Assembly (NCBI RefSeq): GCF_001941505.1
Contig: NZ_CP009248.1
Location: 620,001 to 684,000, forward strand
DNA length: 64,000 nt
Direction: 5' to 3'
DNA from: Corynebacterium sphenisci DSM 44792
GTDB taxonomy: Bacteria > Actinomycetota > Actinomycetes > Mycobacteriales > Mycobacteriaceae
Part shown: positions 1 through 64,000 of the stretch, one piece after another
How positions within the stretch are numbered: the stretch's first letter is position 1
How the letters are laid out: each line of letters starts with the position of its first letter
The notes under the pieces: generated by a model
What the model saw: only the letters and a program-made list of their open reading frames with translations
Told to the model about the DNA's origin: nothing
Database searches by the model: none
Position numbers and translations under genes: made by a program

Positions 1-14
1 GGGACACCATCACC

Positions 15-46
15 GGGCCGCGACCCCGACCGCGGGGTCGCGGCCC
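15..46 (+). terminator. Hairpin just upstream of nrdI
   Basis: Two 14-nt perfectly complementary arms (15-28 and 33-46) enclose a 4-nt loop and are followed by TTCG. The hairpin ends 23 nt before the nrdI start, whose ribosome binding site GAGGAGG is at 53-59. It may be a terminator for an upstream gene (nrdH is the usual neighbour but lies outside the window) or an intra-operon processing hairpin. No end of an upstream coding frame is visible in bases 1-69. Confidence 0.45.
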
Positions 47-69
47 TTCGTCGAGGAGGCGAGAAAGTC

Positions 70-510
70 ATGCTGATCGTCTACTACTCCTCCGCCACCG
101 GCAACACCCGCCGGTTCGTGGAGAAGCTGGGGCTGCCGTCGGCGGCGATCCCCCAGCGCAAAAGCGAGCCGCCGCTGCGGGTGACCGAGCCCTACGTCCT
201 GATCTGCCCCACCTACGGCGGCGGGGCGTCGATCTCCGGAGGCAACACCCGGCCGGTGCCGCCCCAGGTCATCCGCTTCCTCAACGACGAGGACAACCGG
301 GCGCTGATCCGCGGCGTGATCGCCGGCGGCAACTCCAACTTCGGCACCGACTTCGGCCTGGCCGGCGACGTCATCTCCGCCAAATGCAAGGTGCCCTACC
401 TGTACCGCTTCGAGCTGATGGGCAATGAGGAGGACGTGGCCACGGTGCAGGCCGGGATCGCCGAGTTCGAGCGCCGGCTGGCCGCCGCCGAGGGGGCGCT
501 GAGCGCCTGA
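70..510 (+). CDS. nrdI: Class Ib ribonucleotide reductase flavodoxin NrdI
   Basis: NrdI is the small flavodoxin-like protein that supplies the oxidant needed to assemble the dimanganese-tyrosyl cofactor of NrdF in class Ib ribonucleotide reductase. The 146-residue product has the NrdI pattern: an N-terminal FMN phosphate loop [10 protein letters not shown] (residues 8-17), the PTYGGG segment near residue 48, and the NSNFGTDF segment near residue 99. The ATG follows a strong GAGGAGG ribosome binding site. It leads the nrdI-nrdE-nrdF group; nrdH would normally precede it but is outside the window. A gap of 212 bp separates it from nrdE. Length and motifs leave little doubt. Confidence 0.95.
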
Positions 511-526
511 GCCGAGCATCGACGAC

Positions 527-552
527 CCCGGGCGCCGAGGTGGGCGCCCGGG
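527..552 (+). terminator. Hairpin in the nrdI-nrdE spacer
   Basis: Ten-base arms CCCGGGCGCC (527-536) and GGCGCCCGGG (543-552) flank a 6-nt loop, with no T-tract after them. A second weaker GGGGGAG/CTCCCCC pair follows at about 554-570. In a likely operon this would be a partial attenuator or RNA-processing element rather than a full stop. Confidence 0.35.
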
Positions 553-722
553 CGGGGGAGGCGACTCCCCCGGGGCCGCGGCCGCAGCCGCGGCGACCAC
601 CTCCCCATTCCACGGAAGGACGCCGGGGCGGGCGCACCCGCCCCGGCCACGAGGACGAGAACACACGGAAAACGACGCCCCCGCGGGACGCGGGCGGGCG
701 AGGGAAGACAGGGAGTGACGGT

Positions 723-2876
723 TTGACTGACAAGGGCAGGTCCGTGCCGGAGCCGCAGGGCGAGGAGCAGATGGACTACCACGCGCTCAACGCGCTGCTG
801 AACCTCTACGACGATGACGGCAAGATCCAGTTCGACAAGGACCGGGAGGCGGCGCGGCAGTACTTCCTGCAGCACGTCAACCAGAACACGGTCTTCTTCC
901 ACAACCTCAAGGAGAAGCTGGACTACCTGGTCGAGAACAAGTACTACGACCCGGTGGTGCTCGACAAGTACGAGTTCGCCGACGTCAAGGCCCTGTTCAA
1001 GCAGGCCTACGCGCACAAGTTCCGCTTCGCCAGCTTCCTCGGCGCGTACAAGTACTACACCTCGTACACGCTGAAGACCTTCGACGGGAAGCGCTACCTG
1101 GAGCGCTACGAGGACCGGGTGTGCATGGTCGCGCTCACCCTCGCCGACGGCGACCTGGCCCTGGCCCGGCACCTGGTCGACGAGATCATCTCCGGGCGCT
1201 TCCAGCCGGCCACGCCGACCTTCCTCAACTCCGGCAAGGCCCAGCGCGGGGAGCCGGTGAGCTGCTTCCTGCTGCGCATCGAGGACAACATGGAGTCCAT
1301 CGGCCGGGCCATCAACTCCTCGCTGCAGCTGTCCAAGCGCGGCGGCGGGGTGGCGCTGCTGCTGTCCAACCTGCGCGAGCAGGGCGCGCCGATCAAGCAC
1401 ATCGAGAACCAGTCCTCCGGGGTGATCCCGGTGATGAAGCTGCTCGAGGACTCCTTCTCCTACGCCAACCAGCTCGGCGCCCGGCAGGGCGCCGGCGCGG
1501 TGTACCTGCACGCGCACCACCCGGACATCATGCGCTTCCTGGACACCAAGCGGGAGAACGCCGACGAGAAGATCCGGATCAAGAGCCTGTCGCTGGGCGT
1601 GGTCATCCCGGACATAACCTTCGAGCTGGCCAAGCGCAACGACGACATGTACCTGTTCAGCCCCTATGACGTGGAGCGGATCTACGGCAAGCCCTTCGCC
1701 GACGTCAACGTGTCCGAGAACTACGCGGACATGGTGGAGGACCCGCGGATCAAGAAGCAGAAGATCAACGCCCGGGCCTTCTTCCAGACCATCGCCGAGA
1801 TCCAGTTCGAGTCCGGTTACCCGTACATCATGTTCGAGGACACCGTGAACCGGGCGAACCCCATCAAGGGCCACATCACCCACTCCAACCTGTGCTCGGA
1901 GATCCTGCAGGTCTCCACGCCCTCGGAGTACAACGAGGACCTGTCCTACGCCCACGTCGGCGAGGACATCTCCTGCAACCTGGGCTCGATGAACATCGCC
2001 ATGGCCATGGACTCCCCGGACTTCTCCGCCACCATCGAGACCGCGATCCGGGGCCTGACCGCGGTGAGCGACCAGACCTCCATCGACTCGGTGCCCTCCA
2101 TCCGCAAGGGCAACGACAAATCCCACGCGATCGGCCTGGGCCAGATGAACCTGCACGGCTACCTCGGCCGGGAGCGGATCCACTACGGCTCCGAGGAGGG
2201 CATCGACTTCACCAACATCTACTTCTACTGCGTGCTCTACGAGGCGCTGAAGGCCTCCAATGCGCTGGCCGAGGAGCGCGGGGTGCGCTTCGGCGGCTTC
2301 GAGGAGTCGAAGTACGCCACCGGCGAGTTCTTCGACAAGTACATCGACCGGGAGTGGAAGCCGGCCACCGCCCGGGTGCAGGAGCTCTTCGACAACTCCA
2401 GCGTGCACGTGCCCACCCAGGACGACTGGCGGGAGCTGAAGGCGCGGATCCAGGAGCACGGCCTGTACAACCGGAACCTGCAGGCGGTGCCGCCGACGGG
2501 CTCCATCTCGTACATCAACAACTCCACCTCGTCGATCCACCCGATCGCCTCCAAGATCGAGATCCGCAAGGAGGGCAAGATCGGCCGCGTCTACTACCCG
2601 GCGCCGCATATGGACAACGACAACCTGGAGTACTTCGCGGACGCCTACGAGGTGGGCTACGAGAAGATCATCGACACCTACGCCGCGGCCACCCAGCACG
2701 TGGACCAGGGCCTGTCGCTGACCCTGTTCTTCAAGGACACCGCCACCACCCGCGACATCAACCGGGCGCAGATCTACGCCTGGCGCAAGGGCATCAAGAC
2801 CATCTACTACATCCGGCTGCGGCAGGTCGCGCTGGAGGGCACCGAGCTCTCCGGCTGCGTCAGCTGCATGCTCTAG
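723..2876 (+). CDS. nrdE: Class Ib ribonucleoside-diphosphate reductase alpha subunit NrdE
   Basis: The catalytic large subunit reduces ribonucleoside diphosphates to deoxyribonucleoside diphosphates with electrons from NrdH. The sequence is collinear with actinobacterial NrdE throughout: [10 protein letters not shown] and the cysteine of PVSCFL near residue 180, NLCSEI with Cys391 of the active site, the [10 protein letters not shown] loop near 597, and the C-terminal redox pair CVSCML (Cys712, Cys715). I place the start at TTG 723, 7 nt after GGGAG (711-715), giving 717 residues. The frame is open further upstream to ATG 540, but that extension is arginine/proline-rich and has no family counterpart; ATG 771 ([10 protein letters not shown]) is the other candidate. 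A hairpin follows the stop, so nrdF is probably transcribed at least partly from its own promoter. Confidence 0.95.
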
Positions 2877-2896
2877 GCCCCCGCCCGACCCCGCGG

Positions 2897-2921
2897 ACCC
2901 CGGTGCCCACGGCACCGGGGT
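2897..2921 (+). terminator. Hairpin terminator after nrdE
   Basis: An 11-bp perfect stem, ACCCCGGTGCC (2897-2907) with GGCACCGGGGT (2911-2921), closes a 3-nt loop 20 nt after the nrdE stop. The sequence after it is only weakly T-rich. Confidence 0.6.
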
Positions 2922-2973
2922 TCCGTCGGAGCGGGGCCGCCCCGGCCCCCGGCCCGGCGCCCGGCGCCGGGGA

Positions 2974-2979
2974 TAGACT
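2974..2979 (+). promoter_or_regulatory. Putative nrdF -10 element
   Basis: TAGACT sits 32 nt before the nrdF start in an otherwise GC-only spacer and matches the actinobacterial TANNNT -10 consensus. No clear -35 is visible. It lies after the nrdE hairpin, which supports separate expression of nrdF. Confidence 0.45.
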
Positions 2980-2981
2980 GA

Positions 2982-4034
<1,053 letters not shown>

Positions 4035-4051
4035 GCGCCGCCGGCGCCGGG

Positions 4052-4072
4052 GCCACCCCCGCCGGGGGTGGC
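4052..4072 (+). terminator. Hairpin terminator after nrdF
   Basis: GCCACCCCC (4052-4060) pairs with GGGGGTGGC (4064-4072) around a 3-nt loop, 17 nt past the nrdF stop. It marks the end of the nrd unit. Confidence 0.6.
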
Positions 4073-4196
4073 GGCGCGCCGGGGCTCTCCGCCCGCACCG
4101 CGCCATCATGGGGACATCACCGCAGCTTAAGGGAATTCTCAGGTGGCGCGCAGGTGCCGCGGGTGCCCCGGGAACCCCGTGGGGTATGGTGGGCCC

Positions 4197-4225
4197 TTAA
4201 CATTTACTCAGGTTGCCGCTAGACT
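4197..4225 (+). promoter_or_regulatory. Putative ctaD promoter
   Basis: The 308-bp gap 4035-4342 contains no gene. After the nrdF terminator it becomes locally AT-rich. TTAACA (4197-4202), 17 bp, then TAGACT (4220-4225) form a good -35/-10 pair, giving an untranslated leader of about 110 nt before ctaD. A second possible -10, TATGGT, is at 4185-4190. No recognisable riboswitch was found in the leader. Confidence 0.55.
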
Positions 4226-4342
4226 CGGCAGCGCACGCCAGGGGCGGACTTCCTTCGGGAGGCCCGCTTCCAGTACCATCCAGGCAGCAAAGAACTTGGA
4301 CGACCCTTAATGACGAGGATCGTCGCGTAGTCAGGAGGAAGA

Positions 4343-6043
4343 ATGACTGCAGTAGCGCCACGTCCCGGTCACGACGTGACCGTGGCCGAGCGTCCTGCGC
4401 CTTTCGGGCACTCTCGCAAGGGCAACTGGGCATGGGACATGCTCACGACGACGGACCACAAGAAGCTCGGCGTGATGTACATCACCATGAGCTTCACGTT
4501 CTTCTTCGTGGGCGGCCTCATGGCCCTGCTGATCCGCGCGGAGCTGTTCCAGCCGGGACTCCAGTTCCTGTCCAATGAGCAGTTCAACCAGCTGTTCACG
4601 ATGCACGGCACCGTGATGCTGCTGCTCTTCGGGACGCCCATCGTGTGGGGCTTCTCGAACTACATCCTGCCGCTGCAGATCGGCGCCCCGGACGTGGCCT
4701 TCCCGCGTCTGAACGCCTTCGGCTTCTGGCTCACCACCGCCGGCGGCGTGCTCATGCTGTCCGGCTTCCTCACCCCGGGCGGCGCCGCCGACTTCGGCTG
4801 GACCATGTACTCGCCGCTCTCGGACTCCATCCACTCCCCGGGCGTCGGCTCGGACCTGTGGATCGTCGGCGTCGGCGTCGGCGGCGTGGGCACCATCGCC
4901 TCCGCCATCAACATGATCACCACCGTGCTGTGCCTGCGCGCCCCGGGCATGACCATGTTCCGGATGCCCATCTTCACCTGGAACATCATGGTCACCTCGA
5001 TCGTGGTGCTGCTGATCTTCCCGATCCTCACCGCCGCGGCGCTGGGCATCCTCTACGACCGCAAGCTGGGCGGGCACATCTACGACCCGGCCAACGGCGG
5101 CGCCATCCTGTGGCAGCACCTGTTCTGGTTCTTCGGCCACCCCGAGGTCTACGTGCTGCTGCTGCCCTTCGTGGGCATCGTCACCGAGGTCGTGCCGGTG
5201 TTCTCCCGCAAGCCGCTGTTCGGCTACGCGGGCATGGTCTTCGCGACCCTGTCCATCGCCGGCCTGTCCATGGCCGTCTGGGCGCACCACATGTTCGTCA
5301 CCGGCGCGGTGCTGCTGCCCTTCTTCTCCTTCATGACCTTCCTCATCTCGGTGCCCACCGGCGTGAAGTTCTTCAACTGGCTGGGCACCATGTGGAAGGC
5401 GCACCTGACCTTCGAGACGCCGATGATCTTCGCCCTCGGCTTCGTGGTCACCTTCCTCTTCGGCGGCCTGACCGGCATCATGCTGGCCTCCCCGCCGCTG
5501 GACTTCCACATCTCGGACACCTACTTCATCGTCGCGCACTTCCACTACACCCTCTTCGGCACCCTGGTCTTCGCCTCCTACTCGGGCCTGTACTTCTGGT
5601 TCCCGAAGATGACCGGCCGGATGCTCGACGAGAAGCTGGGCAAGATCCACTTCTGGCTGACCTTCGTCGGCTTCCACGCCACCTTCCTGGTCCAGCACTG
5701 GCTGGGCAACGAGGGCATGCCGCGCCGCTACGCCGACTACCTGGAGACCGACGGGTTCACCACCCTGAACATGTTCTCCACCGTCGGCTCCCTGGTGCTG
5801 GGCCTGTCCGTGCTGCCCTTTATCTGGAACGTGTTCAAGTCGGTCCGCTACGGCGAGGTCGTCACCGTGGACGACCCGTGGGGCTACGGCAACTCCCTGG
5901 AGTGGGCCACCACCTGCCCGCCGCCGCGCCACAACTTCACCTCCATGCCGCGGATCCGCTCCGAGCGCCCCGCGTTCGAGCTGCACTATCCGCACATGGT
6001 TGAGCGCATGCGCGCCGAGGCGCATATCGGCCGTCAGCTCTAG
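4343..6043 (+). CDS. ctaD: Cytochrome c oxidase subunit I CtaD
   Basis: Catalytic subunit of the aa3-type terminal oxidase of the plasma membrane; it takes electrons from the bcc complex and reduces oxygen while pumping protons. The 566-residue protein has the twelve-helix pattern and all metal ligands: His88 (low-spin haem) in MHGTVM, His266 with Tyr270 in HPEVY (CuB and the cross-linked tyrosine), His315-His316 (CuB), and His399/His401 in HFHYTLFG (haem a3 and haem a). The ATG at 4343 follows AGGAGGA. It has its own promoter region and an 11-bp-stem terminator, so it is probably monocistronic. The other oxidase subunits are not in the window, as is usual in corynebacteria. Confidence 0.97.
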
Positions 6044-6068
6044 ACGGCGCACTGACTACGCGAAGACC

Positions 6069-6093
6069 GCCCCCGCCGGACCCCGGCGGGGGC
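6069..6093 (+). terminator. ctaD terminator
   Basis: Eleven-base perfect arms, GCCCCCGCCGG (6069-6079) and CCGGCGGGGGC (6083-6093), with a 3-nt loop, followed by GTTCG. It lies 26 nt past the ctaD stop. Confidence 0.65.
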
Positions 6094-6178
6094 GTTCGCG
6101 TGCCCGGGGGAGCCCGCCCGGGCGGATCCGGCCCGCCGGCGGCGGTGCCCCCGGTGCCGGGCGCCGGTCGCGACATGG

Positions 6179-6184
6179 GATAAT
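6179..6184 (+). promoter_or_regulatory. -10 element for leaderless serB
   Basis: GATAAT ends 7 nt before the serB GTG codon. With normal -10 to start-site spacing, transcription would begin at or next to the GTG, so the message would be leaderless. No Shine-Dalgarno sequence precedes the codon. Confidence 0.55.
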
Positions 6185-6191
6185 CCGGTGC

Positions 6192-7496
6192 GTGAACACC
6201 CCCGACGCCACCGCCGCCCCCGACGCCGCCGGGGCGAGCGCGCCCGCCCGCCCCGCCGACACCGTCGCCGTGCCCGAGGGCCACGTCACCGCCGTGGTCA
6301 CCGCCGACGGCCCCGACCGCCCCGGCGTCTCCGCCGCCTTCTTCCGGGTGCTCGCCGCGCACCAGGTGCAGCTGCTCGACGTGGAGCAGTCCGTGTTCCG
6401 CCGGCGGCTCTCCCTGGGCGCGCTCATCGGGGTGGACCCGGGGCGGCTGGGCGTCCTCGCCGAGGGCCTCACCGAGACCCTGCGCGACCGGGGCATGGCC
6501 GTGGAGGTCACCACCGAGGGCGTGGACGCCATCCGGCAGGCCTCCACCCACGCGGTGGTGGTGCTCGGCAACCCCCTGGAGGCCTCCGACATCTCCCGGA
6601 TCGGCCAGGTGCTCGCCGACTACGGGGCGAACATCGACACCATCCGGGGCATCGCCGACTACCCGGTCACCGGCCTGGAGCTGAAGGTCACCATCGCCAA
6701 CCCGCGCCCCGGCGGGGGCGTGCCGCTGCGCAAGGCCCTCGCCGAGCTGGCCGGGGAATCCGCGGTGGACATCGCCATCGAGCGCGAGGGCCTGGCCCGC
6801 CGCTCCAAGCGCCTGATCTGCTTCGACGTGGACTCCACGCTCATCACCGGGGAGGTCATCGAGATGCTCGCCGCGCACGCCGGCCGGGAGGCCGAGGTCG
6901 CCGCGGTCACCGAGCGGGCCATGCGCGGCGAACTCGACTTCGCCGAATCCCTGCACGAGCGGGTCGCCGCCCTGGCCGGACTGCCCGAGTCGGTGCTCGA
7001 CGAGGTCGCCGAGTCCATCCGGCTCACCCCCGGGGCGCGCACCACCATCCGCACCCTCAAGCGCCTGGGCTACAAGGCCGGGGCGGTCTCCGGCGGGTTC
7101 ATCCAGATCCTGGAGCCCCTGGCGAAGGACCTCGGCCTGGACTTCTACCGGGCGAACACCCTGGAGGTGGTCGACGGCCGGCTCACCGGGCGGGTCGTCG
7201 GCGACATCATCGACCGGGAGGAGAAGGCGCGCAGCCTGCGCCGCTTCGCCGAGGAGTCCGGGCTCGGCATGCACCAGACGGTGGCCGTCGGCGACGGCGC
7301 CAACGACATCGACATGCTCTCCGTGGCCGGCCTGGGCATCGCCTTCAACGCGAAACCGGCGCTGAAGGAGGTGGCGGACACCTCGGTGAACAACCCCTTC
7401 CTGGACGAGGTGCTCTTCTTCCTGGGCATCGCCCGGGAGGAGATCGACCAGGCCGACCGGGAGGACGGCACCGCGCGGCGGGTGCCGCTGGGCTGA
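6192..7496 (+). CDS. serB: Phosphoserine phosphatase SerB
   Basis: Last enzyme of the phosphorylated serine pathway: it hydrolyses O-phosphoserine to serine in the cytoplasm. The 434-residue protein has two N-terminal ACT-like regulatory modules (about residues 30-190), then the HAD phosphatase core: nucleophile Asp212 and acid/base Asp214 in FDVDSTLI, AVSGGF (about 303), and GDGANDIDML (about 366). The start is GTG 6192, supported by the GATAAT hexamer 7 nt upstream; in-frame codons further upstream read into the ctaD terminator. The frame ends in a 1-bp overlap with the next gene, so the two are cotranscribed. ACT domains imply serine feedback, as in mycobacterial SerB2. Confidence 0.93.
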   Translation: MNTPDATAAPDAAGASAPARPADTVAVPEGHVTAVVTADGPDRPGVSAAFFRVLAAHQVQLLDVEQSVFRRRLSLGALIGVDPGRLGVLAEGLTETLRDRGMAVEVTTEGVDAIRQASTHAVVVLGNPLEASDISRIGQVLADYGANIDTIRGIADYPVTGLELKVTIANPRPGGGVPLRKALAELAGESAVDIAIEREGLARRSKRLICFDVDSTLITGEVIEMLAAHAGREAEVAAVTERAMRGELDFAESLHERVAALAGLPESVLDEVAESIRLTPGARTTIRTLKRLGYKAGAVSGGFIQILEPLAKDLGLDFYRANTLEVVDGRLTGRVVGDIIDREEKARSLRRFAEESGLGMHQTVAVGDGANDIDMLSVAGLGIAFNAKPALKEVADTSVNNPFLDEVLFFLGIAREEIDQADREDGTARRVPLG

Positions 7497-8236
7497 TGGA
7501 AGCGCAGGCGGCGATCCCCGACTGGTTCCGGACGGCGCACGCCCGGCTCACCGCGGTGCACGCCCGCGGCGGCCGGGAGGACCCGGCGAACCCGGAGACG
7601 GTGCGCGCGATGCAGATCGCGCTGCGCATCCCCAAGGACCCGCCCCCGGGGCGCACCGCCCTGCTGGAGGCCGCGGCCACCGCGGTGGTGGCGCTCTGCC
7701 TGGACGAGCGCGCCGGGGCCGGCGGCGATTTCGCCGACGCCCTGGACGGCTGGTACGGCGCCCGGATCCGGAAAATCGCGCGCCGCGCCCGGGCGGGCCG
7801 CTGGGACCGGCTCGCGGCGCTGCCCGGGGTGACCGCGGAGGTCGACGGGGCCGCGGCCCGGGCTTTCCCGCCCACCCCGGTCGGCCAGGTGCACCCGGAC
7901 ATCGCCCGGCTGCAGATCGGGGGCACCGAGGTGCCCGCCGACGATCCCGGCCCGCCCCGGGCGTCGGCGCCGGTGGTGTACATCGACGCCGGGCTGGGCA
8001 TGACCGTGGGCAAGGACGCCGCCCAGGTGGGCCATGCCGCGATGCTGCTGGCCGCGGCGATGGACGTGGCCGAGGCCTGGGGGTGGGCGGCGGCCGGGTT
8101 CCCGTTGAGCGTGCGCGAGCTGCCCGCCGGGGAGTTCCGCCGCCGGGCCGCCCGGGCGGCGGTCACCGTCGCCGACGCCGGGTTCACCGAGGTGCGTCCC
8201 GGGGCGGTCACCGTCTGCGCGGACCGGGCGCCCTGA
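7496..8236 (+). CDS. Pth2-family peptidyl-tRNA hydrolase-like protein
   Basis: The 246-residue product ends in a domain resembling type 2 peptidyl-tRNA hydrolases: VVYIDAGLGMTVGKDAAQVGHAAM (residues about 160-183, described here by its ends VVYIDAG and GKDAAQVGHAAM) carries the Lys/Gln/His cluster typical of Pth2. Such enzymes release tRNA from peptidyl-tRNA. The N-terminal ~150 residues, rich in Arg and Ala, are not part of the classic ~120-residue fold and are unassigned. The ATG overlaps the serB TGA by one base, indicating translational coupling. Activity is uncertain; corynebacteria also have a standard Pth elsewhere. Confidence 0.65.
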   Translation: MEAQAAIPDWFRTAHARLTAVHARGGREDPANPETVRAMQIALRIPKDPPPGRTALLEAAATAVVALCLDERAGAGGDFADALDGWYGARIRKIARRARAGRWDRLAALPGVTAEVDGAAARAFPPTPVGQVHPDIARLQIGGTEVPADDPGPPRASAPVVYIDAGLGMTVGKDAAQVGHAAMLLAAAMDVAEAWGWAAAGFPLSVRELPAGEFRRRAARAAVTVADAGFTEVRPGAVTVCADRAP

Positions 8237-8257
8237 GCGGGGCGCCGGATCGGCGCC

Positions 8258-8292
8258 GGCCGCGCCCGGCGCCGGGTGGCGCGGGCGCGGCC
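8258..8292. terminator. Hairpin between convergent genes
   Basis: GGCCGCGCCCG (8258-8268) can pair with CGGGCGCGGCC (8282-8292) across a 13-nt loop. It lies in the 73-bp gap between the convergent Pth2-like and acyl-CoA ligase genes and could end both transcripts. There is no T-tract. Confidence 0.4.
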
Positions 8293-8309
8293 CGGGGCGG
8301 GGGAGGGCG

Positions 8310-9887
8310 CTAGAGGTTCTTCAGCTCCCGGCGCAGGATCTTGCCGGTGGCGGACTTGGGGATCTCCTCCAGGAAGCCCACCGCGCGGACCTTCTTGTAG
8401 GGGGCGACCCGGTCCTCGACGAAGTCCATGATCTCCTCGGCGAGCCGATCCGAGGGCTCGTGGCCCTCCTTCAGCGCCACGTAGGCCTTGGGGATCTCCT
8501 CCCCGTCATGCTCCCGGATGACCCCGACGCAGCCGGCGTCGGCCACCGCCGGATGCCGCAGCAGCACGTCCTCCAGCTCCGCCGGCGGCACCTGGTAGCC
8601 CTTGTACTTGATGAGCTCCTTGAAGCGGTCCACGATGTAGACGTTGCCCTCGGCGTCGAGCTCGGCCATGTCCCCGGTGCGCAGCCAGCCGTCGCCGGGC
8701 AGGGTGGCCCGGTTGGCCTCCTCGTTGTTGAGGTAGCCGGCCATCACCTGGGGCCCGCGGATCCACAGCTCGCCCGGGGCGGAGTGGCCGGAGTCGGGCA
8801 CCCCGATCTCGGGCAGCGCCTCATCGGCGACGTCGACGATCTTGTACTCGGTGTTCGCCACCGCCCGGCCGATGGAGTCCAGGGGCGCGTCATGGCCGAT
8901 CCGCAGATGGGTCACCGGGGAGGACTCGGTCATCCCGAAGCCCTGCGCCATGGTGCAGCCGACCCGCTCCTCCACGGCCTTGGCCAGGTCGTTCTGCAGC
9001 GGCGCCGCCCCGGAGAGCACCACCTCCAGGCTGGACAGGTCGAACTGGTCCACCGCCGGGTGCTTGGCCAGGGCCACCGCGATCGGCGGGGCGACGAAGG
9101 CGAAGCGCACCTTGTAGTCGGCGATGATGCCGAGGAAGGAGCCGAAGTCGAACTGGCCCATGGTGTACTGGGTGGCCCGCTTGTACAGGCACATGTTGAG
9201 CAGCGCGGTGAGCCCGTAGATGTGGAAGAAGGGCAGCACGGTCACCGTGGGGGTCTCCTCGGTGAGGGCGTCCCCGGCGGCCATCGAGGCCTGCACGATG
9301 TTGCTGGTCAGGTTGCGGTGGGTGAGCTGCACGCCCTTGGGCACCCCGGTGGTGCCGGAGGAGAAGGGGATCACCGCCACCGCGTCGGGGTCGATGTCCA
9401 CCTCGGGGGCGGGGTGGCCCTCGGCGAGGATCTCGCCCATGCCGTGCACGCCGGTCAGGCCGATGATCCGCTCGGCGGGCAGGCCGGCGTTCTCCGCGCC
9501 GATGGTGCCCGCCCAGCCGATCGCGGAGGTGGTGAGCATGGTGGTGGCCCCGGCGACGCGCAGCTGCTTCTCCACGTCCTCGGTGGTGGCCATGGAGGCC
9601 ACCGTGGTGCAGATCGCGCCGGCGCGGAGCACCCCGTGGAAGGCCACGGCGAAGGTGGTGGAGTTCGGGCAGTGCAGGGCGACCACGTCGCCCGGGCGCA
9701 CCCCGCGGGCGGCGAGCGCCCCGGCGAAGGCCTCCACATCGGCCTTCAGCTCGGCGAAGGTGACCTCGGCGCCGGAGTCGGCGATGGCCACCTTGTCCCG
9801 GTGCCGCTCGTCGATTTCGCCGAAGATCAGGTCGAAGACGCTGCACTCCGGCATCGGGTGGTTCATGATCTGGGCGCTGATCGGCAT
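8310..9887 (-). CDS. Acyl-CoA ligase, 4-coumarate:CoA ligase-like (FadD family)
   Basis: An ANL-superfamily adenylating enzyme that should activate a carboxylic acid to its CoA thioester through an acyl-AMP. The 525-residue product has the AMP/phosphate loop SSGTTGVPKG (176-185), the GMTESSP motif, the A8 hinge region WLRTGDMAEL followed by DRFKELIKYKGYQVPPAELE, and the terminal lysine in KSATGKILRREL. ATG 9887 is preceded by GAGGAGC; the frame is open for 22 more codons, but those cover the promoter. It is divergent from an SDR/ACAD/kinase-like operon and shares a 190-bp control region with it, so it probably supplies that pathway's CoA ester. The acid used cannot be read from sequence; the fold resembles 4CL-like enzymes rather than long-chain FadD. 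Confidence 0.88.
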   Translation of the reverse strand: MPISAQIMNHPMPECSVFDLIFGEIDERHRDKVAIADSGAEVTFAELKADVEAFAGALAARGVRPGDVVALHCPNSTTFAVAFHGVLRAGAICTTVASMATTEDVEKQLRVAGATTMLTTSAIGWAGTIGAENAGLPAERIIGLTGVHGMGEILAEGHPAPEVDIDPDAVAVIPFSSGTTGVPKGVQLTHRNLTSNIVQASMAAGDALTEETPTVTVLPFFHIYGLTALLNMCLYKRATQYTMGQFDFGSFLGIIADYKVRFAFVAPPIAVALAKHPAVDQFDLSSLEVVLSGAAPLQNDLAKAVEERVGCTMAQGFGMTESSPVTHLRIGHDAPLDSIGRAVANTEYKIVDVADEALPEIGVPDSGHSAPGELWIRGPQVMAGYLNNEEANRATLPGDGWLRTGDMAELDAEGNVYIVDRFKELIKYKGYQVPPAELEDVLLRHPAVADAGCVGVIREHDGEEIPKAYVALKEGHEPSDRLAEEIMDFVEDRVAPYKKVRAVGFLEEIPKSATGKILRRELKNL

Positions 9888-9938
9888 GGTGCTCCTCGGG
9901 GGTCGGCGGCGCCGGCGGGCGGGATGTTCCGCCGGCAA

Positions 9939-9954
9939 AGTGATGCGCATCACC
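9939..9954. promoter_or_regulatory. GlxR/CRP-like operator 1 in divergent promoter region
   Basis: AGTGATGCGCATCACC contains a perfect 14-bp palindrome (9940-9953) of the form GTGA-N6-TCAC, the core of the corynebacterial cAMP-GlxR site. It lies just downstream of TAGGGT (9952-9957, minus strand), a likely -10 for the ligase gene, a position typical of repression. Confidence 0.45.
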
Positions 9955-10007
9955 CTACCCCGGAACCGGGGTCACGGGGGTGGAATCGACGCATGGGAAA
10001 ACAAAAC

Positions 10008-10023
10008 AGTGACCGGGATCACG
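10008..10023. promoter_or_regulatory. GlxR/CRP-like operator 2 in divergent promoter region
   Basis: AGTGACCGGGATCACG again has GTGA-N6-TCAC. It overlaps a possible -35 (GTGACC, 10009-10014) that stands 18 bp before TAGGGT (10033-10038), the likely -10 of the SDR operon. The two sites are 69 bp apart, about six and a half helical turns. Confidence 0.45.
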
Positions 10024-10077
10024 AATCCTCACTAGGGTGAGGGCCGACCCACCTTCCGCGAACCCCGAGGACCGCAC

Positions 10078-10887
10078 ATGATCTCCCACGACTTCACCGG
10101 GCGCGTCGCGCTCATCACCGGCGGCACCCGCGGCATCGGCCGCGCCACCGCCGAACTGCTCGCCGCCGCCGGCGCCCGGGTGGCGCTGACCTCCCGCTCC
10201 GCCGGGGCCGCGGCGGCCGCCGCGGAGGAGATCGCCGCCGCCGCCGGGGTGGACCCGGCGATGGTCACCGGGCATGGCGCGCACGCCGCGGACCCGGACG
10301 CCGCCGATGCCGCCGCCGCCGCGGCGGCCGCGGCGCACGGCCGGCTGGACATCCTGGTGAACAACGCCGGCACCAACCCCGCCTACGGGCCGCTCACCCG
10401 CCAGCCGCAGGCCGCCCTGGACAAGACCATGGCGGTCAACGCCCTGGCCCCGGTGTCCTGGGCCCGCGCCGCGGTGGATCACGGCCTGGGCGCGCACCCG
10501 GGGGCGGCGATCGTCAACGTCTCCTCCATCGGGGCGCTGACGGTGGAGGACGGGCTCGGCGCCTATGACGCGGCGAAGGCGGCGCTGCTGCACATCACCC
10601 GGCAGCTGGCCCGGGAGCTGGCGCCGGCGGTGCGGGTCAACGCGGTCTCCCCGGGCATCGTGCGCACCCGGCTGTCCGAGGCTCTGTGGTCCGGCCGGGA
10701 GGCCGCGGTGGCGGCGACCACCCCGCTGGGCCGGCTCGGTGAACCCGCCGACGTCGCCGCCGCCATCGCCTTCCTCGCCGGCGAGGCCGCCGCCTGGATC
10801 ACCGGGGCGAACCTGGTCATCGACGGCGGGCAGCTGATCGGGGTCGGCGCCCCCGAGGTCGCCGGGGCCCCCGGGGCCGGGGCGTAA
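10078..10887 (+). CDS. Short-chain dehydrogenase/reductase of the acyl-CoA cluster
   Basis: Classical SDR of 269 residues, expected to interconvert a hydroxyl and a keto group with NAD(P)(H). Visible motifs are the dinucleotide loop TGGTRGIG (14-21), NNAG, the catalytic serine in NVSS, and Tyr163-x3-Lys167 in YDAAK, with the C-terminal WITGANLVIDGGQ typical of FabG-like enzymes. ATG 10078 follows CCGAGGACC. It is the first gene of a tight operon with an acyl-CoA dehydrogenase and a phosphotransferase; in the levulinate pathway of Pseudomonas (lvaABCDE) an SDR acts in the same setting to make the 4-hydroxyacyl-CoA. That role is an inference from context. Confidence 0.85.
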   Translation: MISHDFTGRVALITGGTRGIGRATAELLAAAGARVALTSRSAGAAAAAAEEIAAAAGVDPAMVTGHGAHAADPDAADAAAAAAAAAHGRLDILVNNAGTNPAYGPLTRQPQAALDKTMAVNALAPVSWARAAVDHGLGAHPGAAIVNVSSIGALTVEDGLGAYDAAKAALLHITRQLARELAPAVRVNAVSPGIVRTRLSEALWSGREAAVAATTPLGRLGEPADVAAAIAFLAGEAAAWITGANLVIDGGQLIGVGAPEVAGAPGAGA

Positions 10888-10897
10888 GGGGGCCGCC

Positions 10898-12124
10898 GTG
10901 GATTTCGCGCACAGCGCGCGGGCCCGGGCCCTGCACACCGAGCTCGCCGAGTTCATCGACACCCGGGTGCTGCCCGCGGAGGCGATCGCCGCCGCCCAGA
11001 TCGCCGGCTCCGGGAACCCGCACCACCATCCGCCGGTGCTGGAGGAGCTCAAGGCCGAGGCCCGCGAGCGCGGGCTGTGGAACCTCTTCCACCCGCACCC
11101 GGGCGCCGGCCCCGGCCGGCCGGGGCTCAGCAACGTGGAGTACGCGCCCCTGGCGGAGCTGATGGGGCGCAGCCCGCACCTGGCGCCGGAGGCGTGCAAC
11201 TGCAACGCCCCGGACACCGGGAACATGGAGATCCTGGAGCTCTTCGGCACCGGGGAGCACCGGCGGCGCTGGCTGGAGCCGCTGCTGGCCGGGGAGATCC
11301 GCTCCGCGTTCTGCATGACCGAACCCGGGGTGGCCTCCTCCGACGCCACCAACATCGCCATGGCCTTCCGCAGGGTCGACGGCGGCTGGCGGCTCACCGG
11401 GCGCAAATGGTTCGCCTCCAATGCGATGCACCCGCATCTCGCGGTGCTCATCGTCATGGGCGTCACCGACCCGGACGCCGACCCGCACCGCCGGCAGTCC
11501 ATGCTGGTGGTGCCCGCCGACGCCCCCGGGGTGCGGGTGCTGCGCAATCTCCCGGTGTTCGGCTACCACGACCGGGAGGGTCATGCGGTGGTGGAGTTCG
11601 ACGGGGTCTTCGTCCCCGACGCCGATGTGCTCGCCGGGGCGGGGGAGGGCTTCGCCATCGCCCAGGCCCGGCTCGGCCCGGGCCGGATCCACCATGCGAT
11701 GCGCTGCATCGGGATGGCCGAGCGGGCCCTGGCGCTGCTCTGCCGGCGGGCCGGCGAACGGGAGACCTTCGGCCGGCGCCTGGCGGACCGGGACAATATC
11801 CGGGACTGGATCGCCGAATCCCGGGTGGACATCGAGATGGCCCGGCTGCTCACCCTCAAGGCGGCCTGGCTGATGGACACCGCCGGCAACCGGGCCGCGG
11901 CCCAGGAGATCGCCGCGATCAAGGTCGCCGCGCCCCGGGCGGCGCTGCGGGTGGTGGACCGGGCGATCCAGGTGCACGGCGGCGCCGGGGTCACCGACGA
12001 GACCCCGCTGGCGTCCTTCTGGGCCGGGTTGCGCGCGCTGCGCTTGGCCGACGGCCCCGATGAGGTGCACCTGCGCACCATCGCCCGGGCCGAACTGCGC
12101 GCCGGGCGGGGGGAGGTCCGGTGA
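10898..12124 (+). CDS. Acyl-CoA dehydrogenase, ACAD10/ACAD11-like
   Basis: FAD-dependent acyl-CoA dehydrogenase family member of 408 residues. It has the substrate/FAD segment CMTEPGVASSDATN (about 139-152) and the C-terminal VHGGAGVTDETPL...LRLADGPDEVH signature, which is closest to the dehydrogenase part of animal ACAD10/ACAD11 and of bacterial LvaC. Those enzymes eliminate phosphate from 4-phosphoacyl-CoA instead of doing ordinary beta-oxidation (established for the named proteins). The GTG start at 10898 is 10 bp after the SDR stop, with only a weak GGGGG site. The stop overlaps the GTG of the next gene by 4 bp, which pairs it with the kinase-like protein. Confidence 0.87.
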   Translation: MDFAHSARARALHTELAEFIDTRVLPAEAIAAAQIAGSGNPHHHPPVLEELKAEARERGLWNLFHPHPGAGPGRPGLSNVEYAPLAELMGRSPHLAPEACNCNAPDTGNMEILELFGTGEHRRRWLEPLLAGEIRSAFCMTEPGVASSDATNIAMAFRRVDGGWRLTGRKWFASNAMHPHLAVLIVMGVTDPDADPHRRQSMLVVPADAPGVRVLRNLPVFGYHDREGHAVVEFDGVFVPDADVLAGAGEGFAIAQARLGPGRIHHAMRCIGMAERALALLCRRAGERETFGRRLADRDNIRDWIAESRVDIEMARLLTLKAAWLMDTAGNRAAAQEIAAIKVAAPRAALRVVDRAIQVHGGAGVTDETPLASFWAGLRALRLADGPDEVHLRTIARAELRAGRGEVR

Positions 12125-13158
12125 GCGGGGCGACGGGGGCCGCCGCCTTCGATGGGGCGCGGCTGGCCGACTGGCTCTCCGGCCTGGCCGGGGCCACCCG
12201 CGGGCCGGTCGAGCTCACCCGGCTCGGCGCCGGCCAGTCCAACCTCACCTACCGGGCCGTCGACGCCGCCGGGGCCTCGGTGGTGGTGCGCCGGCCCCCG
12301 CTGGGCCGGCTCGCCGCCTCCGCGCACGACGTCACCCGGGAGGGCCGGGTGATGGCCGCCCTGGCGGGTACCGCGGTGCCGGTGCCGGCCATCCTCGGCA
12401 TCGCCGAGGCCGGCGCCGTCGCGGACGCCCCCGTGGTGGCGATGGCGGAGGTGCACGGGGTGGCGCTGACCTCGCCCTGGCAGGCCCAGGCGATGACCCC
12501 GGCGGCCCGCGCCGCCGCCGCGGACGGCCTGGTCGACGCGATGGTCGCGATCCACCGGGTGGATCTGGGGGCCACCGGCCTGGCCGGCCTGGCCTCCCAT
12601 GAGCCCTACGCGCCGCGGCAGCTGCGCCGCTGGTCGGCGCAGTGGGAGCGCACCCGCACCCGGGAGCAGCCGGTGGTCGAGGAGCTCACCGCCCGGCTCG
12701 CCGCGGCGGCGCCGACCCGGCGGCGCACCGTGCTCGTGCACGGGGACCTGCACCTGGGCAACCTGGTCGTCGGCGGCGCCGACGGGCGGGTGCTGGCGGT
12801 GCTGGACTGGGAGCTGGCCACCCTCGGCGATCCGCTGGCCGACGTGGGCACCCTGCTGTCCTACTGGCCGGAGCGCGACGGGCTGGTGCTGCCCGGGTTC
12901 GCCGCCGCCCTGGAGGAGGGCTTCCCGGACGGGGCCCATCTTGCGGCCCGCTACCTGGAGGCCACCGGGGAGGACCCGGCGGCGCTGGCCTACTGGCACG
13001 CCCTGGGCCTGTGGAAGGTGGCGATCATCGCCGAGGGGGTGCTGCGCCGGGTGCGGGACATGCCCGCCAACGCCGCCCCCGCCGGGGCGCCCACGGTGGA
13101 GCTGGTCGACGCCCTGATCGAGCACGCCCGCGCCGCCGCGGACCGCGCCGGGCTCTAG
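12121..13158 (+). CDS. Aminoglycoside phosphotransferase-like kinase (ACAD10/11 N-domain, LvaA type)
   Basis: A 345-residue protein kinase-like fold small-molecule phosphotransferase. It has a GAGQSNLTYR nucleotide loop (about 37-46), VVRRPP with the ATP-binding lysine position replaced by arginine, the Brenner motif HGDLHLGN (His207, Asp209, Asn214) and the metal-binding DWE (Asp229). This is the family of LvaA and of the N-terminal kinase domain of ACAD10/ACAD11, which phosphorylate the 4-hydroxyl of hydroxyacyl-CoA; it is not an antibiotic-resistance APH by context. It overlaps the ACAD gene by GTGA, so the two chains that are fused in animals are made here as a coupled pair. No LvaB-like small partner is present. 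Confidence 0.85.
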   Translation: MSGATGAAAFDGARLADWLSGLAGATRGPVELTRLGAGQSNLTYRAVDAAGASVVVRRPPLGRLAASAHDVTREGRVMAALAGTAVPVPAILGIAEAGAVADAPVVAMAEVHGVALTSPWQAQAMTPAARAAAADGLVDAMVAIHRVDLGATGLAGLASHEPYAPRQLRRWSAQWERTRTREQPVVEELTARLAAAAPTRRRTVLVHGDLHLGNLVVGGADGRVLAVLDWELATLGDPLADVGTLLSYWPERDGLVLPGFAAALEEGFPDGAHLAARYLEATGEDPAALAYWHALGLWKVAIIAEGVLRRVRDMPANAAPAGAPTVELVDALIEHARAAADRAGL

Positions 13159-13180
13159 CCGGCCCCGCGGGGCGGGCGGC

Positions 13181-15175
13181 TCAGCGCCGGTGCCGGGCGG
13201 CGACCAGGCGCTCCAGGGCGGCGCGGGCCACCGCCGGATCCGTGGTGCGCCACAGCGGCGGCAGGGACGCCGCCAGCCAGGGGCCGTAGCGGGCGGTGGC
13301 CAGGCGGGGGTCGAGCACGGCCACCATGCCCCGGTCCGCGACGTCCCGGAGCAGCCGGCCGGCGCCCTGGGCCAGCAGCAGCGCGGCATGCGCGGCGGAG
13401 ACCTCCATGAACCCGCTGCGCCCGGCGGCGTCGGCGGCCTCCGCCCGGGCCGAGCTGAGCGGCTCATCGGGGCGGGGGAAGGGAATCCGGTCGATCACCA
13501 CCAGGGACAGCGCCGGCCCGGGCACGTCCACGCCCTGCCACAGCGACAGGGTGCCGAAGAGGCAGGTGTTCTCCTCCGCCGCGAACCGCGCCACCAGCGC
13601 CCCGGTGGCGTCATCGCCCTGGCAGAGGATGTCGAAGGGCAGCCGGCGGCGCATCTCCGCGGCGGCGGCCTCCGCGCCGCGCCGGGAGCTGAACAGGCCC
13701 AGGGTGCGCCCGCCCGCGGCGCGGATCAGCCCCTCCAGCTCATCGAGCACCGCCGGGGCGGTGCCGTCCCGGCCCGGTTTGGGCAGATGCCGGGCGACGT
13801 AGAGGATCCCGGCCCGGGCCGGGTCGAAGGGGCTGCCCACGTCGATGCCCCGCCAGCCCGATTTCGGCAGCCCCCAGGCGGCGGCCATCGCCCGGAAATC
13901 CCCGCCCAGGGCGAGGGTGGCGGAGGTGAGCACCACCGTGTTCTCCGCGAGGAGCCGGTCCCGGAGCAGCCCGGAGACGTCCAGCGGGGCCACGTGCAGG
14001 GTGCGCCGCTCATCGAGCCACACCACGTCCTCGCCGACCGGGGCCGCCCCGCCGAGCTCGGTGAGCGCCCGCACGCAGGTGTCGTGCAGGTTCTCGCAGG
14101 TCGCCCGGACCGTCTGCCGTTCCGCGAGATCGCCCTCCCGGCTGCCCGCCAGGGCGGTCTGGGTGGCCCACAGCGCCTGGCGCAGCGCGGTGAGCGCCTC
14201 GCCCACCCCCTCCGGCAGGGCGCGCCAGCGCCCCGCCCCGGCGGTGCCGGAGGCCCCCAGCGCCTCGGCGAGCAGATCCGCGGCGTCCACCAGATCCGCC
14301 GCCTGCTCCTCCGCCCCGGCCTTCCTCGCCCGGGTGGCGGTGAGCGCCAGGGCGGCCGGGCCCAGTTCCGCGGCCGCCGCGGAGGTGACCCGCGCGACCA
14401 GCTCATGGGCCTCGTCGACCACCACCCGATGGTGCTCCGGCAGCACCGCCGCCTCCGCGAGGGCGTCGATGGCCAGCAGGGCGTGGTTGGTGACCACCAC
14501 GTCGACGTCATCGGCGGCGCGCCGGGCGCGTTCGGCGAAGCAGTCCGCGCCCATCGGGCAGCGGGCCGCGCCCACGCATTCCCGGGCGCCGACGCTGACC
14601 TGCCGCCACGCCAGATCCCGCACTCCGCGCTCCAGGGAGTCCCGGTCCCCGTCCTCGGTCTCCTCGGCCCATTCGCGCAGCCGCAGCACCTCCCGGGCGG
14701 TGCGCGACAGCGTCGCCGGGTCGATCAGATCGCCCTGGCCGTCGACCTCCCCGGGGGCGTCGGCGACGTCGGCGAGCTTCTTCCGGCACAGGTAGTTGTT
14801 GCGGCCCTTGAGGATGGCGAAGCTCGGCCGGCGCGGCAGATGCGGGCCGAGCGCCTCGGCCAGCCGGGGCAGATCCCGCTCCACCAGCTGGCGCTGCAGG
14901 GCGATGGTGGCGGTGGACACCACGGTGGGGGAGCCCTCGTCGATTGCGGCGGCCACCGCGGGCACCAGGTAGGCCAGGGATTTGCCGGTGCCGGTGCCGG
15001 CCTGCACGGCCAGGTGCCCGCCGCGGGCGAAGGCGTCGTGCACCGCCCGGGCCATCCGCACCTGCCCCTCCCGGCGGGCCCCGCCGAGGGCGGCCACGGC
15101 ATGGCCGAGCAGCTCCTCCACCCGGTCCGCGGCGGCGTCGTCGGCGCCCGCGCCGGCGGCGCCGGGATCAGACAC
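13181..15175 (-). CDS. dinG: DinG-family ATP-dependent DNA helicase
   Basis: Superfamily 2 helicase of the XPD/DinG group, 664 residues, expected to unwind DNA 5'-3' and to resolve damaged or structured DNA. Walker A is AGTGTGKS (59-66) and the DEAH box is VVDEAHEL (about 244). Four cysteines between them (LCRKK and [13 protein letters not shown]) are spaced like the iron-sulphur cluster of DinG/XPD. The C-terminal half has the QGVD and QGAGRLLR helicase motifs. The likely start is GTG 15175, which overlaps the pncB stop by 8 bp. The dinG-pncB order is the same as M. tuberculosis Rv1329c-Rv1330c. Confidence 0.9.
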
Positions 15176-16469
15176 GGTCGAAGCGCACCGAGAGCACCGG
15201 CTCATCGCGGGACAGCGCCAGGCCCTCCCAGGGCAGGGTGACCAGGGCGGCGGCCAGGTGCTCCCGGGAGGCCTCCAGGTCCGGCAGCCCGGCCACCGGC
15301 TCCCCGCCGCGGATCATCGGCACCGTCAGCGGGGTCGCCTCCAGGGTGCCCACCTCCGGGGGCTCCGCGCCCAGCGGGTAGGCGACCTCCTCCACCGCGG
15401 TGCCGGAGCGCCGGCAGGCGCGCACCGCCGCCTTCGCCCCGCCATGGGAGCGCTTGTCCCGGCTGCGCTTGGCCACCGGCACCCCGTCGACCTCCACCAG
15501 CTTGTACACCAGGCCCGCGGTCGGCGCCCCGGAGCCGGTGACCACGGTGGTGCCCACCCCGTAGGCGTCCACCGGTTCGGCGCGCAGCGCCGCGATCGCG
15601 AACTCGTCCAGATCCGAGGACACCACGATCCGGGTGTTGTGCGCGCCGAGCCCGTCGAGCTGCCGGCGCACCTGCCGGGCCAGCACGCCCAGATCCCCGC
15701 TGTCGATGCGCACCGCGCCGAGCTCCGGGCCGGCGACCTCGATCGCGGTGGCCACCCCGGCGGTGATGTCGTAGGTGTCCACCAGCAGGGTGGTGTCCAC
15801 GCCGAGCGCCTCGACCTGGGCGCGGAACGCGGCGGCCTCGTCCGGGGTGCCGTCGGCGCCGGTGTGCAGCAGCGTCCAGGAGTGCGCGGCGGTGCCCGAG
15901 GCCGGGATCCCGTAGGCCTTCGCCGCCTCCAGGTTGCTGGTGGCGTCGAAGCCGGCGAGGTAGGCGGCGCGGGCGGCGGTGACCGCGGCCTGCTCCTGGG
16001 TGCGCCGGGAGCCCATCTCGATGATCGGCCGGCCGTCGGCGGCGGTGACCATCCGGGCCGCCGCGGAGGCCACCGCGGAATCGGCGTTGAGGATGGACAG
16101 GATGAGCGTCTCCAGGATCACGCATTCGGCGAAGGTGCCGCGCACGGTGAGGATCGGCGAGGCCGGGAAGTACAGCTCGCCCTCCCGGTAGCCGTCCACG
16201 TCCCCGCCGAAGCGGTAGTCGCGCAGGTAGTCCAGGGTGGCCCCGTCGAGGAAGTCCAGGGTGGACAGCTGCTCCTCGGTGAACCGGAACCGGGCCAGGG
16301 CGTCGATCACCCGGGCGGTGCCGGCGACCACCCCGTAGCGGCGCTCATTGGGCAGCCGGCGGCCGAAGACCTCGAAGGCGCAGCGCCGGTGCGCGGTGCC
16401 GTCGCGCAGGGAGGCCTGCAGCATGGTGAGCTCGTACTTGTCGGTGAGCAGGGCGGTGGATTCTCGCAC
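15168..16469 (-). CDS. pncB: Nicotinate phosphoribosyltransferase PncB
   Basis: Converts nicotinate and PRPP to nicotinate mononucleotide for NAD salvage. The 433-residue protein shows the family landmarks: TDKYELTML near the N-terminus, the [12 protein letters not shown] motif (about 150), DTYDIT (about 230) and RIDSGDL followed by SSDLDEF for phosphate binding. The start is GTG 16469: TAGAGT stands exactly 7 nt upstream on this strand and there is no ribosome binding site, so the message looks leaderless. It shares a 54-bp divergent region with clpS and is coupled to dinG downstream. Synteny with Rv1330c supports the call. Confidence 0.94.
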
Positions 16470-16476
16470 CCCACCG

Positions 16477-16482
16477 ACTCTA
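16477..16482 (-). promoter_or_regulatory. -10 element for leaderless pncB
   Basis: TAGAGT on the minus strand ends 7 nt before the pncB GTG (16469). It faces the clpS -10 on the other strand, so both genes are served from one 54-bp gap. Confidence 0.55.
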
Positions 16483-16510
16483 GCCCGGTGCACCGGCGTG
16501 CGGGCCCCGT

Positions 16511-16516
16511 TATCCT
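16511..16516 (+). promoter_or_regulatory. -10 element for leaderless clpS
   Basis: TATCCT followed by a 7-nt spacer and the clpS ATG at 16524. No ribosome binding site lies between, so initiation on a leaderless mRNA is likely. Confidence 0.6.
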
Positions 16517-16523
16517 GGGGCCC

Positions 16524-16817
16524 ATGACCACTCCCGCCGCCACCCCCGTCGAGGACGTCGCCGTCGCCGCGGACCCGAAGGCCGACAAGCCGTGGCTGTG
16601 CATCGTGTGGGATGACCCGGTGAACCTGATGAGCTACGTCACCTACGTCTTCCAGACGCTGCTCGGCCTGGGCCGGGCGGAGGCCCATGAGCTGATGCTC
16701 AAGGTGCACAACGAGGGCCGCGCGGTGGTCAGCTCCGGTGAGCGGGACAAGGTGGAGGCGGACGTGAAGAAGCTGCACAAGGCCGGCCTGTGGGCGACGA
16801 TGCAGCAGGCCGACTAG
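16524..16817 (+). CDS. clpS: ATP-dependent Clp protease adaptor ClpS
   Basis: N-recognin adaptor that hands N-degron substrates to the ClpC1-ClpP protease. The 97-residue protein has the ClpS core: [16 protein letters not shown] (24-39), where the Asp-Asp/Asn-Leu-Met pocket binds the N-terminal residue, and [12 protein letters not shown], with the His that contacts the substrate amino group. The N-terminal 20 residues form a flexible tail as usual. The ATG is only 7 nt from TATCCT (leaderless). Its neighbours pncB (divergent) and the DUF2017 gene (42 bp downstream) match Rv1330c-Rv1332. Confidence 0.95.
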
Positions 16818-16859
16818 TGCCGGGCCGGCGGAGGCCGGCGGCGGAAGGGAGCGGGCCGG

Positions 16860-17414
16860 ATGCGGCCATGGAGGCGTAGGCGGGGGCTGCTCGGCGGGGC
16901 GCCCAGGTACCAGACGGTGCTGGAGCCCCAGGAGCACCAGCTGCTCGGGGAGCTGGCGGCGACGGTGTCGGATGCGCTGATGGCGCGCGCCCGCTCCGCC
17001 CCGCGCGATGAGCTCAGCGAACTCACCGGGATGCCCTCGGGGCATTCCCGGGCCCCGGAGGATCCGCGGCTGGCCCGGCTGCTGCCGGATTTCGAGCGCG
17101 CCGACGATGAGCAGCTGGAGGGGGAGAACGCGATGCTGCGCACCATCCACGAGTCGGACATCACCCGGGCGAAGCTGGAGCAGCTGCGCGCCATCATCGA
17201 CGCCCTCGCCGAGGCCGGCGGCTCCGGGACGGTGAGCCTCACCGAGGAGCAGGCCGCCGCCTGGGTCGCCGGGATCAACGATCTGCGGCTGTTCCTGCAC
17301 GTCACCCTGGAGAACATGGCCGGGCCCCTGGAGCGCTCCGAGCAGACCGACGCGCTCTACCAGTGGCTGGGCTACAACCAGGAGTCCCTGCTGGAGGAGA
17401 TGATGCGCCGGTGA
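16860..17414 (+). CDS. DUF2017 family protein
   Basis: A 184-residue cytoplasmic protein of the actinobacterial DUF2017 family, which consistently follows clpS (Rv1332 in M. tuberculosis). It is largely helical and acidic, begins with a short Arg-rich stretch, and ends LYQWLGYNQESLLEEMMRR. The function is unknown; the fixed neighbourhood suggests a link to ClpS-dependent proteolysis, but nothing in the sequence proves it. The ATG is preceded by GAAGGGAG. Its TGA overlaps the GTG of the peptidase gene (GTGA). Confidence 0.85.
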   Translation: MRPWRRRRGLLGGAPRYQTVLEPQEHQLLGELAATVSDALMARARSAPRDELSELTGMPSGHSRAPEDPRLARLLPDFERADDEQLEGENAMLRTIHESDITRAKLEQLRAIIDALAEAGGSGTVSLTEEQAAAWVAGINDLRLFLHVTLENMAGPLERSEQTDALYQWLGYNQESLLEEMMRR

Positions 17415-18472
17415 GGGACCTGGCCGCCGCCGCCTTCGGGGCGGAATGCGCCCGCGGCGCCGCCGCGGGCGTGGAGGCGCTGCCGGGGCTGCGCCTGGGC
17501 CACGCCGCCGCCGGGGACAGCGGGGTCACCGTGCTGCTCGCCGAGGGCGGGGCGGTGGGCGCGGTGGACGTCCGCGGCGGCGGGCCCGGCACCCGGGAGA
17601 CCGATGCGCTGGATCCGGCGGCCACCGTGGAGCGGGTGCACGCGGTGGTGCTCGCCGGGGGCTCCGCCCCGGGCCTGGCCGCCGCCGACGGGGTGCTCGC
17701 CGGCCTGCGCGAGCGCGGGGTGGGGGTGCTCGTCGACGAGGACCACCCCGGGATCCGGATCCCGGTGGTGCCCGCGGCGGTGATCTTCGATCTGCTGCTC
17801 GGCGCCCCGGACGTCCCGGACGCGGCCACCGGCCGGGCCGCCCTGGCCGCGGCGCTGGCCGCGGACGGCGCCGACGCCGGCTCCGGCTGCGTGGGCGCCG
17901 GGATCGGCGCCCGCGCCGGGGCGCTCAAGGGCGGGCTGGGCCGGGCCGCGGTGCGGCTGCCGGCCTCCCTCGGCGGGGCGACGGTGGCCGCGGTGGTGGT
18001 CGCCAACCCGCTCGGCGCCGTCGCCGGCGCCGATGGCCGGCTCTTCGCCGACCCGGACGCCGGGGCGCTGGATCCGGCGACGATGGCCGCGCTGGGGGAG
18101 CGCTTCCTGGGGCTCACCAAGATCCCGCGCGGGGCGGTTGGGGCGGCGCCGCGGTCCAACACCACCATCGGGGCGATCCTCACCGATGCCCCGCTCACCC
18201 CGGCGCAGGCCCGGCGGCTGGCGATCTGCGGCCAGGACGGGCTGGCCCGGGCGGTGCGCCCGGCGCATCTGCCGATGGACGGCGACACCCTGTTCTGCCT
18301 CGGCGACCTCGGCTCCGGGCGCGCCGGGCCGGCGCCGGGGGTGGCCGTGGACCTGCTGGCGGCGCTGGCCGCCGCCGCGGCCGATGCGGTGCAGGCGGCC
18401 ATCGCCGACGCGGTGCTCGCCGCCGACCCCCTGGCCGATGCCCCGGCGTTCCGCGGCGCCGGGGCCACGTAG
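17411..18472 (+). CDS. P1/S58-family self-processing peptidase (DmpA/NylC-like)
   Basis: Member of the N-terminal-nucleophile P1 (DmpA) family, 353 residues, homologous by context to Rv1333. These proteins cut themselves to expose the nucleophile. Here the candidate processing site is Asn250-Thr251 in RSNTTIGAI, the Asn-Thr type seen in NylC rather than the Gly-Ser type of DmpA. Glycine-rich segments such as DVRGGGPGTRETD (about 59-71) and GSGCVGAG (about 159-166) fit the family. The natural substrate is unknown; the family includes D-aminopeptidases, beta-aminopeptidases and nylon-oligomer hydrolases. GTG 17411 overlaps the preceding stop. Confidence 0.85.
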   Translation: MRDLAAAAFGAECARGAAAGVEALPGLRLGHAAAGDSGVTVLLAEGGAVGAVDVRGGGPGTRETDALDPAATVERVHAVVLAGGSAPGLAAADGVLAGLRERGVGVLVDEDHPGIRIPVVPAAVIFDLLLGAPDVPDAATGRAALAAALAADGADAGSGCVGAGIGARAGALKGGLGRAAVRLPASLGGATVAAVVVANPLGAVAGADGRLFADPDAGALDPATMAALGERFLGLTKIPRGAVGAAPRSNTTIGAILTDAPLTPAQARRLAICGQDGLARAVRPAHLPMDGDTLFCLGDLGSGRAGPAPGVAVDLLAALAAAAADAVQAAIADAVLAADPLADAPAFRGAGAT

Positions 18473-18524
18473 CATGGCCGGCGGCGCGCCCGGGTGGCCC
18501 GGGGCGCCGGGAGGAGGACCCCCG

Positions 18525-19181
18525 ATGACCCGCCCGCCGGCCCCGCCGGCCGCCCGCCGCACCCCGGCCCGGCGGCCCGCGCCGGTGCGCGCCGCCGACG
18601 GCGGCCTCCGTTCCGCGGTGCGGGTGGCGGTGGGCTTCACCATCGCCATCTGGGCGGTGTTCCTGATCAACGCGGTGGTCTTCGGCGGCGCCCTGGACTG
18701 GTTCGGGGTGCGCCCCCGCGACCCGGAGGGCCTGTGGGGGATCCTCGCCGCGCCCCTGCTGCACGCCGACTACGGGCACTTGAGCGCCAACACCGGCCCG
18801 GCGGCGGTGTTCGCCGGGCTCATCGCCTTCTCCTCGCGGCGGCTGTGGCGCCGGGTCACCCTCATCGTGGCGCTCACCTCCGGCCTGGGCGCCTGGCTCT
18901 TCGGCGCCGCCGGGGACGTGCACATCGGCGCCTCCGGGCTCATCTACGGGTGGCTGGCCTTCCTGCTGGTCCGGGGCCTCTACAATCGGGCGCCGGGGCA
19001 GATCCTGCTCGGCGCGGCGCTGGCCGCCGGCTACTCCGGGATGGTCTGGGGCGTGTTCCCCACCACCATGGGGGTGAGCTGGCAGATGCACCTCTTCGGC
19101 GCCCTCGGCGGGATCCTCGCCGCCGCGCTGCTGCGGCCCCGGCGCCGCCCCGGCCCCCGACGCACCCTGGAGATCCGATGA
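18525..19181 (+). CDS. Rhomboid family intramembrane serine protease
   Basis: A 218-residue polytopic membrane protein with about six predicted helices after a 30-residue Pro/Ala/Arg-rich cytoplasmic tail. The rhomboid dyad is visible: Ser137 in GASGLIYG and His189 in [10 protein letters not shown], plus [10 protein letters not shown] in the second helix region. Such enzymes cleave substrates within the membrane. ATG 18525 follows GAGGAGG. The stop overlaps the murI start. In M. tuberculosis (Rv1337) the mec-cysO-cysM genes lie between this gene and the P1 peptidase; here the spacing is only 52 bp. Confidence 0.9.
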
Positions 19182-20035
19182 TGACCGACCCCGCCCCCGC
19201 CCCCGACCCCGCCCCGGACGCGCCGCAGCCGGATCGCGCCGCCCCGATCGGCATCTTCGACTCCGGGGTGGGCGGGCTCACCGTGGCCCGGGCGATCGTG
19301 GAGAAGCTGCCCCATGAGTCGATCATCTACGTCGGGGACACCGCCCACGGCCCCTACGGGCCGCGCCGGATCGCCGACGTGCGCCGCTACGCGGAGGCGA
19401 TCGCCGATGATCTGGTCGCCCGCGGCTGCAAGATGATCGTGATCGCCTGCAACACCGCCACCGCCGCCTTCCTGCGCGACGCCCGGGAACGCTACCCGGT
19501 GCCGGTGGTGGAGGTGATCCTGCCGGCGGTGCGCCGGGCGGTGGCGACCACCCGCAACGGCAAGGTGGGGGTCATCGGCACCGCGGCGACGATCCGCTCC
19601 CGGGCCTACCAGGACCTCTTCGACGCGGTGCCGGGCGTGGAGGTCGGCGCCGTGGACTGCCCCCGCTTCGTGGACTTCGTGGAGCGCGGGATCACCTCCG
19701 GGCGGCAGATCCTGGGCCTGGCGGAGGGCTACCTCGCCCCGCTGCAGGAGCTCGGCGTGGACACCCTGGTGCTCGGCTGCACCCACTACCCGCTGCTGTC
19801 CGGGGTGATCCAGCTGGCGATGGGCCCGGACGTGGCCCTGGTGTCCTCGGCGGAGGAGACCGCCAAGGACGTGCTGCGGGTGCTCAGCGAGGCGGATCTG
19901 CTCGCCGAGCCGGGGGTGGATCCGGAGCCGACGCTGCGTTTCGAGGCCACCGGGGATCCGGAGCCCTTCGAGCGGCTGGCGCGCCGTTTCCTCGGCCCCG
20001 TTGTGACGGAGGTCACCGGCCCCGGGGGGATGTGA
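19178..20035 (+). CDS. murI: Glutamate racemase MurI
   Basis: Makes D-glutamate for peptidoglycan. The 285-residue protein has the two catalytic cysteines, Cys91 in ACNTATA and Cys201 in GCTHYPLL, with the [10 protein letters not shown] motif (about 27-36) and [11 protein letters not shown]. The start is ATG 19178, overlapping the rhomboid stop (ATGA); a second ATG directly follows it. The N-terminus has a Pro/Ala/Asp-rich extension of about 22 residues. A GTGA-N6-TCAC site lies in the 3' end of the coding region (20003-20016), and a strong hairpin with a TTTT tail follows. Confidence 0.96.
20002..20017. promoter_or_regulatory. GlxR/CRP-like site upstream of the MBL gene
   Basis: TGTGACGGAGGTCACC matches TGTGA-N6-TCACA in 9 of 10 fixed positions. 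It lies inside the end of murI, 81 bp before the metallo-beta-lactamase-fold gene. It may be a chance product of Val-Thr-Glu-Val-Thr codons. Confidence 0.3.
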
Positions 20036-20053
20036 GATCGCTTCCGCCGGGCC

Positions 20054-20080
20054 GCCCGCCGGGGTCCGGCGGGCCGTTTT
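20054..20080 (+). terminator. murI terminator
   Basis: GCCCGCCGG (20054-20062) pairs with CCGGCGGGC (20066-20074) around GGT, followed by CGTTTT. This is one of the few hairpins in the window with a T-tract. It lies 18 nt after the murI stop. Confidence 0.75.
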
Positions 20081-20097
20081 CGTGGCACAGTGGAATC

Positions 20098-20859
20098 ATG
20101 AGAGTCACCGTTCTGGGGTGCTCCGGGAGCATGTGCGCCCCCGACGAGCCCGCCTCCGGGTACCTGGTGGACGCGCCGGGCGGCTCCTTCGTCATGGACC
20201 TGGGCCCCGGCGCGCTCGGCGAACTGCAGCGCCGCGGCGACCCCTCCACGGTGGACCTGCTGCTCAGCCACCTGCACGCCGACCACTGCATGGACATCCC
20301 GGGGTTGATGGTGTGGCGGCGCTACCACCCCACCGCCCCGGCGCGGCGGCGCAACCTCCTCTACGGCCCGGCGGACACCGCGCTGCGGGTGGGCCACGCC
20401 GTGGCGGAGGCCGGGGCGGAGGTCGACGACCTGGGCGACAGCTTCGAGCTGCGGCACACCCCGGTGCGCGAGCCCTTCACCGTCGCCGGGGTGCGCGTCA
20501 CCGCCTACCCGATGACGCACCCCATCGAGACCCACGGGTTCCGGGTGGACGACGGCCGCCGGGTGCTCGCCTACACGGGGGACACCGCCTACGCCCCGGA
20601 GGTGGTGGAGCTGGCCGAGGGCGCCGACGTGCTGCTCTGCGAGGCCACCTGGGGCGACGGCTCCGCCGCGGTGGCCGAGGCGATGCACATGTCCGGGGCG
20701 GAGGCCGGCCGGGTGGCCCGGGAGGCCGGGGTGGCCCATCTGGTGCTCACGCACATCCCGCCCTACGGGGACCGCGCGGGCGCCCTGGCCGCCGCCCGGG
20801 CGGAGTTCGCCGGGGAGATCAGCCTGGCCCGCCGCGGGATGGTCATCGACCTCGGCTGA
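20098..20859 (+). CDS. Metallo-beta-lactamase-fold phosphodiesterase (Rv1339-like)
   Basis: A 253-residue MBL-fold hydrolase with the metal motif HLHADH (His58-x-His60-x-Asp62-His63), further ligands in THPIETH, YTGDTAY and the final LTHIPPY. It occupies the place of M. tuberculosis Rv1339, between murI and rph; Rv1339 has been described as an atypical class II cAMP phosphodiesterase. By orthology the likely role is cyclic nucleotide hydrolysis, although many relatives are RNase Z-like. ATG 20098 lacks a ribosome binding site; CACAGT 6 nt upstream may be a leaderless -10. A GlxR-like site lies 81 bp upstream. Confidence 0.85.
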
Positions 20860-20896
20860 GCGGGCCGGACCCGCGCCGCCGGCGGGGACCGCCCGG

Positions 20897-20902
20897 TACG
20901 GT
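20897..20902 (+). promoter_or_regulatory. -10 element for leaderless rph
   Basis: TACGGT, a 6-nt spacer GGGCCC, then the rph ATG (20909). No Shine-Dalgarno sequence is present. Confidence 0.5.
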
Positions 20903-20908
20903 GGGCCC

Positions 20909-21700
20909 ATGACCGAGACCAACCAGACCCCCGATCCCGCCCCCGCCTCGAACCGCCCCGACGGCCGCGCCAATGACGAGATGCGCCCGGTGTCCATCAC
21001 CCGCGGCTTCACCGACAACCCGGCCGGCAGCGTGCTGGTCTGCTTCGGCAACACCCGGGTGATGTGCACCGCCTCGGTGGAGCAGTCGGTGCCCCGGTTC
21101 AAGCGGGACTCCGGGGAGGGCTGGCTCACCGCCGAGTACGCGATGCTGCCGGCGGCCACCCACGACCGGATGCCCCGGGAGGCGGTCCGCGGCAAGGTCA
21201 AGGGCCGCACCCAGGAGATCTCCCGGCTGGTGGGCCGGGCGCTGCGCGCGGCGGTGGATCTCGGCGAGCTCGGCGAGAACACCATCCACATCGACTGCGA
21301 TGTGCTGCAGGCCGACGGCGGCACCCGCACCGCCGCGATCACCGGCGCCTACGTGGCGCTGGCCGATGCGCTGACCTACCTGCACGCCGCCGGGGCAGTG
21401 CCCGGGACGCCGCTGAAGCCCCCGGTGGCGGCGGTGTCCGTGGGCATCATCGACGGGGAGGTGCGCCTGGACCTGCCCTACGCGGAGGACTCCCGGGCGG
21501 AGGTGGACCTCAACGTGGTGATGGACGCCGCGGGCCGCTTCGTGGAGATCCAGGGCACCGGGGAGCAGGGCACCTTCGGCCGGGCGGAGCTGGACGCCAT
21601 GCTGGACCACGCGGAGAAGGGGCTGCGCGAGCTCATCGCCGCCCAGCAGGAGGTGCTGCGCGCGCCCTACCCGGGCACCCTGCCCGGGGCGGGCGCCTGA
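20909..21700 (+). CDS. rph: Ribonuclease PH
   Basis: Phosphate-dependent 3'-5' exoribonuclease that trims tRNA 3' ends. The 263-residue protein has the RNase PH core: RPVSITRGF near 26-34, [10 protein letters not shown], the substrate loop [13 protein letters not shown] (about 95-107), [18 protein letters not shown] (about 129-146) and [10 protein letters not shown] 22-residue Asn/Pro/Ala-rich tail precedes the core. The ATG follows TACGGT by 6 nt. The gene is followed 16 bp later by rdgB, the same pair as Rv1340-Rv1341. Confidence 0.96.
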
Positions 21701-21716
21701 GGGGCGGGGGCGCGTG

Positions 21717-22382
21717 ATGCGGCTGCTGGTGGCCACCCGCAACGCGGGGAAGCTCGGCGAACTGCGCCGGATGCTCGACGGCGCCGGGATCGCCGGGGTC
21801 GAGCTGCTCGGCCTGGACGAGGTGCCCGGGTTCCCGGAGGCCCCGGAGACCGGGCGCACCTTCGAGGACAACGCCCTGGCGAAGGCCCGGGACGCGGCCC
21901 GGGCCACCGGCCTGGTCTGCGTCGCCGACGACTCCGGGCTCGCCGTGGACGAGCTCAACGGCATGCCCGGGGTGCTCTCCGCGCGCTGGTCGGGCGGCCA
22001 CGGCGAGGACGGGGCGAATAACGCGCTGCTGCTCGCCCAGCTGCGGGACACCCCCGCGGAGCGCCGCGGCGCCGCCTTCGTGTGCACCGTGGCGCTGGTC
22101 GCCCCCGGGGCGGCCGCGGGTGCGGGCGAGCGCGTGGTGCGCGGGGAGTGGCGGGGCCGGATCGCCGGGTCCCCGCGGGGGGCGGGCGGCTTCGGCTACG
22201 ACCCGGTGTTCATCCCCGCCGAGGAGGACGCCCGGGTCGCCGCGGGGGAGGATCTGGATCGGCTGGGGGCGGCCCCGCGCAGCGCCGCGGAGCTCGCCCC
22301 GGGGGAGAAGGACGCGCTGAGCCACCGGGGCCGGGCGCTGAGGCTGCTGCTGCCGGAGCTGGCCCGGCTCGCCGGGGCCTGA
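21717..22382 (+). CDS. rdgB: XTP/dITP diphosphatase (Ham1/RdgB family)
   Basis: Cleans the nucleotide pool by hydrolysing XTP, dITP and related non-canonical triphosphates. The 221-residue protein has the N-terminal ATRNAGKLGEL loop (7-17), TFEDNALAKA (about 49-58), the metal/base motif DDSGLAVDEL (about 70-79) and FGYDPVFIP (about 160-168). Residues about 173-190 carry an Ala/Asp/Glu-rich insertion (EDARVAAGEDLDRLG) longer than in standard family members. ATG 21717 follows GGGGCGGGGG; the GTG one codon earlier is possible. A 22-bp perfect hairpin separates it from the convergent genes. Confidence 0.94.
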   Translation: MRLLVATRNAGKLGELRRMLDGAGIAGVELLGLDEVPGFPEAPETGRTFEDNALAKARDAARATGLVCVADDSGLAVDELNGMPGVLSARWSGGHGEDGANNALLLAQLRDTPAERRGAAFVCTVALVAPGAAAGAGERVVRGEWRGRIAGSPRGAGGFGYDPVFIPAEEDARVAAGEDLDRLGAAPRSAAELAPGEKDALSHRGRALRLLLPELARLAGA

Positions 22383-22396
22383 GCGGCCGGCGGATG

Positions 22397-22443
22397 CGCC
22401 GACGGGCCGCGGGATCCGGTGCGGATCCCGCGGCCCGTCGGCG
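22397..22443. terminator. Bidirectional terminator, 22-bp perfect stem
   Basis: Positions 22397-22418 are the exact reverse complement of 22422-22443, with a GTG loop at 22419-22421. It lies between rdgB and the convergent DUF3817 gene, 14 nt after the rdgB stop. No T-tract is present on either strand. Confidence 0.7.
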
Positions 22444-22470
22444 TCCCCGGGGGAGGGGCCGGGTCCGCGC

Positions 22471-22866
22471 CTAGAGCGCGAACTTGGCGACGACCTCCTC
22501 GCGGCGGCGCTTCTCCACGAAGAAGGACAGCAGCGGCACCACCCCGCCCAGGGCGGTGACGATCCACTTCGAGGGCGCCCAGCGGGCCTTGGTGCCCAGG
22601 TTCACCACCGCGATCAGGAAGGCCATGTAGCAGTAGCCGTGCACCACCGCGATCGGGGTGAACCAGCCCGGTTTGGTTTGGCCGTCGGCGAAGCCGTAGT
22701 CCATGAAGCCGTACACGGTCACCATCGCGGCGACCAGGGTGAGCAGCATGATGCCGGTGACGTAGGCGGTGATCGAGAACAGGGTGAGCGCCACCTTCAC
22801 CCGCTTCGCGCGGGCGGGGCTCACCGGGGCGGCGGGCCGGTCGGGGTCCTGGCGGGTCTCGGTCAC
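22471..22866 (-). CDS. DUF3817 membrane protein (Rv1342c-like)
   Basis: A 131-residue integral membrane protein of the DUF3817/YdzA type, with about three hydrophobic helices and the family signature PIAVVHGYCYMAFLIAV (about 78-94) near LGTKARW. Function unknown. GTG 22866 overlaps the stop of the upstream gene by 4 bp (GTGA), so the two are translationally coupled. The neighbourhood rph-rdgB-DUF3817-LprD is the same as Rv1340-Rv1343c. Confidence 0.85.
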   Translation of the reverse strand: MTETRQDPDRPAAPVSPARAKRVKVALTLFSITAYVTGIMLLTLVAAMVTVYGFMDYGFADGQTKPGWFTPIAVVHGYCYMAFLIAVVNLGTKARWAPSKWIVTALGGVVPLLSFFVEKRRREEVVAKFAL

Positions 22867-23246
22867 GGTCGGTCCTCTCCTTCGTCGGGGTCGTCGGCGG
22901 TGGCGTCCCCGGTGGGGCGCGGGGGCAGGAAGCCCTCCGGGATCTCGGTCATCTCGCCCTCGCGGGGTCGGGCGGCGGCCTCCGGGTCGCCGGCGGCGCG
23001 CTCGGCCTCGTACTGCATGTACTTCCGGTAGGCCCAGATGAAGAACACGCCGAAGGCGGGCCACTGCAGGGCGTAGCCGAGATTCTGGAAGGAGTTGGTG
23101 GTGTTCCAGCGGCTGAACTGCCAGTAGGCCAGCAGCAGAGTCGCGATCACGGCGGCGACCAGGAAGATGAGCTGCACGATGCGCACCCGGCGGCGGATCG
23201 GCTGGGCGCCGGGGCCGGGTGCGTCGGTTGCGTTGTCGGTTGCCAC
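22863..23246 (-). CDS. Small membrane protein (LprD/Rv1343c-like position)
   Basis: A 127-residue protein with two hydrophobic segments (about 23-43 and 58-72) and the conserved-looking stretch YWQFSRWNTTNSFQNLGYA between them. The C-terminal 45 residues are acidic and Pro-rich. It occupies the place of mycobacterial lprD, but no lipobox cysteine is visible, so it is not a lipoprotein here. The start is GTG 23246; TAGGCT lies 6 nt upstream, and there is no ribosome binding site, so it looks leaderless. Function unknown. Confidence 0.8.
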   Translation of the reverse strand: MATDNATDAPGPGAQPIRRRVRIVQLIFLVAAVIATLLLAYWQFSRWNTTNSFQNLGYALQWPAFGVFFIWAYRKYMQYEAERAAGDPEAAARPREGEMTEIPEGFLPPRPTGDATADDPDEGEDRP

Positions 23247-23252
23247 GGGCCC

Positions 23253-23258
23253 AGCCTA
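23253..23258 (-). promoter_or_regulatory. -10 element for the LprD-like gene
   Basis: On the minus strand, TAGGCT, spacer GGGCCC, then GTG 23246: the leaderless arrangement. Confidence 0.5.
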
Positions 23259-23264
23259 TCCCGT

Positions 23265-23270
23265 TAAGCT
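23265..23270 (+). promoter_or_regulatory. Putative tRNA-Leu -10 element
   Basis: TAAGCT, 31 nt before the tRNA-Leu gene. TTGCCA (23240-23245) is a possible but widely spaced -35 (19 bp). Confidence 0.4.
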
Positions 23271-23301
23271 GATTCCCGGTCGAGGCCCCCGCCCGACCGG
23301 C

Positions 23302-23383
23302 GCGCCCGTGGCGGAACTGGCAGACGCGCTGGATTTAGGTTCCAGTGTCCTCGGACGTGGGAGTTCAAGTCTCCCCGGGCGCA
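23302..23383 (+). tRNA. tRNA-Leu (anticodon UAG)
   Basis: Acceptor arms GCGCCCG (23302-23308) and CGGGCGC (23376-23382) with discriminator A; anticodon stem CTGGA/TCCAG with loop TTTAGGT (anticodon TAG, codon CUA); a long variable arm TGTCCTCGGACG typical of leucine tRNAs; T-arm GGGAGTTCAAGTCTCCC. The CCA end is not encoded (ACCC follows). The last 19 nt overlap the 3' end of the gene on the other strand. Confidence 0.97.
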
Positions 23384-24561
23384 CCCTCGCCCCGGCGCAG
23401 CCACACCGGGTCCACCCCGGCGACGTCGAGGCCCCAGTGCTCCGCGGCCCCGGTCCAGGGCCGGCCGAACCACCAGGTCTCGTCCGGGCCCCAGCCGGCG
23501 ACCACCGAGGCCGCCCCGTCGCCGACCTCGATCGGCTCCCCGGCGCAGCGCAGGTAGCCGGCGACGCTGAGGTGCACCCCGTCATGCCCGCGGGCCAGCG
23601 CGGACCAGTCCGGCAGCACCCAGGTCCCGGTGCGGCCGGTGGCGGCCCGCCAGTCGTCCCGGCGGGAGGCGGTGACCTCCAGGGGGTGCTCCCGGCACAG
23701 CCGCGCCCAGTCCGCGGGGCCGTGGATCTCCAGCACCCGCGCCCCGGCGGGCACGTGCAGATCCCGCACCTCGGCGCGGCGGAAGTCCAGGGCGTCCTCC
23801 ACCAGGTCCAGCCCGGCCGGGCGGCCCCCGGCCAGCCGCCGGGTGGAGGCGGGCAGCGCCGCCGGCGGCCGGGACCACCACACCCCGCTGAAGCCGCGCT
23901 CCGGGCGGCGCCGGCGCATCCGGGCGTTGCGCCGCTCATCGGCGAGCACCTCCCCGCGCCAGGCGGCGAGGACCTCCGCGGGCTCCCGGTCCGGCTCCGG
24001 GGCGCCCTCGAAGATCACCCGCGCCTGGGCGTCCGGGTGGACGGGGGCGTCCCACCAGCCGATCGGCTCCACCGCCAGCGCATGGGCGGCGATCCGGGAC
24101 AGTGCGGCGCGCACCGCCGGCTGGGCGCACAGCCGGTCCACCTCGTCGGGGGCCTGCCAGTACCGGGCGGCGGCGACGGAGTCGGCCAGGGCGAGCAGCA
24201 GATCGGTGCCCTCGGGGTCATGGGGCACGCCCAGGTCCACCCGGTCCAGGTGCAGCGCCACCTCCGCGGCGGCGGCGTCCACCGGCTCCCCGGACGGGCC
24301 GCCGTGCACCCCGCCCGGGTCGTCGCCGGCGCCGGCCGGGCCGGGGGCGCGGGTCCATTCCCCGGGGCCCAGCGGGGCGGGGTCGCCCTCCTCCGGCTCC
24401 GCCGGGGCGGGGGCGGGGCGCAGCAGCTGCAGTTCCGCGTGGAAGAGCGCGGCGGTGAGATCGGCGGCGGCGGTGCCGGCGCCGCGTTCGGCCAGCCGCC
24501 GGGCGTAGCCCAGCAGCATGCGGCGGCCCCGGATTCCGGCGAGGAGGTCCTCCACGTCCAT
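23365..24561 (-). CDS. Conserved-type hypothetical protein ending inside tRNA-Leu
   Basis: A 398-residue soluble protein that I do not recognise. It has no signal peptide or membrane segments; it is Trp-rich (for example RPERGFSGVWWSRP near 222-235 and DETWWFGRPW near 371-380) and has an acidic Ala/Pro/Gly-rich linker at about 52-92. The two halves around the linker suggest two domains. ATG 24561 is preceded by AAAGGA at 8 nt; GTG 24564 is the alternative. Its TGA (complement of 23365-23367) lies in the T-loop of tRNA-Leu, so both genes share 19 bp on opposite strands. Codon use is like the rest of the window, so it is probably a resident gene. Confidence 0.75.
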   Translation of the reverse strand: MDVEDLLAGIRGRRMLLGYARRLAERGAGTAAADLTAALFHAELQLLRPAPAPAEPEEGDPAPLGPGEWTRAPGPAGAGDDPGGVHGGPSGEPVDAAAAEVALHLDRVDLGVPHDPEGTDLLLALADSVAAARYWQAPDEVDRLCAQPAVRAALSRIAAHALAVEPIGWWDAPVHPDAQARVIFEGAPEPDREPAEVLAAWRGEVLADERRNARMRRRRPERGFSGVWWSRPPAALPASTRRLAGGRPAGLDLVEDALDFRRAEVRDLHVPAGARVLEIHGPADWARLCREHPLEVTASRRDDWRAATGRTGTWVLPDWSALARGHDGVHLSVAGYLRCAGEPIEVGDGAASVVAGWGPDETWWFGRPWTGAAEHWGLDVAGVDPVWLRRGEGAPGET

Positions 24562-24703
24562 CACGGGCGTCCTTTCCCCTACTGCGGCGACTTGAGGGAA
24601 GTCTAACCATTGCCCGCGGGCGCGCGCCGCCGCCGATCCCGCCGCCGCCCCCGCCGCCTATCCTCGGGACCGGGGCCGCCCGGCCCGGTGGAGGAGGATC
24701 CCG

Positions 24704-24919
24704 ATGAGCATCTCCCGGCAGTTCGACGCCTGGCTCGCCGAGCGCGGCATCGTCGCCGACGACACCGTGGTGCCCGAGCACCCCTGCGCGCAGTTCACCG
24801 GCCGGGTCGCCCCCGCCGAGGCCGCGGAGGCCGCGCGGCGGCTGGCCGCGGCGGCGGAGACGGCCCGGCGGCTGCTGGACGAGCCGGTCGCGGGCCGGGG
24901 GCGCCCCCCGCGCACGTGA
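24704..24919 (+). CDS. Small hypothetical protein, 71 residues
   Basis: A short frame with a strong ribosome binding site (GAGGAGG, 24691-24697, 6 nt before the ATG) and a TATCCT -10-like hexamer at 24659-24664. The product is acidic at first (AWLAERGIVADDTVVPEHPC), then an Ala/Arg helix. One cysteine, no signal peptide. No family recognised. Its stop overlaps a GlxR-like site upstream of fasA. The start signals make it more credible than a random frame, but it could still be spurious. Confidence 0.5.
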   Translation: MSISRQFDAWLAERGIVADDTVVPEHPCAQFTGRVAPAEAAEAARRLAAAAETARRLLDEPVAGRGRPPRT

Positions 24920-24930
24920 GCTTCCTCACA
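24915..24930. promoter_or_regulatory. GlxR/CRP-like operator upstream of fasA
   Basis: CGTGAGCTTCCTCACA contains GTGA-N6-TCAC plus the final A of the TGTGA-N6-TCACA consensus (9 of 10 fixed positions). It is 226 bp before the fasA start, in the AT-rich fasA control region. Confidence 0.45.
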
Positions 24931-24960
24931 CTTCTTCGGGATAGAAACATTCGTAACCAA

Positions 24961-24997
24961 AACGCGACCTGCGCCTTCGGCGGCCGTCGGTCGCGTT
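24961..24997 (+). promoter_or_regulatory. Inverted repeat in the fasA control region
   Basis: AACGCGACC (24961-24969) and GGTCGCGTT (24989-24997) form 9-nt perfect arms around 19 nt that include a small GCC-TTC-GGC hairpin. The 236-bp gap 24920-25155 is markedly AT-richer than its surroundings (ATAGAAAC, GTAACCAAAA, CATATTTGG, AATAACGGCGTTATCC), consistent with promoters. The repeat could be a FasR-type operator or an mRNA hairpin; I cannot tell which. Confidence 0.35.
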
Positions 24998-25155
24998 GAT
25001 GTGGCCCGGGTCACGTGAAGGCCCGCCATCGCCGGCGAAACATGATGGAATCCTCATGATCCTGTGGCATATTTGGCCCCTGAAATAACGGCGTTATCCG
25101 CCCCGGGGTCACCCGGGCGGGGCGCCGGCCATGCCGCCGACCAAGGAGCCACCCC

Positions 25156-28100
25156 GTGACCGTCACCCCCACCCGGGACAGCCGCACCCCCGCCGCGGCG
25201 CCGCCCATCACCCACGCCGCCCCCGCCGCCGGGGCCGCCGCCCCCGCCGGCGCCGCCATGGAATGGGCGGCCGCCGCCGCGGCCGGACCCGCCGCCGGTG
25301 CGGTGCGGGCCACCCTGGGCAGCCGGCTCGCCGCCGGCGAGGGCTTCGCCCTGTCCTTCTCCGGCCAGGGCGGGCCCTGGCTGGACACCCTGGCCACCTG
25401 CGCCGCCGCCGGCGTGGACGGCCGGCTCGCCGCCGCCCTCGCCGAGGCCGAGGCGATGCTCGCGCCGCTGGCCGAGGACCTCGCCGGGCAGCGCCCGGCC
25501 GGTTTCGACCCCCTGGGCTGGGCCCGGGCGCTCGCCGCCGCGCGCACCGCCGGGGTCGACGACTCCGTCGCCGATCTCGCCGGGGCCGCCGGCGGGGAGG
25601 CCGCGGCCGCCGGACCGGCGGCCATCCCCGGGGTGCCCGCCCCCGACCGGCTGGCGGATCCGGCGGTGAGCACCCCCGGCATCCTCGCCGCCCAGGTGGC
25701 GATGCTCGATCTGCTCGCCGCCCAGGGCGTCGACCCCGCCGCCGCCGAGGCCCGGATCGGGCACTCCCAGGGCGTCCTCGGCGTCGCCGCCGCGGAGTCG
25801 CCCGAGCGCCTCGCCGAGATCCTCGCCCTGGCCCAGATCCTCGGCGTCGAGGTCGCCCGCCGGGCCCGGCTCGCCGATCTCGGCGCCGCCGGCGGGCGCA
25901 CCCCCATGCTCGCCGTGCGCGGCGCCCGCCCCGACCAGGTCCGCCCGCATCTGGCCGGCGCCGCGGTGCTCGGCCTGGTGAACTCCCATGAGCGGGTGGT
26001 GGTCGTCGGGCCCCCGGCCGACCTCGCGGCCACCCGGGCCGGCCTGGAGGAGGCCGCCGCCCGCGACGCCGCCGAGATCGAGGCCAAGCGCCGCGGCGGC
26101 CGGGGCCTCGCCCCGGTCCTGGAATGGCTGCCGGTGCAGGCCGGCTACCACCACCCGGGGATGGCCGGGGCGGTGGCCCGCACCGTCGAACGCGCCGCCG
26201 TCGCCGGGATCGACGCCGGGCTCGCCGGGGAGCTGGCCCGGCGGGTGCTCGTCGACCCGGTGGACTGGCCCGCCGAGGTCGACGCGGTCGAGGCCGGCTG
26301 GATCCTCGAGCTCGGCCCCGGGGCCGGGGTGGCGGCGCTCACCCGGGAGCTGGTCGCCGGCCGCGGCATCGGCGTGATCGCCGCGGCCACCCCCGCCGGC
26401 CAGGCCGCCCTCTTCGAGCCCGGCTCCGCCCCGGAGCGCCCCGGGCCCTGGTCGGCGCACGCCCCCCGGCTGGTGCGCCGCGGCGGCCGGGTGCGGGTGG
26501 AGACCGCCTTCACCCGGGTCACCGGCCGGCCCCCGGTGCTGCTCGGCGGGATGACCCCCACCACCGTGGACCCGGGCATCGTCGCCGCCGCCGCGAACGC
26601 CGGCTACTGGGCGGAGCTCGCCGGCGGCGGCCAGGTCACCCCCGAGATCTTCGACGCCAACGTCACCCGGCTCGGCGAGCTGCTCCACCCGGGCCGGGCC
26701 GCCCAGTTCAACACCATGTTCCTCGACCCCTACCTGTGGGGGCTGCACATCGGCGGCCACCGCCTGGTGCAGCGCGCCGTCGCCGCCGGGGCGCCCCTGG
26801 ACGGGGTCACCGTCTCCGCCGGGATCCCGGAGCGGGAGGAGGCCATCGCCCTGGTGGCGCAGCTGCACGCCGCCGGCATCCCGCACATCAGCTTCAAACC
26901 CGGCACCCTCGCCCAGATCGACGCCGTGCTGGACATCGCGGCGGGGACGGCGGCGACCATCATCATGCAGGTCGAGGGCGGCCGCGCCGGCGGCCACCAC
27001 TCCTGGGAGGAGCTCGACGACCTGCTGCTCGCCCGCTACCCGCGGATCCGGGAGCGGGACAACGTGGTGCTCGCCGTCGGCGGCGGAATCGGGACCCCGG
27101 AACGCGGCGCGGAGTACCTCACCGGCGCCTGGGCCCGGGCGCACGGCCGGCCGGCGATGCCGGTGGACGCGGTGATCATCGGCACCGCGGCGATGGCCGC
27201 CCGGGAGTCCACCGCCTCCCCCGGGGTGAAGCGGATGCTGGTGGAGACCGCCGGGGTGGACGGCTGGGTGCCCGCCGGGGGCGCCGCCGGCGGGATGGCC
27301 TCCGGGCGCAGCCAGCTCGGCGCGGACATCCACGAAATCGACAACGCCGCCGCCCGCGCCGGGCGGCTGCTCGACGAGGTCGCCGGGGACGCCGCCGCGG
27401 TCGCGGCCCGCCGGGCGGAGATCATCGCCGCCATCGACGCCACCGCCAAACCCTTCTTCGGCGACCTCGCCGAGATGAGCTACGCCGAGGTGCTGCGCCG
27501 GTTCCTGGAGCTCGCCGCCCCGGGCGGCCGCTGGCTGGACCGGGGCCTGCGGGAGCGCTTCGGGATGCTGCTCGACCGCACCGAGTCCCGGCTCGCGGCG
27601 GTCGACTCCGGGGAATTCGACTCGGTGCGCCCCGCGTCCGACGCCGACCCGGCCGCCGAGCCGGACGCCACCGCCGAGGCCGCCGGGATAGGGGCCCTGG
27701 CCGGGGCCTACGACCTGGACCAGCGGCTGCACCCGGCGGATGTGGGCTTCTTCCTGCGCCTGTGCCGGCTGCCCGGCAAACCGGTGCCCTTCGTGCCCGT
27801 GATCGACGAGGAGGTGCGCCGCTGGTGGCGCTCCGATTCGCTGTGGCAGGCCCATGACGGGCGCTACCCCGCCGAGGGGGTGTGCATCATCCCCGGCACC
27901 ACCGCGGTGGCCGGGATCACCCGCGCCGATGAACCGGTCGCGGAGATCCTGGGCCGCTTCGAGGACGCCGCCGCCGCGGCCCTGGCCGACGCCGGGGCCG
28001 CCGAGCACCCCGGGGAGGAGGACCCGGTGGCGGCGGTGCTCGCCGCCCCGGTGGTGACCTGGGCCGGCCGGCAGCAGCCCAACCCGGTGCACCGGGTGGC

Positions 28101-31100
28101 CGCGCCCGGGCGGTGGGAGCCCGACCACGACGGCGCCGTGCACCGCGCCAGCGGGGCGAGCCTGCGCCCGGCCGGGGCCCGCGCCGCGGAGCTGCGGCTG
28201 CCGCTGGCCGGCGTCGGCGACCCGGGGGCAGCGCTGAGCGTGCGGATCACCGCCCCGGCCGGCCCCGGGGCGCAGCCGGTGGTCGAGACCGCCGACGCGG
28301 TCGCCGCGATGACCGGGCTCACCCGGATCGCCGCCGGCGGGGAGCTGCCCGAGGTCACCGCCGGGGGCGTCGCCGAATGGACCGCGCCGCTGGACGGGAC
28401 CTACCTCGCCGACCACGCCGCGGTGACCGCGGCGGACCCGCACGAGGCCGGGTCCGCCGCACCCGCCCCGGACGCCCTGGTCGGCCCGGCCTGGCCCGCG
28501 GTGTTCGCGGTCCTCGCCGCCGCCCGCACCGCGGCCGGGGAGCCGGTGGTGGAGGGGATGCTCTCCCTGGTGCACCTGGGGCACCGGGTGCGCCCGGCCG
28601 GCCCGGACGCCGCCGGGCGGCTCGCCGCCGCCGCGGCCACCGGGGCCCGGCTGCGCAGCCGCGCCCGGGCCACCGGGATCGAGGACACCGACATCGGCCG
28701 GGTCGTGGAGGTCGTCGCCGAACTCGCCGCCGTCGACGGCGCCGGCGCGGAGACCCCGCTGGCCACGCTCACCGAGCGCTTCGCGATCCGCGGCCGGGTC
28801 GGCGCCGGGGTGGCCCGCACCGGCGGCGGGGTCCCCGCGGAGCGGGTGGACACCCCCCGCGCCGGCCGCGGTACCGCCACCGTCGCCGCCCCGGCGTCCA
28901 TGGCCGCCTTCGCCGCGGTCACCGGGGACCGCAACCCCATCCACGTCGACCCGCACGCCGCCCGCCTGGCCGGGCTGGCCGGGCCCATCGCGCACGGCAT
29001 GTGGCTCTCCGCCGTCGCCCAGCGCGTCGCCGCCGGCGCGGACGGCACCGGCGCCCTGCTGGACTTCACCGCCACCATGCTCGCCCCGGTCGCCCCCGGC
29101 GCCGAGGTGCGGCTCACCGCGGTGCGCCGCGGCGTCGGCGCCGGCGCCGGGGAGGGCGAGATCCGCCAGGTCACCGCCACCGTGGACGGGGAGCCGGTGC
29201 TCACCGCGGAGGCGCTGCTGGCCGCCCCGCCAACCTGCTACGCCTTCCCCGGGCAGGGCATCCAGGCCACCGGCATGGGCCTGGCCGCCCGCGCCGACTC
29301 CGCCGCCGCCCGCGAGGTGTGGGCCGCCGCGGACCGGCACACCCGGGAGAAGCTGGGCTTCTCCGTGCTCGCCATCGTCCGGGACAACCCCGCCGAGGTG
29401 CTGGTCCGCGGCCGCCGCTTCCACCACCCCGAGGGGGTGCTCAACCTCACCCAGTTCACCCAGGTGGCGATGGCCACCCTGGGCCTGGCCCAGGCCGCGC
29501 AGCTGCGCGAGGCCGGGGTGCTCGACGAGACCGCCGTCTACGCCGGGCACTCCGTCGGCGAATACAACGCGCTGGCCGCCCTCGCCGGGGTGCTCGGCGC
29601 CGGGGAGGTGCTCGAGGTGGTCTACCACCGGGGCCTGACCATGCACTCCCTGGTGCCCCGGGACGCCGCCGGCCGCTCCGACTACGGGCTCGCCGCGCTG
29701 CGCCCGGACCGCGCCGGGATCGCCGAGGACGGGGTCATCGACGCCGTGGCCCGGGTCGCCGCGGAATCCGGCGAGTTCCTCGAGGTGGTCAACCACAACC
29801 TGGCCGGGCGGCAGTACGCCGTCGCCGGCACCGTGGCCGGCCTGGCCGCCCTGGCCGCGGCCGTCGGCGAGGATGCGCTGCTGCGCATCCCCGGCATCGA
29901 CGTGCCCTTCCACTCCTCCGTGCTGCGCCCCGGGGTGGCCGGCTTCCGGGAGCACCTGGAGCGGCTGCTGCCCGCGGAGGTGGACCCGGCCGCCCTGGTC
30001 GGCCGGTACATCCCCAACCTGGTGGCCCGGCCCTTCGCCCTGGACCGGGACTTCGTCGCCGCGATCGCGGACACCGTCGACTCCGCGGTCGCCCGGGGCA
30101 TCCTCGACGATTTCGAGGCCCACGCGAAGCGTCCGGCGGCGCTGGCGCGCACCCTGCTGGTGGAGCTGCTGGCCTGGCAGTTCTGCTCCCCGGTGCGCTG
30201 GATCGAGACCCAGGACCTGCTCTTCGGCGAGCTCGGGGTGCGCCGGTTCATCGAGGTCGGGGTGGGCTCCGCGCCGACCCTGGCGAACCTCGCCGCGCGC
30301 ACCGCGGCGCTGCGCGGGAGCGCCTACCCGGCCACCCCGGAGGTGCTCAACGTCGAGCGCGACGCCGCCGCGGTCCTCGCCCGCGACGAGGACCCGGCCG
30401 ACGCCGACCCGGGGGCCGCCGCGGGCGAGCCGGAGCCGGGGCCCGCCGCCGGGCCGGAGCCGGCCGGCCGGGCCGAGCCGGGCACCGCCGCCGAGGCGGT
30501 CGACCGGGCCCGCCCCGCCCCGGCCCCCGCCGCGGCGGAGCCGGGATCGGGGGAGCGGCCCGCGGATCTGCGGCTCACCCCCGCGGACGCCACGACCGTG
30601 CTCATCGCCCTGTGGACCAAGGTGCGCCCGGAGCAGATGGGCGCCGCCGACTCCATCGAGACCCTGGTCGACGGGGTGAGCTCCCGGCGCAACCAGCTGC
30701 TGCTGGACCTCGGCACCGAGTTCGGGCTCGGCGCCATCGACGGCGCCGCCGACGCGGCGCTGCCGGAGCTGGCCGGCAAACTCGAGGGCCTGGCCCGCGG
30801 CTGGTCGCCCTGGGGCCCGGTGCTCGACGAGGCCCTGGCCGATGGGCTGCGCCGGCTCACCGGGCCCGCCGGGGCCCGGCCCGGCCACGTCGCCGAGCGG
30901 GTGCGCGGGCACTGGGCGCTCGGCGAGGGCTGGGCGGCGGCCGTGGTCGCCGAACTGGTGCTGGGCTGCCGGGAGGGCGATTCGGTGCGCGGCGGCGCCC
31001 TGGGGCACCTGAGCCCCGGCGCCCCGGCCGACGCCGCCGACCTGGACCGGCTCATCGACGCCGCGGTGGCCGCGGTCGCCGCCGCCCGCGGCATCGCGGT

Positions 31101-34100
31101 CGCCCCGCCGGCGGCGGAGGCCGCCGCCGGGGTGGTCGACGCCGCCGCGCTCGGCGACTTCGCCGAGCGGGTCACCGGGGAGGCCGGGGTGCTCGCCGTC
31201 GCGGCGCGCACCATCCTCGCCGAACTCGGCCACCAGCCCACCGGGGCGGTGGACTTCGCCGCCGAGGACGCCGACGAGCGCCTGGTGGATCTCGTCGCCG
31301 CCGAACTCGGCCCGGACTGGCCGCGCCTGGTCGCCCCCGCCTTCGAGGCCGAGCGCGCGGTGCTCATCGACGACCGCTGGGCCAGCGCCCGGGAGGACCT
31401 GGCCCGGATGTGGGCCGGCGGGCCCGCCCCGCGGGCGGTCCCCGGCGCCGCCGCCGCCCAGGCGGCCTGGTGGGCCGATCGCGCCGAGGCCGCCGGGCGG
31501 GCGGGGCTCGCCGCCGCCTACCGGGACCTCGCCGGGGCCGCGGAGCAGGGCGGCGGCCGCTTCGCCGGGGACGTCGCGGTGGTCACCGGGGCCTCCCCGG
31601 ACTCCATCGCCGCCGAGGTGCTCGCCGGGCTGCTCGCCGGCGGGGCCACCGTGGTGGCCACCACCTCCCGGCTCACCCCCGGCCGGCTGGGCTTCTACAA
31701 GCGGCTCTACCGGGAGCACGCCGCCGGCGGCGCCGCGCTGTGGGTGGTGCCCGCCAACCTCGGCTCCTACGCCGACCTGGACGCCCTGATCGACTGGATC
31801 GGCGCCCCCTGGGAGGTCGCCGCCGGCGGCGGCACCGAACTGCGCAAACCCGCGCTGCGGCCCACCCTGCTCTTCCCCTTCGCCGCCCCGCCGGTGGCCG
31901 GCACCGCCGCCGAGGCCGGCCCCGCCGCGGAAACCCAGGCGCGGCTGCTGCTGTGGGGCGTGGAGCGGCTGCTCACCGGGCTCGCCGCGATCGACGCCGA
32001 CGCCGGCGTGGACCACCGGATGCACGTGGTGCTGCCGGGCTCGCCGAACCGGGGCCGCTTCGGCGGCGACGGCGCCTACGGGGAGGCCAAGGCCGCCCTG
32101 GACGCCCTGGTCGCCCGCTGGTCCGCCGAAGCCTGGGGCCGCCGGGTCACCCTGGTGCACGCCCTCATCGGCTGGGTGCGCGGCACCGGGCTGATGGCCG
32201 GCAACGACCCCCTGGTCGGCCTCGTCGAGGAACGCGGGGTGCGCACCTTCGACACCGCGGAGATGGCCGCCGCCCTGCTCGACCACGCCGACGCCGGCAC
32301 CCGGGAGCGCGCCCGGCGGGCCCCGGTGACCGTGGACCTCACCGGCGGGCTCGGCGACGCCGACCTGGTCCTGGGGGAGCTGGCCGCCGAGGCCGCGGCC
32401 CGCGCCGCCGAGGACGCCCCCGGCGCCGGGGCGGCCGGCAGGGACGAGGGGGAGCGGCCGCGCCGGCTGGCCGCGCTGCCCGCCCCCCGCCGGCCCCTGG
32501 ACTGGACCGAGGTGGACTTCGGCGGCGTCCGGCTGGACCCGGAGGAGATGACCGTCATCGTCGGCGCCGGGGAACTCGGCCCCTGGGGGTCCTCGCGGAC
32601 CCGCTTCGAGGCCGAGATCGGCGACGTCTCCGCCGCCGGGATCCTGGAGCTGGCCTGGAGCATGGGCCTGATCACCTGGGAGGACGGCTGGGTGGGCGCC
32701 GACGGGGCGGAGCTCGACGAGGCGAGCGCCGCCGAGGCGCTGCGCGAGGAGGTGCTCGCCCGGGTCGGGGTGCGCCACTACGGCGACGACGGGGACCTGG
32801 TGGACAACACCAGGACCGAGCTGACCACCGTCTACCTGGACCGGGAGCTGTCCTTCCCGGTGCGCGACCGGGCCACCGCGCGCACCTTCGTCGACTCCGA
32901 CCCGGAGCACACCACCGCCCGGCCCGGCGCCGACGGGGAATGGCTGGTCACCCGGGCCGCGGGCACCGCGGTGCAGGTGCCGCGGCGGATGGCGATGAGC
33001 CGCTTCGTCGGCGGCCAGATCCCGGAGGGCTTCGACCCCGCGGTGTACGGCATCCCCGCCGACCTGCGGGACAACCTGGACCGGGTGAGCCTGTGGAACC
33101 TGGTGACCACCGTGGAGGCCTTCCTCGCCTCCGGGTTCACCCCCGCCGAACTGCTCGCCCACGTGCACCCCGGCCGGGTGTCCTCCACCCAGGGCACCGG
33201 GATCGGCGCCATGGAGTCGCTGCGCAGCCTCTACATCGACGGCATCCTCGGCGCGCCCCGGGCCAATGACGTGCTGCAGGAGGCGCTGCCCAACGTCATC
33301 GCCGCGCATGTGATGCAGTCCTACGTCGGCGGCTACGGGCAGATGACGCACCCGGTGGCGGCCTGCGCCACCGCCGCGGTGAGCGTGGAGGAGGCGGTGG
33401 ACAAGCTGCGCCTGGGCAAGGCCGACTTCGTCGTCGCCGGCGGCTTCGACGACCTCTCCGTGGAGGGGATCACCGGGTTCGGGGACATGGCCGCCACCGC
33501 CGACTCCGCGGCCATGGCCGCCAAGGGCATCGACCCCGCCCGGTTCTCCCGGCCCAACGACCGCCGCCGCGGCGGGTTCGTGGAATCCCAGGGCGGCGGC
33601 ACCCTGCTGCTCGCCCGCGGTTCCGTGGCCCGGGACCTGGGCCTGCCGGTGCTCGGCGTGGTGGCGCACGCCGCCAGCTACGCCGACGGGGCGCACGTGT
33701 CCATCCCCGCGCCCGGTCTCGGCGCGCTCGGCGCCGGCCGCGGCGGGGCCGGCTCCCCGCTGGCCCGGGATCTCGCCGCGCACGGGATCGACCCCGAGGA
33801 GGTGGCGGTGGTGTCCAAGCACGACACCTCCACCGCCGCCAACGACCCCAACGAGTCGGAGCTGCACGAGCGCCTCGCCGACGCCCTGGGCCGGGACCCG
33901 GCGAACCCGCTGTTCGTGGTGAGCCAGAAGTCCCTCACCGGGCACGCCAAGGGCGGGGCAGCCGCCTTCCAGATGATCGGGCTCACCCAGGTGCTGCGCA
34001 CCGGGGTGGTGCCCGGCAACCGGAGCCTGGACTGCGTGGACCCGGTGCTGGCCCGGCATCCGCGGCTGGTCTGGCCCACCGAGGCGCTGGCGCTCACCGG

Positions 34101-34446
34101 CGCGGTCGCGCCGAAGGCGGGGCTGGTCACCTCCCTGGGCTTCGGGCACGTCTCCGCGTTGGTCGCGATCGCGCACCCGGGCTGCTTCGCCGCCGCGGTG
34201 GCCCGCGCCGACGGGCCGGCCGCCGCCGCGGACTGGGCGCGCCGGGCCCGGGCCCGGGAGGCCGCCGGGCTGCGCCGGATCGAGGAGGCCATGCACGGCG
34301 GGCCCGCGCTCTACGAGCGGCCCCGGGAGCGCCGGCTGGCGGTGCTCGGGGGCTACCCGGACACCGCCGCGGTGGAGCAGGCGGTGCTGCTCGACCCGGA
34401 CGCGAGGCTGGTCGGGGGGCTGCTCACCCCGGGGGCGGCCCGATGA
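25156..34446 (+). CDS. fasA: Type I fatty acid synthase, single chain
   Basis: A 3096-residue multifunctional synthase making acyl-CoA from acetyl- and malonyl-CoA in the cytosol; the acyl chains feed phospholipids and mycolic acids. Domains in order: acyltransferase with Ser204 in GHSQG; enoyl reductase beginning near 450 (LLGGMTPTTVD, then a Gly-rich FMN barrel); hot-dog dehydratase with NPIHVDPHAA near 1260; malonyl/palmitoyl transferase with Ser1466 in GHSVGEY; Ala/Pro/Glu linker (about 1745-1810); ACP with Ser1842 in DGVSSRRNQ; ketoreductase from about 2140; ketosynthase with Cys2737 (AACATAA), His2889 (KHDTST) and His2930 (LTGHAKGG). GTG 25156 follows AAGGAG. acpS overlaps its end by ATGA and fasR lies nearby, the arrangement of fasA rather than fasB in C. 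glutamicum. Confidence 0.96.
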   Translation: MTVTPTRDSRTPAAAPPITHAAPAAGAAAPAGAAMEWAAAAAAGPAAGAVRATLGSRLAAGEGFALSFSGQGGPWLDTLATCAAAGVDGRLAAALAEAEAMLAPLAEDLAGQRPAGFDPLGWARALAAARTAGVDDSVADLAGAAGGEAAAAGPAAIPGVPAPDRLADPAVSTPGILAAQVAMLDLLAAQGVDPAAAEARIGHSQGVLGVAAAESPERLAEILALAQILGVEVARRARLADLGAAGGRTPMLAVRGARPDQVRPHLAGAAVLGLVNSHERVVVVGPPADLAATRAGLEEAAARDAAEIEAKRRGGRGLAPVLEWLPVQAGYHHPGMAGAVARTVERAAVAGIDAGLAGELARRVLVDPVDWPAEVDAVEAGWILELGPGAGVAALTRELVAGRGIGVIAAATPAGQAALFEPGSAPERPGPWSAHAPRLVRRGGRVRVETAFTRVTGRPPVLLGGMTPTTVDPGIVAAAANAGYWAELAGGGQVTPEIFDANVTRLGELLHPGRAAQFNTMFLDPYLWGLHIGGHRLVQRAVAAGAPLDGVTVSAGIPEREEAIALVAQLHAAGIPHISFKPGTLAQIDAVLDIAAGTAATIIMQVEGGRAGGHHSWEELDDLLLARYPRIRERDNVVLAVGGGIGTPERGAEYLTGAWARAHGRPAMPVDAVIIGTAAMAARESTASPGVKRMLVETAGVDGWVPAGGAAGGMASGRSQLGADIHEIDNAAARAGRLLDEVAGDAAAVAARRAEIIAAIDATAKPFFGDLAEMSYAEVLRRFLELAAPGGRWLDRGLRERFGMLLDRTESRLAAVDSGEFDSVRPASDADPAAEPDATAEAAGIGALAGAYDLDQRLHPADVGFFLRLCRLPGKPVPFVPVIDEEVRRWWRSDSLWQAHDGRYPAEGVCIIPGTTAVAGITRADEPVAEILGRFEDAAAAALADAGAAEHPGEEDPVAAVLAAPVVTWAGRQQPNPVHRVAAPGRWEPDHDGAVHRASGASLRPAGARAAELRLPLAGVGDPGAALSVRITAPAGPGAQPVVETADAVAAMTGLTRIAAGGELPEVTAGGVAEWTAPLDGTYLADHAAVTAADPHEAGSAAPAPDALVGPAWPAVFAVLAAARTAAGEPVVEGMLSLVHLGHRVRPAGPDAAGRLAAAAATGARLRSRARATGIEDTDIGRVVEVVAELAAVDGAGAETPLATLTERFAIRGRVGAGVARTGGGVPAERVDTPRAGRGTATVAAPASMAAFAAVTGDRNPIHVDPHAARLAGLAGPIAHGMWLSAVAQRVAAGADGTGALLDFTATMLAPVAPGAEVRLTAVRRGVGAGAGEGEIRQVTATVDGEPVLTAEALLAAPPTCYAFPGQGIQATGMGLAARADSAAAREVWAAADRHTREKLGFSVLAIVRDNPAEVLVRGRRFHHPEGVLNLTQFTQVAMATLGLAQAAQLREAGVLDETAVYAGHSVGEYNALAALAGVLGAGEVLEVVYHRGLTMHSLVPRDAAGRSDYGLAALRPDRAGIAEDGVIDAVARVAAESGEFLEVVNHNLAGRQYAVAGTVAGLAALAAAVGEDALLRIPGIDVPFHSSVLRPGVAGFREHLERLLPAEVDPAALVGRYIPNLVARPFALDRDFVAAIADTVDSAVARGILDDFEAHAKRPAALARTLLVELLAWQFCSPVRWIETQDLLFGELGVRRFIEVGVGSAPTLANLAARTAALRGSAYPATPEVLNVERDAAAVLARDEDPADADPGAAAGEPEPGPAAGPEPAGRAEPGTAAEAVDRARPAPAPAAAEPGSGERPADLRLTPADATTVLIALWTKVRPEQMGAADSIETLVDGVSSRRNQLLLDLGTEFGLGAIDGAADAALPELAGKLEGLARGWSPWGPVLDEALADGLRRLTGPAGARPGHVAERVRGHWALGEGWAAAVVAELVLGCREGDSVRGGALGHLSPGAPADAADLDRLIDAAVAAVAAARGIAVAPPAAEAAAGVVDAAALGDFAERVTGEAGVLAVAARTILAELGHQPTGAVDFAAEDADERLVDLVAAELGPDWPRLVAPAFEAERAVLIDDRWASAREDLARMWAGGPAPRAVPGAAAAQAAWWADRAEAAGRAGLAAAYRDLAGAAEQGGGRFAGDVAVVTGASPDSIAAEVLAGLLAGGATVVATTSRLTPGRLGFYKRLYREHAAGGAALWVVPANLGSYADLDALIDWIGAPWEVAAGGGTELRKPALRPTLLFPFAAPPVAGTAAEAGPAAETQARLLLWGVERLLTGLAAIDADAGVDHRMHVVLPGSPNRGRFGGDGAYGEAKAALDALVARWSAEAWGRRVTLVHALIGWVRGTGLMAGNDPLVGLVEERGVRTFDTAEMAAALLDHADAGTRERARRAPVTVDLTGGLGDADLVLGELAAEAAARAAEDAPGAGAAGRDEGERPRRLAALPAPRRPLDWTEVDFGGVRLDPEEMTVIVGAGELGPWGSSRTRFEAEIGDVSAAGILELAWSMGLITWEDGWVGADGAELDEASAAEALREEVLARVGVRHYGDDGDLVDNTRTELTTVYLDRELSFPVRDRATARTFVDSDPEHTTARPGADGEWLVTRAAGTAVQVPRRMAMSRFVGGQIPEGFDPAVYGIPADLRDNLDRVSLWNLVTTVEAFLASGFTPAELLAHVHPGRVSSTQGTGIGAMESLRSLYIDGILGAPRANDVLQEALPNVIAAHVMQSYVGGYGQMTHPVAACATAAVSVEEAVDKLRLGKADFVVAGGFDDLSVEGITGFGDMAATADSAAMAAKGIDPARFSRPNDRRRGGFVESQGGGTLLLARGSVARDLGLPVLGVVAHAASYADGAHVSIPAPGLGALGAGRGGAGSPLARDLAAHGIDPEEVAVVSKHDTSTAANDPNESELHERLADALGRDPANPLFVVSQKSLTGHAKGGAAAFQMIGLTQVLRTGVVPGNRSLDCVDPVLARHPRLVWPTEALALTGAVAPKAGLVTSLGFGHVSALVAIAHPGCFAAAVARADGPAAAADWARRARAREAAGLRRIEEAMHGGPALYERPRERRLAVLGGYPDTAAVEQAVLLDPDARLVGGLLTPGAAR

Positions 34447-34916
34447 GCGCCGCGGACCCGATGGCCCTGGCCCGGGCCCCGCGGGGGGTGGGCGTCGACC
34501 TGGTCGACGTCGCCGCCTTCGCCGAGCAGCTGGACCGGCCCGGCACCGTCTTCGCGGAGCGGGTGTTCACCCCCGGCGAACTCGCCGCCGCCCGGGCCCG
34601 GGGCCTGGGCGGGGACCGGCTCACCCGGCACCTGGCCGGGCGCTGGGCGGCGAAGGAGGCGGTGTTCAAGGCCTGGTCCTCCACCCGCTTCGGGCTGCCG
34701 CCGGCGCTGGCCGAGGAGGACCTGGACTGGCGCGAGATCGAGATCCCGGCCGACGCCCAGGGCCGGCCCGGGGTGCGCCTGCACGGGGCGGTGGCCGCCG
34801 CGGTGGCCGCCGGGCACCCGGGGGCGGGGTTCTCGGTGAGCATCAGCCACGACGGCGACTACGCGGTGGCGGTGGCCGCGCTCACCGCCGCCGATCCGGA
34901 CGGCCCCGCCCGCTGA
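34443..34916 (+). CDS. acpS: Holo-ACP synthase AcpS (type I FAS-specific)
   Basis: 4'-phosphopantetheinyl transferase that attaches the arm to the FasA ACP serine. The 157-residue protein has the two magnesium-binding motifs, GVGVDLVDV (Asp19) and WAAKEAVFKA (Glu72), with FSVSISHDGDYA near the C-terminus. It is a little longer than the usual ~125-130 residues because of an 11-residue N-terminal extension and a longer middle loop. The ATG overlaps the fasA stop by 4 bp, so synthase and activator are translated together, as in Rv2524c-Rv2523c. Tandem GC hairpins follow. Confidence 0.94.
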   Translation: MSAADPMALARAPRGVGVDLVDVAAFAEQLDRPGTVFAERVFTPGELAAARARGLGGDRLTRHLAGRWAAKEAVFKAWSSTRFGLPPALAEEDLDWREIEIPADAQGRPGVRLHGAVAAAVAAGHPGAGFSVSISHDGDYAVAVAALTAADPDGPAR

Positions 34917-34918
34917 GG

Positions 34919-34977
34919 GGGCGCCCCCGGCGGGGGCGCCGGCCCCCGGTCCCGCGAGCGCGGGACCGGGGGCCGGC
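34919..34977. terminator. Tandem hairpins between acpS and fasR
   Basis: A 9-bp stem GGCGCCCCC/GGGGGCGCC (34919-34939) is followed by a 19-bp perfect stem, 34938-34956 with 34959-34977. They separate the convergent acpS and fasR genes and could end both transcripts. No T-tract is present. Confidence 0.65.
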
Positions 34978-35008
34978 GGCGATCCGGGATGCCGGGGCGG
35001 GCCCCGGG

Positions 35009-35698
35009 TCAGCGGGCCTCGGCGACGGTCATCAGGTAGGAGATCAGCATCCGCTTGACCTCCTGCACGGTGAGCTCGTAATGCTCCTCGCCCATCGCCG
35101 GGGCGCCCTGCTGCACGCTGAAGTTCAGCAGGGAGAAGGTGGTGTGCACCAGCAGCCCGGCGACGAACCGGCGCACCCGGTCGTCGGCGCTGGGGATGAG
35201 CGGGGCGAGCACCCCGCAGATCGCCTCGATCAGGGGCCGCTCGGTGTCCGCGGCGGTGGCCCGGGTCGCCGGGGTGGACTGCACCGCCAGCCACACCGCC
35301 CGCCGGGAGACGTCGGCGGCCCACAGGTCGGCGATGTGGTCGATGAACTCGGAGAGGAACTCCGGCCACTCCAGGGCGGGGATGTGCGTGGCGAAGCGAT
35401 CCAGCTCCTCGACCACGGCGGCCGAGTCCACCCGGTCCAGCTCGCAGATCAGCACGTACTTGTTCGCGAAGAACTGGTAGAGGGTGCCGATCGGCACCCC
35501 GGCCCGGCGGGCCACCTCGTCGAAGGTGAAGGACTCGAAGCCGACGTCGACGAGCACCTCCCGCGCCGAGGCCAGGATCCGCGCGTAGCGCTCCCGGGAG
35601 CGCCGCTGCGCGGGCCGGCGGCGCGGCCGCAGGATCTCCGGGGCCTCCGGGGCGTCCGCGGCATCCGGTTCGGCGGCGGGCTCAGGCGTCGGCGACAT
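35009..35698 (-). CDS. fasR: TetR-type regulator of fatty acid synthesis FasR
   Basis: A 229-residue TetR-family protein: after a 25-residue acidic tail, RRSRERYARILASAREVL leads into the helix-turn-helix FTFDEVARRAGVPIGTLYQFFANK (about 58-81, given here by its ends FTFDEVARR and TLYQFFANK), then a helical ligand domain. In C. glutamicum the TetR repressor between bcp and fasA is FasR, an acyl-CoA-sensing regulator of fasA and the acetyl-CoA carboxylase genes; this gene has the same place. The ATG lies inside the end of bcp (17-bp overlap), so it is probably expressed from the bcp promoter. Confidence 0.85.
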   Translation of the reverse strand: MSPTPEPAAEPDAADAPEAPEILRPRRRPAQRRSRERYARILASAREVLVDVGFESFTFDEVARRAGVPIGTLYQFFANKYVLICELDRVDSAAVVEELDRFATHIPALEWPEFLSEFIDHIADLWAADVSRRAVWLAVQSTPATRATAADTERPLIEAICGVLAPLIPSADDRVRRFVAGLLVHTTFSLLNFSVQQGAPAMGEEHYELTVQEVKRMLISYLMTVAEAR

Positions 35699-36179
35699 CG
35701 CGCAGGATCCGGTCCACGTGGCCCTTCGCGCGGACGTTGTACCAGGCGGCCTCCACGGTGCCGTCGGCGCCGACCAGCACCGTGGAGCGGATCACCCCGC
35801 GCACCACCCGGCCGTAGTTCTTCTTCTCCCCGAAGGCGCCCCAGGCGGCCATCGTGGTGCGCTCCGGGTCGGAGGCCAGGGCGAAGTTCAGCCCGTGCTC
35901 GGCGCGGAAGGCGGCGAGCGCGTCCGGGGAATCCGGGGAGACCCCGAGCACGTCGATGCCGAGGGTGTTCAGCCGGGCCAGGTTGTCCCGGAAATCGCAG
36001 GATTCGCCGGTGCAGCCGGGGGTGTTGGCCTTCGGGTAGAAGTACACCAGCACCCGGCGGCCGGCGTAGTCCGCCAGCGTGATGGCGGAGCCGTCGTCGG
36101 CGGTGAGCTCCAGCGGGGGCGCGGCGTCGCCGGGGGCGAGCCGGGCGGGCGGCGTGGGGGCGGCGGGCGTGTCGGTCAT
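35682..36179 (-). CDS. bcp: Thioredoxin-dependent peroxiredoxin Bcp/PrxQ
   Basis: Reduces hydrogen peroxide and organic (lipid) hydroperoxides in the cytoplasm. The 165-residue protein has peroxidatic Cys56 in NTPGCTGESC and resolving Cys61 five residues later, the atypical two-cysteine BCP pattern, with YFYPK before it and the FGPV-less ending typical of the group. The start is ATG 36179: TACGAT lies exactly 7 nt upstream with no ribosome binding site, so it looks leaderless; 15 more in-frame codons upstream are not needed. It overlaps fasR by 17 bp. Order fas-acpS-(regulator)-bcp equals Rv2524c-Rv2521. Confidence 0.94.
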   Translation of the reverse strand: MTDTPAAPTPPARLAPGDAAPPLELTADDGSAITLADYAGRRVLVYFYPKANTPGCTGESCDFRDNLARLNTLGIDVLGVSPDSPDALAAFRAEHGLNFALASDPERTTMAAWGAFGEKKNYGRVVRGVIRSTVLVGADGTVEAAWYNVRAKGHVDRILRDVADA

Positions 36180-36186
36180 GTTCCGC

Positions 36187-36192
36187 ATCGTA
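36187..36192 (-). promoter_or_regulatory. -10 element for leaderless bcp-fasR
   Basis: TACGAT on the minus strand, 7-nt spacer, then the bcp ATG at 36179. Confidence 0.5.
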
Positions 36193-36287
36193 GCGAGCCG
36201 ATCCGGCCGCGGGGGAGCCTTCACCGCGGCGGAAGGTGTTAGTCTCGTGCGCAGACAAGCCGATCACCGAACAGCAGGGGAGTCCCC

Positions 36288-36569
36288 GTGGCCCGCAACA
36301 TTGACGCCATCCAGCGTGACATCGAACGCAACCGCACCCAGCTCGCCCGGACGCTGGACGAGCTCGCCGAGCGCGCGAACCCGAAGAGCCTCGCGGACGA
36401 CGCCAAGTCCCAGGCCGCCGACCGGCTGAAGGACCCGCAGGTGCAGGCCATCCTGGGCGTGTGCGCCGCCGCGGTGGTGGGCCTCATCGTGGCCAAGGTG
36501 GTCAGCAACCGCAAGCGCGGCGCCGAGATCGAGCGGATCCGCGAGCTCATCGAGAACGTCTCCAAGTAG
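36288..36569 (+). CDS. DUF3618 membrane-anchored protein (Rv2520c-like)
   Basis: A 93-residue protein of the DUF3618 family. The first 50 residues (RNIDAIQRDIERNRTQLARTLDEL and on) form a charged amphipathic helix or coiled coil; one membrane helix, ILGVCAAAVVGLIVAKVV, follows at about 55-72, and the tail is charged. Function unknown; these short proteins resemble membrane-tethered helices that bind ribosomes or lipids in other bacteria, but that is only a resemblance. GTG 36288 follows AGGGGAG, and TAGTCT (36240-36245) is a plausible -10. Its position beside bcp matches Rv2520c-Rv2521. Confidence 0.85.
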   Translation: MARNIDAIQRDIERNRTQLARTLDELAERANPKSLADDAKSQAADRLKDPQVQAILGVCAAAVVGLIVAKVVSNRKRGAEIERIRELIENVSK

Positions 36570-36582
36570 CCCGGCGCACCCC

Positions 36583-36606
36583 GCCCCGCCGCACCGCCGG
36601 CGGGGC
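36583..36606. terminator. Hairpin between DUF3618 and PH-domain genes
   Basis: GCCCCGCC (36583-36590) with GGCGGGGC (36599-36606), 8-nt loop, between two convergent genes. Moderate stem, no T-tract. Confidence 0.4.
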
Positions 36607-36626
36607 CTCGCCGTCTCCGGGCCCGC

Positions 36627-37985
36627 TCAGCCCGCGGGCTCCGGCGGGGGCAGCCGGCGCCGCCGCAGCAGCGCCAGCAGGGCGGCCGCATCGGCGGCGG
36701 CCAGGCCCCGGGCGCGCATCCGTACCGGCCCGGTGACCAGATCCAGGCGCAGCTCCGCCAGCCCCAGCGCCGCCCCCGCCGGCCCGCGGCGCAGGGTGAG
36801 CTCCTGCACCCGCGCCGGGGCGACCACCGCCACCCGGCGGTGCAGCAGCCCCCGGTGCAGCGCGATCGCCGCTGGCTGCTCCCCGGCCCCGGGCACCAGG
36901 GCCACCGCCCGGCGCCGGTGCAGCAGCGGCGCGACCCAGCCCGCCCGGGCCGGGTTGCGCAGTGCCCCGGGCGCCGGCCGCCCCGGGTCCAGCCCGGCCG
37001 CCACCGCGGCCGCCGGGGCCCCGCCGAGGGCGGTGAGCACCGCCAGCGCCGCCTCCGGGGGCCCCGCCGGCAGCAGGGTGGTCGCCGCGGCATCGTCCCG
37101 GTCGCCGTAGCCGGCGACATCGGCGCGCACCCGCCACCAGCCCGCCGGCCGCCACAGCGGCGGCTGGTCCAGCTCCACGGCGTGCACCCGGCCGCGCCGG
37201 ATGGTGCGCCGGCGTCGCTCGGCCAGGCCGTAGCCGAGCACCACCTCCTCCCCGGCGATGCGCGCGGTGAACCGCCAGCCCCGATCCACCGTCGCCCACA
37301 GCGCCGGCGCCGCGGCGAGGGCCACCGGGGCCGCGGCCAGGCCCGCCGGGGTGGCCAGCGCGGCGATCCCGGCGAGGATCCCGGCCACCCCGGTCCCGCG
37401 CAGCGCCGCGGCGGCGAGGATCCGCGCCACCGGCACCGGGGCGACCAGGGCGGGTGCGGCCGGGATCTCGCCGCCGGGCCGCTCCGCGGCCTCGGCGGGG
37501 CCGGCCGCGTCGAGCAGCCCCGCGCGCAGCGCGACGGCCTCCGCCCGCCGCAGATAGCGCACCACCAGCACCGAATCGGCGCCCCCGGCGGTCTCCACGC
37601 GCACCGCCGCCAGGCCCAGCAGCCGGGGCAGCGGCGGCTCGACCAGATCCACCGCCTGCACCCGATCCAGCCGGGCGGAGCGGCTGCGCCGGCGCAGCAC
37701 CCCGGACACCACGCGCAGTTCGCCGTCCGCCACCCGGAAGCCCATCGCCCGCCACCAGGGCAGGCTCGCCGCCCAGGCCAGCGCCCCGAGCAGGAGCAGC
37801 GCGAGCACGGCGGCGACCGCGGCGGCGGGCGCCGCCCAGCCGGGGCCGGCGGCCAGCCACCGGCGCAGCGCGGCCACCCCGGCGGGATCGGCCTGCGCCA
37901 CCGCGGCGGCGGCCCCGGTGAGCAGCCCCGCCCAGGCGCGCAGCAGCGGGGTGGCCGGGTGCACCCGGCGCCACCGCCCGCTCAC
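36627..37985 (-). CDS. Bacterial PH-domain membrane protein (YdbT-like)
   Basis: A 452-residue membrane protein with repeated bPH2-type PH segments joined to paired transmembrane helices (about 55-75, 215-255). Recognisable are a first PH-like stretch starting GFRVADGELRVVSGVLRRRS (about 82-101), with RLDRVQAVDLVEPPLPRLLGLA, and a later repeat VAVVAPARVQELTLRRGPAG. This is the pattern of the YdbT partner of YdbS/YdbT pairs. GTG 37985 overlaps the upstream gene's stop (GTGA). Function unknown; related pairs in Bacillus affect envelope stress or antimicrobial tolerance. Extremely Ala-rich. Confidence 0.75.
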   Translation of the reverse strand: MSGRWRRVHPATPLLRAWAGLLTGAAAAVAQADPAGVAALRRWLAAGPGWAAPAAAVAAVLALLLLGALAWAASLPWWRAMGFRVADGELRVVSGVLRRRSRSARLDRVQAVDLVEPPLPRLLGLAAVRVETAGGADSVLVVRYLRRAEAVALRAGLLDAAGPAEAAERPGGEIPAAPALVAPVPVARILAAAALRGTGVAGILAGIAALATPAGLAAAPVALAAAPALWATVDRGWRFTARIAGEEVVLGYGLAERRRRTIRRGRVHAVELDQPPLWRPAGWWRVRADVAGYGDRDDAAATTLLPAGPPEAALAVLTALGGAPAAAVAAGLDPGRPAPGALRNPARAGWVAPLLHRRRAVALVPGAGEQPAAIALHRGLLHRRVAVVAPARVQELTLRRGPAGAALGLAELRLDLVTGPVRMRARGLAAADAAALLALLRRRRLPPPEPAG

Positions 37986-38473
37986 AGCCCGCTCAGCCTC
38001 TCCCGGGCCCGGCCGGTGAGCCGCTCCCGCAGCGGGTGGGCCTGCGCGGCGGGGATCCCGCGCAGCCGGGAATCGGAGGTCGCCGAGGCGGTGTGCACGG
38101 TGAGCTCCGCGATGCCCAGGGCCCGCTGCAGCGGCCCGGCGGTGACGTCGACGAACTGGATCCGGCCATAGGGCACCACGGTGACGGTGCGCCACAGCCG
38201 GCCGCGGGCCAGCAGCAGCTCCTCGGGGGCCTCCGCCCAGCCCATCCGGCGCACCTGGGCGGGCAGCAGCCAGGCCAGCCACGCGGCGAGCAGCGTCGCG
38301 GCGCCCGCGGCCGCCCACCAGCGCGGATCGAGGGCGATCGCGGCCACCGCCGCGGCCCCGGCCCCCAGCAGCACCGGGGGCAGCGCGAGGGCCAGCCGCA
38401 GCCGGCCCAGGGCGGGGGAGACCCGGGTCAGCGGCTCGGCGATCCCGGTGACGGCGAACGTGTCCGGGTCCAT
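37982..38473 (-). CDS. Bacterial PH-domain protein (YdbS-like)
   Basis: A 163-residue protein with two transmembrane helices (about 27-70) followed by one bPH2 domain containing RGRLWRTVTVVPYGRIQFVDV and LQRALGIAELTVHTA, the conserved core of YdbS-like proteins. ATG 38473 follows GGGAGG at 11 nt; a longer frame upstream is Arg/Pro-rich and unlikely. It overlaps the YdbT-like gene by 4 bp, so the pair forms an operon and probably a membrane complex. Confidence 0.78.
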   Translation of the reverse strand: MDPDTFAVTGIAEPLTRVSPALGRLRLALALPPVLLGAGAAAVAAIALDPRWWAAAGAATLLAAWLAWLLPAQVRRMGWAEAPEELLLARGRLWRTVTVVPYGRIQFVDVTAGPLQRALGIAELTVHTASATSDSRLRGIPAAQAHPLRERLTGRARERLSGL

Positions 38474-38587
38474 GGCGGGCAACCTCCCTCGGCGGCGGGG
38501 CGCGGTGGCCGGCCCGCGGGGTCCGCGGCGGGCCGATGACCCCATCCTGGCATGTCCCCGGCCGCGGCCGGGCACCCCCGAAAAGAG

Positions 38588-38623
38588 GGCCAGGCCGGAG
38601 GTTGGGAAACCTCCGGCCTGGCC
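38588..38623 (-). terminator. tRNA-Lys terminator
   Basis: A 16-bp perfect stem (38588-38603 with 38608-38623) with a 4-nt loop; on the minus strand it is followed by CTCTTTTC. It lies 8 nt past the tRNA 3' end. Confidence 0.8.
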
Positions 38624-38631
38624 TTTCGCGG

Positions 38632-38704
<73 letters not shown>

Positions 38705-38750
38705 TCGACGTCGTCGGGCAGGCGGTGCGGCCCGCGCGGCAACGAGATGA

Positions 38751-38780
38751 AATATAGCGCCGCGGTCGGCGACTTGTAAA
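38751..38780 (-). promoter_or_regulatory. tRNA-Lys promoter
   Basis: On the minus strand, TTTACA (38775-38780), 18 bp, TATATT (38751-38756), about 47 nt before the tRNA 5' end. It is one of the few near-consensus promoters in the window. Confidence 0.65.
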
Positions 38781-38926
38781 ATCCCCTGGTCGGCGCCCGG
38801 TTTCTCCGGTGCGCGGCGGCGGGTGCGCAGTATGCCCGGGGCGGCGTGCGGGCCCCGGGGCGCACCCGGGCGGCCGCGGCGGACGGCCCGGCGCGGAACC
38901 GGGTCCGGGTGACCCATTCGTTCGGA

Positions 38927-38956
38927 TTGCAAACGACGTTCGCCATCCTGTAACGT
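38927..38956 (+). promoter_or_regulatory. Possible promoter of the L,D-transpeptidase gene
   Basis: The 446-bp gap 38705-39150 has no gene. It holds the tRNA-Lys promoter (minus strand) and then an AT-richer stretch with TTGCAA (38927-38932), 18 bp, TAACGT (38951-38956). A further TTGACT at 38992 and TAGATT at 39040 are alternatives. The leader would be long (110-190 nt). I looked for a c-di-AMP (ydaO-type) riboswitch and did not recognise one. Confidence 0.4.
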
Positions 38957-39150
38957 CCCGTGAACTGCGCCGATGACATTGTTGCCGAATCTTGACTGCT
39001 TTCCGGCGGTCGCATGCTGCGTCCGTCCCGGTCGGGAAGTAGATTCGGCAATGGACGGCGACGCCGCCGGCCGCCCCCGGCGGCGCCCGCGGCCGGCCCC
39101 GGCCGACCGCCCCGCCCCATGCACGACCCCTCACCTGGAGCACACCCACG

Positions 39151-40347
39151 ATGGCCCTTTTCCTTCGCACCCACCGACGTGGCCGGTTCACCGCGGCGAT
39201 CGCCGCCGCCGGCGTCGCCGCCCTGGGACTCGTCGCCTGCACGGTCGACGAGGGCGGGGATCCGCAGCGGAACCAGGCGGAGCAGGAGGAGCGCATCGAG
39301 CCGGTGTTCAGCGTCGAGGACGGCGAGGAGGGCGTCGACGTGCTCGACCCGGTGCGGGTGTCCGTGGACGCCTCCGCCGGGGAGGTCCTCGAGGAGGTCG
39401 TGATGACCAACGAGGAGGGCCGCGAGGTCGAGGGGGAGCTCGCCGAGGGCGGCGCCGCCTGGGCCTCCACCGAGCCGCTGGGCTACGGCCGCACCTACAC
39501 CGTGGCCGCCACCGTGGACGGCGACACCGTGCAGCGCAGCTTCACCACCGTGGTCCCCGACATCCAGGCCAACGTCTCGGTGGCCCCCGCCGAGGGCTCG
39601 GTGGTCGGCGTGGGCCAGACCATCGCGGTGCGCTTCGGGGTGCCGGTCGTCGACCGGGTCGCCGCCCAGGACATGATCGAGGTCACCGCGGAGCCGCCGG
39701 TGGAGGGGGCCTTCTTCTGGCTCAGCGACTACGAGGTGCGCTGGCGGCCGGCGGAGTTCTGGGATCCGGGCACCGCGGTGCAGGTCAAGGTCAACGCCTA
39801 CGGCAGGGGGCTCGGCGGCAACGACTACGGGGCCGCGGACGCCGCCACCAGCTTCACCATCGGCGACCGGGTGGTGGCCACCGCCGACGACGCCACCAAG
39901 ACCATGACCATCGAGCGCAACGGCGAGGCCGAGATGTCCATGCCGATCTCCATGGGCAACGACCGGTGGCTGACCCCCAACGGGGTGTACATCATCGGCG
40001 AGCAGCACGAGGACATGGTGATGGACTCCACCACCTACGGCCTCTCCCTGGAGGACGGCGGGTACAAGACCCCGGTGAAGTACGCCACCCAGATGTCCTA
40101 CTCGGGCATCTACGTGCACGGCGCGCCCTGGTCGGTGTGGGCGCAGGGCAGCCAGAACACCTCGCACGGCTGCATCAACGTGTCCATCCCGAACGCCAAG
40201 TGGTTCCAGGAGCACACCAAGCGCGGGGACGTGGTGATCGTGCGGAACACCAAGGGCGAGGTGCTCTCCGGCTATGACGGGCTCGGCGACTGGAACATCC
40301 CCTGGGAGCGCTGGAAGGCCGGCAACGCCGACCGCTCCGACCAGTAG
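39151..40347 (+). CDS. L,D-transpeptidase lipoprotein (LdtMt2-like)
   Basis: Makes 3-3 cross-links in peptidoglycan outside the membrane. The 398-residue precursor has a signal peptide with lipobox LVAC (Cys30), an acidic linker, two immunoglobulin-like Big/BIg domains (about 55-250) and a C-terminal YkuD domain with His323 (YVHGAP) and the catalytic SHGCINVS (His339, Cys341). This domain order is that of mycobacterial LdtMt1/LdtMt2 and LppS. ATG 39151 is preceded by TGGAG. It is probably monocistronic, with a 15-bp-stem terminator shared with chrA. Confidence 0.94.
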
Positions 40348-40366
40348 CCCCGCGCCCCCGGCACCC

Positions 40367-40400
40367 GCCCGCGCCCCGGCCCTCCGGCCGGGGCGCGGGC
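40367..40400. terminator. Bidirectional terminator between ldt and chrA
   Basis: A 15-bp perfect stem, 40367-40381 with 40386-40400, loop CTCC, between convergent genes. No T-tract. Confidence 0.65.
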
Positions 40401-40416
40401 GATCCCGGCCGGGCGG

Positions 40417-41061
40417 CTAGAGGATGCCGCGTTCCACGGCGGCGGCCACCGCCGCGGTGCGCGAGCCCACCCCGAGTTTGGTGAACACGTGCACCAGGTG
40501 GGATTTCACGGTCGCCTCGGTGAGGTGCAGCCGGCGCGCGATCGCCCGGTTGCCCAGGCCCTCGGCGACCAGGGCGAGCACCTCCGCCTCCCTCGGGGTC
40601 AGCGCGGTGCCCGGGTTGCGGGTGCGCGCCAGCAGCCGGCCGGCGACGTCCGCGGAGAGCACGGTGCGCCCGGCGGCGGCGTCGCGCACCCCGGCGACCA
40701 GTTCGGCGGGGTCGGCGTCCTTGAGCAGGTAGCCCACCGCCCCGGCGGAGATCGCGCCGAGCACATCGGCGTCCGAGGAGTAGTTCGTCACCACCAGCAC
40801 CTGCGGCGGGTCGGCCAGCGCCCGGATCTCGGCGGTGGCCGCCGCCCCCGCCGAGGTGGTCGCCGCCCCGGGGGCCTCCCCGAAGCGGAGATCCATCAGC
40901 ACCACGTGCGGCCGCGGGTGCGCGGTGCAGCGCGCCACCGCCTGCTCCGCGGCGCCGACCTCCCCGATCACCTCGATGTCCGCGGCGGCGTCGAGCACCG
41001 CGCGCAGCCCGGCCCGGACCACCGGATGGTCGTCGGCGATGAGCACCCGGATCGCGGTCAT
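40417..41061 (-). CDS. chrA: NarL/LuxR-type response regulator, probable ChrA
   Basis: A 214-residue response regulator: receiver domain with acidic pocket ADDH (10-12) and phosphoacceptor Asp57 (LMDLRF), and a C-terminal LuxR helix-turn-helix (LTPREAEVLALVAEGLGNRAIA... through TEATVKSHLVHVFTKLG, about 150-195). Just after Asp57 is an unusual Ala/Thr-rich insertion (about 61-78). The gene is coupled to a sensor kinase (ATGA) and is divergent from an ABC permease/ATPase pair, which is the chrSA-hrtBA haem-tolerance arrangement of corynebacteria. The haem assignment rests on this context. Confidence 0.85.
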   Translation of the reverse strand: MTAIRVLIADDHPVVRAGLRAVLDAAADIEVIGEVGAAEQAVARCTAHPRPHVVLMDLRFGEAPGAATTSAGAAATAEIRALADPPQVLVVTNYSSDADVLGAISAGAVGYLLKDADPAELVAGVRDAAAGRTVLSADVAGRLLARTRNPGTALTPREAEVLALVAEGLGNRAIARRLHLTEATVKSHLVHVFTKLGVGSRTAAVAAAVERGIL

Positions 41062-42371
41062 CGGGCCCCCTCCCGCGCCGGCGCCGGGGCGGGCAGGGTG
41101 AGCCGCACCCCGCAGCCGGCCCCGGGGGCGGATTCCACGGTGAGGTCCCCCCCGGCGTCCCGGGCCCGCCGCCGCGCCCCGGCCAGGCCGAAGGAGCCCC
41201 CCGGGGCGGGCGCCGCCGGGTCGAAGCCGACCCCGTCGTCGACCACGTCGAGGGCCACCCCCTCCGGTTCGTAGGTCAGGGTGACCCGGCAGGAGCGCGC
41301 CCCGGAATGGGCGACGACGTTGCCGAGCAGGGTCTGCGCCACCCGCAGCACCGTGGCCTCGGTGACCTGGGGCAGCGGCCGGGCGGCCCCGTCCACCCGG
41401 AAGGACACCGCCGCGCCGAGGGCGGTGCCGGCGCACGCCCGGGCCAGGGCCGCGGGCAGCTCCGCCCCGGCCAGGGGGGCCGGCTGCAGCCGGGCGATGA
41501 TCGCCCGGGTCTCCGCGAGATTGTCCGCGGCGGTGCCCCGGGCCAGCCGGATCCGGCCCAGGGGGCGGTCCGCCCCGGGTAGCTCCGCCAGCTCCGCCTC
41601 CGCGGCGTGCAGCAGCAGCCCGATGGAGGCCAGCCCCTGGGCCACGGTGTCGTGGATCTCGGCGGCCAGCCGGGCCCGCTCGTCGAGTTCCCCGGCCCGC
41701 CGGGAGATCGCGGCGACGTCGGCGCGGGCCGCGAGCAGCTGGGCCAGCGCCGCCTGCCGGGCGGCGACCTCCCGCTGCAGCAGCCGGAAGCCCAGCCCGG
41801 TGGCCGCGGCGACCAGGCCGCCGACCACCGGGCCGATCACCCCGCCCGGGCTGGGCCCGCCATGGTGCGCGATCGCGGCCACCGCCAGGGCGGTCAGCCC
41901 CGCCACCGCCACCAGCCCCGGTGCCGGGGTGGCCACGTGCATGGCCACGAAGAACAGCGGGAAGGCCAGGTAGGCGGCCTCCGGGACGGTGAAGGCCAGG
42001 CCCGCCCAGGCGGCCAGCAGGGCCAGCAGCCAGATCAGCACCGGCCCCGCCGGGTGGCCGCCGGCGGGCTGCGCCGGCGCGCCCGCCCGGGCGGCCGCGC
42101 GGCGCTCCGCGCGGCGGCCCAGCAGGGTGCCGGGCAGGTACACCGCCGCGAACGCGGCCGCCCAGGCCAGCGCGACCGGCCGGTGGTCGGCGACCACCGC
42201 CAGCACGAGCAGCGCGGCGACCAGCAGGTCCAGGGCGGTGCGCAGGCCCCACCAGGCCCGGGCCAGCGCGCCCGGGTCCGCGGCCGGGGCGGTCTCCGCC
42301 GCGGCCGCGGGCCCGCCGCCCGGGTGGGCGGGCCGGTCGGGGGTGGTCGGGGCCGGGGCGGGACGGTCCAT
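41058..42371 (-). CDS. chrS: Sensor histidine kinase, probable haem sensor ChrS
   Basis: A 437-residue kinase of the HisKA_3 type. After a 35-residue Pro/Ala tail there are five to six membrane helices (about 45-195) with short loops and no large extracellular domain, then the dimerisation helix with phosphorylated His240 in EIHDTVAQGL and an HATPase domain (DDGVGFDP, GLAGARRRA). Intramembrane sensing fits ChrS, which responds to haem. ATG 42371 is 7 nt from TACCCT (leaderless); the frame stays open upstream without need. Cotranscribed with chrA. An equally possible reading is a generic antibiotic- or lipid-stress sensor. Confidence 0.82.
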   Translation of the reverse strand: MDRPAPAPTTPDRPAHPGGGPAAAAETAPAADPGALARAWWGLRTALDLLVAALLVLAVVADHRPVALAWAAAFAAVYLPGTLLGRRAERRAAARAGAPAQPAGGHPAGPVLIWLLALLAAWAGLAFTVPEAAYLAFPLFFVAMHVATPAPGLVAVAGLTALAVAAIAHHGGPSPGGVIGPVVGGLVAAATGLGFRLLQREVAARQAALAQLLAARADVAAISRRAGELDERARLAAEIHDTVAQGLASIGLLLHAAEAELAELPGADRPLGRIRLARGTAADNLAETRAIIARLQPAPLAGAELPAALARACAGTALGAAVSFRVDGAARPLPQVTEATVLRVAQTLLGNVVAHSGARSCRVTLTYEPEGVALDVVDDGVGFDPAAPAPGGSFGLAGARRRARDAGGDLTVESAPGAGCGVRLTLPAPAPAREGAR

Positions 42372-42378
42372 GACCCCC

Positions 42379-42384
42379 AGGGTA
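42379..42384 (-). promoter_or_regulatory. -10 element for leaderless chrS-chrA
   Basis: TACCCT on the minus strand, 7-nt spacer GGGGGTC, then the chrS ATG. Confidence 0.55.
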
Positions 42385-42417
42385 GGCGCGCGCCCCGGGG
42401 GCGGCATCAACCGAAAG

Positions 42418-42434
42418 TGGGAGCCGAAGTCCCA
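42418..42434. promoter_or_regulatory. Candidate operator between chrS and hrtB
   Basis: TGGGA-N7-TCCCA inverted repeat with CCGAA directly repeated (42411-42415 and 42424-42428) in the 110-bp divergent gap. It lies 35-64 bp upstream of the hrtB start, where a response regulator would bind. The repeat is short, so this is tentative. Confidence 0.35.
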
Positions 42435-42468
42435 TCCCGCGGGCGATTCGGCGGCGGCGCCCCGCGGC

Positions 42469-42474
42469 GAGCAT
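42469..42474 (+). promoter_or_regulatory. Possible -10 element for hrtB
   Basis: GAGCAT, 7-nt spacer, then ATG 42482. It is a weaker match than the other leaderless elements. Confidence 0.3.
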
Positions 42475-42481
42475 GGGGACC

Positions 42482-43459
42482 ATGTACCAGGCAATCCGGG
42501 AACTGCGCGCCGCACCGGGGCGCACCACCCTCATCACCGTGACCATCGGCCTCATCGCCGTCCTCGTGACCTTCCTCTCCGCGCTCACCGCCGGACTCGC
42601 GGAACGATCCGTCTCCGGGCTGGAGGATCAGCTCGGCGAGGACACCCTCGTCCTCGCGGACACCGGCGCCGGCACCCTCAACGCCTCCCGCCTCGACGGG
42701 GATCAGCTCGACGCCCTCGGCGGCCGGGAGCTGCGGATCGGCCGGCTGCGGGTGGGGGAGACCCCCGCCGTGACCCTGCCGGACCCGGACCTGGCGTCCG
42801 GGCGCGCCCGGGTCGCCGCCGATCTGGGCGACCAGGTCGACGTCGGGGCGGAGCTGCCCCTCGGCGAGGGCGTCACCGTCGTCGTCGACTCGGTGGACCC
42901 CGCGGACGCGCCCGGCCAGTGGCTGGAGCACCAGCCGGTGGTGCACATCAGCGCCGCCGATTCGGCGGCCACCGCCGGCCCCGCCGCGGGGGTCATCCTC
43001 GCCGGGGAGGTCCCGGAGGTCGAGGGGGTCACCGCCCTCACCGGCGACGATCGGCTCTCCGCGGTGGCCTCCTACCGCGGCGAGCAGACCTCCCTCGGCA
43101 CCATGACCGCCCTGCTGTACCTCATCTCCGCCCTCGTCGTCGGCGCCTTCTTCATGGTGTGGACGGTGCAGCGGCTGCGCGCGGTGGCCATCGCCGGGGC
43201 GCTCGGCGCCTCCCGCCGGGTGCTCGTCGCCGACGCCCTCGGCCAGGCCGGGCTGGTGCTGCTCGCCGGGATCGGCGCCGGTCTGGCGGTGACCCTCGTC
43301 GCCGGCGCGGCCGCCTCCGGGGTGATGCCGGTGCGCATCGACGCCGGCACCACCCTGGTGCCCGCCGGCCTGCTGCTGGCCTGCGGCCTGGCCGGGGCGG
43401 CGGTGTCGCTGCGGCCGGTGCTGCGCGCCGAACCGCGCACCGCCCTCGCCGCCGGCTGA
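42482..43459 (+). CDS. hrtB: ABC transporter permease, probable haem exporter HrtB
   Basis: A 325-residue FtsX/MacB-type permease: membrane helix at about 18-38, a large extracytoplasmic domain (about 40-205), then three helices (about 210-230, 255-275, 285-305). Segment VQRLRAVAIAGALGASRRVL after the second helix is the coupling-helix region of this family. It is followed by its ATPase gene and is divergent from a two-component system, as hrtBA is from chrSA. The start is ATG 42482 (MYQAIRELR), with ATG 42473 as an alternative three codons longer. Function in haem export is inferred. Confidence 0.82.
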   Translation: MYQAIRELRAAPGRTTLITVTIGLIAVLVTFLSALTAGLAERSVSGLEDQLGEDTLVLADTGAGTLNASRLDGDQLDALGGRELRIGRLRVGETPAVTLPDPDLASGRARVAADLGDQVDVGAELPLGEGVTVVVDSVDPADAPGQWLEHQPVVHISAADSAATAGPAAGVILAGEVPEVEGVTALTGDDRLSAVASYRGEQTSLGTMTALLYLISALVVGAFFMVWTVQRLRAVAIAGALGASRRVLVADALGQAGLVLLAGIGAGLAVTLVAGAAASGVMPVRIDAGTTLVPAGLLLACGLAGAAVSLRPVLRAEPRTALAAG

Positions 43460-43511
43460 GCCCGCCCAACCCACCCGCACCCCACCCGACCCCCGACCCC
43501 CAGGAGAGGCC

Positions 43512-44282
43512 ATGACCGACCACCGCACCGACCACGACACCGACCACGACGCCGCGGCGGGCCGCCCCGCGCTGGAGCTTTCCGGCATCGTGCTGGACAT
43601 CGCCGACGGCGCCGGCCGCCGCCGGCTGCTCGACCACGTCGATCTCGACGTGCGCTCCGGGGAGATCCTCGGCGTCACCGGGCCCTCCGGCTCCGGCAAA
43701 TCCACCCTGCTCGCCGTCGCCGGGGCGCTCGCCGCCCCCGATTCCGGGCGGGCCGTGCTGCACGCCGGGGGCCGGGAGATCGACCTGGCCGCCGGCGGGG
43801 CCGCCGCCGCCCGGATCCGGCGGGACCATATCGGGCTGGTGTTCCAGCAGGACAACCTGATCCCCTCGCTGCGGGTGCGCGAGCAGCTGGAGCTGATGAC
43901 CCGGCTGGACCGGGTGCTGCCGCCCTCGCGGGCGGCGCGCCGGGCCGCCCGGGAGCGCGCCGGGGAGCTGCTCGACGCCGTCGGCCTGGCCGATCTCGCG
44001 GAGCGCCGGGCGGGTGCCCTCTCCGGCGGCCAGCGGGCCCGGGTGAACCTGGCCCGGGCGCTGATGAACCGCCCGGAGCTGATCCTCGCCGACGAGCCCA
44101 CCGCCGCCCTGGACCGGGACTCCGCGGCCCGGGTCACCGAACTGCTCGGCGCGGTGGTCCGGGAGGCCGGGGCGGCGGCCCTCTACGTCACCCACGACCT
44201 GGACCAGCTGCATATCGCGGATCGCGTCGTGGGGCTCGTCGACGGCCGGGTCACCGCGGCGCAGCCGGCGGCCGCCGGCTGA
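43512..44282 (+). CDS. hrtA: ABC transporter ATPase, probable haem exporter HrtA
   Basis: A 256-residue ATPase of the LolD/MacB class. Walker A is GPSGSGKST (57-65), Q-loop FQQDNLIPS, signature LSGGQRARV, Walker B LILADEPTAALD, H-loop YVTHDLDQL. The N-terminus carries a repeated Thr-Asp-His stretch (TDHRTDHDTDHD, residues 2-13), absent from standard relatives, which could bind metal or haem but may simply be low complexity. The ATG follows CAGGAGAGG, 52 bp after hrtB. With HrtB it should form a 2+2 exporter. No following gene on this strand. Confidence 0.84.
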   Translation: MTDHRTDHDTDHDAAAGRPALELSGIVLDIADGAGRRRLLDHVDLDVRSGEILGVTGPSGSGKSTLLAVAGALAAPDSGRAVLHAGGREIDLAAGGAAAARIRRDHIGLVFQQDNLIPSLRVREQLELMTRLDRVLPPSRAARRAARERAGELLDAVGLADLAERRAGALSGGQRARVNLARALMNRPELILADEPTAALDRDSAARVTELLGAVVREAGAAALYVTHDLDQLHIADRVVGLVDGRVTAAQPAAAG

Positions 44283-44341
44283 GGGGTCGGGGCGCCGCTG
44301 GCCCGCACGGCACCGCCCCCCCCGGGTGCGCCGAGGACGGC

Positions 44342-44363
44342 GCCCGGGGGTCGGCCCCCGGGC
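44342..44363 (+). terminator. Hairpin after hrtA
   Basis: GCCCGGGGG (44342-44350) with CCCCCGGGC (44355-44363), loop TCGG, 60 nt past the hrtA stop. The 330-bp gap 44283-44612 holds this hairpin and the tRNA-His terminator; I see no gene in it. Confidence 0.45.
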
Positions 44364-44569
44364 GGGGCCGCGTCGCCGAGGACGCCACCATCGTCGCAAC
44401 CCCGACGGCGGACGGGGATGGCTGCGGAGGACCCGACGCCGGAGCGCCCGAGGCCGGGCCGGGCGCTCGTGCGGTGCCGGGGCCTGGACGGCTCAGCCGA
44501 CGGTCCGGCGGTGAGGATGGTGGAGCGGGGATCCGGGCCGGGATCGGCCCCCGCGCGCCGAAAAAGGAG

Positions 44570-44606
44570 ATGGCCCCCGACCTCGTCTATCGAGGTCGGG
44601 GGCCAT
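44570..44606 (-). terminator. tRNA-His terminator
   Basis: A 16-bp perfect stem (44570-44585 with 44591-44606), loop TCTAT or its complement. On the minus strand it is followed by CTCCTTTTTC, a proper T-tract. Confidence 0.85.
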
Positions 44607-44612
44607 ATTCGG

Positions 44613-44686
44613 GGTGACTGACGGGACTCGAACCCGCGACACCCAGGATCACAACCTGGTGCTCTACCAGCTGAACTACAGTCACC
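44613..44686 (-). tRNA. tRNA-His (anticodon GUG)
   Basis: Minus strand: acceptor GTGACTG/CAGTCAC with an extra 5' G (44686) opposite C73 (44613), the hallmark of tRNA-His; D-arm GTTCAGCTGGTAGAGC; anticodon stem CCAGG/CCTGG with loop TTGTGAT (GTG); T-arm GCGGGTTCGAGTCCCG-type. Its position next to orn is conserved in actinobacteria. Confidence 0.97.
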
Positions 44687-44723
44687 ATCGCCTTCCGGGC
44701 GTCGGCGCCCGTGCAGCGCCATC

Positions 44724-44752
44724 ATGCTAACCCAGCCGCGGGCCGGGGGCAA
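44724..44752 (-). promoter_or_regulatory. tRNA-His promoter
   Basis: Minus strand TTGCCC (44747-44752), 17 bp, TAGCAT (44724-44729), about 38 nt before the tRNA. Confidence 0.5.
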
Positions 44753-44795
44753 AATCCCCGTTCGGCGGGGGTTTCGCCCCCGCGGCGGCGGGGCC

Positions 44796-45422
44796 TCAGA
44801 TGGGGAAGCGCTCCTCGGCGGCCCGGGTGGCCTCCGCGATGGTGGCCTCATCCGGGCCGGCGCCGGGCCGGAAGGCCGCCCGCCGGTAGTAGTCCAGCTC
44901 CCGGATCGACTCCCGGATATCGGCCAGCGCCCGGTGCGCCATGCCCTTCGCCGGCTGATGGGAGTACACCTCCGGCATCCACCGCCGGGTGAGCTCCTTG
45001 ATCGAGGACACGTCGATCATCCGGTAGTGCAGGAACTCCTCCAGCTCCGGCATGTACCGGCGGATGAAGCCCCGGTCGGAGGCGATGGAGTTGCCCGCCA
45101 GCGGCGCGGCCCCGGCCTCGTCGACATGGGCGCGCAGGTACTCCAGCACCCGCCGCTCCGCCGCGGCGACGTCGGTGCCGGAGGCCCGGATCTCCTCGGT
45201 GAGCCCGGAGGAGCGGTGCATCTCGGTGACCACCTCGTCCATCTCCGCCAATTCCGCCTCCCCGGCGTGGATCACCACGTCCACGCCCTCGCCGAGGATG
45301 TTCAGCTCGGCGTCGGTGACCAGGGCGGCGATCTCCACCAGGACGTGGCGGTCCGGGTCCAGGCCGGTCATCTCGCAGTCGATCCACACGATCCGGTCGT
45401 GCTTGGCGGTGTTCGCGCTCAT
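44796..45422 (-). CDS. orn: Oligoribonuclease
   Basis: DEDDh 3'-5' exonuclease that degrades very short RNAs, including pGpG from cyclic-di-GMP turnover. The 208-residue protein has WIDCEMTGL (Asp15, Glu17), the second acidic motif near residue 110 ([13 protein letters not shown]) and the [11 protein letters not shown] motif near 170. The ATG overlaps the cmrA stop by 4 bp. Its place between tRNA-His and the mycolate reductase is the same as Rv2511 and its neighbours. Confidence 0.95.
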
Positions 45423-46216
45423 TGCGCCATCCCCTCGTAGAAGCGGCCGATGACCGGGGCGACCAGCCATCGGGGCAGGTAGGTGCCGGCGGTGTTCATG
45501 CCCTTGGACAGGATCCCGGGCACCACCCGCAGCCGGTTCGCGGCGAGGGCGTCCACGGTGTCCCGGGCGCAGTCCTCGGTGGAGGTCCACAGGAAGTCCG
45601 GCACCGCCTCGTCGACCTCGTTGGCCCCGTCCTCCCGGGCGTCCGGGCGCACCGGCCCGGGGGCGAGCAGGGTGCAGGACACCCCGGTGCCCTTCAGGTC
45701 GTAGTGCAGCGCCTCGGTGAAGGTGTTCACGAAGGCCTTGGTGCCCACGTAGGTGGCGTTGTTCGGGATCACCGTGGTGCCGGCGGCGGAGCCGACGTTG
45801 AGGATCGCCCCGGAGCCGCGGGCCACCATCGGGTGCACGGCGGCGTCGGTGAGCTCGAACACGGCGGTGGCGTTGAGCTCGAACTGGGCGCGCTCATGGG
45901 CCCGGTCCAGATCCTGGAAGCGGCCGAAGGTGGCGATCCCGGCGCAGTTGACCAGGATGGTCACCCGATCCCAGGCGATCTCCCCGATGAACTCGGCCCG
46001 GGCCTCCGGGTCGGCGAGATCGCAGGGGCGCACGTCCACGGCCAGGCTCGGCCCGGCCAGCTCCGCGGCGAGCTCGGCGAGCTTGGCCTCGGAGCGGGCG
46101 ACCAGGGTGAGGCTGTGCCCGCGGCGGGCCAGCTCCCGGGCGATGGCCCGGCCGATCCCGGAGGATGCGCCGGTGACCACCGCCCGGGACTCGAGGTGCG
46201 GGGTGGGGAGGGCCAT
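45419..46216 (-). CDS. cmrA: Mycolate reductase CmrA (SDR family)
   Basis: Reduces the beta-keto intermediate made by Pks13 to the mature mycolate, the last step of mycolic acid synthesis (established for Rv2509 and its C. glutamicum counterpart). The 265-residue SDR has TGASSGIG (15-22), NCAG (90-93), Ser143, Tyr156 and Lys160. Orthology rests on the gene order with orn and tRNA-His and on the CmrA-like C-terminus ([26 protein letters not shown] region). ATG 46216 follows AAAGGA at 11 nt. It is probably cotranscribed with orn. Confidence 0.87.
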
Positions 46217-46272
46217 GCGGGGGCCGTCCTTTCGGGGTGGGGGTCGGCTACCCGTCCCAGCCTAATGCCCGC

Positions 46273-46312
46273 GGCCCGGCCGGGCCCGCGGTCACGCGGG
46301 CCCGGCCGGGCC
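46273..46312 (-). terminator. Terminator of the secreted hydrolase gene
   Basis: An 18-bp perfect stem (46273-46290 with 46295-46312), loop GTCA or TGAC, 30 nt past the hydrolase stop on the minus strand. No T-tract. Confidence 0.6.
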
Positions 46313-46342
46313 GGGAGGGGGCCGCGGGGGCGGCCGGCGGGG

Positions 46343-47416
46343 CTACAGGGCGTCCGCGGCGGCGTTGCGCTCCACGTCGAACAGCTCGGGGTCGCCGGCC
46401 AGGCCGTAGCCGGGGCCGGCGTACCAGGCCCGGGCGGCGGCGTCATCGCGCACCGAGAAGTCGATGAAGGACAGGGTCAGCCCGGCGTAGGGGTTGTTCT
46501 CCGGCCAGTCCAGGGCGGTGGCGTGCCAGGTGCGGGTGGTGCCCGCCCACCAGGCGGGCGCGGTGAGCTTGTCGTAGCGGGCCCGGGCCAGCGGCACCGG
46601 GGCCATGGTCTCGTTGTCCGCGACCACCACCAGGGTCGGCGCATCGGAGGGCCGGGTGGCCACCCCGAACTCCGCGGGCCCGGGGTTCAGCGCCACCACG
46701 GAGCGGATGTCCAGGTCCGGCTGCACCGGGGCGAGCAGCTCCTCGATGATCCCGGCCTGGAACATCACCGCGCCGCCGCCGGCGGAGTGGCCGACCATCG
46801 CGGTGCGGGAGAAGTCGACGTGCCCGTGCAGCGGGCTGGACTCGTCGCCGTTGGCGAGGGTGGCCGCGATCGCGGCGGCGTTGAGCTGGGTGCCCATCCA
46901 GTTCACCATGTTGAAGCCCACCGCCACGATGTAGCCGTGCGAGGCCAGGTGCCGGCTCAGCGGGTCCAGGATGCCCGGCTCGGCGCCGATGCCGGGGGAG
47001 AGGATGACCAGCGGCGCGGTCTCGCCGGCGGCGAGATCGGCGGGGTAGAGGTACTCCACGCCGGCGGGGTTGAGCCCGGCCGGGGCGTAGCCGTAGCAGC
47101 CGGGCACCTTGTTCAGGCCCTGGGACTCCTGGGCGATCCTGGTGTACACCCGCATCACCAGGGTGTCGCAGTCGGTGGCCTCGGCGGTGGCGGCCACCGG
47201 GCGGGGGCCGGGGGCGGAGAAGTTGCCGCGGATGGAGTTCGCCGGGGCCACCCCGCGGTCGACCTTGCCCGGGCGCTCGGTGAGGGAGCCGGCGGAGCCG
47301 GTGTCCACGGGCAGCCCGGGCAGGGCGGGCGCCGCGGCGGCGACGGGGGCGAGCAGCAGGGAGGTGGCCGCCAGCGCGGCGACGGCGCCGGTGCGCCGGG
47401 AGGTCGTGCGGAACAT
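46343..47416 (-). CDS. Secreted alpha/beta hydrolase
   Basis: A 357-residue exported protein: signal peptide RRTGAVAALAATSLLLAPVAAAAPA (cleavage likely near residue 29), then an alpha/beta hydrolase of the chlorophyllase/dienelactone-hydrolase-like group with nucleophile Ser211 in VGHSAGGG and an oxyanion region PLVILSPGIGAEPG (about 136-149). A pair of cysteines (near 83 and 107) could form a disulphide. Related actinobacterial enzymes act on esters, including lipids and polyesters; the substrate is unknown. ATG 47416 has GAGGAC 10 nt upstream. An inverted repeat at 47475-47499 sits about 60 bp upstream and may be its operator. Confidence 0.8.
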   Translation of the reverse strand: MFRTTSRRTGAVAALAATSLLLAPVAAAAPALPGLPVDTGSAGSLTERPGKVDRGVAPANSIRGNFSAPGPRPVAATAEATDCDTLVMRVYTRIAQESQGLNKVPGCYGYAPAGLNPAGVEYLYPADLAAGETAPLVILSPGIGAEPGILDPLSRHLASHGYIVAVGFNMVNWMGTQLNAAAIAATLANGDESSPLHGHVDFSRTAMVGHSAGGGAVMFQAGIIEELLAPVQPDLDIRSVVALNPGPAEFGVATRPSDAPTLVVVADNETMAPVPLARARYDKLTAPAWWAGTTRTWHATALDWPENNPYAGLTLSFIDFSVRDDAAARAWYAGPGYGLAGDPELFDVERNAAADAL

Positions 47417-47474
47417 CGTCGGATCGTCCTCTTCGGTTCTTCGGTTCTCCGCCCGACGCGGCGGCGCGGGCGCT

Positions 47475-47499
47475 GATACCGGAACGGGTATCCGGTATC
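47475..47499. promoter_or_regulatory. Inverted repeat, candidate operator
   Basis: GATACCGGA (47475-47483), 7-nt spacer, TCCGGTATC (47491-47499): perfect 9-bp arms in the 338-bp gap 47417-47754. The centre-to-centre distance is 16 bp, about one and a half turns, compatible with a dimeric regulator. It is nearer the hydrolase gene than the SMR gene. The rest of the gap is locally AT-richer (GTAAATGG, TTCATGAAATACG) and holds no gene. Confidence 0.45.
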
Positions 47500-47666
47500 C
47501 GACGCGGATTATGGCACCGTGTAAATGGTTCATGAAATACGCAACGGGATCAGGGGTGATACCCGGGGGGTGTTCCGGATTCCCCGCGCGACCGGCGGCA
47601 TCGCGGGAATGCGGTTCAGAACCGGGGTGATGATTTCCACTGCGATGGGAAAGGAATTCACTCCGG

Positions 47667-47700
47667 TAGCCTGGATGCCGGGGCGCCCGCCGGGCGCCCC
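47667..47700 (+). promoter_or_regulatory. SMR gene -10 and 5'-leader hairpin
   Basis: TAGCCT (47667-47672) is a possible -10; GGGGCGCCCG (47680-47689) and CGGGCGCCCC (47691-47700) then form a hairpin right at the predicted transcript start. It does not resemble a known guanidine (ykkC, mini-ykkC or ykkC-III) riboswitch. Confidence 0.35.
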
Positions 47701-47754
47701 GCGCCGCGGCACCGGCCGCGGCGGCGTCCGCCGACCGAGCGTGGAGGAACCCGA

Positions 47755-48069
47755 GTGCACTGGACCGTGCTGATCCTGTCCGGACTCTTCGAGGGGGTGT
47801 GGGCGATCGCGCTGGACCGTTCCGAGGGCTTCACCCGGCTGTGGCCCTCGGTGGCCTTCTTCGCCGCCCTGGCGGTGAGCATGGGCGGGCTGGCCTGGGC
47901 GCTGCGCGGGCTGCCGGTGGGCACCGCCTACGCCGCCTGGGTGGCCGTGGGCGTGATCGTCGCCCTGGTGTACTCCCTGCTCGCCGGGGAGGAGCCCTTC
48001 ACCTGGCTGAAGATGGCCTTCATCGCCATGATCATCGGCGGGGTGGTGGGGCTGAAGGCCGTCGGCTGA
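47755..48069 (+). CDS. Small multidrug resistance (SMR) transporter, Gdx/SugE-like
   Basis: A 104-residue protein with four membrane helices. Glu13 in GLFEGVWAIAL is the proton/substrate-binding glutamate of the SMR family, and FTRLWPSV followed by LPVGTAYAAW is closer to guanidinium exporters (Gdx/SugE) than to Qac pumps. The usual TG in Gdx's WTGIG is VA here (WVAVG). GTG 47755 is preceded by GGAGGA. It stands alone; many SMRs are paired, but no second gene is seen, so it should act as a homodimer. The substrate is inferred. Confidence 0.85.
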   Translation: MHWTVLILSGLFEGVWAIALDRSEGFTRLWPSVAFFAALAVSMGGLAWALRGLPVGTAYAAWVAVGVIVALVYSLLAGEEPFTWLKMAFIAMIIGGVVGLKAVG

Positions 48070-48103
48070 GGGCGCCCCCGCGACCCCCGGCGGGGCCGGT
48101 GCG

Positions 48104-48176
48104 CGCCTCCGGAAGGATTCGAACCCTCGACCGTCCGGGTAGAAGCCGGCTGCTCTGTCCGCTGAGCTACGGAGGC
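48104..48176 (-). tRNA. tRNA-Arg (anticodon UCU)
   Basis: Minus strand: acceptor GCCTCCG/CGGAGGC with discriminator G, D-arm GCTCAGCGGACAGAGC, anticodon loop CTTCTAC (TCT, codon AGA) on a stem with four pairs and a G-A top mismatch, T-arm GAGGGTTCGAATCCTTC. 73 nt, CCA not encoded. Confidence 0.95.
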
Positions 48177-48215
48177 CCGTCCCCGCCGCGCGCGGCGCGC
48201 CGCCGGGACGGGGCG

Positions 48216-48221
48216 ATTCTA
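48216..48221 (-). promoter_or_regulatory. tRNA-Arg -10 element
   Basis: TAGAAT on the minus strand, 39 nt before the tRNA 5' end, in an otherwise GC-only stretch. Confidence 0.5.
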
Positions 48222-48261
48222 GCGCCCCGCGCCCGCCTCGGCCGCGCCCGCCCCGCCGGAC

Positions 48262-48267
48262 TACCCT
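48262..48267 (+). promoter_or_regulatory. -10 element for the leaderless CopD-CtaG gene
   Basis: TACCCT, 7-nt spacer GGGGGGC, then ATG 48275. No ribosome binding site. Confidence 0.6.
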
Positions 48268-48274
48268 GGGGGGC

Positions 48275-50434
48275 ATGACTGCGAGGACCCTGGACCAGCC
48301 CACCGGAGGGACCGCCGCACCGAGGAACCGGCCCCGGGTGCGGGGCACCACCGGGTGGTACCTGCTGTTCGTGCTCTGCGCCGGCGCGCTCGCCGGCGCG
48401 CTCTCCCTGGCCTTCAACATGGAATCGCGCACCACCCTGGGCATCCCCGACCCCGGGATCATCACCACCGTCGGGTTCCCCCTGGCCAAGGCTGGCGGGG
48501 AGATGCTCGCCGCGCTGGCCGTCGGCTCCTTCATGCTCGCCGCCTTCGGCACCAAATGGCGCAAGGACCGCACCCTCGACGTGGACGGCTACGCCGCCAG
48601 CCGCACCGGCATGTGGGCGCTGCTCGGCTGGGGCCTGATCGGCCTGCTGCAGATCCCCCTGGTGCTCTCCGACGTCTCCGGGCAGCCGCTGTCGGTGACC
48701 ATCCGCCCGGAGAACTGGTCGGTGGCCCTGGACCAGGTCTCCGAGGCGCTGGCCTGGCTCTGGGTGGGCATCTTCGCCCTGGTCGGGGCGCTCGGCGCCT
48801 CCCTGACCCGCAAGTGGATCTGGCAGCCGGTGTTCTTCGCGCTGTCCCTGGTGTCGATGATGCCGCTGGCCGTGGTCAGCCACAACGCCACCGGCGGCAA
48901 CCACGACTACGGCACCAACTCCTACATCTGGCACCTCACCTTCACCGTGTTCTGGATCGGCGGGCTGATGGCGCTCATCGGGCACGCCCGGCGCCGCGGC
49001 CGGCACCTCGACGTGGTGGTCGCCCGATACAGCTTCGTGGCCCTGGTCGCCTTCGTCGCGATGAGCGTCTCCGGGGTGGTCAACGCCTGGATCAACCTCG
49101 GCTGGGATGATCTGTTCACCTCCACCTACGGGATCCTGGTGATGCTCAAGGCGGTCGCCGTGGTGCTGCTCGGCCTCTTCGGCTACCTGCACCGCCGGCT
49201 GACCATCCCGGCCATCGCCAAGGACCCCTACGGCGGGGCCTTCCGCCGGGTCGCCATCGTCGAGGTGGTGGTGATGGCGCTGACCATCGGCGTGGCCGTG
49301 GCGCTGGGCCGCACCCCGCCGCCGCCGCAGTACGCCGAGCAGGCCGGCGGCACCCTGGACCTGCCGGAGATCACCCAGATGGAGGTCAAGCTCGGCTACC
49401 AGCTGGACATCCCCTTCGGCTGGGAGGCGATGTTCACCACCTTCCGCTTCGATCTCTTCTTCGGCTCCGCGGCGATCATCGCCGCCTGGATCTACCTCTA
49501 CTGGGTGCGGCTGCTGAAGAAGCGCGGCGGCGAATGGCCGGTGGTCAACACCGTGTGGTGGCTCTCCGGCTGCGCCCTGCTGCTGTTCACCTCCTGCTCC
49601 GCCCTCGGCGTGTACATGCCGGCGCTGTTCAGCACGCACATGCTGGCGCACATGCTCTACTCCATGGGCATCCCGGTGATGCTCTGCCTGGGCGGGCCGA
49701 TGACCCTGGGCCTGCGGGCGCTGCGTCCGGCCGGCCGCACGGGCGTACCCGGGCTGCGCGAGTGGCTGGTGGTGTTCATCAACAACCCGGTGTCCCGCTT
49801 CCTGACCAACCCCCTGGTCGCCGCGGTGCAGTTCGTCGCCGGGTTCTACCTGCTCTACTTCACCCCGCTGTACCCGTACCTGGCCGATGAGCACGCCGGG
49901 CACCTGTTCATGAACATCCACTTCCTGATCTCCGGGTACATCTTCTACTGGGTGATCATCGGCGTGGACGCCGCCCCGCAGCGGATCCCGGAGTCGATCA
50001 AGCTGGTCACCCTGATGGGCACCCTGATCTTCCACGCCTTCTTCGGCATCTCCCTGATCATGCTGAACTCGGTGCTGGCGGTGGACTACTACTCCGCCCT
50101 GGATCTGCCCTGGCAGGTGGACTTGCTCGAGGACCAGGGCATCGGCGGCGCAATCGCCTGGGCCCTGGGCGAGGTGCCCCTGTTCATCGTGATGGGCGCC
50201 CTGTTCGTGCAGTGGCGCAACTCCGACGCCCGCGAGGCCAAGCGCTACGACCGCAAGGCGGAGCGGGATCATGACGCGGAGCTGAACGCCTACAACGCGA
50301 TGCTCGCGGAGATGGGCGAGACCGGCGGCCCGCGCGCCGACGACCCCTACTTCACCGGGGAGGTCGGCGGGGAGCACGAGATGCACTTCGACAACCCGGT
50401 GAGCTCCGAGACGGTGCGCCGGCTCAACCGCTAG
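48275..50434 (+). CDS. CopD/CtaG fusion: copper handling and cytochrome oxidase assembly membrane protein
   Basis: A 719-residue polytopic protein with two known modules. The N-terminal half (about 20-345) has eight or so helices and the CopD-like stretch HNATGGNHDYGTNSYIWHLTF with histidines suited to copper; the C-terminal half (about 395-660) is a caa3-type CtaG domain (STHMLAHMLYSMGIPVML, then PLYPYLADEHAGHLFMNIHFLISGY, given here by ends). The same fusion exists as Rv0102 in mycobacteria. Likely role: bring copper across the membrane and deliver it to the oxidase CuB centre. A charged cytoplasmic tail of about 60 residues closes it. ATG 48275 is 7 nt from TACCCT (leaderless). Confidence 0.88.
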   Translation: MTARTLDQPTGGTAAPRNRPRVRGTTGWYLLFVLCAGALAGALSLAFNMESRTTLGIPDPGIITTVGFPLAKAGGEMLAALAVGSFMLAAFGTKWRKDRTLDVDGYAASRTGMWALLGWGLIGLLQIPLVLSDVSGQPLSVTIRPENWSVALDQVSEALAWLWVGIFALVGALGASLTRKWIWQPVFFALSLVSMMPLAVVSHNATGGNHDYGTNSYIWHLTFTVFWIGGLMALIGHARRRGRHLDVVVARYSFVALVAFVAMSVSGVVNAWINLGWDDLFTSTYGILVMLKAVAVVLLGLFGYLHRRLTIPAIAKDPYGGAFRRVAIVEVVVMALTIGVAVALGRTPPPPQYAEQAGGTLDLPEITQMEVKLGYQLDIPFGWEAMFTTFRFDLFFGSAAIIAAWIYLYWVRLLKKRGGEWPVVNTVWWLSGCALLLFTSCSALGVYMPALFSTHMLAHMLYSMGIPVMLCLGGPMTLGLRALRPAGRTGVPGLREWLVVFINNPVSRFLTNPLVAAVQFVAGFYLLYFTPLYPYLADEHAGHLFMNIHFLISGYIFYWVIIGVDAAPQRIPESIKLVTLMGTLIFHAFFGISLIMLNSVLAVDYYSALDLPWQVDLLEDQGIGGAIAWALGEVPLFIVMGALFVQWRNSDAREAKRYDRKAERDHDAELNAYNAMLAEMGETGGPRADDPYFTGEVGGEHEMHFDNPVSSETVRRLNR

Positions 50435-50448
50435 CCGGCCGGGGCGGC

Positions 50449-50486
50449 GGTGGACAATCCCGCGGCGGTTTCCCGCGTTGTCCACA
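50449..50486. promoter_or_regulatory. Paired DnaA-box-like sites before the SSB paralogue
   Basis: GTGGACAA (50450-50457) and TTGTCCAC (50478-50485) are perfect inverted 8-mers 20 bp apart. The right one, TTGTCCACA (50478-50486), equals the actinobacterial DnaA box. They lie in the 189-bp gap between the CopD-CtaG and SSB-like genes. They might also form a terminator stem, but the inner bases do not pair. Confidence 0.45.
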
Positions 50487-50623
50487 CCCGGCCCGGCGCC
50501 GGCCGCGCCGGCGCCCGCGCCGCGGCCCGGCGGGGGTGATGCTGGGCGCGCCGGGCGGGGCCCGCGGCCCCCGCGGCCCGGCCGCTGATCCCGGCGCCGC
50601 GGAAGAAGGGGGGCGCTGCGCCC

Positions 50624-51115
50624 ATGTCCGATTCGACCATCACCATCCTGGGCAACCTCGCCGCCGGCCCGATCCTGCGCACCACCGGCACCGGCCGCCA
50701 GGTGGCGACCTTCCCGGTGGCCTCCTCGCGCAGCCGGCTCGTCGAGGGCGCCTGGGTGAGCGGGGAGACCACCTACCTCGACGTGGACTGCTGGGAGCCG
50801 ATGGCGCAGAACGTCATGGCCACCCTGGCCCTCGGCATGGCCGTGGTGGTGCACGGCCGGCTGGAGACCAGCCGCTGGAAGACCCCGGAGGGCGAGGACC
50901 GGGCGAAGACCCGGGTGCACGCCCTGGCGGTGGGCCCGGATCTGCGCCGGGTCTCCGGGCGGATGGCGCGCACCGTGCGCACCGAGTACGAGGCCCCCGG
51001 CGCCGGGGCCGCGGCGGCGGCCCGCCCCGGGGGCGCGGAACCGCCCGCCGCCGCGGGGGAGGAGGCCGCGGCGGACCCGGCCGGGGCCGGCGAACCCGCC
51101 GCGGCGCCGTTCTGA
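50624..51115 (+). CDS. Single-stranded DNA-binding protein paralogue
   Basis: A 163-residue protein with an N-terminal OB fold of the SSB family: STITILGNLAAGPILR, ATFPVASS, TYLDVDCWEPMAQNV and VVVHGRLETSRW (residues 4-90), then an Ala/Pro/Gly/Glu-rich tail. The tail ends AAPF, so the final Pro-Phe of SSB tails is kept, though the Asp-Asp-Ile/Leu before it is not. The house-keeping Ssb sits beside rpsF/rplI elsewhere in actinobacteria, so this is the second copy (SsbB type). GGAAGAAGGGGGG lies before the ATG but somewhat far. DnaA-box-like sites lie about 150 bp upstream. Confidence 0.85.
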   Translation: MSDSTITILGNLAAGPILRTTGTGRQVATFPVASSRSRLVEGAWVSGETTYLDVDCWEPMAQNVMATLALGMAVVVHGRLETSRWKTPEGEDRAKTRVHALAVGPDLRRVSGRMARTVRTEYEAPGAGAAAAARPGGAEPPAAAGEEAAADPAGAGEPAAAPF

Positions 51116-51261
51116 ACCGGCCCGCCGGCGCCGGCCGCGCCCCGGCCCCACCTGGGCCCCGGCCCCGGGCCGGGCGGCGGGTGGGCCGCGTTGTCGGAAC
51201 CGGGGCCGGTGCGTAGTGTCTGGGGGGATTGACTCACCGTGAAAGAGGGGTATTCATCAGC

Positions 51262-52932
<1,671 letters not shown>

Positions 52933-53049
52933 GCTGGCCCCAGGCGGCCCCCGGTCCCCGACGCGCACACCACGCGCCGGCGGGGCCGGGGGCCCAGTCG
53001 TCCCCGCGGCCGCCGCCGCGCAGCCCGTTTCGCCCAGGAGGTCCACCCG

Positions 53050-53511
53050 ATGCCCGATGATCGCGTCGCCCGCCCGCATTCCACCCGGATCCCGGTGCGC
53101 TGGTCCGACGTGGACCGGCGCGGCCACGTCAACGACTCGACCTACCTGGACTACGCCCAGGAGGCCCGGCACCGTTGGTTCCGCGACGCGATGGCCGCCG
53201 CCGGGCTGCCGCTGCCCCGGGTCCGCTCGGTGGCCGTGGACTTCCTGCGCCCGATCCTGCCCGGTACCGCGGAGGTGATCGTGGACACCGCGATCACCGG
53301 CCTGGGCACCACCTCGTACTCGATGCAGCAGACCATCCGCACCTCGGCGACGGACATCGTCGCCGAGGTGGCCACGGTGCTGGTGCTCATGGACACCGCC
53401 ACGCACCGACCCACCCAGGTCACCGACTCCGCCCGGCGGATGCTCATGGCCTACGCCGCCCCGGAGCTCACCCGCGGCGGCGGGGAGGACGCGCCGGGGG
53501 AGCGGGCCTGA
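53050..53511 (+). CDS. Acyl-CoA thioesterase, 4HBT hot-dog family
   Basis: A 153-residue hot-dog thioesterase with the 4-hydroxybenzoyl-CoA thioesterase-type motif WSDVDRRGHVNDSTYLDY (18-35), in which Asp22 is the usual catalytic residue. It should hydrolyse an acyl-CoA in the cytoplasm; substrate unknown. The ATG follows CAGGAGG. Its TGA overlaps the next ATG by one base. Neighbours correspond to the M. tuberculosis Rv2477c-Rv2475c-Rv2474c group. Confidence 0.87.
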   Translation: MPDDRVARPHSTRIPVRWSDVDRRGHVNDSTYLDYAQEARHRWFRDAMAAAGLPLPRVRSVAVDFLRPILPGTAEVIVDTAITGLGTTSYSMQQTIRTSATDIVAEVATVLVLMDTATHRPTQVTDSARRMLMAYAAPELTRGGGEDAPGERA

Positions 53512-54185
53512 TGGCCGAGACCCTCGCCGTGCACCCGCCGGCGCTGCGCGACCTGGGCATCCTGGCCCGCCGGGCCGCCGGCCTGGACGGCACCGCGCTC
53601 CTGCGGGTGCGGCCCCGCGCCGGGGAGCCGGCGGGCCTGGCCCGGGTGTTCGTGACCACCCCCTTCGGCCCGCTGGGCTGCCGCTCCATCGCCGCGGCGC
53701 CGGGTCGGGAGTCGATGGTGGTGCGCGCCGACGCGGTCGCCGCGGCCGCGGAGGCAGCCGCCGCGGCGGGCCCGGACCCGGGCGGCGGGCCGGTGACCCT
53801 GGACTGCGGGGCCGCGGCGGACGCCTCCTGGCCGGGGGCGCTGCCCCCGGAGACCGGGTTCGAGCTCATCGACGTGGTGCCCGCCCCGGTGCTGCTCGAC
53901 CTCGACGAGAAGGCCCGGGCGGTCACCCGGGACACCCCCACCCCGCTGGGCCCGCCGGCCTCCCTGCTGGACCAGGAGGTGCTCGAGGTCGCCGACGGGG
54001 ACCGGGGGCTGCGCGCCGGGGTGCGGGTGCGCGAGATCCTGGCGCTCACCCGGCTGGGCTTCATCCCCGCCGAACCGCCGGCCGGGGAGCCGGTGCGGGT
54101 CTCCGCCCGGGGCCGGTGGACCCGGCTGGACGGGCGCTTCGGCACCGTGTTCAGCCGCGCCGGCTTCGACGTGATCGCCCTGTAG
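53511..54185 (+). CDS. Conserved actinobacterial protein (Rv2474c-like)
   Basis: A 224-residue cytoplasmic protein without a named function. The middle is Ala/Gly-rich; ELIDVVPAPVLLDLDEKARAVTR (about 121-143, given by its ends) and FGTVFSRAGFDVIAL at the C-terminus look conserved-type. It follows the thioesterase with TGATG coupling, as in mycobacteria, and so may work with it. No signal peptide, no membrane helix, no recognisable catalytic motif. Confidence 0.75.
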   Translation: MAETLAVHPPALRDLGILARRAAGLDGTALLRVRPRAGEPAGLARVFVTTPFGPLGCRSIAAAPGRESMVVRADAVAAAAEAAAAAGPDPGGGPVTLDCGAAADASWPGALPPETGFELIDVVPAPVLLDLDEKARAVTRDTPTPLGPPASLLDQEVLEVADGDRGLRAGVRVREILALTRLGFIPAEPPAGEPVRVSARGRWTRLDGRFGTVFSRAGFDVIAL

Positions 54186-54201
54186 CCCCGCGGCCGGCGG
54201 C

Positions 54202-54597
54202 TCAGCCGGGGGTGTTGATCAGCATGTCCGCCACCCGCACCATGTGATCCCAGATCGCGACGCGGGCGGCGTCGTCGAGCTCGGCGGCCGGGATCTCCGA
54301 CAGGGAGGCGGCCATCAGCTCCAGCCAGCGATCCGCGGCGGCGCCGTCGATGGCGAAGGGGTGGTGCCGCATCCGCAGCCGCGGGTGGCCCCGCTCCCGG
54401 GAGTAGGCGTCGGGCCCGCCCCAGTACTGCTCCAGGAACATGCGCAGCCGCGCCTCCGCGCCGGCCATGTCCTCGGCGGGGTACATCGGGCCCAGGATGT
54501 CGTCATCGGCCACCCGCCGGTAGAACCCGGCGACGATCCGGTCGAAGACCTCCGGGCCGAGGTGCTCGTAGACGGTGGGCTGGTTGGGGTTCGCCAT
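54202..54597 (-). CDS. glbO: Truncated haemoglobin, group II (GlbO/trHbO)
   Basis: A 131-residue haem protein that binds oxygen at the membrane/cytosol side and is linked to respiration. All group II landmarks are present with a constant offset of 3 from M. tuberculosis trHbO: Tyr26 (B10), Tyr39 (CD1), proximal His78 (F8, in RMRHHPF) and Trp91 (G8). ATG 54597 is 7 nt after TACCCT on the minus strand (leaderless). It is convergent with the Rv2474c-like gene and follows pepN, the order of Rv2470-Rv2467. Confidence 0.95.
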   Translation of the reverse strand: MANPNQPTVYEHLGPEVFDRIVAGFYRRVADDDILGPMYPAEDMAGAEARLRMFLEQYWGGPDAYSRERGHPRLRMRHHPFAIDGAAADRWLELMAASLSEIPAAELDDAARVAIWDHMVRVADMLINTPG

Positions 54598-54604
54598 GGC
54601 CCCC

Positions 54605-54610
54605 AGGGTA
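54605..54610 (-). promoter_or_regulatory. -10 element for leaderless glbO
   Basis: Minus strand TACCCT, 7-nt spacer GGGGGCC, then the glbO ATG. Identical hexamer and nearly identical spacer to the chrS and CopD-CtaG starts. Confidence 0.6.
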
Positions 54611-54650
54611 GCGGCCGCGGCGGGGCCGGCCCCGCCGCGGCCGCCGCCGG

Positions 54651-57320
<2,670 letters not shown>

Positions 57321-57421
57321 CGGTGGTTCTCCTTCGCTGTCGGGGTTCGTCGTCCCACCAGGGTAGGCCCGCGGGGACTATTCCCGTCGCGCCGGGCGCC
57401 GCGCGGGGCGATGATGAGGCC

Positions 57422-57940
57422 ATGAGCAGCGACATCGACCGCGCCTGGGCCGTCATCGTCGGCCATCTCGACCCCGCCGGGCCCGCCGAGGCCGCGGAGC
57501 TGGACCGGCTCGCCGCGCGGCTGGGCCGGCCGCTGCCGGCCCAGCTGCGCGCCTCCCTGGCCCGGCACGCCGGCTGCCCGGACTGGCCCGGCGGGGAGCT
57601 GCTGGACCCCGCGGGGATCCGCGCCGAATGGGGGATCTGGACCGATCTCGCCGCCGAGGGCGTTTTCGCCGACCGCGCCCCCGCGGCCGATGCCGGTGCC
57701 GGTCGCGCCTGGTGGGATCCGCGCTGGATCCCGGTGGCCGCCGACGGCGGCGGCAACAGCCTCTGCGTGGACGCGGCCACCGGGCGGCTGCTGGACATGG
57801 ATCACGAGGTCGGCCCCCGGCTGCTGCCGTACCCGGACTGGGCCGGCTACCTCGCCGACGTCGCCGACCGGCTCGCCGGCGGCCACGGCGCCGGCGCGGC
57901 CGGCCGGGCGCGCGCCGCCGGGGGGTCGGTGCCCTGGTAG
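57422..57940 (+). CDS. SMI1/KNR4 (SUKH)-like protein
   Basis: A 172-residue acidic protein with the SUKH-type signature [21 protein letters not shown] (about 100-120) and an N-terminal helix-rich part ([21 protein letters not shown]). SUKH domains occur in immunity proteins of polymorphic toxin systems but also in stand-alone house-keeping proteins. No toxin gene is adjacent, so an immunity role is not supported here. The start is ATG 57422; GATGAT 6 nt upstream may be a weak leaderless -10. Contains one cysteine after [11 protein letters not shown] and one near residue 48. Confidence 0.7.
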
Positions 57941-58016
57941 TCGACGGGCGGGAATGCGCCGGCGGCGGCGGTGGTTGTGCCGGGTGATTCATCCCCCACA
58001 CGCATTGGAGACCCCC

Positions 58017-58637
58017 ATGGCCGACAAGGTCACCTTCTGGTTCGACGTGTCCTGCCCCTTCGCCTGGATCACCTCCCGCTGGATCCGGGAGGTCGAGCGG
58101 GTCCGCGACATCGAGGTCGAATGGCGGCCGATGAGCCTGTCGGTGCTCAACGAGGGCCGGGAGCTGCCCGAGGACTACCGCCGGCTGATGGGCGCCAACT
58201 GGGGCCCGGCCCGGGTCTTCGCCGCCGTCGCCGTGGAGGACGGCCTGGACCGGCTGGGCGCGCTCTACACCGAGCTGGGCACCCGCATCCACGACCAGGG
58301 CCGCGGCGGCCTGGAGCACATCGACGACTACCCCGGGCTCTTCGCCGAGGCGCTGGCCGCGGCGGGGCTGCCCGCCGAGCGCGCCGCGGCCGCGGGCACG
58401 GACGCCTACGACGACCGGCTGCGGGAGTTCCACGCCGAGGCGATGGCCGCGGTCGGCGACGAGGTCGGCACCCCCGTGGTGAAGATGGGCGATACCGCCT
58501 TCTTCGGCCCGGTGCTCACCCGGATCCCGCGCGGGGAGGAGGCCGGGCGGGTCTTCGACGGGGCGCTGCTGCTCGCCGGCTACCCGCACTTCTTCGAGCT
58601 GAAGCGCTCCCGCACCGAGCGGCCGGAGTTCGACTGA
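58017..58637 (+). CDS. DsbA/FrnE-family thioredoxin-fold protein (Rv2466c-like)
   Basis: A 206-residue cytoplasmic thioredoxin-fold protein, close along its whole length to M. tuberculosis Rv2466c, a mycothiol-dependent reductase. Shared segments include [16 protein letters not shown] (8-23), [23 protein letters not shown] and YPHFFELKR. The active site here is Cys13-Pro-Phe-Ala16: the second cysteine of the CPWC motif of Rv2466c is alanine, so only a monothiol mechanism with mycothiol is possible. ATG 58017 follows TTGGAG. Normally the gene is followed by rpiB (Rv2465c), but 4.6 kb of other DNA lies between them here. Confidence 0.87.
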
Positions 58638-58874
58638 AATCCGGGTTCGCGCCCAGCATAGTCCCGGCAGCTCATTAGCTGTCAGGCGAGCTCAAGGCGG
58701 GCCATGGATTCCGGCTCTGGTTAGCTCTGGGTGAATTGGGATCGAATTGGCCATTCGTTGCCCGACAGCTGTCTGACCCCGGTGCTGAACCGATGCCCGG
58801 ACACAGGATGGCCGGGTTTCTGGTAGGGGTCGGCCAGAGTTGGCACTTAACCTCGCCCTTGGTGTTTGCGGGGG
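58638..58874. other. 237-bp low-GC spacer without a supported gene
   Basis: Visibly lower in G+C than the rest of the window (runs such as AGCTCATTAGCTGTC and GGTGAATTGGGATCGAATTGG). No start-signal-supported gene is seen; a 67-codon minus-strand frame has no recognisable product. It marks the left edge of the accessory stretch and may be a remnant of earlier mobile DNA, but no terminal inverted repeats or target duplication were found. Confidence 0.5.
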
Positions 58875-59999
58875 TCACTGACCGGGCTGCCGAGAGAAAG
58901 GGGGCTTAAGCCGGTGGCGCGTTATGAAGTACCATGGCACGAACCAGCTTTCCCAAATCAGCAGTACGACACCCACTCCGACGACGCTCAGTAATAGCGC
59001 CAGGAGATTGAAGACAATGACCAAGGTGACGAATAGGCCCATCGATCCCCGGCCGCCCTTGGTGAGCGGCTCCGGGTCAACGTCGAAGTGAACGCATATC
59101 TTGTGTGCCTGACCGATGGTCATGAAATCCAACCTCGGTGCTCGCTTCTTCGGGAAATGGCGAGCAATCTTACCGCGGACGTAGCCTCGTTGGAACGGAG
59201 TAGCCCGCGCTGTTCCATCCGGAGCCAGAAGTCTCTCCCACGGTGTGTCGTCTACGGCAACTGAATGGGCACGGGCTACGGCCGGCGCGGGTGAAGGTTC
59301 TGTATTTTGGCGGGGATAGGGCGGATAGATGCCCTCTTCCAAACGTTGTCTGGCGGCAGTGGATATTTCGGGATCATTGGATTCTGCAAGGAGTTCGTCA
59401 GCATGTCGGTAGATTTCGGCGATCCGCTCCGGAGTCATCGGTGCCTCCGGTTCGGGGTGGCCGTTAATGAACTCCTCCAGGTCATCTTCCGAGGGGAAGG
59501 GCGTCTGGTCCCCGGCGTGCTCAGCCTCCTCCTCCGGTGTCATCCCAGACGCATCTCGGACCTGTTCAAGAGCATCCTCGGGCGTGGGAAGATCAAGCCG
59601 AACGGAAGCGTAGAAGTCTTCCTCCCAGTCCCGGCAGGTCCAGATGCGGGCAGCGACTTCCAGATCTTCCAGGAATACGGAATCTATGTACCTGATTAGG
59701 TGGGACCACGATAGGTTGTCCTCTATTGGAAGGTCGCCAAGGTTGCCATATATGTCATGCTCGGCGGAAACCGTCCCCAAATCCTCCACGAGTCTGACAC
59801 GGTCGAAGAAGCTCTTACCGGGGTCCGCCCCGGCATCCACCGCCATATCCCGGAGCTCTTCAAAAGCTCGGGACTCTCCCTCGATATCCTGTCGGTACTT
59901 TCCCGGCCCAGTAACTTTCATAACCCTTAGACCTCTCATCTGACCTGCCGGCATAACTAAGGTGAGGTAGTCGGCGGTCCTGTTGCTAGGTCTGACCAT
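58875..59999 (-). CDS. Unrecognised membrane-anchored protein of foreign composition
   Basis: A protein of up to 374 residues that I do not recognise. The N-terminal two thirds are soluble and acidic (EEEAEHAGDQTPFPSEDDLEEF near 175-200); TPERIAEIYRHADELLAES looks helical; one or two membrane helices lie near the C-terminus (GLFVTLVIVFNLLALLLSVV and VGVVLLIWESWFVPWYFI). G+C is near 57% by eye against about 74% around it, and rare AT-rich codons are common, a strong sign of transfer. The start is uncertain: ATG 59999 has GGAAG 6 nt upstream; 59954, 59939 and 59921 are alternatives. It lies downstream of the radical SAM gene on the same strand, 232 bp apart. Confidence 0.65.
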   Translation of the reverse strand: MVRPSNRTADYLTLVMPAGQMRGLRVMKVTGPGKYRQDIEGESRAFEELRDMAVDAGADPGKSFFDRVRLVEDLGTVSAEHDIYGNLGDLPIEDNLSWSHLIRYIDSVFLEDLEVAARIWTCRDWEEDFYASVRLDLPTPEDALEQVRDASGMTPEEEAEHAGDQTPFPSEDDLEEFINGHPEPEAPMTPERIAEIYRHADELLAESNDPEISTAARQRLEEGIYPPYPRQNTEPSPAPAVARAHSVAVDDTPWERLLAPDGTARATPFQRGYVRGKIARHFPKKRAPRLDFMTIGQAHKICVHFDVDPEPLTKGGRGSMGLFVTLVIVFNLLALLLSVVGVGVVLLIWESWFVPWYFITRHRLKPPFSRQPGQ

Positions 60000-60231
60000 A
60001 CCGGCTTCCGGGCCTGCAGCCGGATGTGCTGCCGAACCAGGCCTAAGAAGATGAGCCAGCTCCGGGTCCCTGTTGCAACAGCAGGGGGCGGATCGAGGGG
60101 AGCGGGCCGTGCATCTGGTCTTTCCGCCCCTGCCTCTCCTGGATCGCACGGTCCGGATCACGCGGTTGGCGGTCGTCAACCGGCAGCGGCGGATTCTGGA
60201 TTGGCGGGACAGGCCGGGAAGCGGTGCCGGG

Positions 60232-61512
60232 CTACTCCGCGGCCGGGGCCGCGACGGCGGGATCCCCGGCGGCGACGGCATCGGCCCGGTGCTTGGTGAC
60301 CTCCCGCATCGACTCCGGCACGTAGGCGCAGGTCGGATCCGAGGCCCGGTAGTCGCCGGTGACCGCGAAGGCGGTGGAGCGCGACCCGCCGCAGACGGTG
60401 TGGAACTCGCACACCGAGCATTTGCCGTGCCAGTTGTCCGGGTCGCGCAGCTGCCGGAACACCGGGGAGTCGGTGTAGATGTCTTTGAAGTCGCTCTCCT
60501 TGACGTTTCCGCAGTGCATCGGCAGGAACCCGTTGGGGTAGACGTCGCCGACATGGTCGATGAAGGCGAAGCCGGAGCCGGAGTTCACCGCCATCGGCGG
60601 CCGCGGCCGGCGCGGCTTCGCCGGCTCCTCGCCGAGCAGCCGGGCGGTCTCCGCGGTGAGGTAGTCGTAGAGCTCCCCGCCCCGGTAGGGCTCCTTCCCG
60701 GCCTCCCGGGCGGCGCGGCGCTGCAGCACCACCCGCCGGTACTGGGGCGCCTCGGTGGTCTTCACCGCGATCCGGGTGCCCACGTCCGCCAGCCAGTGCA
60801 GCACGTCCTCGCGCTGCTGCGGATCCAGGGCGTTGAGGTCGGCGCCGCGGCCGGTGGGCACGAGGAAGAAGACGTACCACATCTTCGCGCCCATCCCAAG
60901 CACCGTCTTCAGCAGCGCCGGGGCCTCCCGGATGTTGCCCCGGGTGAGCGTGGAGTTGATCTGCAGCCGGAAACCGGCCTCGTTGATGTGCGGGGCCATC
61001 TGCAGGGTCTTGTCGAAGGTGCCGGAGAACCCGCGGAAGGCGTCGTGGGTGGCGGCGGTGGCCCCGTCCAGGGACATCGACATCGCCTTGCCGCCGGCCT
61101 CGTGCAGGGCGAAGATCCGCTCCCGGGTGAGCTTCGGGGTCACCGAGGGCGACAGGGAGACGCTCAGGCCCCGGTCGGTGGCGTAGGCTACGAGCTCCTC
61201 CAGATCCTCGCGCTCGAAGGGGTCCCCGCCGGTGAAGACCACCAGCGGCTTCGGCCGCTCGTAGGCGGCGAGCTGGTCGATGAGCGTCCTGCCCTCGGCG
61301 GTGGTCAGCTGATCCGGGTGCGGCTCATGCTGTGCGTCGGCCCGGCAGTGCTTGCACACCAGGGCGCAGGCGCGGGTGACCTCCCAGATCACGATGAACG
61401 GCTTGGTGTTGATGTCGTGGCGGACCGTGCGGACCGCGGGCGCGTGGGACACGCTGGCCCTCCTGGCTGGTTGGGCGTCGGTCATGGGTGCGGCGCCGGC
61501 GAATGGCGTCAC
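60232..61512 (-). CDS. Radical SAM/SPASM protein
   Basis: A 426-residue radical SAM enzyme. The [4Fe-4S]-SAM motif is CxxxCxxC (Cys49, Cys53, Cys56 in CALVCKHC), GGDP follows at about 105 in place of the usual GGEP, and a C-terminal SPASM-type region has cysteines in MHCGN, CSVCEFHTVC and DPTCAY for auxiliary clusters. It resembles the AhbD/NirJ-like group (TIGR04053 type), whose characterised relatives modify haem precursors or peptides. No precursor peptide or haem gene is adjacent. GTG 61512 is 5 nt from TACGGT on this strand and may be leaderless; ATG 61485 is an alternative. High G+C, unlike the gene after it. Confidence 0.85.
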   Translation of the reverse strand: MTPFAGAAPMTDAQPARRASVSHAPAVRTVRHDINTKPFIVIWEVTRACALVCKHCRADAQHEPHPDQLTTAEGRTLIDQLAAYERPKPLVVFTGGDPFEREDLEELVAYATDRGLSVSLSPSVTPKLTRERIFALHEAGGKAMSMSLDGATAATHDAFRGFSGTFDKTLQMAPHINEAGFRLQINSTLTRGNIREAPALLKTVLGMGAKMWYVFFLVPTGRGADLNALDPQQREDVLHWLADVGTRIAVKTTEAPQYRRVVLQRRAAREAGKEPYRGGELYDYLTAETARLLGEEPAKPRRPRPPMAVNSGSGFAFIDHVGDVYPNGFLPMHCGNVKESDFKDIYTDSPVFRQLRDPDNWHGKCSVCEFHTVCGGSRSTAFAVTGDYRASDPTCAYVPESMREVTKHRADAVAAGDPAVAAPAAE

Positions 61513-61546
61513 CCCCGACCGTACCCGCGTACCGGCCCACCCCCGG

Positions 61547-63052
61547 CTACGGGGCGAAGCTGCCGATCAGCACCAGCCCCACGAAGAACAGGCCGAGGGC
61601 GATGAGCGACCACCGGCCGAGATGCCGCGGCGCGGTCTCGGGCGTCGGGTACGGCACCCGCAGCGGCCGGGCGACGAGCTCGTCGTCGGGGCCGAGCATG
61701 GCCAGGGAGCGCACCCGGGAGGCCTCCGCCTCCCGCCAGGCGCGGATCCGGCGCCGGTCGCCGGTGCGCAGCCGCAGCAGGATCGCCGGCGGCAGGCCGA
61801 TGCCGATCCCGGCGAGCGAGGAGCCGATCAGGGTGCCGGCGTTCTCCACCGGGAACCAGCCGGCGAGGAAGACCAGCAGGGCGTGGCCGAGGACGATCCA
61901 GAGCAGCGCGTCGACGCCGAGGCCCGGTTCGGCGGGCGCCTCCGGGACGCCCGCGCCGACCCCGCCGGCCGGGCCGGTGGGGGAGAGCGGGGTGGAGCCG
62001 TGCGGCGCCGGGGCGGGCGCGGGGGCGGCGGCCAACCAGGGATCCGGCCACGGATCCGGCCAGAGCTCCTCGGCCGCGGTGGCCTCGCCCACCGCCGGCG
62101 CCGGTGCCGCCGCGGGGGCGGCCGGGGCCTGCGGGGCCATCGCGGCCGGCGGCTCCGGCTCCGGCTCCGGCTCGGGCACCGGGTCCGGCTCGGCCGCGGC
62201 GGCCGGCGGATCGGCGGGTTCGGGTGCCGGGGCGGCGGCCGCCGGCTCCGCGTCATCGGCGGCCAGCCCGGGCAGCGGGCGCAGCCGGGGAATCGGGTAG
62301 ACGTCCGGTTCCAGATCCTCGGCGGAGAGCTCATGGGCGCGGGCGCATTCCAGGTGCACCTCGGCGGCCAGCGCGGAACCGGTGAGCACCGCTCGGGACA
62401 CCGGGATCAGCCCCCGGCCCTCGTAGTAGCGCACCGCGGCGAGCATCCGGCCTGCCGAGGTTTTGCCGAGCTCGCCGATCCGGTGGCCGTCCAGGCGCAC
62501 CTCCACCCCGGTCCACGGGGTGCGGCTGCCGCGGGCCACCGGGTGCAGGCTGACCAGCAGCAGCGCGGGGCCATCGGGGCTGATGTAGCGGCGCAGCCGC
62601 CCGAACTGCTCCCCCTCCCCGGTGACCTGGATCTTCGGGCCCTTCGGCAGCAGCGCCCAGGGCCTCTCCGGCGGGGTGTTGCGGGGCACCACGGTGCCCG
62701 GGTCGGCGAGGGAGATCCGGGCCACGGCGAGCACGTCCCCGGTGTCCAGCACGGCCCGGGCCACCGGGGTGAACCCGGAGTCGACGATCCGGGTGAGCTC
62801 CGCCCAGTGCGCCCGGGCCCGGTCCCCGGGCAGCGTCCCGATCCGGCGGCCCTCCCAGAGCACCTCCACCGCCGGGTCCCCGGCGGCGCCGGGGACCGGG
62901 CGCAGCGCGACGCGGCCGCGCAGCCGGCCGCGGTCGTCGCGCTCGCCCTGCACCATGCCGAAGGACATCGCGGCGCGCTCCCGGCGGGTGGAGACCACGT
63001 CGACGGTGCCCCGGTTGCCCGGGGCGGTGAGGTCGTATTCGCGGTTGCCCAT
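61547..63052 (-). CDS. Membrane protein with duplicated HIRAN-like N-terminal domains
   Basis: A 501-residue protein. The first 250 residues contain two similar modules: VEVLWEGRRIGTLPGDRARA followed by TPVARAVLDTG, and VEVRLDGHRIGELGKTSAGR followed by IPVSRAVLTG. The pattern (beta strand, dG-x-x-IG-x-L, helix, G-x-x-P-V-x-R-A-V-L) recalls HIRAN-type small domains found in actinobacterial proteins of unknown role. A Pro/Ala/Glu linker follows (about 260-355), including the tandem WPDPWPDPW, then two or three membrane helices (about 395-430 and 480-500). ATG 63052 is preceded by GAGGAGC. Function unknown. It lies in the segment separating the Rv2466c-like gene from rpiB. Confidence 0.7.
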   Translation of the reverse strand: MGNREYDLTAPGNRGTVDVVSTRRERAAMSFGMVQGERDDRGRLRGRVALRPVPGAAGDPAVEVLWEGRRIGTLPGDRARAHWAELTRIVDSGFTPVARAVLDTGDVLAVARISLADPGTVVPRNTPPERPWALLPKGPKIQVTGEGEQFGRLRRYISPDGPALLLVSLHPVARGSRTPWTGVEVRLDGHRIGELGKTSAGRMLAAVRYYEGRGLIPVSRAVLTGSALAAEVHLECARAHELSAEDLEPDVYPIPRLRPLPGLAADDAEPAAAAPAPEPADPPAAAAEPDPVPEPEPEPEPPAAMAPQAPAAPAAAPAPAVGEATAAEELWPDPWPDPWLAAAPAPAPAPHGSTPLSPTGPAGGVGAGVPEAPAEPGLGVDALLWIVLGHALLVFLAGWFPVENAGTLIGSSLAGIGIGLPPAILLRLRTGDRRRIRAWREAEASRVRSLAMLGPDDELVARPLRVPYPTPETAPRHLGRWSLIALGLFFVGLVLIGSFAP

Positions 63053-63219
63053 TGCGCGGCTCCTCGGTCTGCGGCGGCGGGGCGGTCCCGCCACGGCACC
63101 CATGATGCCCGCCGGGCGGACGCGGGGGAGGCGGAACGGGGGCGGGGGCGAACGCGGGTTCGGGCCCCGTGCGCGGGAGGGCGCCGGGCGCGGCGGCGGG
63201 TGGCCGCGGCGGGGGCCGC

Positions 63220-63225
63220 TATGCT
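63220..63225 (+). promoter_or_regulatory. -10 element for leaderless rpiB
   Basis: TATGCT, 7-nt spacer, then ATG 63233. No ribosome binding site. Confidence 0.55.
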
Positions 63226-63232
63226 GGTGCGC

Positions 63233-63706
63233 ATGCGAATCTACCTCGGCGCGGACCATGCCGGTTTCGACATGAAGAACATCATCAAGGCCCATCTGGA
63301 GGACGCCGGCCATGAGGTGGTGGACTGCGGCGCCCTGGAGTACGACGCCGCGGACGACTACCCGGCCTACTGCATCGAGGCCGCCTCCCGGACGGTCAAC
63401 GACCCGGGGTCGCTGGGCATCGTGCTCGGCGGCTCCGGCAACGGCGAGCAGATCGCCGCGAACAAGGTCAAGGGCGCCCGCTGCGCCCTGGCCTGGTCGA
63501 CGGAGACCGCCAAGCTCGCCCGGGAGCACAACAACGCCCAGCTGATCGGCATCGGCGGCCGGATGCACTCCGAGGAGGAGGCGCTGGCCATCGTGGACGC
63601 CTTCGTGGCCCAGCCGTGGAGCAACGAGGAGCGCCACCAGCGCCGGATCGACATCCTCGCCGACTACGAGAAGACCGGGATCGCCCCGGCCCTGCCGGAG
63701 GCCTGA
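63233..63706 (+). CDS. rpiB: Ribose-5-phosphate isomerase B
   Basis: Interconverts ribose 5-phosphate and ribulose 5-phosphate in the pentose phosphate pathway. The 157-residue protein has YLGADHAGFDMK (4-15), DCGALEYDAADDYP, the GGSGNGEQIAANKVKGAR loop (about 67-84), where Glu replaces the catalytic cysteine of E. coli RpiB as in M. tuberculosis, and NNAQLIGIGGRMHSEEEAL. ATG 63233 lies 7 nt after TATGCT (leaderless). An 18-bp hairpin follows. Its usual upstream neighbour, the Rv2466c-like gene, is 4.6 kb away. Confidence 0.95.
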   Translation: MRIYLGADHAGFDMKNIIKAHLEDAGHEVVDCGALEYDAADDYPAYCIEAASRTVNDPGSLGIVLGGSGNGEQIAANKVKGARCALAWSTETAKLAREHNNAQLIGIGGRMHSEEEALAIVDAFVAQPWSNEERHQRRIDILADYEKTGIAPALPEA

Positions 63707-63726
63707 GCCGCCCCCGGCCACGGGCA

Positions 63727-63766
63727 CGAGCGCGCCGCCGCCCCGGATGGGGCGGCGGCGCGCTCG
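63727..63766. terminator. Bidirectional terminator after rpiB
   Basis: An 18-bp perfect stem (63727-63744 with 63749-63766), loop GGAT, between rpiB and a convergent small gene. Followed by CGTT only. Confidence 0.7.
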
Positions 63767-63781
63767 CGTTCGGCGCGGCGC

Positions 63782-63991
63782 CTATTCGCGCGCCGCGGCG
63801 GCCTCCTGCGCGGTGGCGGTGTCGCCGACCCACTTGAAGACGAAGGCCATGCCGATGATCACCGCCGCGGCGAGGGTCGCCCCGGCGCCGAACCAGGCGG
63901 TCACCCCGGCGAGCACCACGATGGGGGCGAGGATCGCCATCGCGATCTCGAAGGGGGCGAAGCCGACGTAGGCGATGCCGAACTCCTCCAT
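63782..63991 (-). CDS. Small membrane protein, 69 residues
   Basis: A 69-residue protein with two hydrophobic helices (about 10-30 and 35-52) and a short charged C-terminus (WVGDTATAQEAAAARE). The start ATG 63991 is 9 bases from the window edge, so its upstream signals cannot be judged and a longer frame beyond the edge is possible. Function unknown. Confidence 0.6.
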   Translation of the reverse strand: MEEFGIAYVGFAPFEIAMAILAPIVVLAGVTAWFGAGATLAAAVIIGMAFVFKWVGDTATAQEAAAARE

Positions 63992-64000
63992 GGTGCCGCT

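Follow-up and report, generated by a model that had tools for sequence, protein, structure and literature searches.

Described systems and the layout of the locus

In mammals, ACAD10 and ACAD11 phosphorylate 4-hydroxyacyl-CoAs and then eliminate the phosphate without recourse to an outside electron acceptor, and the available text of the same sources reports the same two steps for LvaA and LvaC of a Pseudomonas, the other organism in which the route has been worked out (PMC11342911, PMC12440821). Separate kinase and acyl-CoA dehydrogenase (ACAD) proteins from Burkholderia are reported to replace the corresponding domains of ACAD10 in vitro (PMC11342911), and the lva cluster of P. citronellolis is described, in the accessible part of PMC6692424, as lacking LvaB. 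A split, LvaB-free kinase-dehydrogenase pair is therefore precedented.

The window, the whole 64-kb stretch of DNA that was analysed, comes from Corynebacterium sphenisci DSM 44792, whose genome comprises 2.59 Mb in one contig. Among solved structures its cytochrome oxidase subunit matches 7q21 best, from Corynebacterium glutamicum, in keeping with the genus. Open reading frames and Pfam matches place four genes at positions 8310..13158, encoding an acyl-CoA ligase, an SDR oxidoreductase, an acyl-CoA dehydrogenase and an APH-fold kinase (Table 1).

Table 1. Features of the four-gene locus, in window coordinates
Feature	Position	Strand	Basis
Acyl-CoA ligase (AMP-binding, 4CL/FadD-like)	8310..9953	-	PF00501 + PF13193
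Ligase/SDR divergent intergenic region	9954..10077	.	inverted repeat inside
SDR oxidoreductase, DHRS4/FabG-like	10078..10887	+	family matches
Acyl-CoA dehydrogenase, ACAD10/11/LvaC subfamily	10898..12124	+	residues, tree, solved-structure matches
APH-fold kinase, ACAD10/11-kinase type	12121..13158	+	motifs, residues, predicted fold

The adjacency, coordinates and families of these genes are as the initial annotation gave them, as are the GTGA by which the dehydrogenase and kinase genes overlap (12121-12124) and the motifs HGD-x4-N (H207-N214) and DWE (229-231) in the kinase and RLADGPDEVH in the dehydrogenase. The annotation had also remarked on the lack of an LvaB partner, and the spacing of the genes (124 bp between ligase and SDR, 10 bp between SDR and dehydrogenase, and the 4-bp overlap) shows that an lvaB gene could not fit within the cluster; nor is a transporter gene among the four. 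As the ligase gene is divergent from the other three, a single transcript is possible only for the SDR, dehydrogenase and kinase genes, to which we refer as the cassette. The repeat between ligase and SDR reads CCTCAC-tagg-GTGAGG (10027-10042), and a scan of positions 9850-13300 found neither promoters nor terminators.

The cassette shares with mammalian ACAD11/ACAD10, as far as the available text describes them, both the kinase type and the dehydrogenase subfamily (PMC12440821, PMC11342911), with equivalents of both catalytic aspartates, of R626, H634 and R637, and of the CoA-contacting R176. Whereas the mammalian proteins are single chains with the kinase first, the window has two overlapping genes with the dehydrogenase first, lacks a HAD domain and includes a co-linear SDR. 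In the Pseudomonas lva operon, by the accessible accounts, kinase, ACAD, SDR and ligase are likewise separate genes (PMC6692424, PMC11342911, PMC12440821). The window's cluster, likened to that operon by enzyme class and not by Lva sequences, differs in its divergent ligase and in having no LvaB or transporter genes; given the missing LvaB, we do not call it an lva operon. Burkholderia pseudomallei, too, has a kinase and an ACAD of these kinds as separate proteins, a likeness drawn from their description in the available text of PMC11342911, and an ACAD of B. cenocepacia is 52-53% identical to the window's dehydrogenase in a different gene order. On plasmid 5 of Rhodococcus opacus PD630 (L084), a pair annotated as ACAD11/ACAD10 has its ACAD and APH genes in that order and overlapping by 4 bp, at 64% and 48% identity to the window's ACAD and APH proteins, respectively; an SDR homologue was not found in the fetched flanks at the threshold used. 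From these sequence comparisons and those below, we consider it very probable that the cassette brings 4-hydroxyacyl-CoAs into beta-oxidation via phosphorylation and phosphate elimination.

Inheritance of the cassette and the place of the ligase

Dehydrogenase and kinase are inherited together within the genus. Among 242 genomes, each was found in 29, both in 28 and neither in 212, with exactly one genome holding the dehydrogenase alone and one the kinase alone (Fisher p 2e-34, uncorrected for kinship); the kinase was called at E 1e-30 or better and the dehydrogenase from 340 bits upwards, a cut-off chosen after a gap from 349 to 190 bits had been seen. Both exceptions look like decay. In G101 the dehydrogenase match ends at residue 232 and the kinase is absent, and G070 (L226) retains kinase, TetR and ligase genes, with SDR and dehydrogenase unmatched at that site and a distant ACAD-kinase pair elsewhere (L074). 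The order SDR-ACAD-APH is kept in all 26 genus loci, the window included, drawn from genomes with a full-length close dehydrogenase (at least 600 bits); the SDRs of L045 and L046 were detected in only one of two neighbourhood comparisons.

The ligase is separable from the cassette, because six related genomes (L228-L233) that lack the cassette still have the ligase in the same place, in the order ctaD, serB, an additional gene, ligase, dinG and pncB, with nothing of the cassette between ligase and dinG. In L234 the order is similar, with a gap before dinG. The window's ligase occupies this ctaD-serB-ligase-dinG site, and its closest relatives, at 71-74% identity, are from genomes that lack the cassette, G173 excepted. 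It could well be, then, that the divergent ligase is unrelated to the cassette, being a core fatty-acid ligase in a constant position, next to which the cassette landed or from beside which it was lost in relatives; the ligases of L228-L233 fall in that identity range, and the window's ligase is without the palindromic site described below. Against this, other lineages have a distinct ligase paralogue that accompanies the cassette. A tree of 56 ligases has three groups, one of them the core-site ligases: the window's group (n=15) occupies the core site both with and without the cassette, and 20 of the 24 rows of a paralogue clade lie beside the cassette. Further, in 23 of 25 relatives with a full-length close dehydrogenase the fetched flank includes an opposite-strand ligase gene; of the remaining two, L046 starts at the edge of a contig and L056 lacks such a gene.

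The palindrome TGAATC-N2-GATTCA, allowing one mismatch, occurs 37 times in 63 stretches (911,263 bases, with the window's first 24 kb among them), compared with 0 to 2 occurrences for each of six scrambled controls of the same composition. An exact copy precedes the SDR gene in 17 of 26 loci. Of 24 cassette-linked ligases, 12, several of them close kin, have a copy with at most one mismatch in the 300 bp upstream, versus none of nine in L228-L236. Eleven of these 12 loci have a separate SDR site as well, and in L047 one site lies between both genes. In L051, L054, L057 and L060 the ligase, though convergent and at a distance of kilobases, has a copy of its own. The 20 further ligase regions (L237-L256) contain two palindromes, in L237 and L238, neither of which directly precedes the ligase. 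The initial annotation's notion that the module has its own ligase stands only in part: the recurrent opposite-strand neighbour, and a palindrome common to ligases and SDR promoters, speak for it, and the site kept by six cassette-free genomes and the ligase's 4-coumarate-type relatives speak against it.

Upstream of the SDR gene, 24 of 26 loci have a gene from one TetR cluster (one scanned member matches TetR_N in Pfam), which is adjacent in 18 and missing at that place in the window and L047; the window's sole match to these regulators is weak and lies near 35.5 kb within it (E 3e-6). The palindrome is absent from all 64 kb of the window at up to two mismatches, and its best approximation between ligase and SDR has four. 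Our inference is a TetR regulon that has been lost from the window's locus or replaced there. More tentatively, the regulon may be dedicated to 4-hydroxy and 4-oxo fatty acids, comprising a TetR repressor, the palindrome at ligase and cassette and an SDR that would reduce 4-oxoacyl-CoAs, joined in many clusters by a histidine phosphatase that would clear dead-end 4-phospho acids, with the local regulator and operator lost in the window's species. If so, the cassette would be expressed differently in that species. The 4-hydroxy and 4-oxo fatty acids are relatives of gamma-lactones.

Dehydrogenase, kinase and candidate substrates

Among solved structures the dehydrogenase matches 4hr3 best, at E 5e-124, followed by three ACAD11 sequences, which we take to be from mouse and human, at E 4e-122 to 3e-114; after these, the next ACAD match falls to E 6e-38 (95 matches). 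Residues special to ACAD10/11 and LvaC are, in the available text of PMC12440821, the catalytic D753 and the phosphate-binding R626, H634 and R637, and R631 is common to ACADs generally. The window's R258, R263, H266, R269 and D385 correspond to R626, R631, H634, R637 and D753 of ACAD11, all five letters agreeing once an offset of one in the ACAD11 chain numbering is corrected, and D385 replaces the usual catalytic glutamate. In the genus alignment each of the five columns keeps its residue in 26 of 27 rows, and the remaining row, a gap, is presumably the truncated L073. Across 76 family rows, with one gap per column, the D753 column is Asp in 75, the R626 and R637 columns are Arg in 75, and the H634 column has 73 His and 2 Tyr. 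The genome has 11 PF00441 matches including the window's dehydrogenase; of the other ten, seven were fetched as loci and the six with a BLAST match formed a comparison set of ordinary ACADs, which keep R631 and lack the catalytic Asp and the equivalents of R626, H634 and R637. In a quick tree of 84 rows, the outgroup branches of which are long, the dehydrogenase groups with ACAD11 and ACAD10/11-like rows, apart from the six ordinary ACADs (SH-aLRT 99). On these grounds it clearly belongs to the ACAD10/11/LvaC subfamily, with ACAD11 as the reference compared. The phylogenetic check that had been proposed thus places the enzyme inside the ACAD11 grouping, and residues, tree and co-occurrence bear out the original assignment of kinase and dehydrogenase to the ACAD10/11-LvaA/LvaC kind, as far as ACAD11 represents that kind.

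The SDR is proposed to act as a 4-oxoacyl-CoA reductase, the LvaD role, which we prefer, or as a 3-hydroxyacyl-CoA dehydrogenase; the common ground of SDR and ligase with LvaD and LvaE is at the superfamily level. Reduction of 4-ketolaurate to 4-hydroxydodecanoate is reported for Micrococcus luteus (PMC7411827, in the available text). The best solved-structure matches of the ligase are 4-coumarate-type ligases, followed by an insect long-chain synthetase and luciferases. Its translation may start at an inner ATG at 9887, as an alternative: ten of its 20 best relatives align only from residue 19 or later, and the other ten from residues 4-17. That the cluster is the levulinate pathway proper, with the ligase serving as LvaE, the SDR as LvaD and levulinate as the C5 substrate, seems rather unlikely to us. 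Its enzyme classes match LvaE, LvaD, LvaC and LvaA in the roles set out in the accessible text of PMC6692424, and the P. citronellolis cluster likewise does without LvaB (PMC6692424); but LvaB and a transporter are both missing from the cluster, 4-coumarate ligases are the nearest solved relatives of the ligase, and chain length is unreadable from sequence. ACAD10 is reported to prefer shorter chains and ACAD11 longer ones (PMC11342911, in the part available).

The kinase resembles, by sequence, the ACAD11 kinase domain and is unlike antibiotic kinases. Its matches among solved structures are 9o56 (E 2e-41), 3dxp (E 6.5e-41) and the ACAD11 kinase domain (E 2e-30), and hygromycin kinases, APH(4), match only at E 3e-4. 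This kinase match to ACAD11, like that of the dehydrogenase, exceeds by far what chance would give. Its R166, D209 and N214 correspond to R176, D220 and N225 of ACAD11, and among 102 aligned kinases the catalytic Asp is kept in 101, the Asn in 102 and the R176 equivalent in 100. As to the R86 CoA contact of ACAD11 beside the alphaC Glu, R73 never varies and E74 hardly varies in 32 kinases, but the ACAD11 fragment has F at position 86 in the numbering used here, and the contact is unplaced. The fold is predicted with confidence (pLDDT 92.1, pTM 0.90, from 32 sequences). A Foldseek search with this model ranked 3dxp first and a 25-hydroxysteroid kinase second (~22% identity in the structural match); with the latter among its solved relatives, kinases of the APH fold can evidently serve other alcohols. 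The phosphosteroid lyase partnering that steroid kinase was described as unknown in 2021 (PMC8449060, in the accessible text). Nevertheless, we hold it very improbable that the window's kinase acts on some other hydroxylated lipid or CoA ester, such as a sterol side chain, with the dehydrogenase removing the phosphate, as the steroid-kinase match is weak (E 7.6e-6, where the ACAD11 kinase gives 2e-30), the dehydrogenase has the complete ACAD11 residue set, and Pfam found steroid enzymes in none of 20 scanned neighbour proteins of relatives. A chance pairing of an ordinary ACAD with a kinase of the aminoglycoside-resistance type can be set aside almost entirely, for although Pfam and NCBIfam assign broad families only, none of seven listed NCBIfam models, antibiotic kinases included, reached its cut-off (APH(3') 39.2 of 205 bits, APH(4)-Ia 19 of 725), and co-occurrence, fixed gene order and diagnostic residues argue against it.

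Proposed route, spread and significance

The reactions of the favoured route, in which the cassette feeds 4-hydroxyacyl-CoAs into beta-oxidation, and their order, we infer from the enzymes' relatives. A ligase, the divergent one or another, would form the CoA thioester, and the SDR would convert 4-oxoacyl-CoA to 4-hydroxyacyl-CoA, or act one step downstream. The APH-fold kinase would then transfer phosphate from ATP to the 4-hydroxyl, and the ACAD10/11-type flavoenzyme would remove it by oxidation, elimination and back-reduction, yielding trans-2-enoyl-CoA with no net electron transfer. Hydratases, a 3-hydroxyacyl-CoA dehydrogenase and thiolases of the genome would complete degradation; these families are present in it, as is that of ETF. 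Oleate hydratase is a plausible source of 4-hydroxy acids. As a general explanation it is not supported, and it is not clearly associated with the module: it occurs in 22 of 242 genus genomes, five of which also carry the dehydrogenase, itself found in 29 (Fisher p 0.16; p 0.06 when only the 19 full-length copies are counted), and is absent from the window's genome.

The rarity suggested by the initial annotation was overstated, as the pair of enzymes occurs very widely among bacteria. The dehydrogenase was found in 134 plasmid records (E 1e-60), and a genome scan with the ACAD alignment gave at least 594 confirmed stretches, the best 80 of which include 74 actinobacterial loci. Across 94 loci, all picked by dehydrogenase (14 from plasmids and these best 80 of at least 594 from genomes), 70 have a kinase homologue in the flanks. 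In the order of G242, a Marinobacter, 119 of 244 genomes match the B. cenocepacia ACAD at E 1e-120; of 12 regions fetched from them, seven show no kinase match and five are ordered ACAD-SDR-kinase or ACAD-kinase-SDR. The lvaABC-like order of kinase, small ORF and ACAD appeared in none of the 12, where a divergent LvaA could escape the queries.

None of the open-licence papers listed in literature searches described the pathway in Corynebacterium. The enzymes and their logic are already known; the new element is their occurrence as a unit in this bacterial group, the split form being coherent, co-inherited and probably co-regulated in the genus. Its small, stand-alone kinase and dehydrogenase are offered for work on mechanism. 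Mammalian ACAD10 and ACAD11 tag 4-hydroxy fatty acids with phosphate for use as fuel, and the window's genes appear to be a separate-protein version of the same device. The prediction that follows is that some of these bacteria would degrade 4-hydroxy fatty acids and gamma-lactones, compounds encountered as flavours and as products of lipid peroxidation.

Divergent, solitary and apparently decayed forms of the module

A deeper variant of the module occurs in genomes G070 and G071, where the ACAD, 35-37% identical, adjoins APH and SDR genes and keeps the same diagnostic residues. Two further genomes, G019 and G047, carry a second module lineage, nearest to 4hr3, the solved structure that best matches the window dehydrogenase. 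In G226, a solitary kinase (49%), separate from that genome's full module, adjoins the acyl-CoA ligase of the ctaD-serB-LIG-dinG core site. The module at L073 looks decayed: its dehydrogenase match extends only as far as residue 232, and no match to the kinase was found.

Features in relatives
Feature	Location	Strand	Remark
Deeper variant	L074:6265-9144	minus	
Deeper variant	L075:7985-10863	plus	
Second lineage	L071, L072		AraC regulator, ACAD, SDR, APH
Apparently decayed module	L073:8035-9672	minus	
Lone kinase beside core-site ligase	L227:6120-8729		
Palindrome examples	L045:6445 and L045:7161		
Histidine-phosphatase cluster member	L054:4797-6445	minus	and 13 more genus loci
Histidine phosphatase near module	L077, L080, L082		by annotation

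A shared palindrome

Among the module-bearing genus loci (L045-L069), copies of the palindrome TGAATC-N2-GATTCA, likely a TetR operator, occur upstream of the SDR and of the TetR/ligase genes; the window has none.

Neighboring histidine phosphatases

Of 32 stretches, 14 carry a gene of one recurrent cluster close to the module; the two cluster members that were scanned are both histidine phosphatases. Annotated histidine phosphatases also adjoin the module in Azoarcus, Azospirillum, and Deinococcus, an arrangement likewise reported for P. citronellolis (PMC6692424). These module-linked enzymes may remove dead-end 4-phospho acids.
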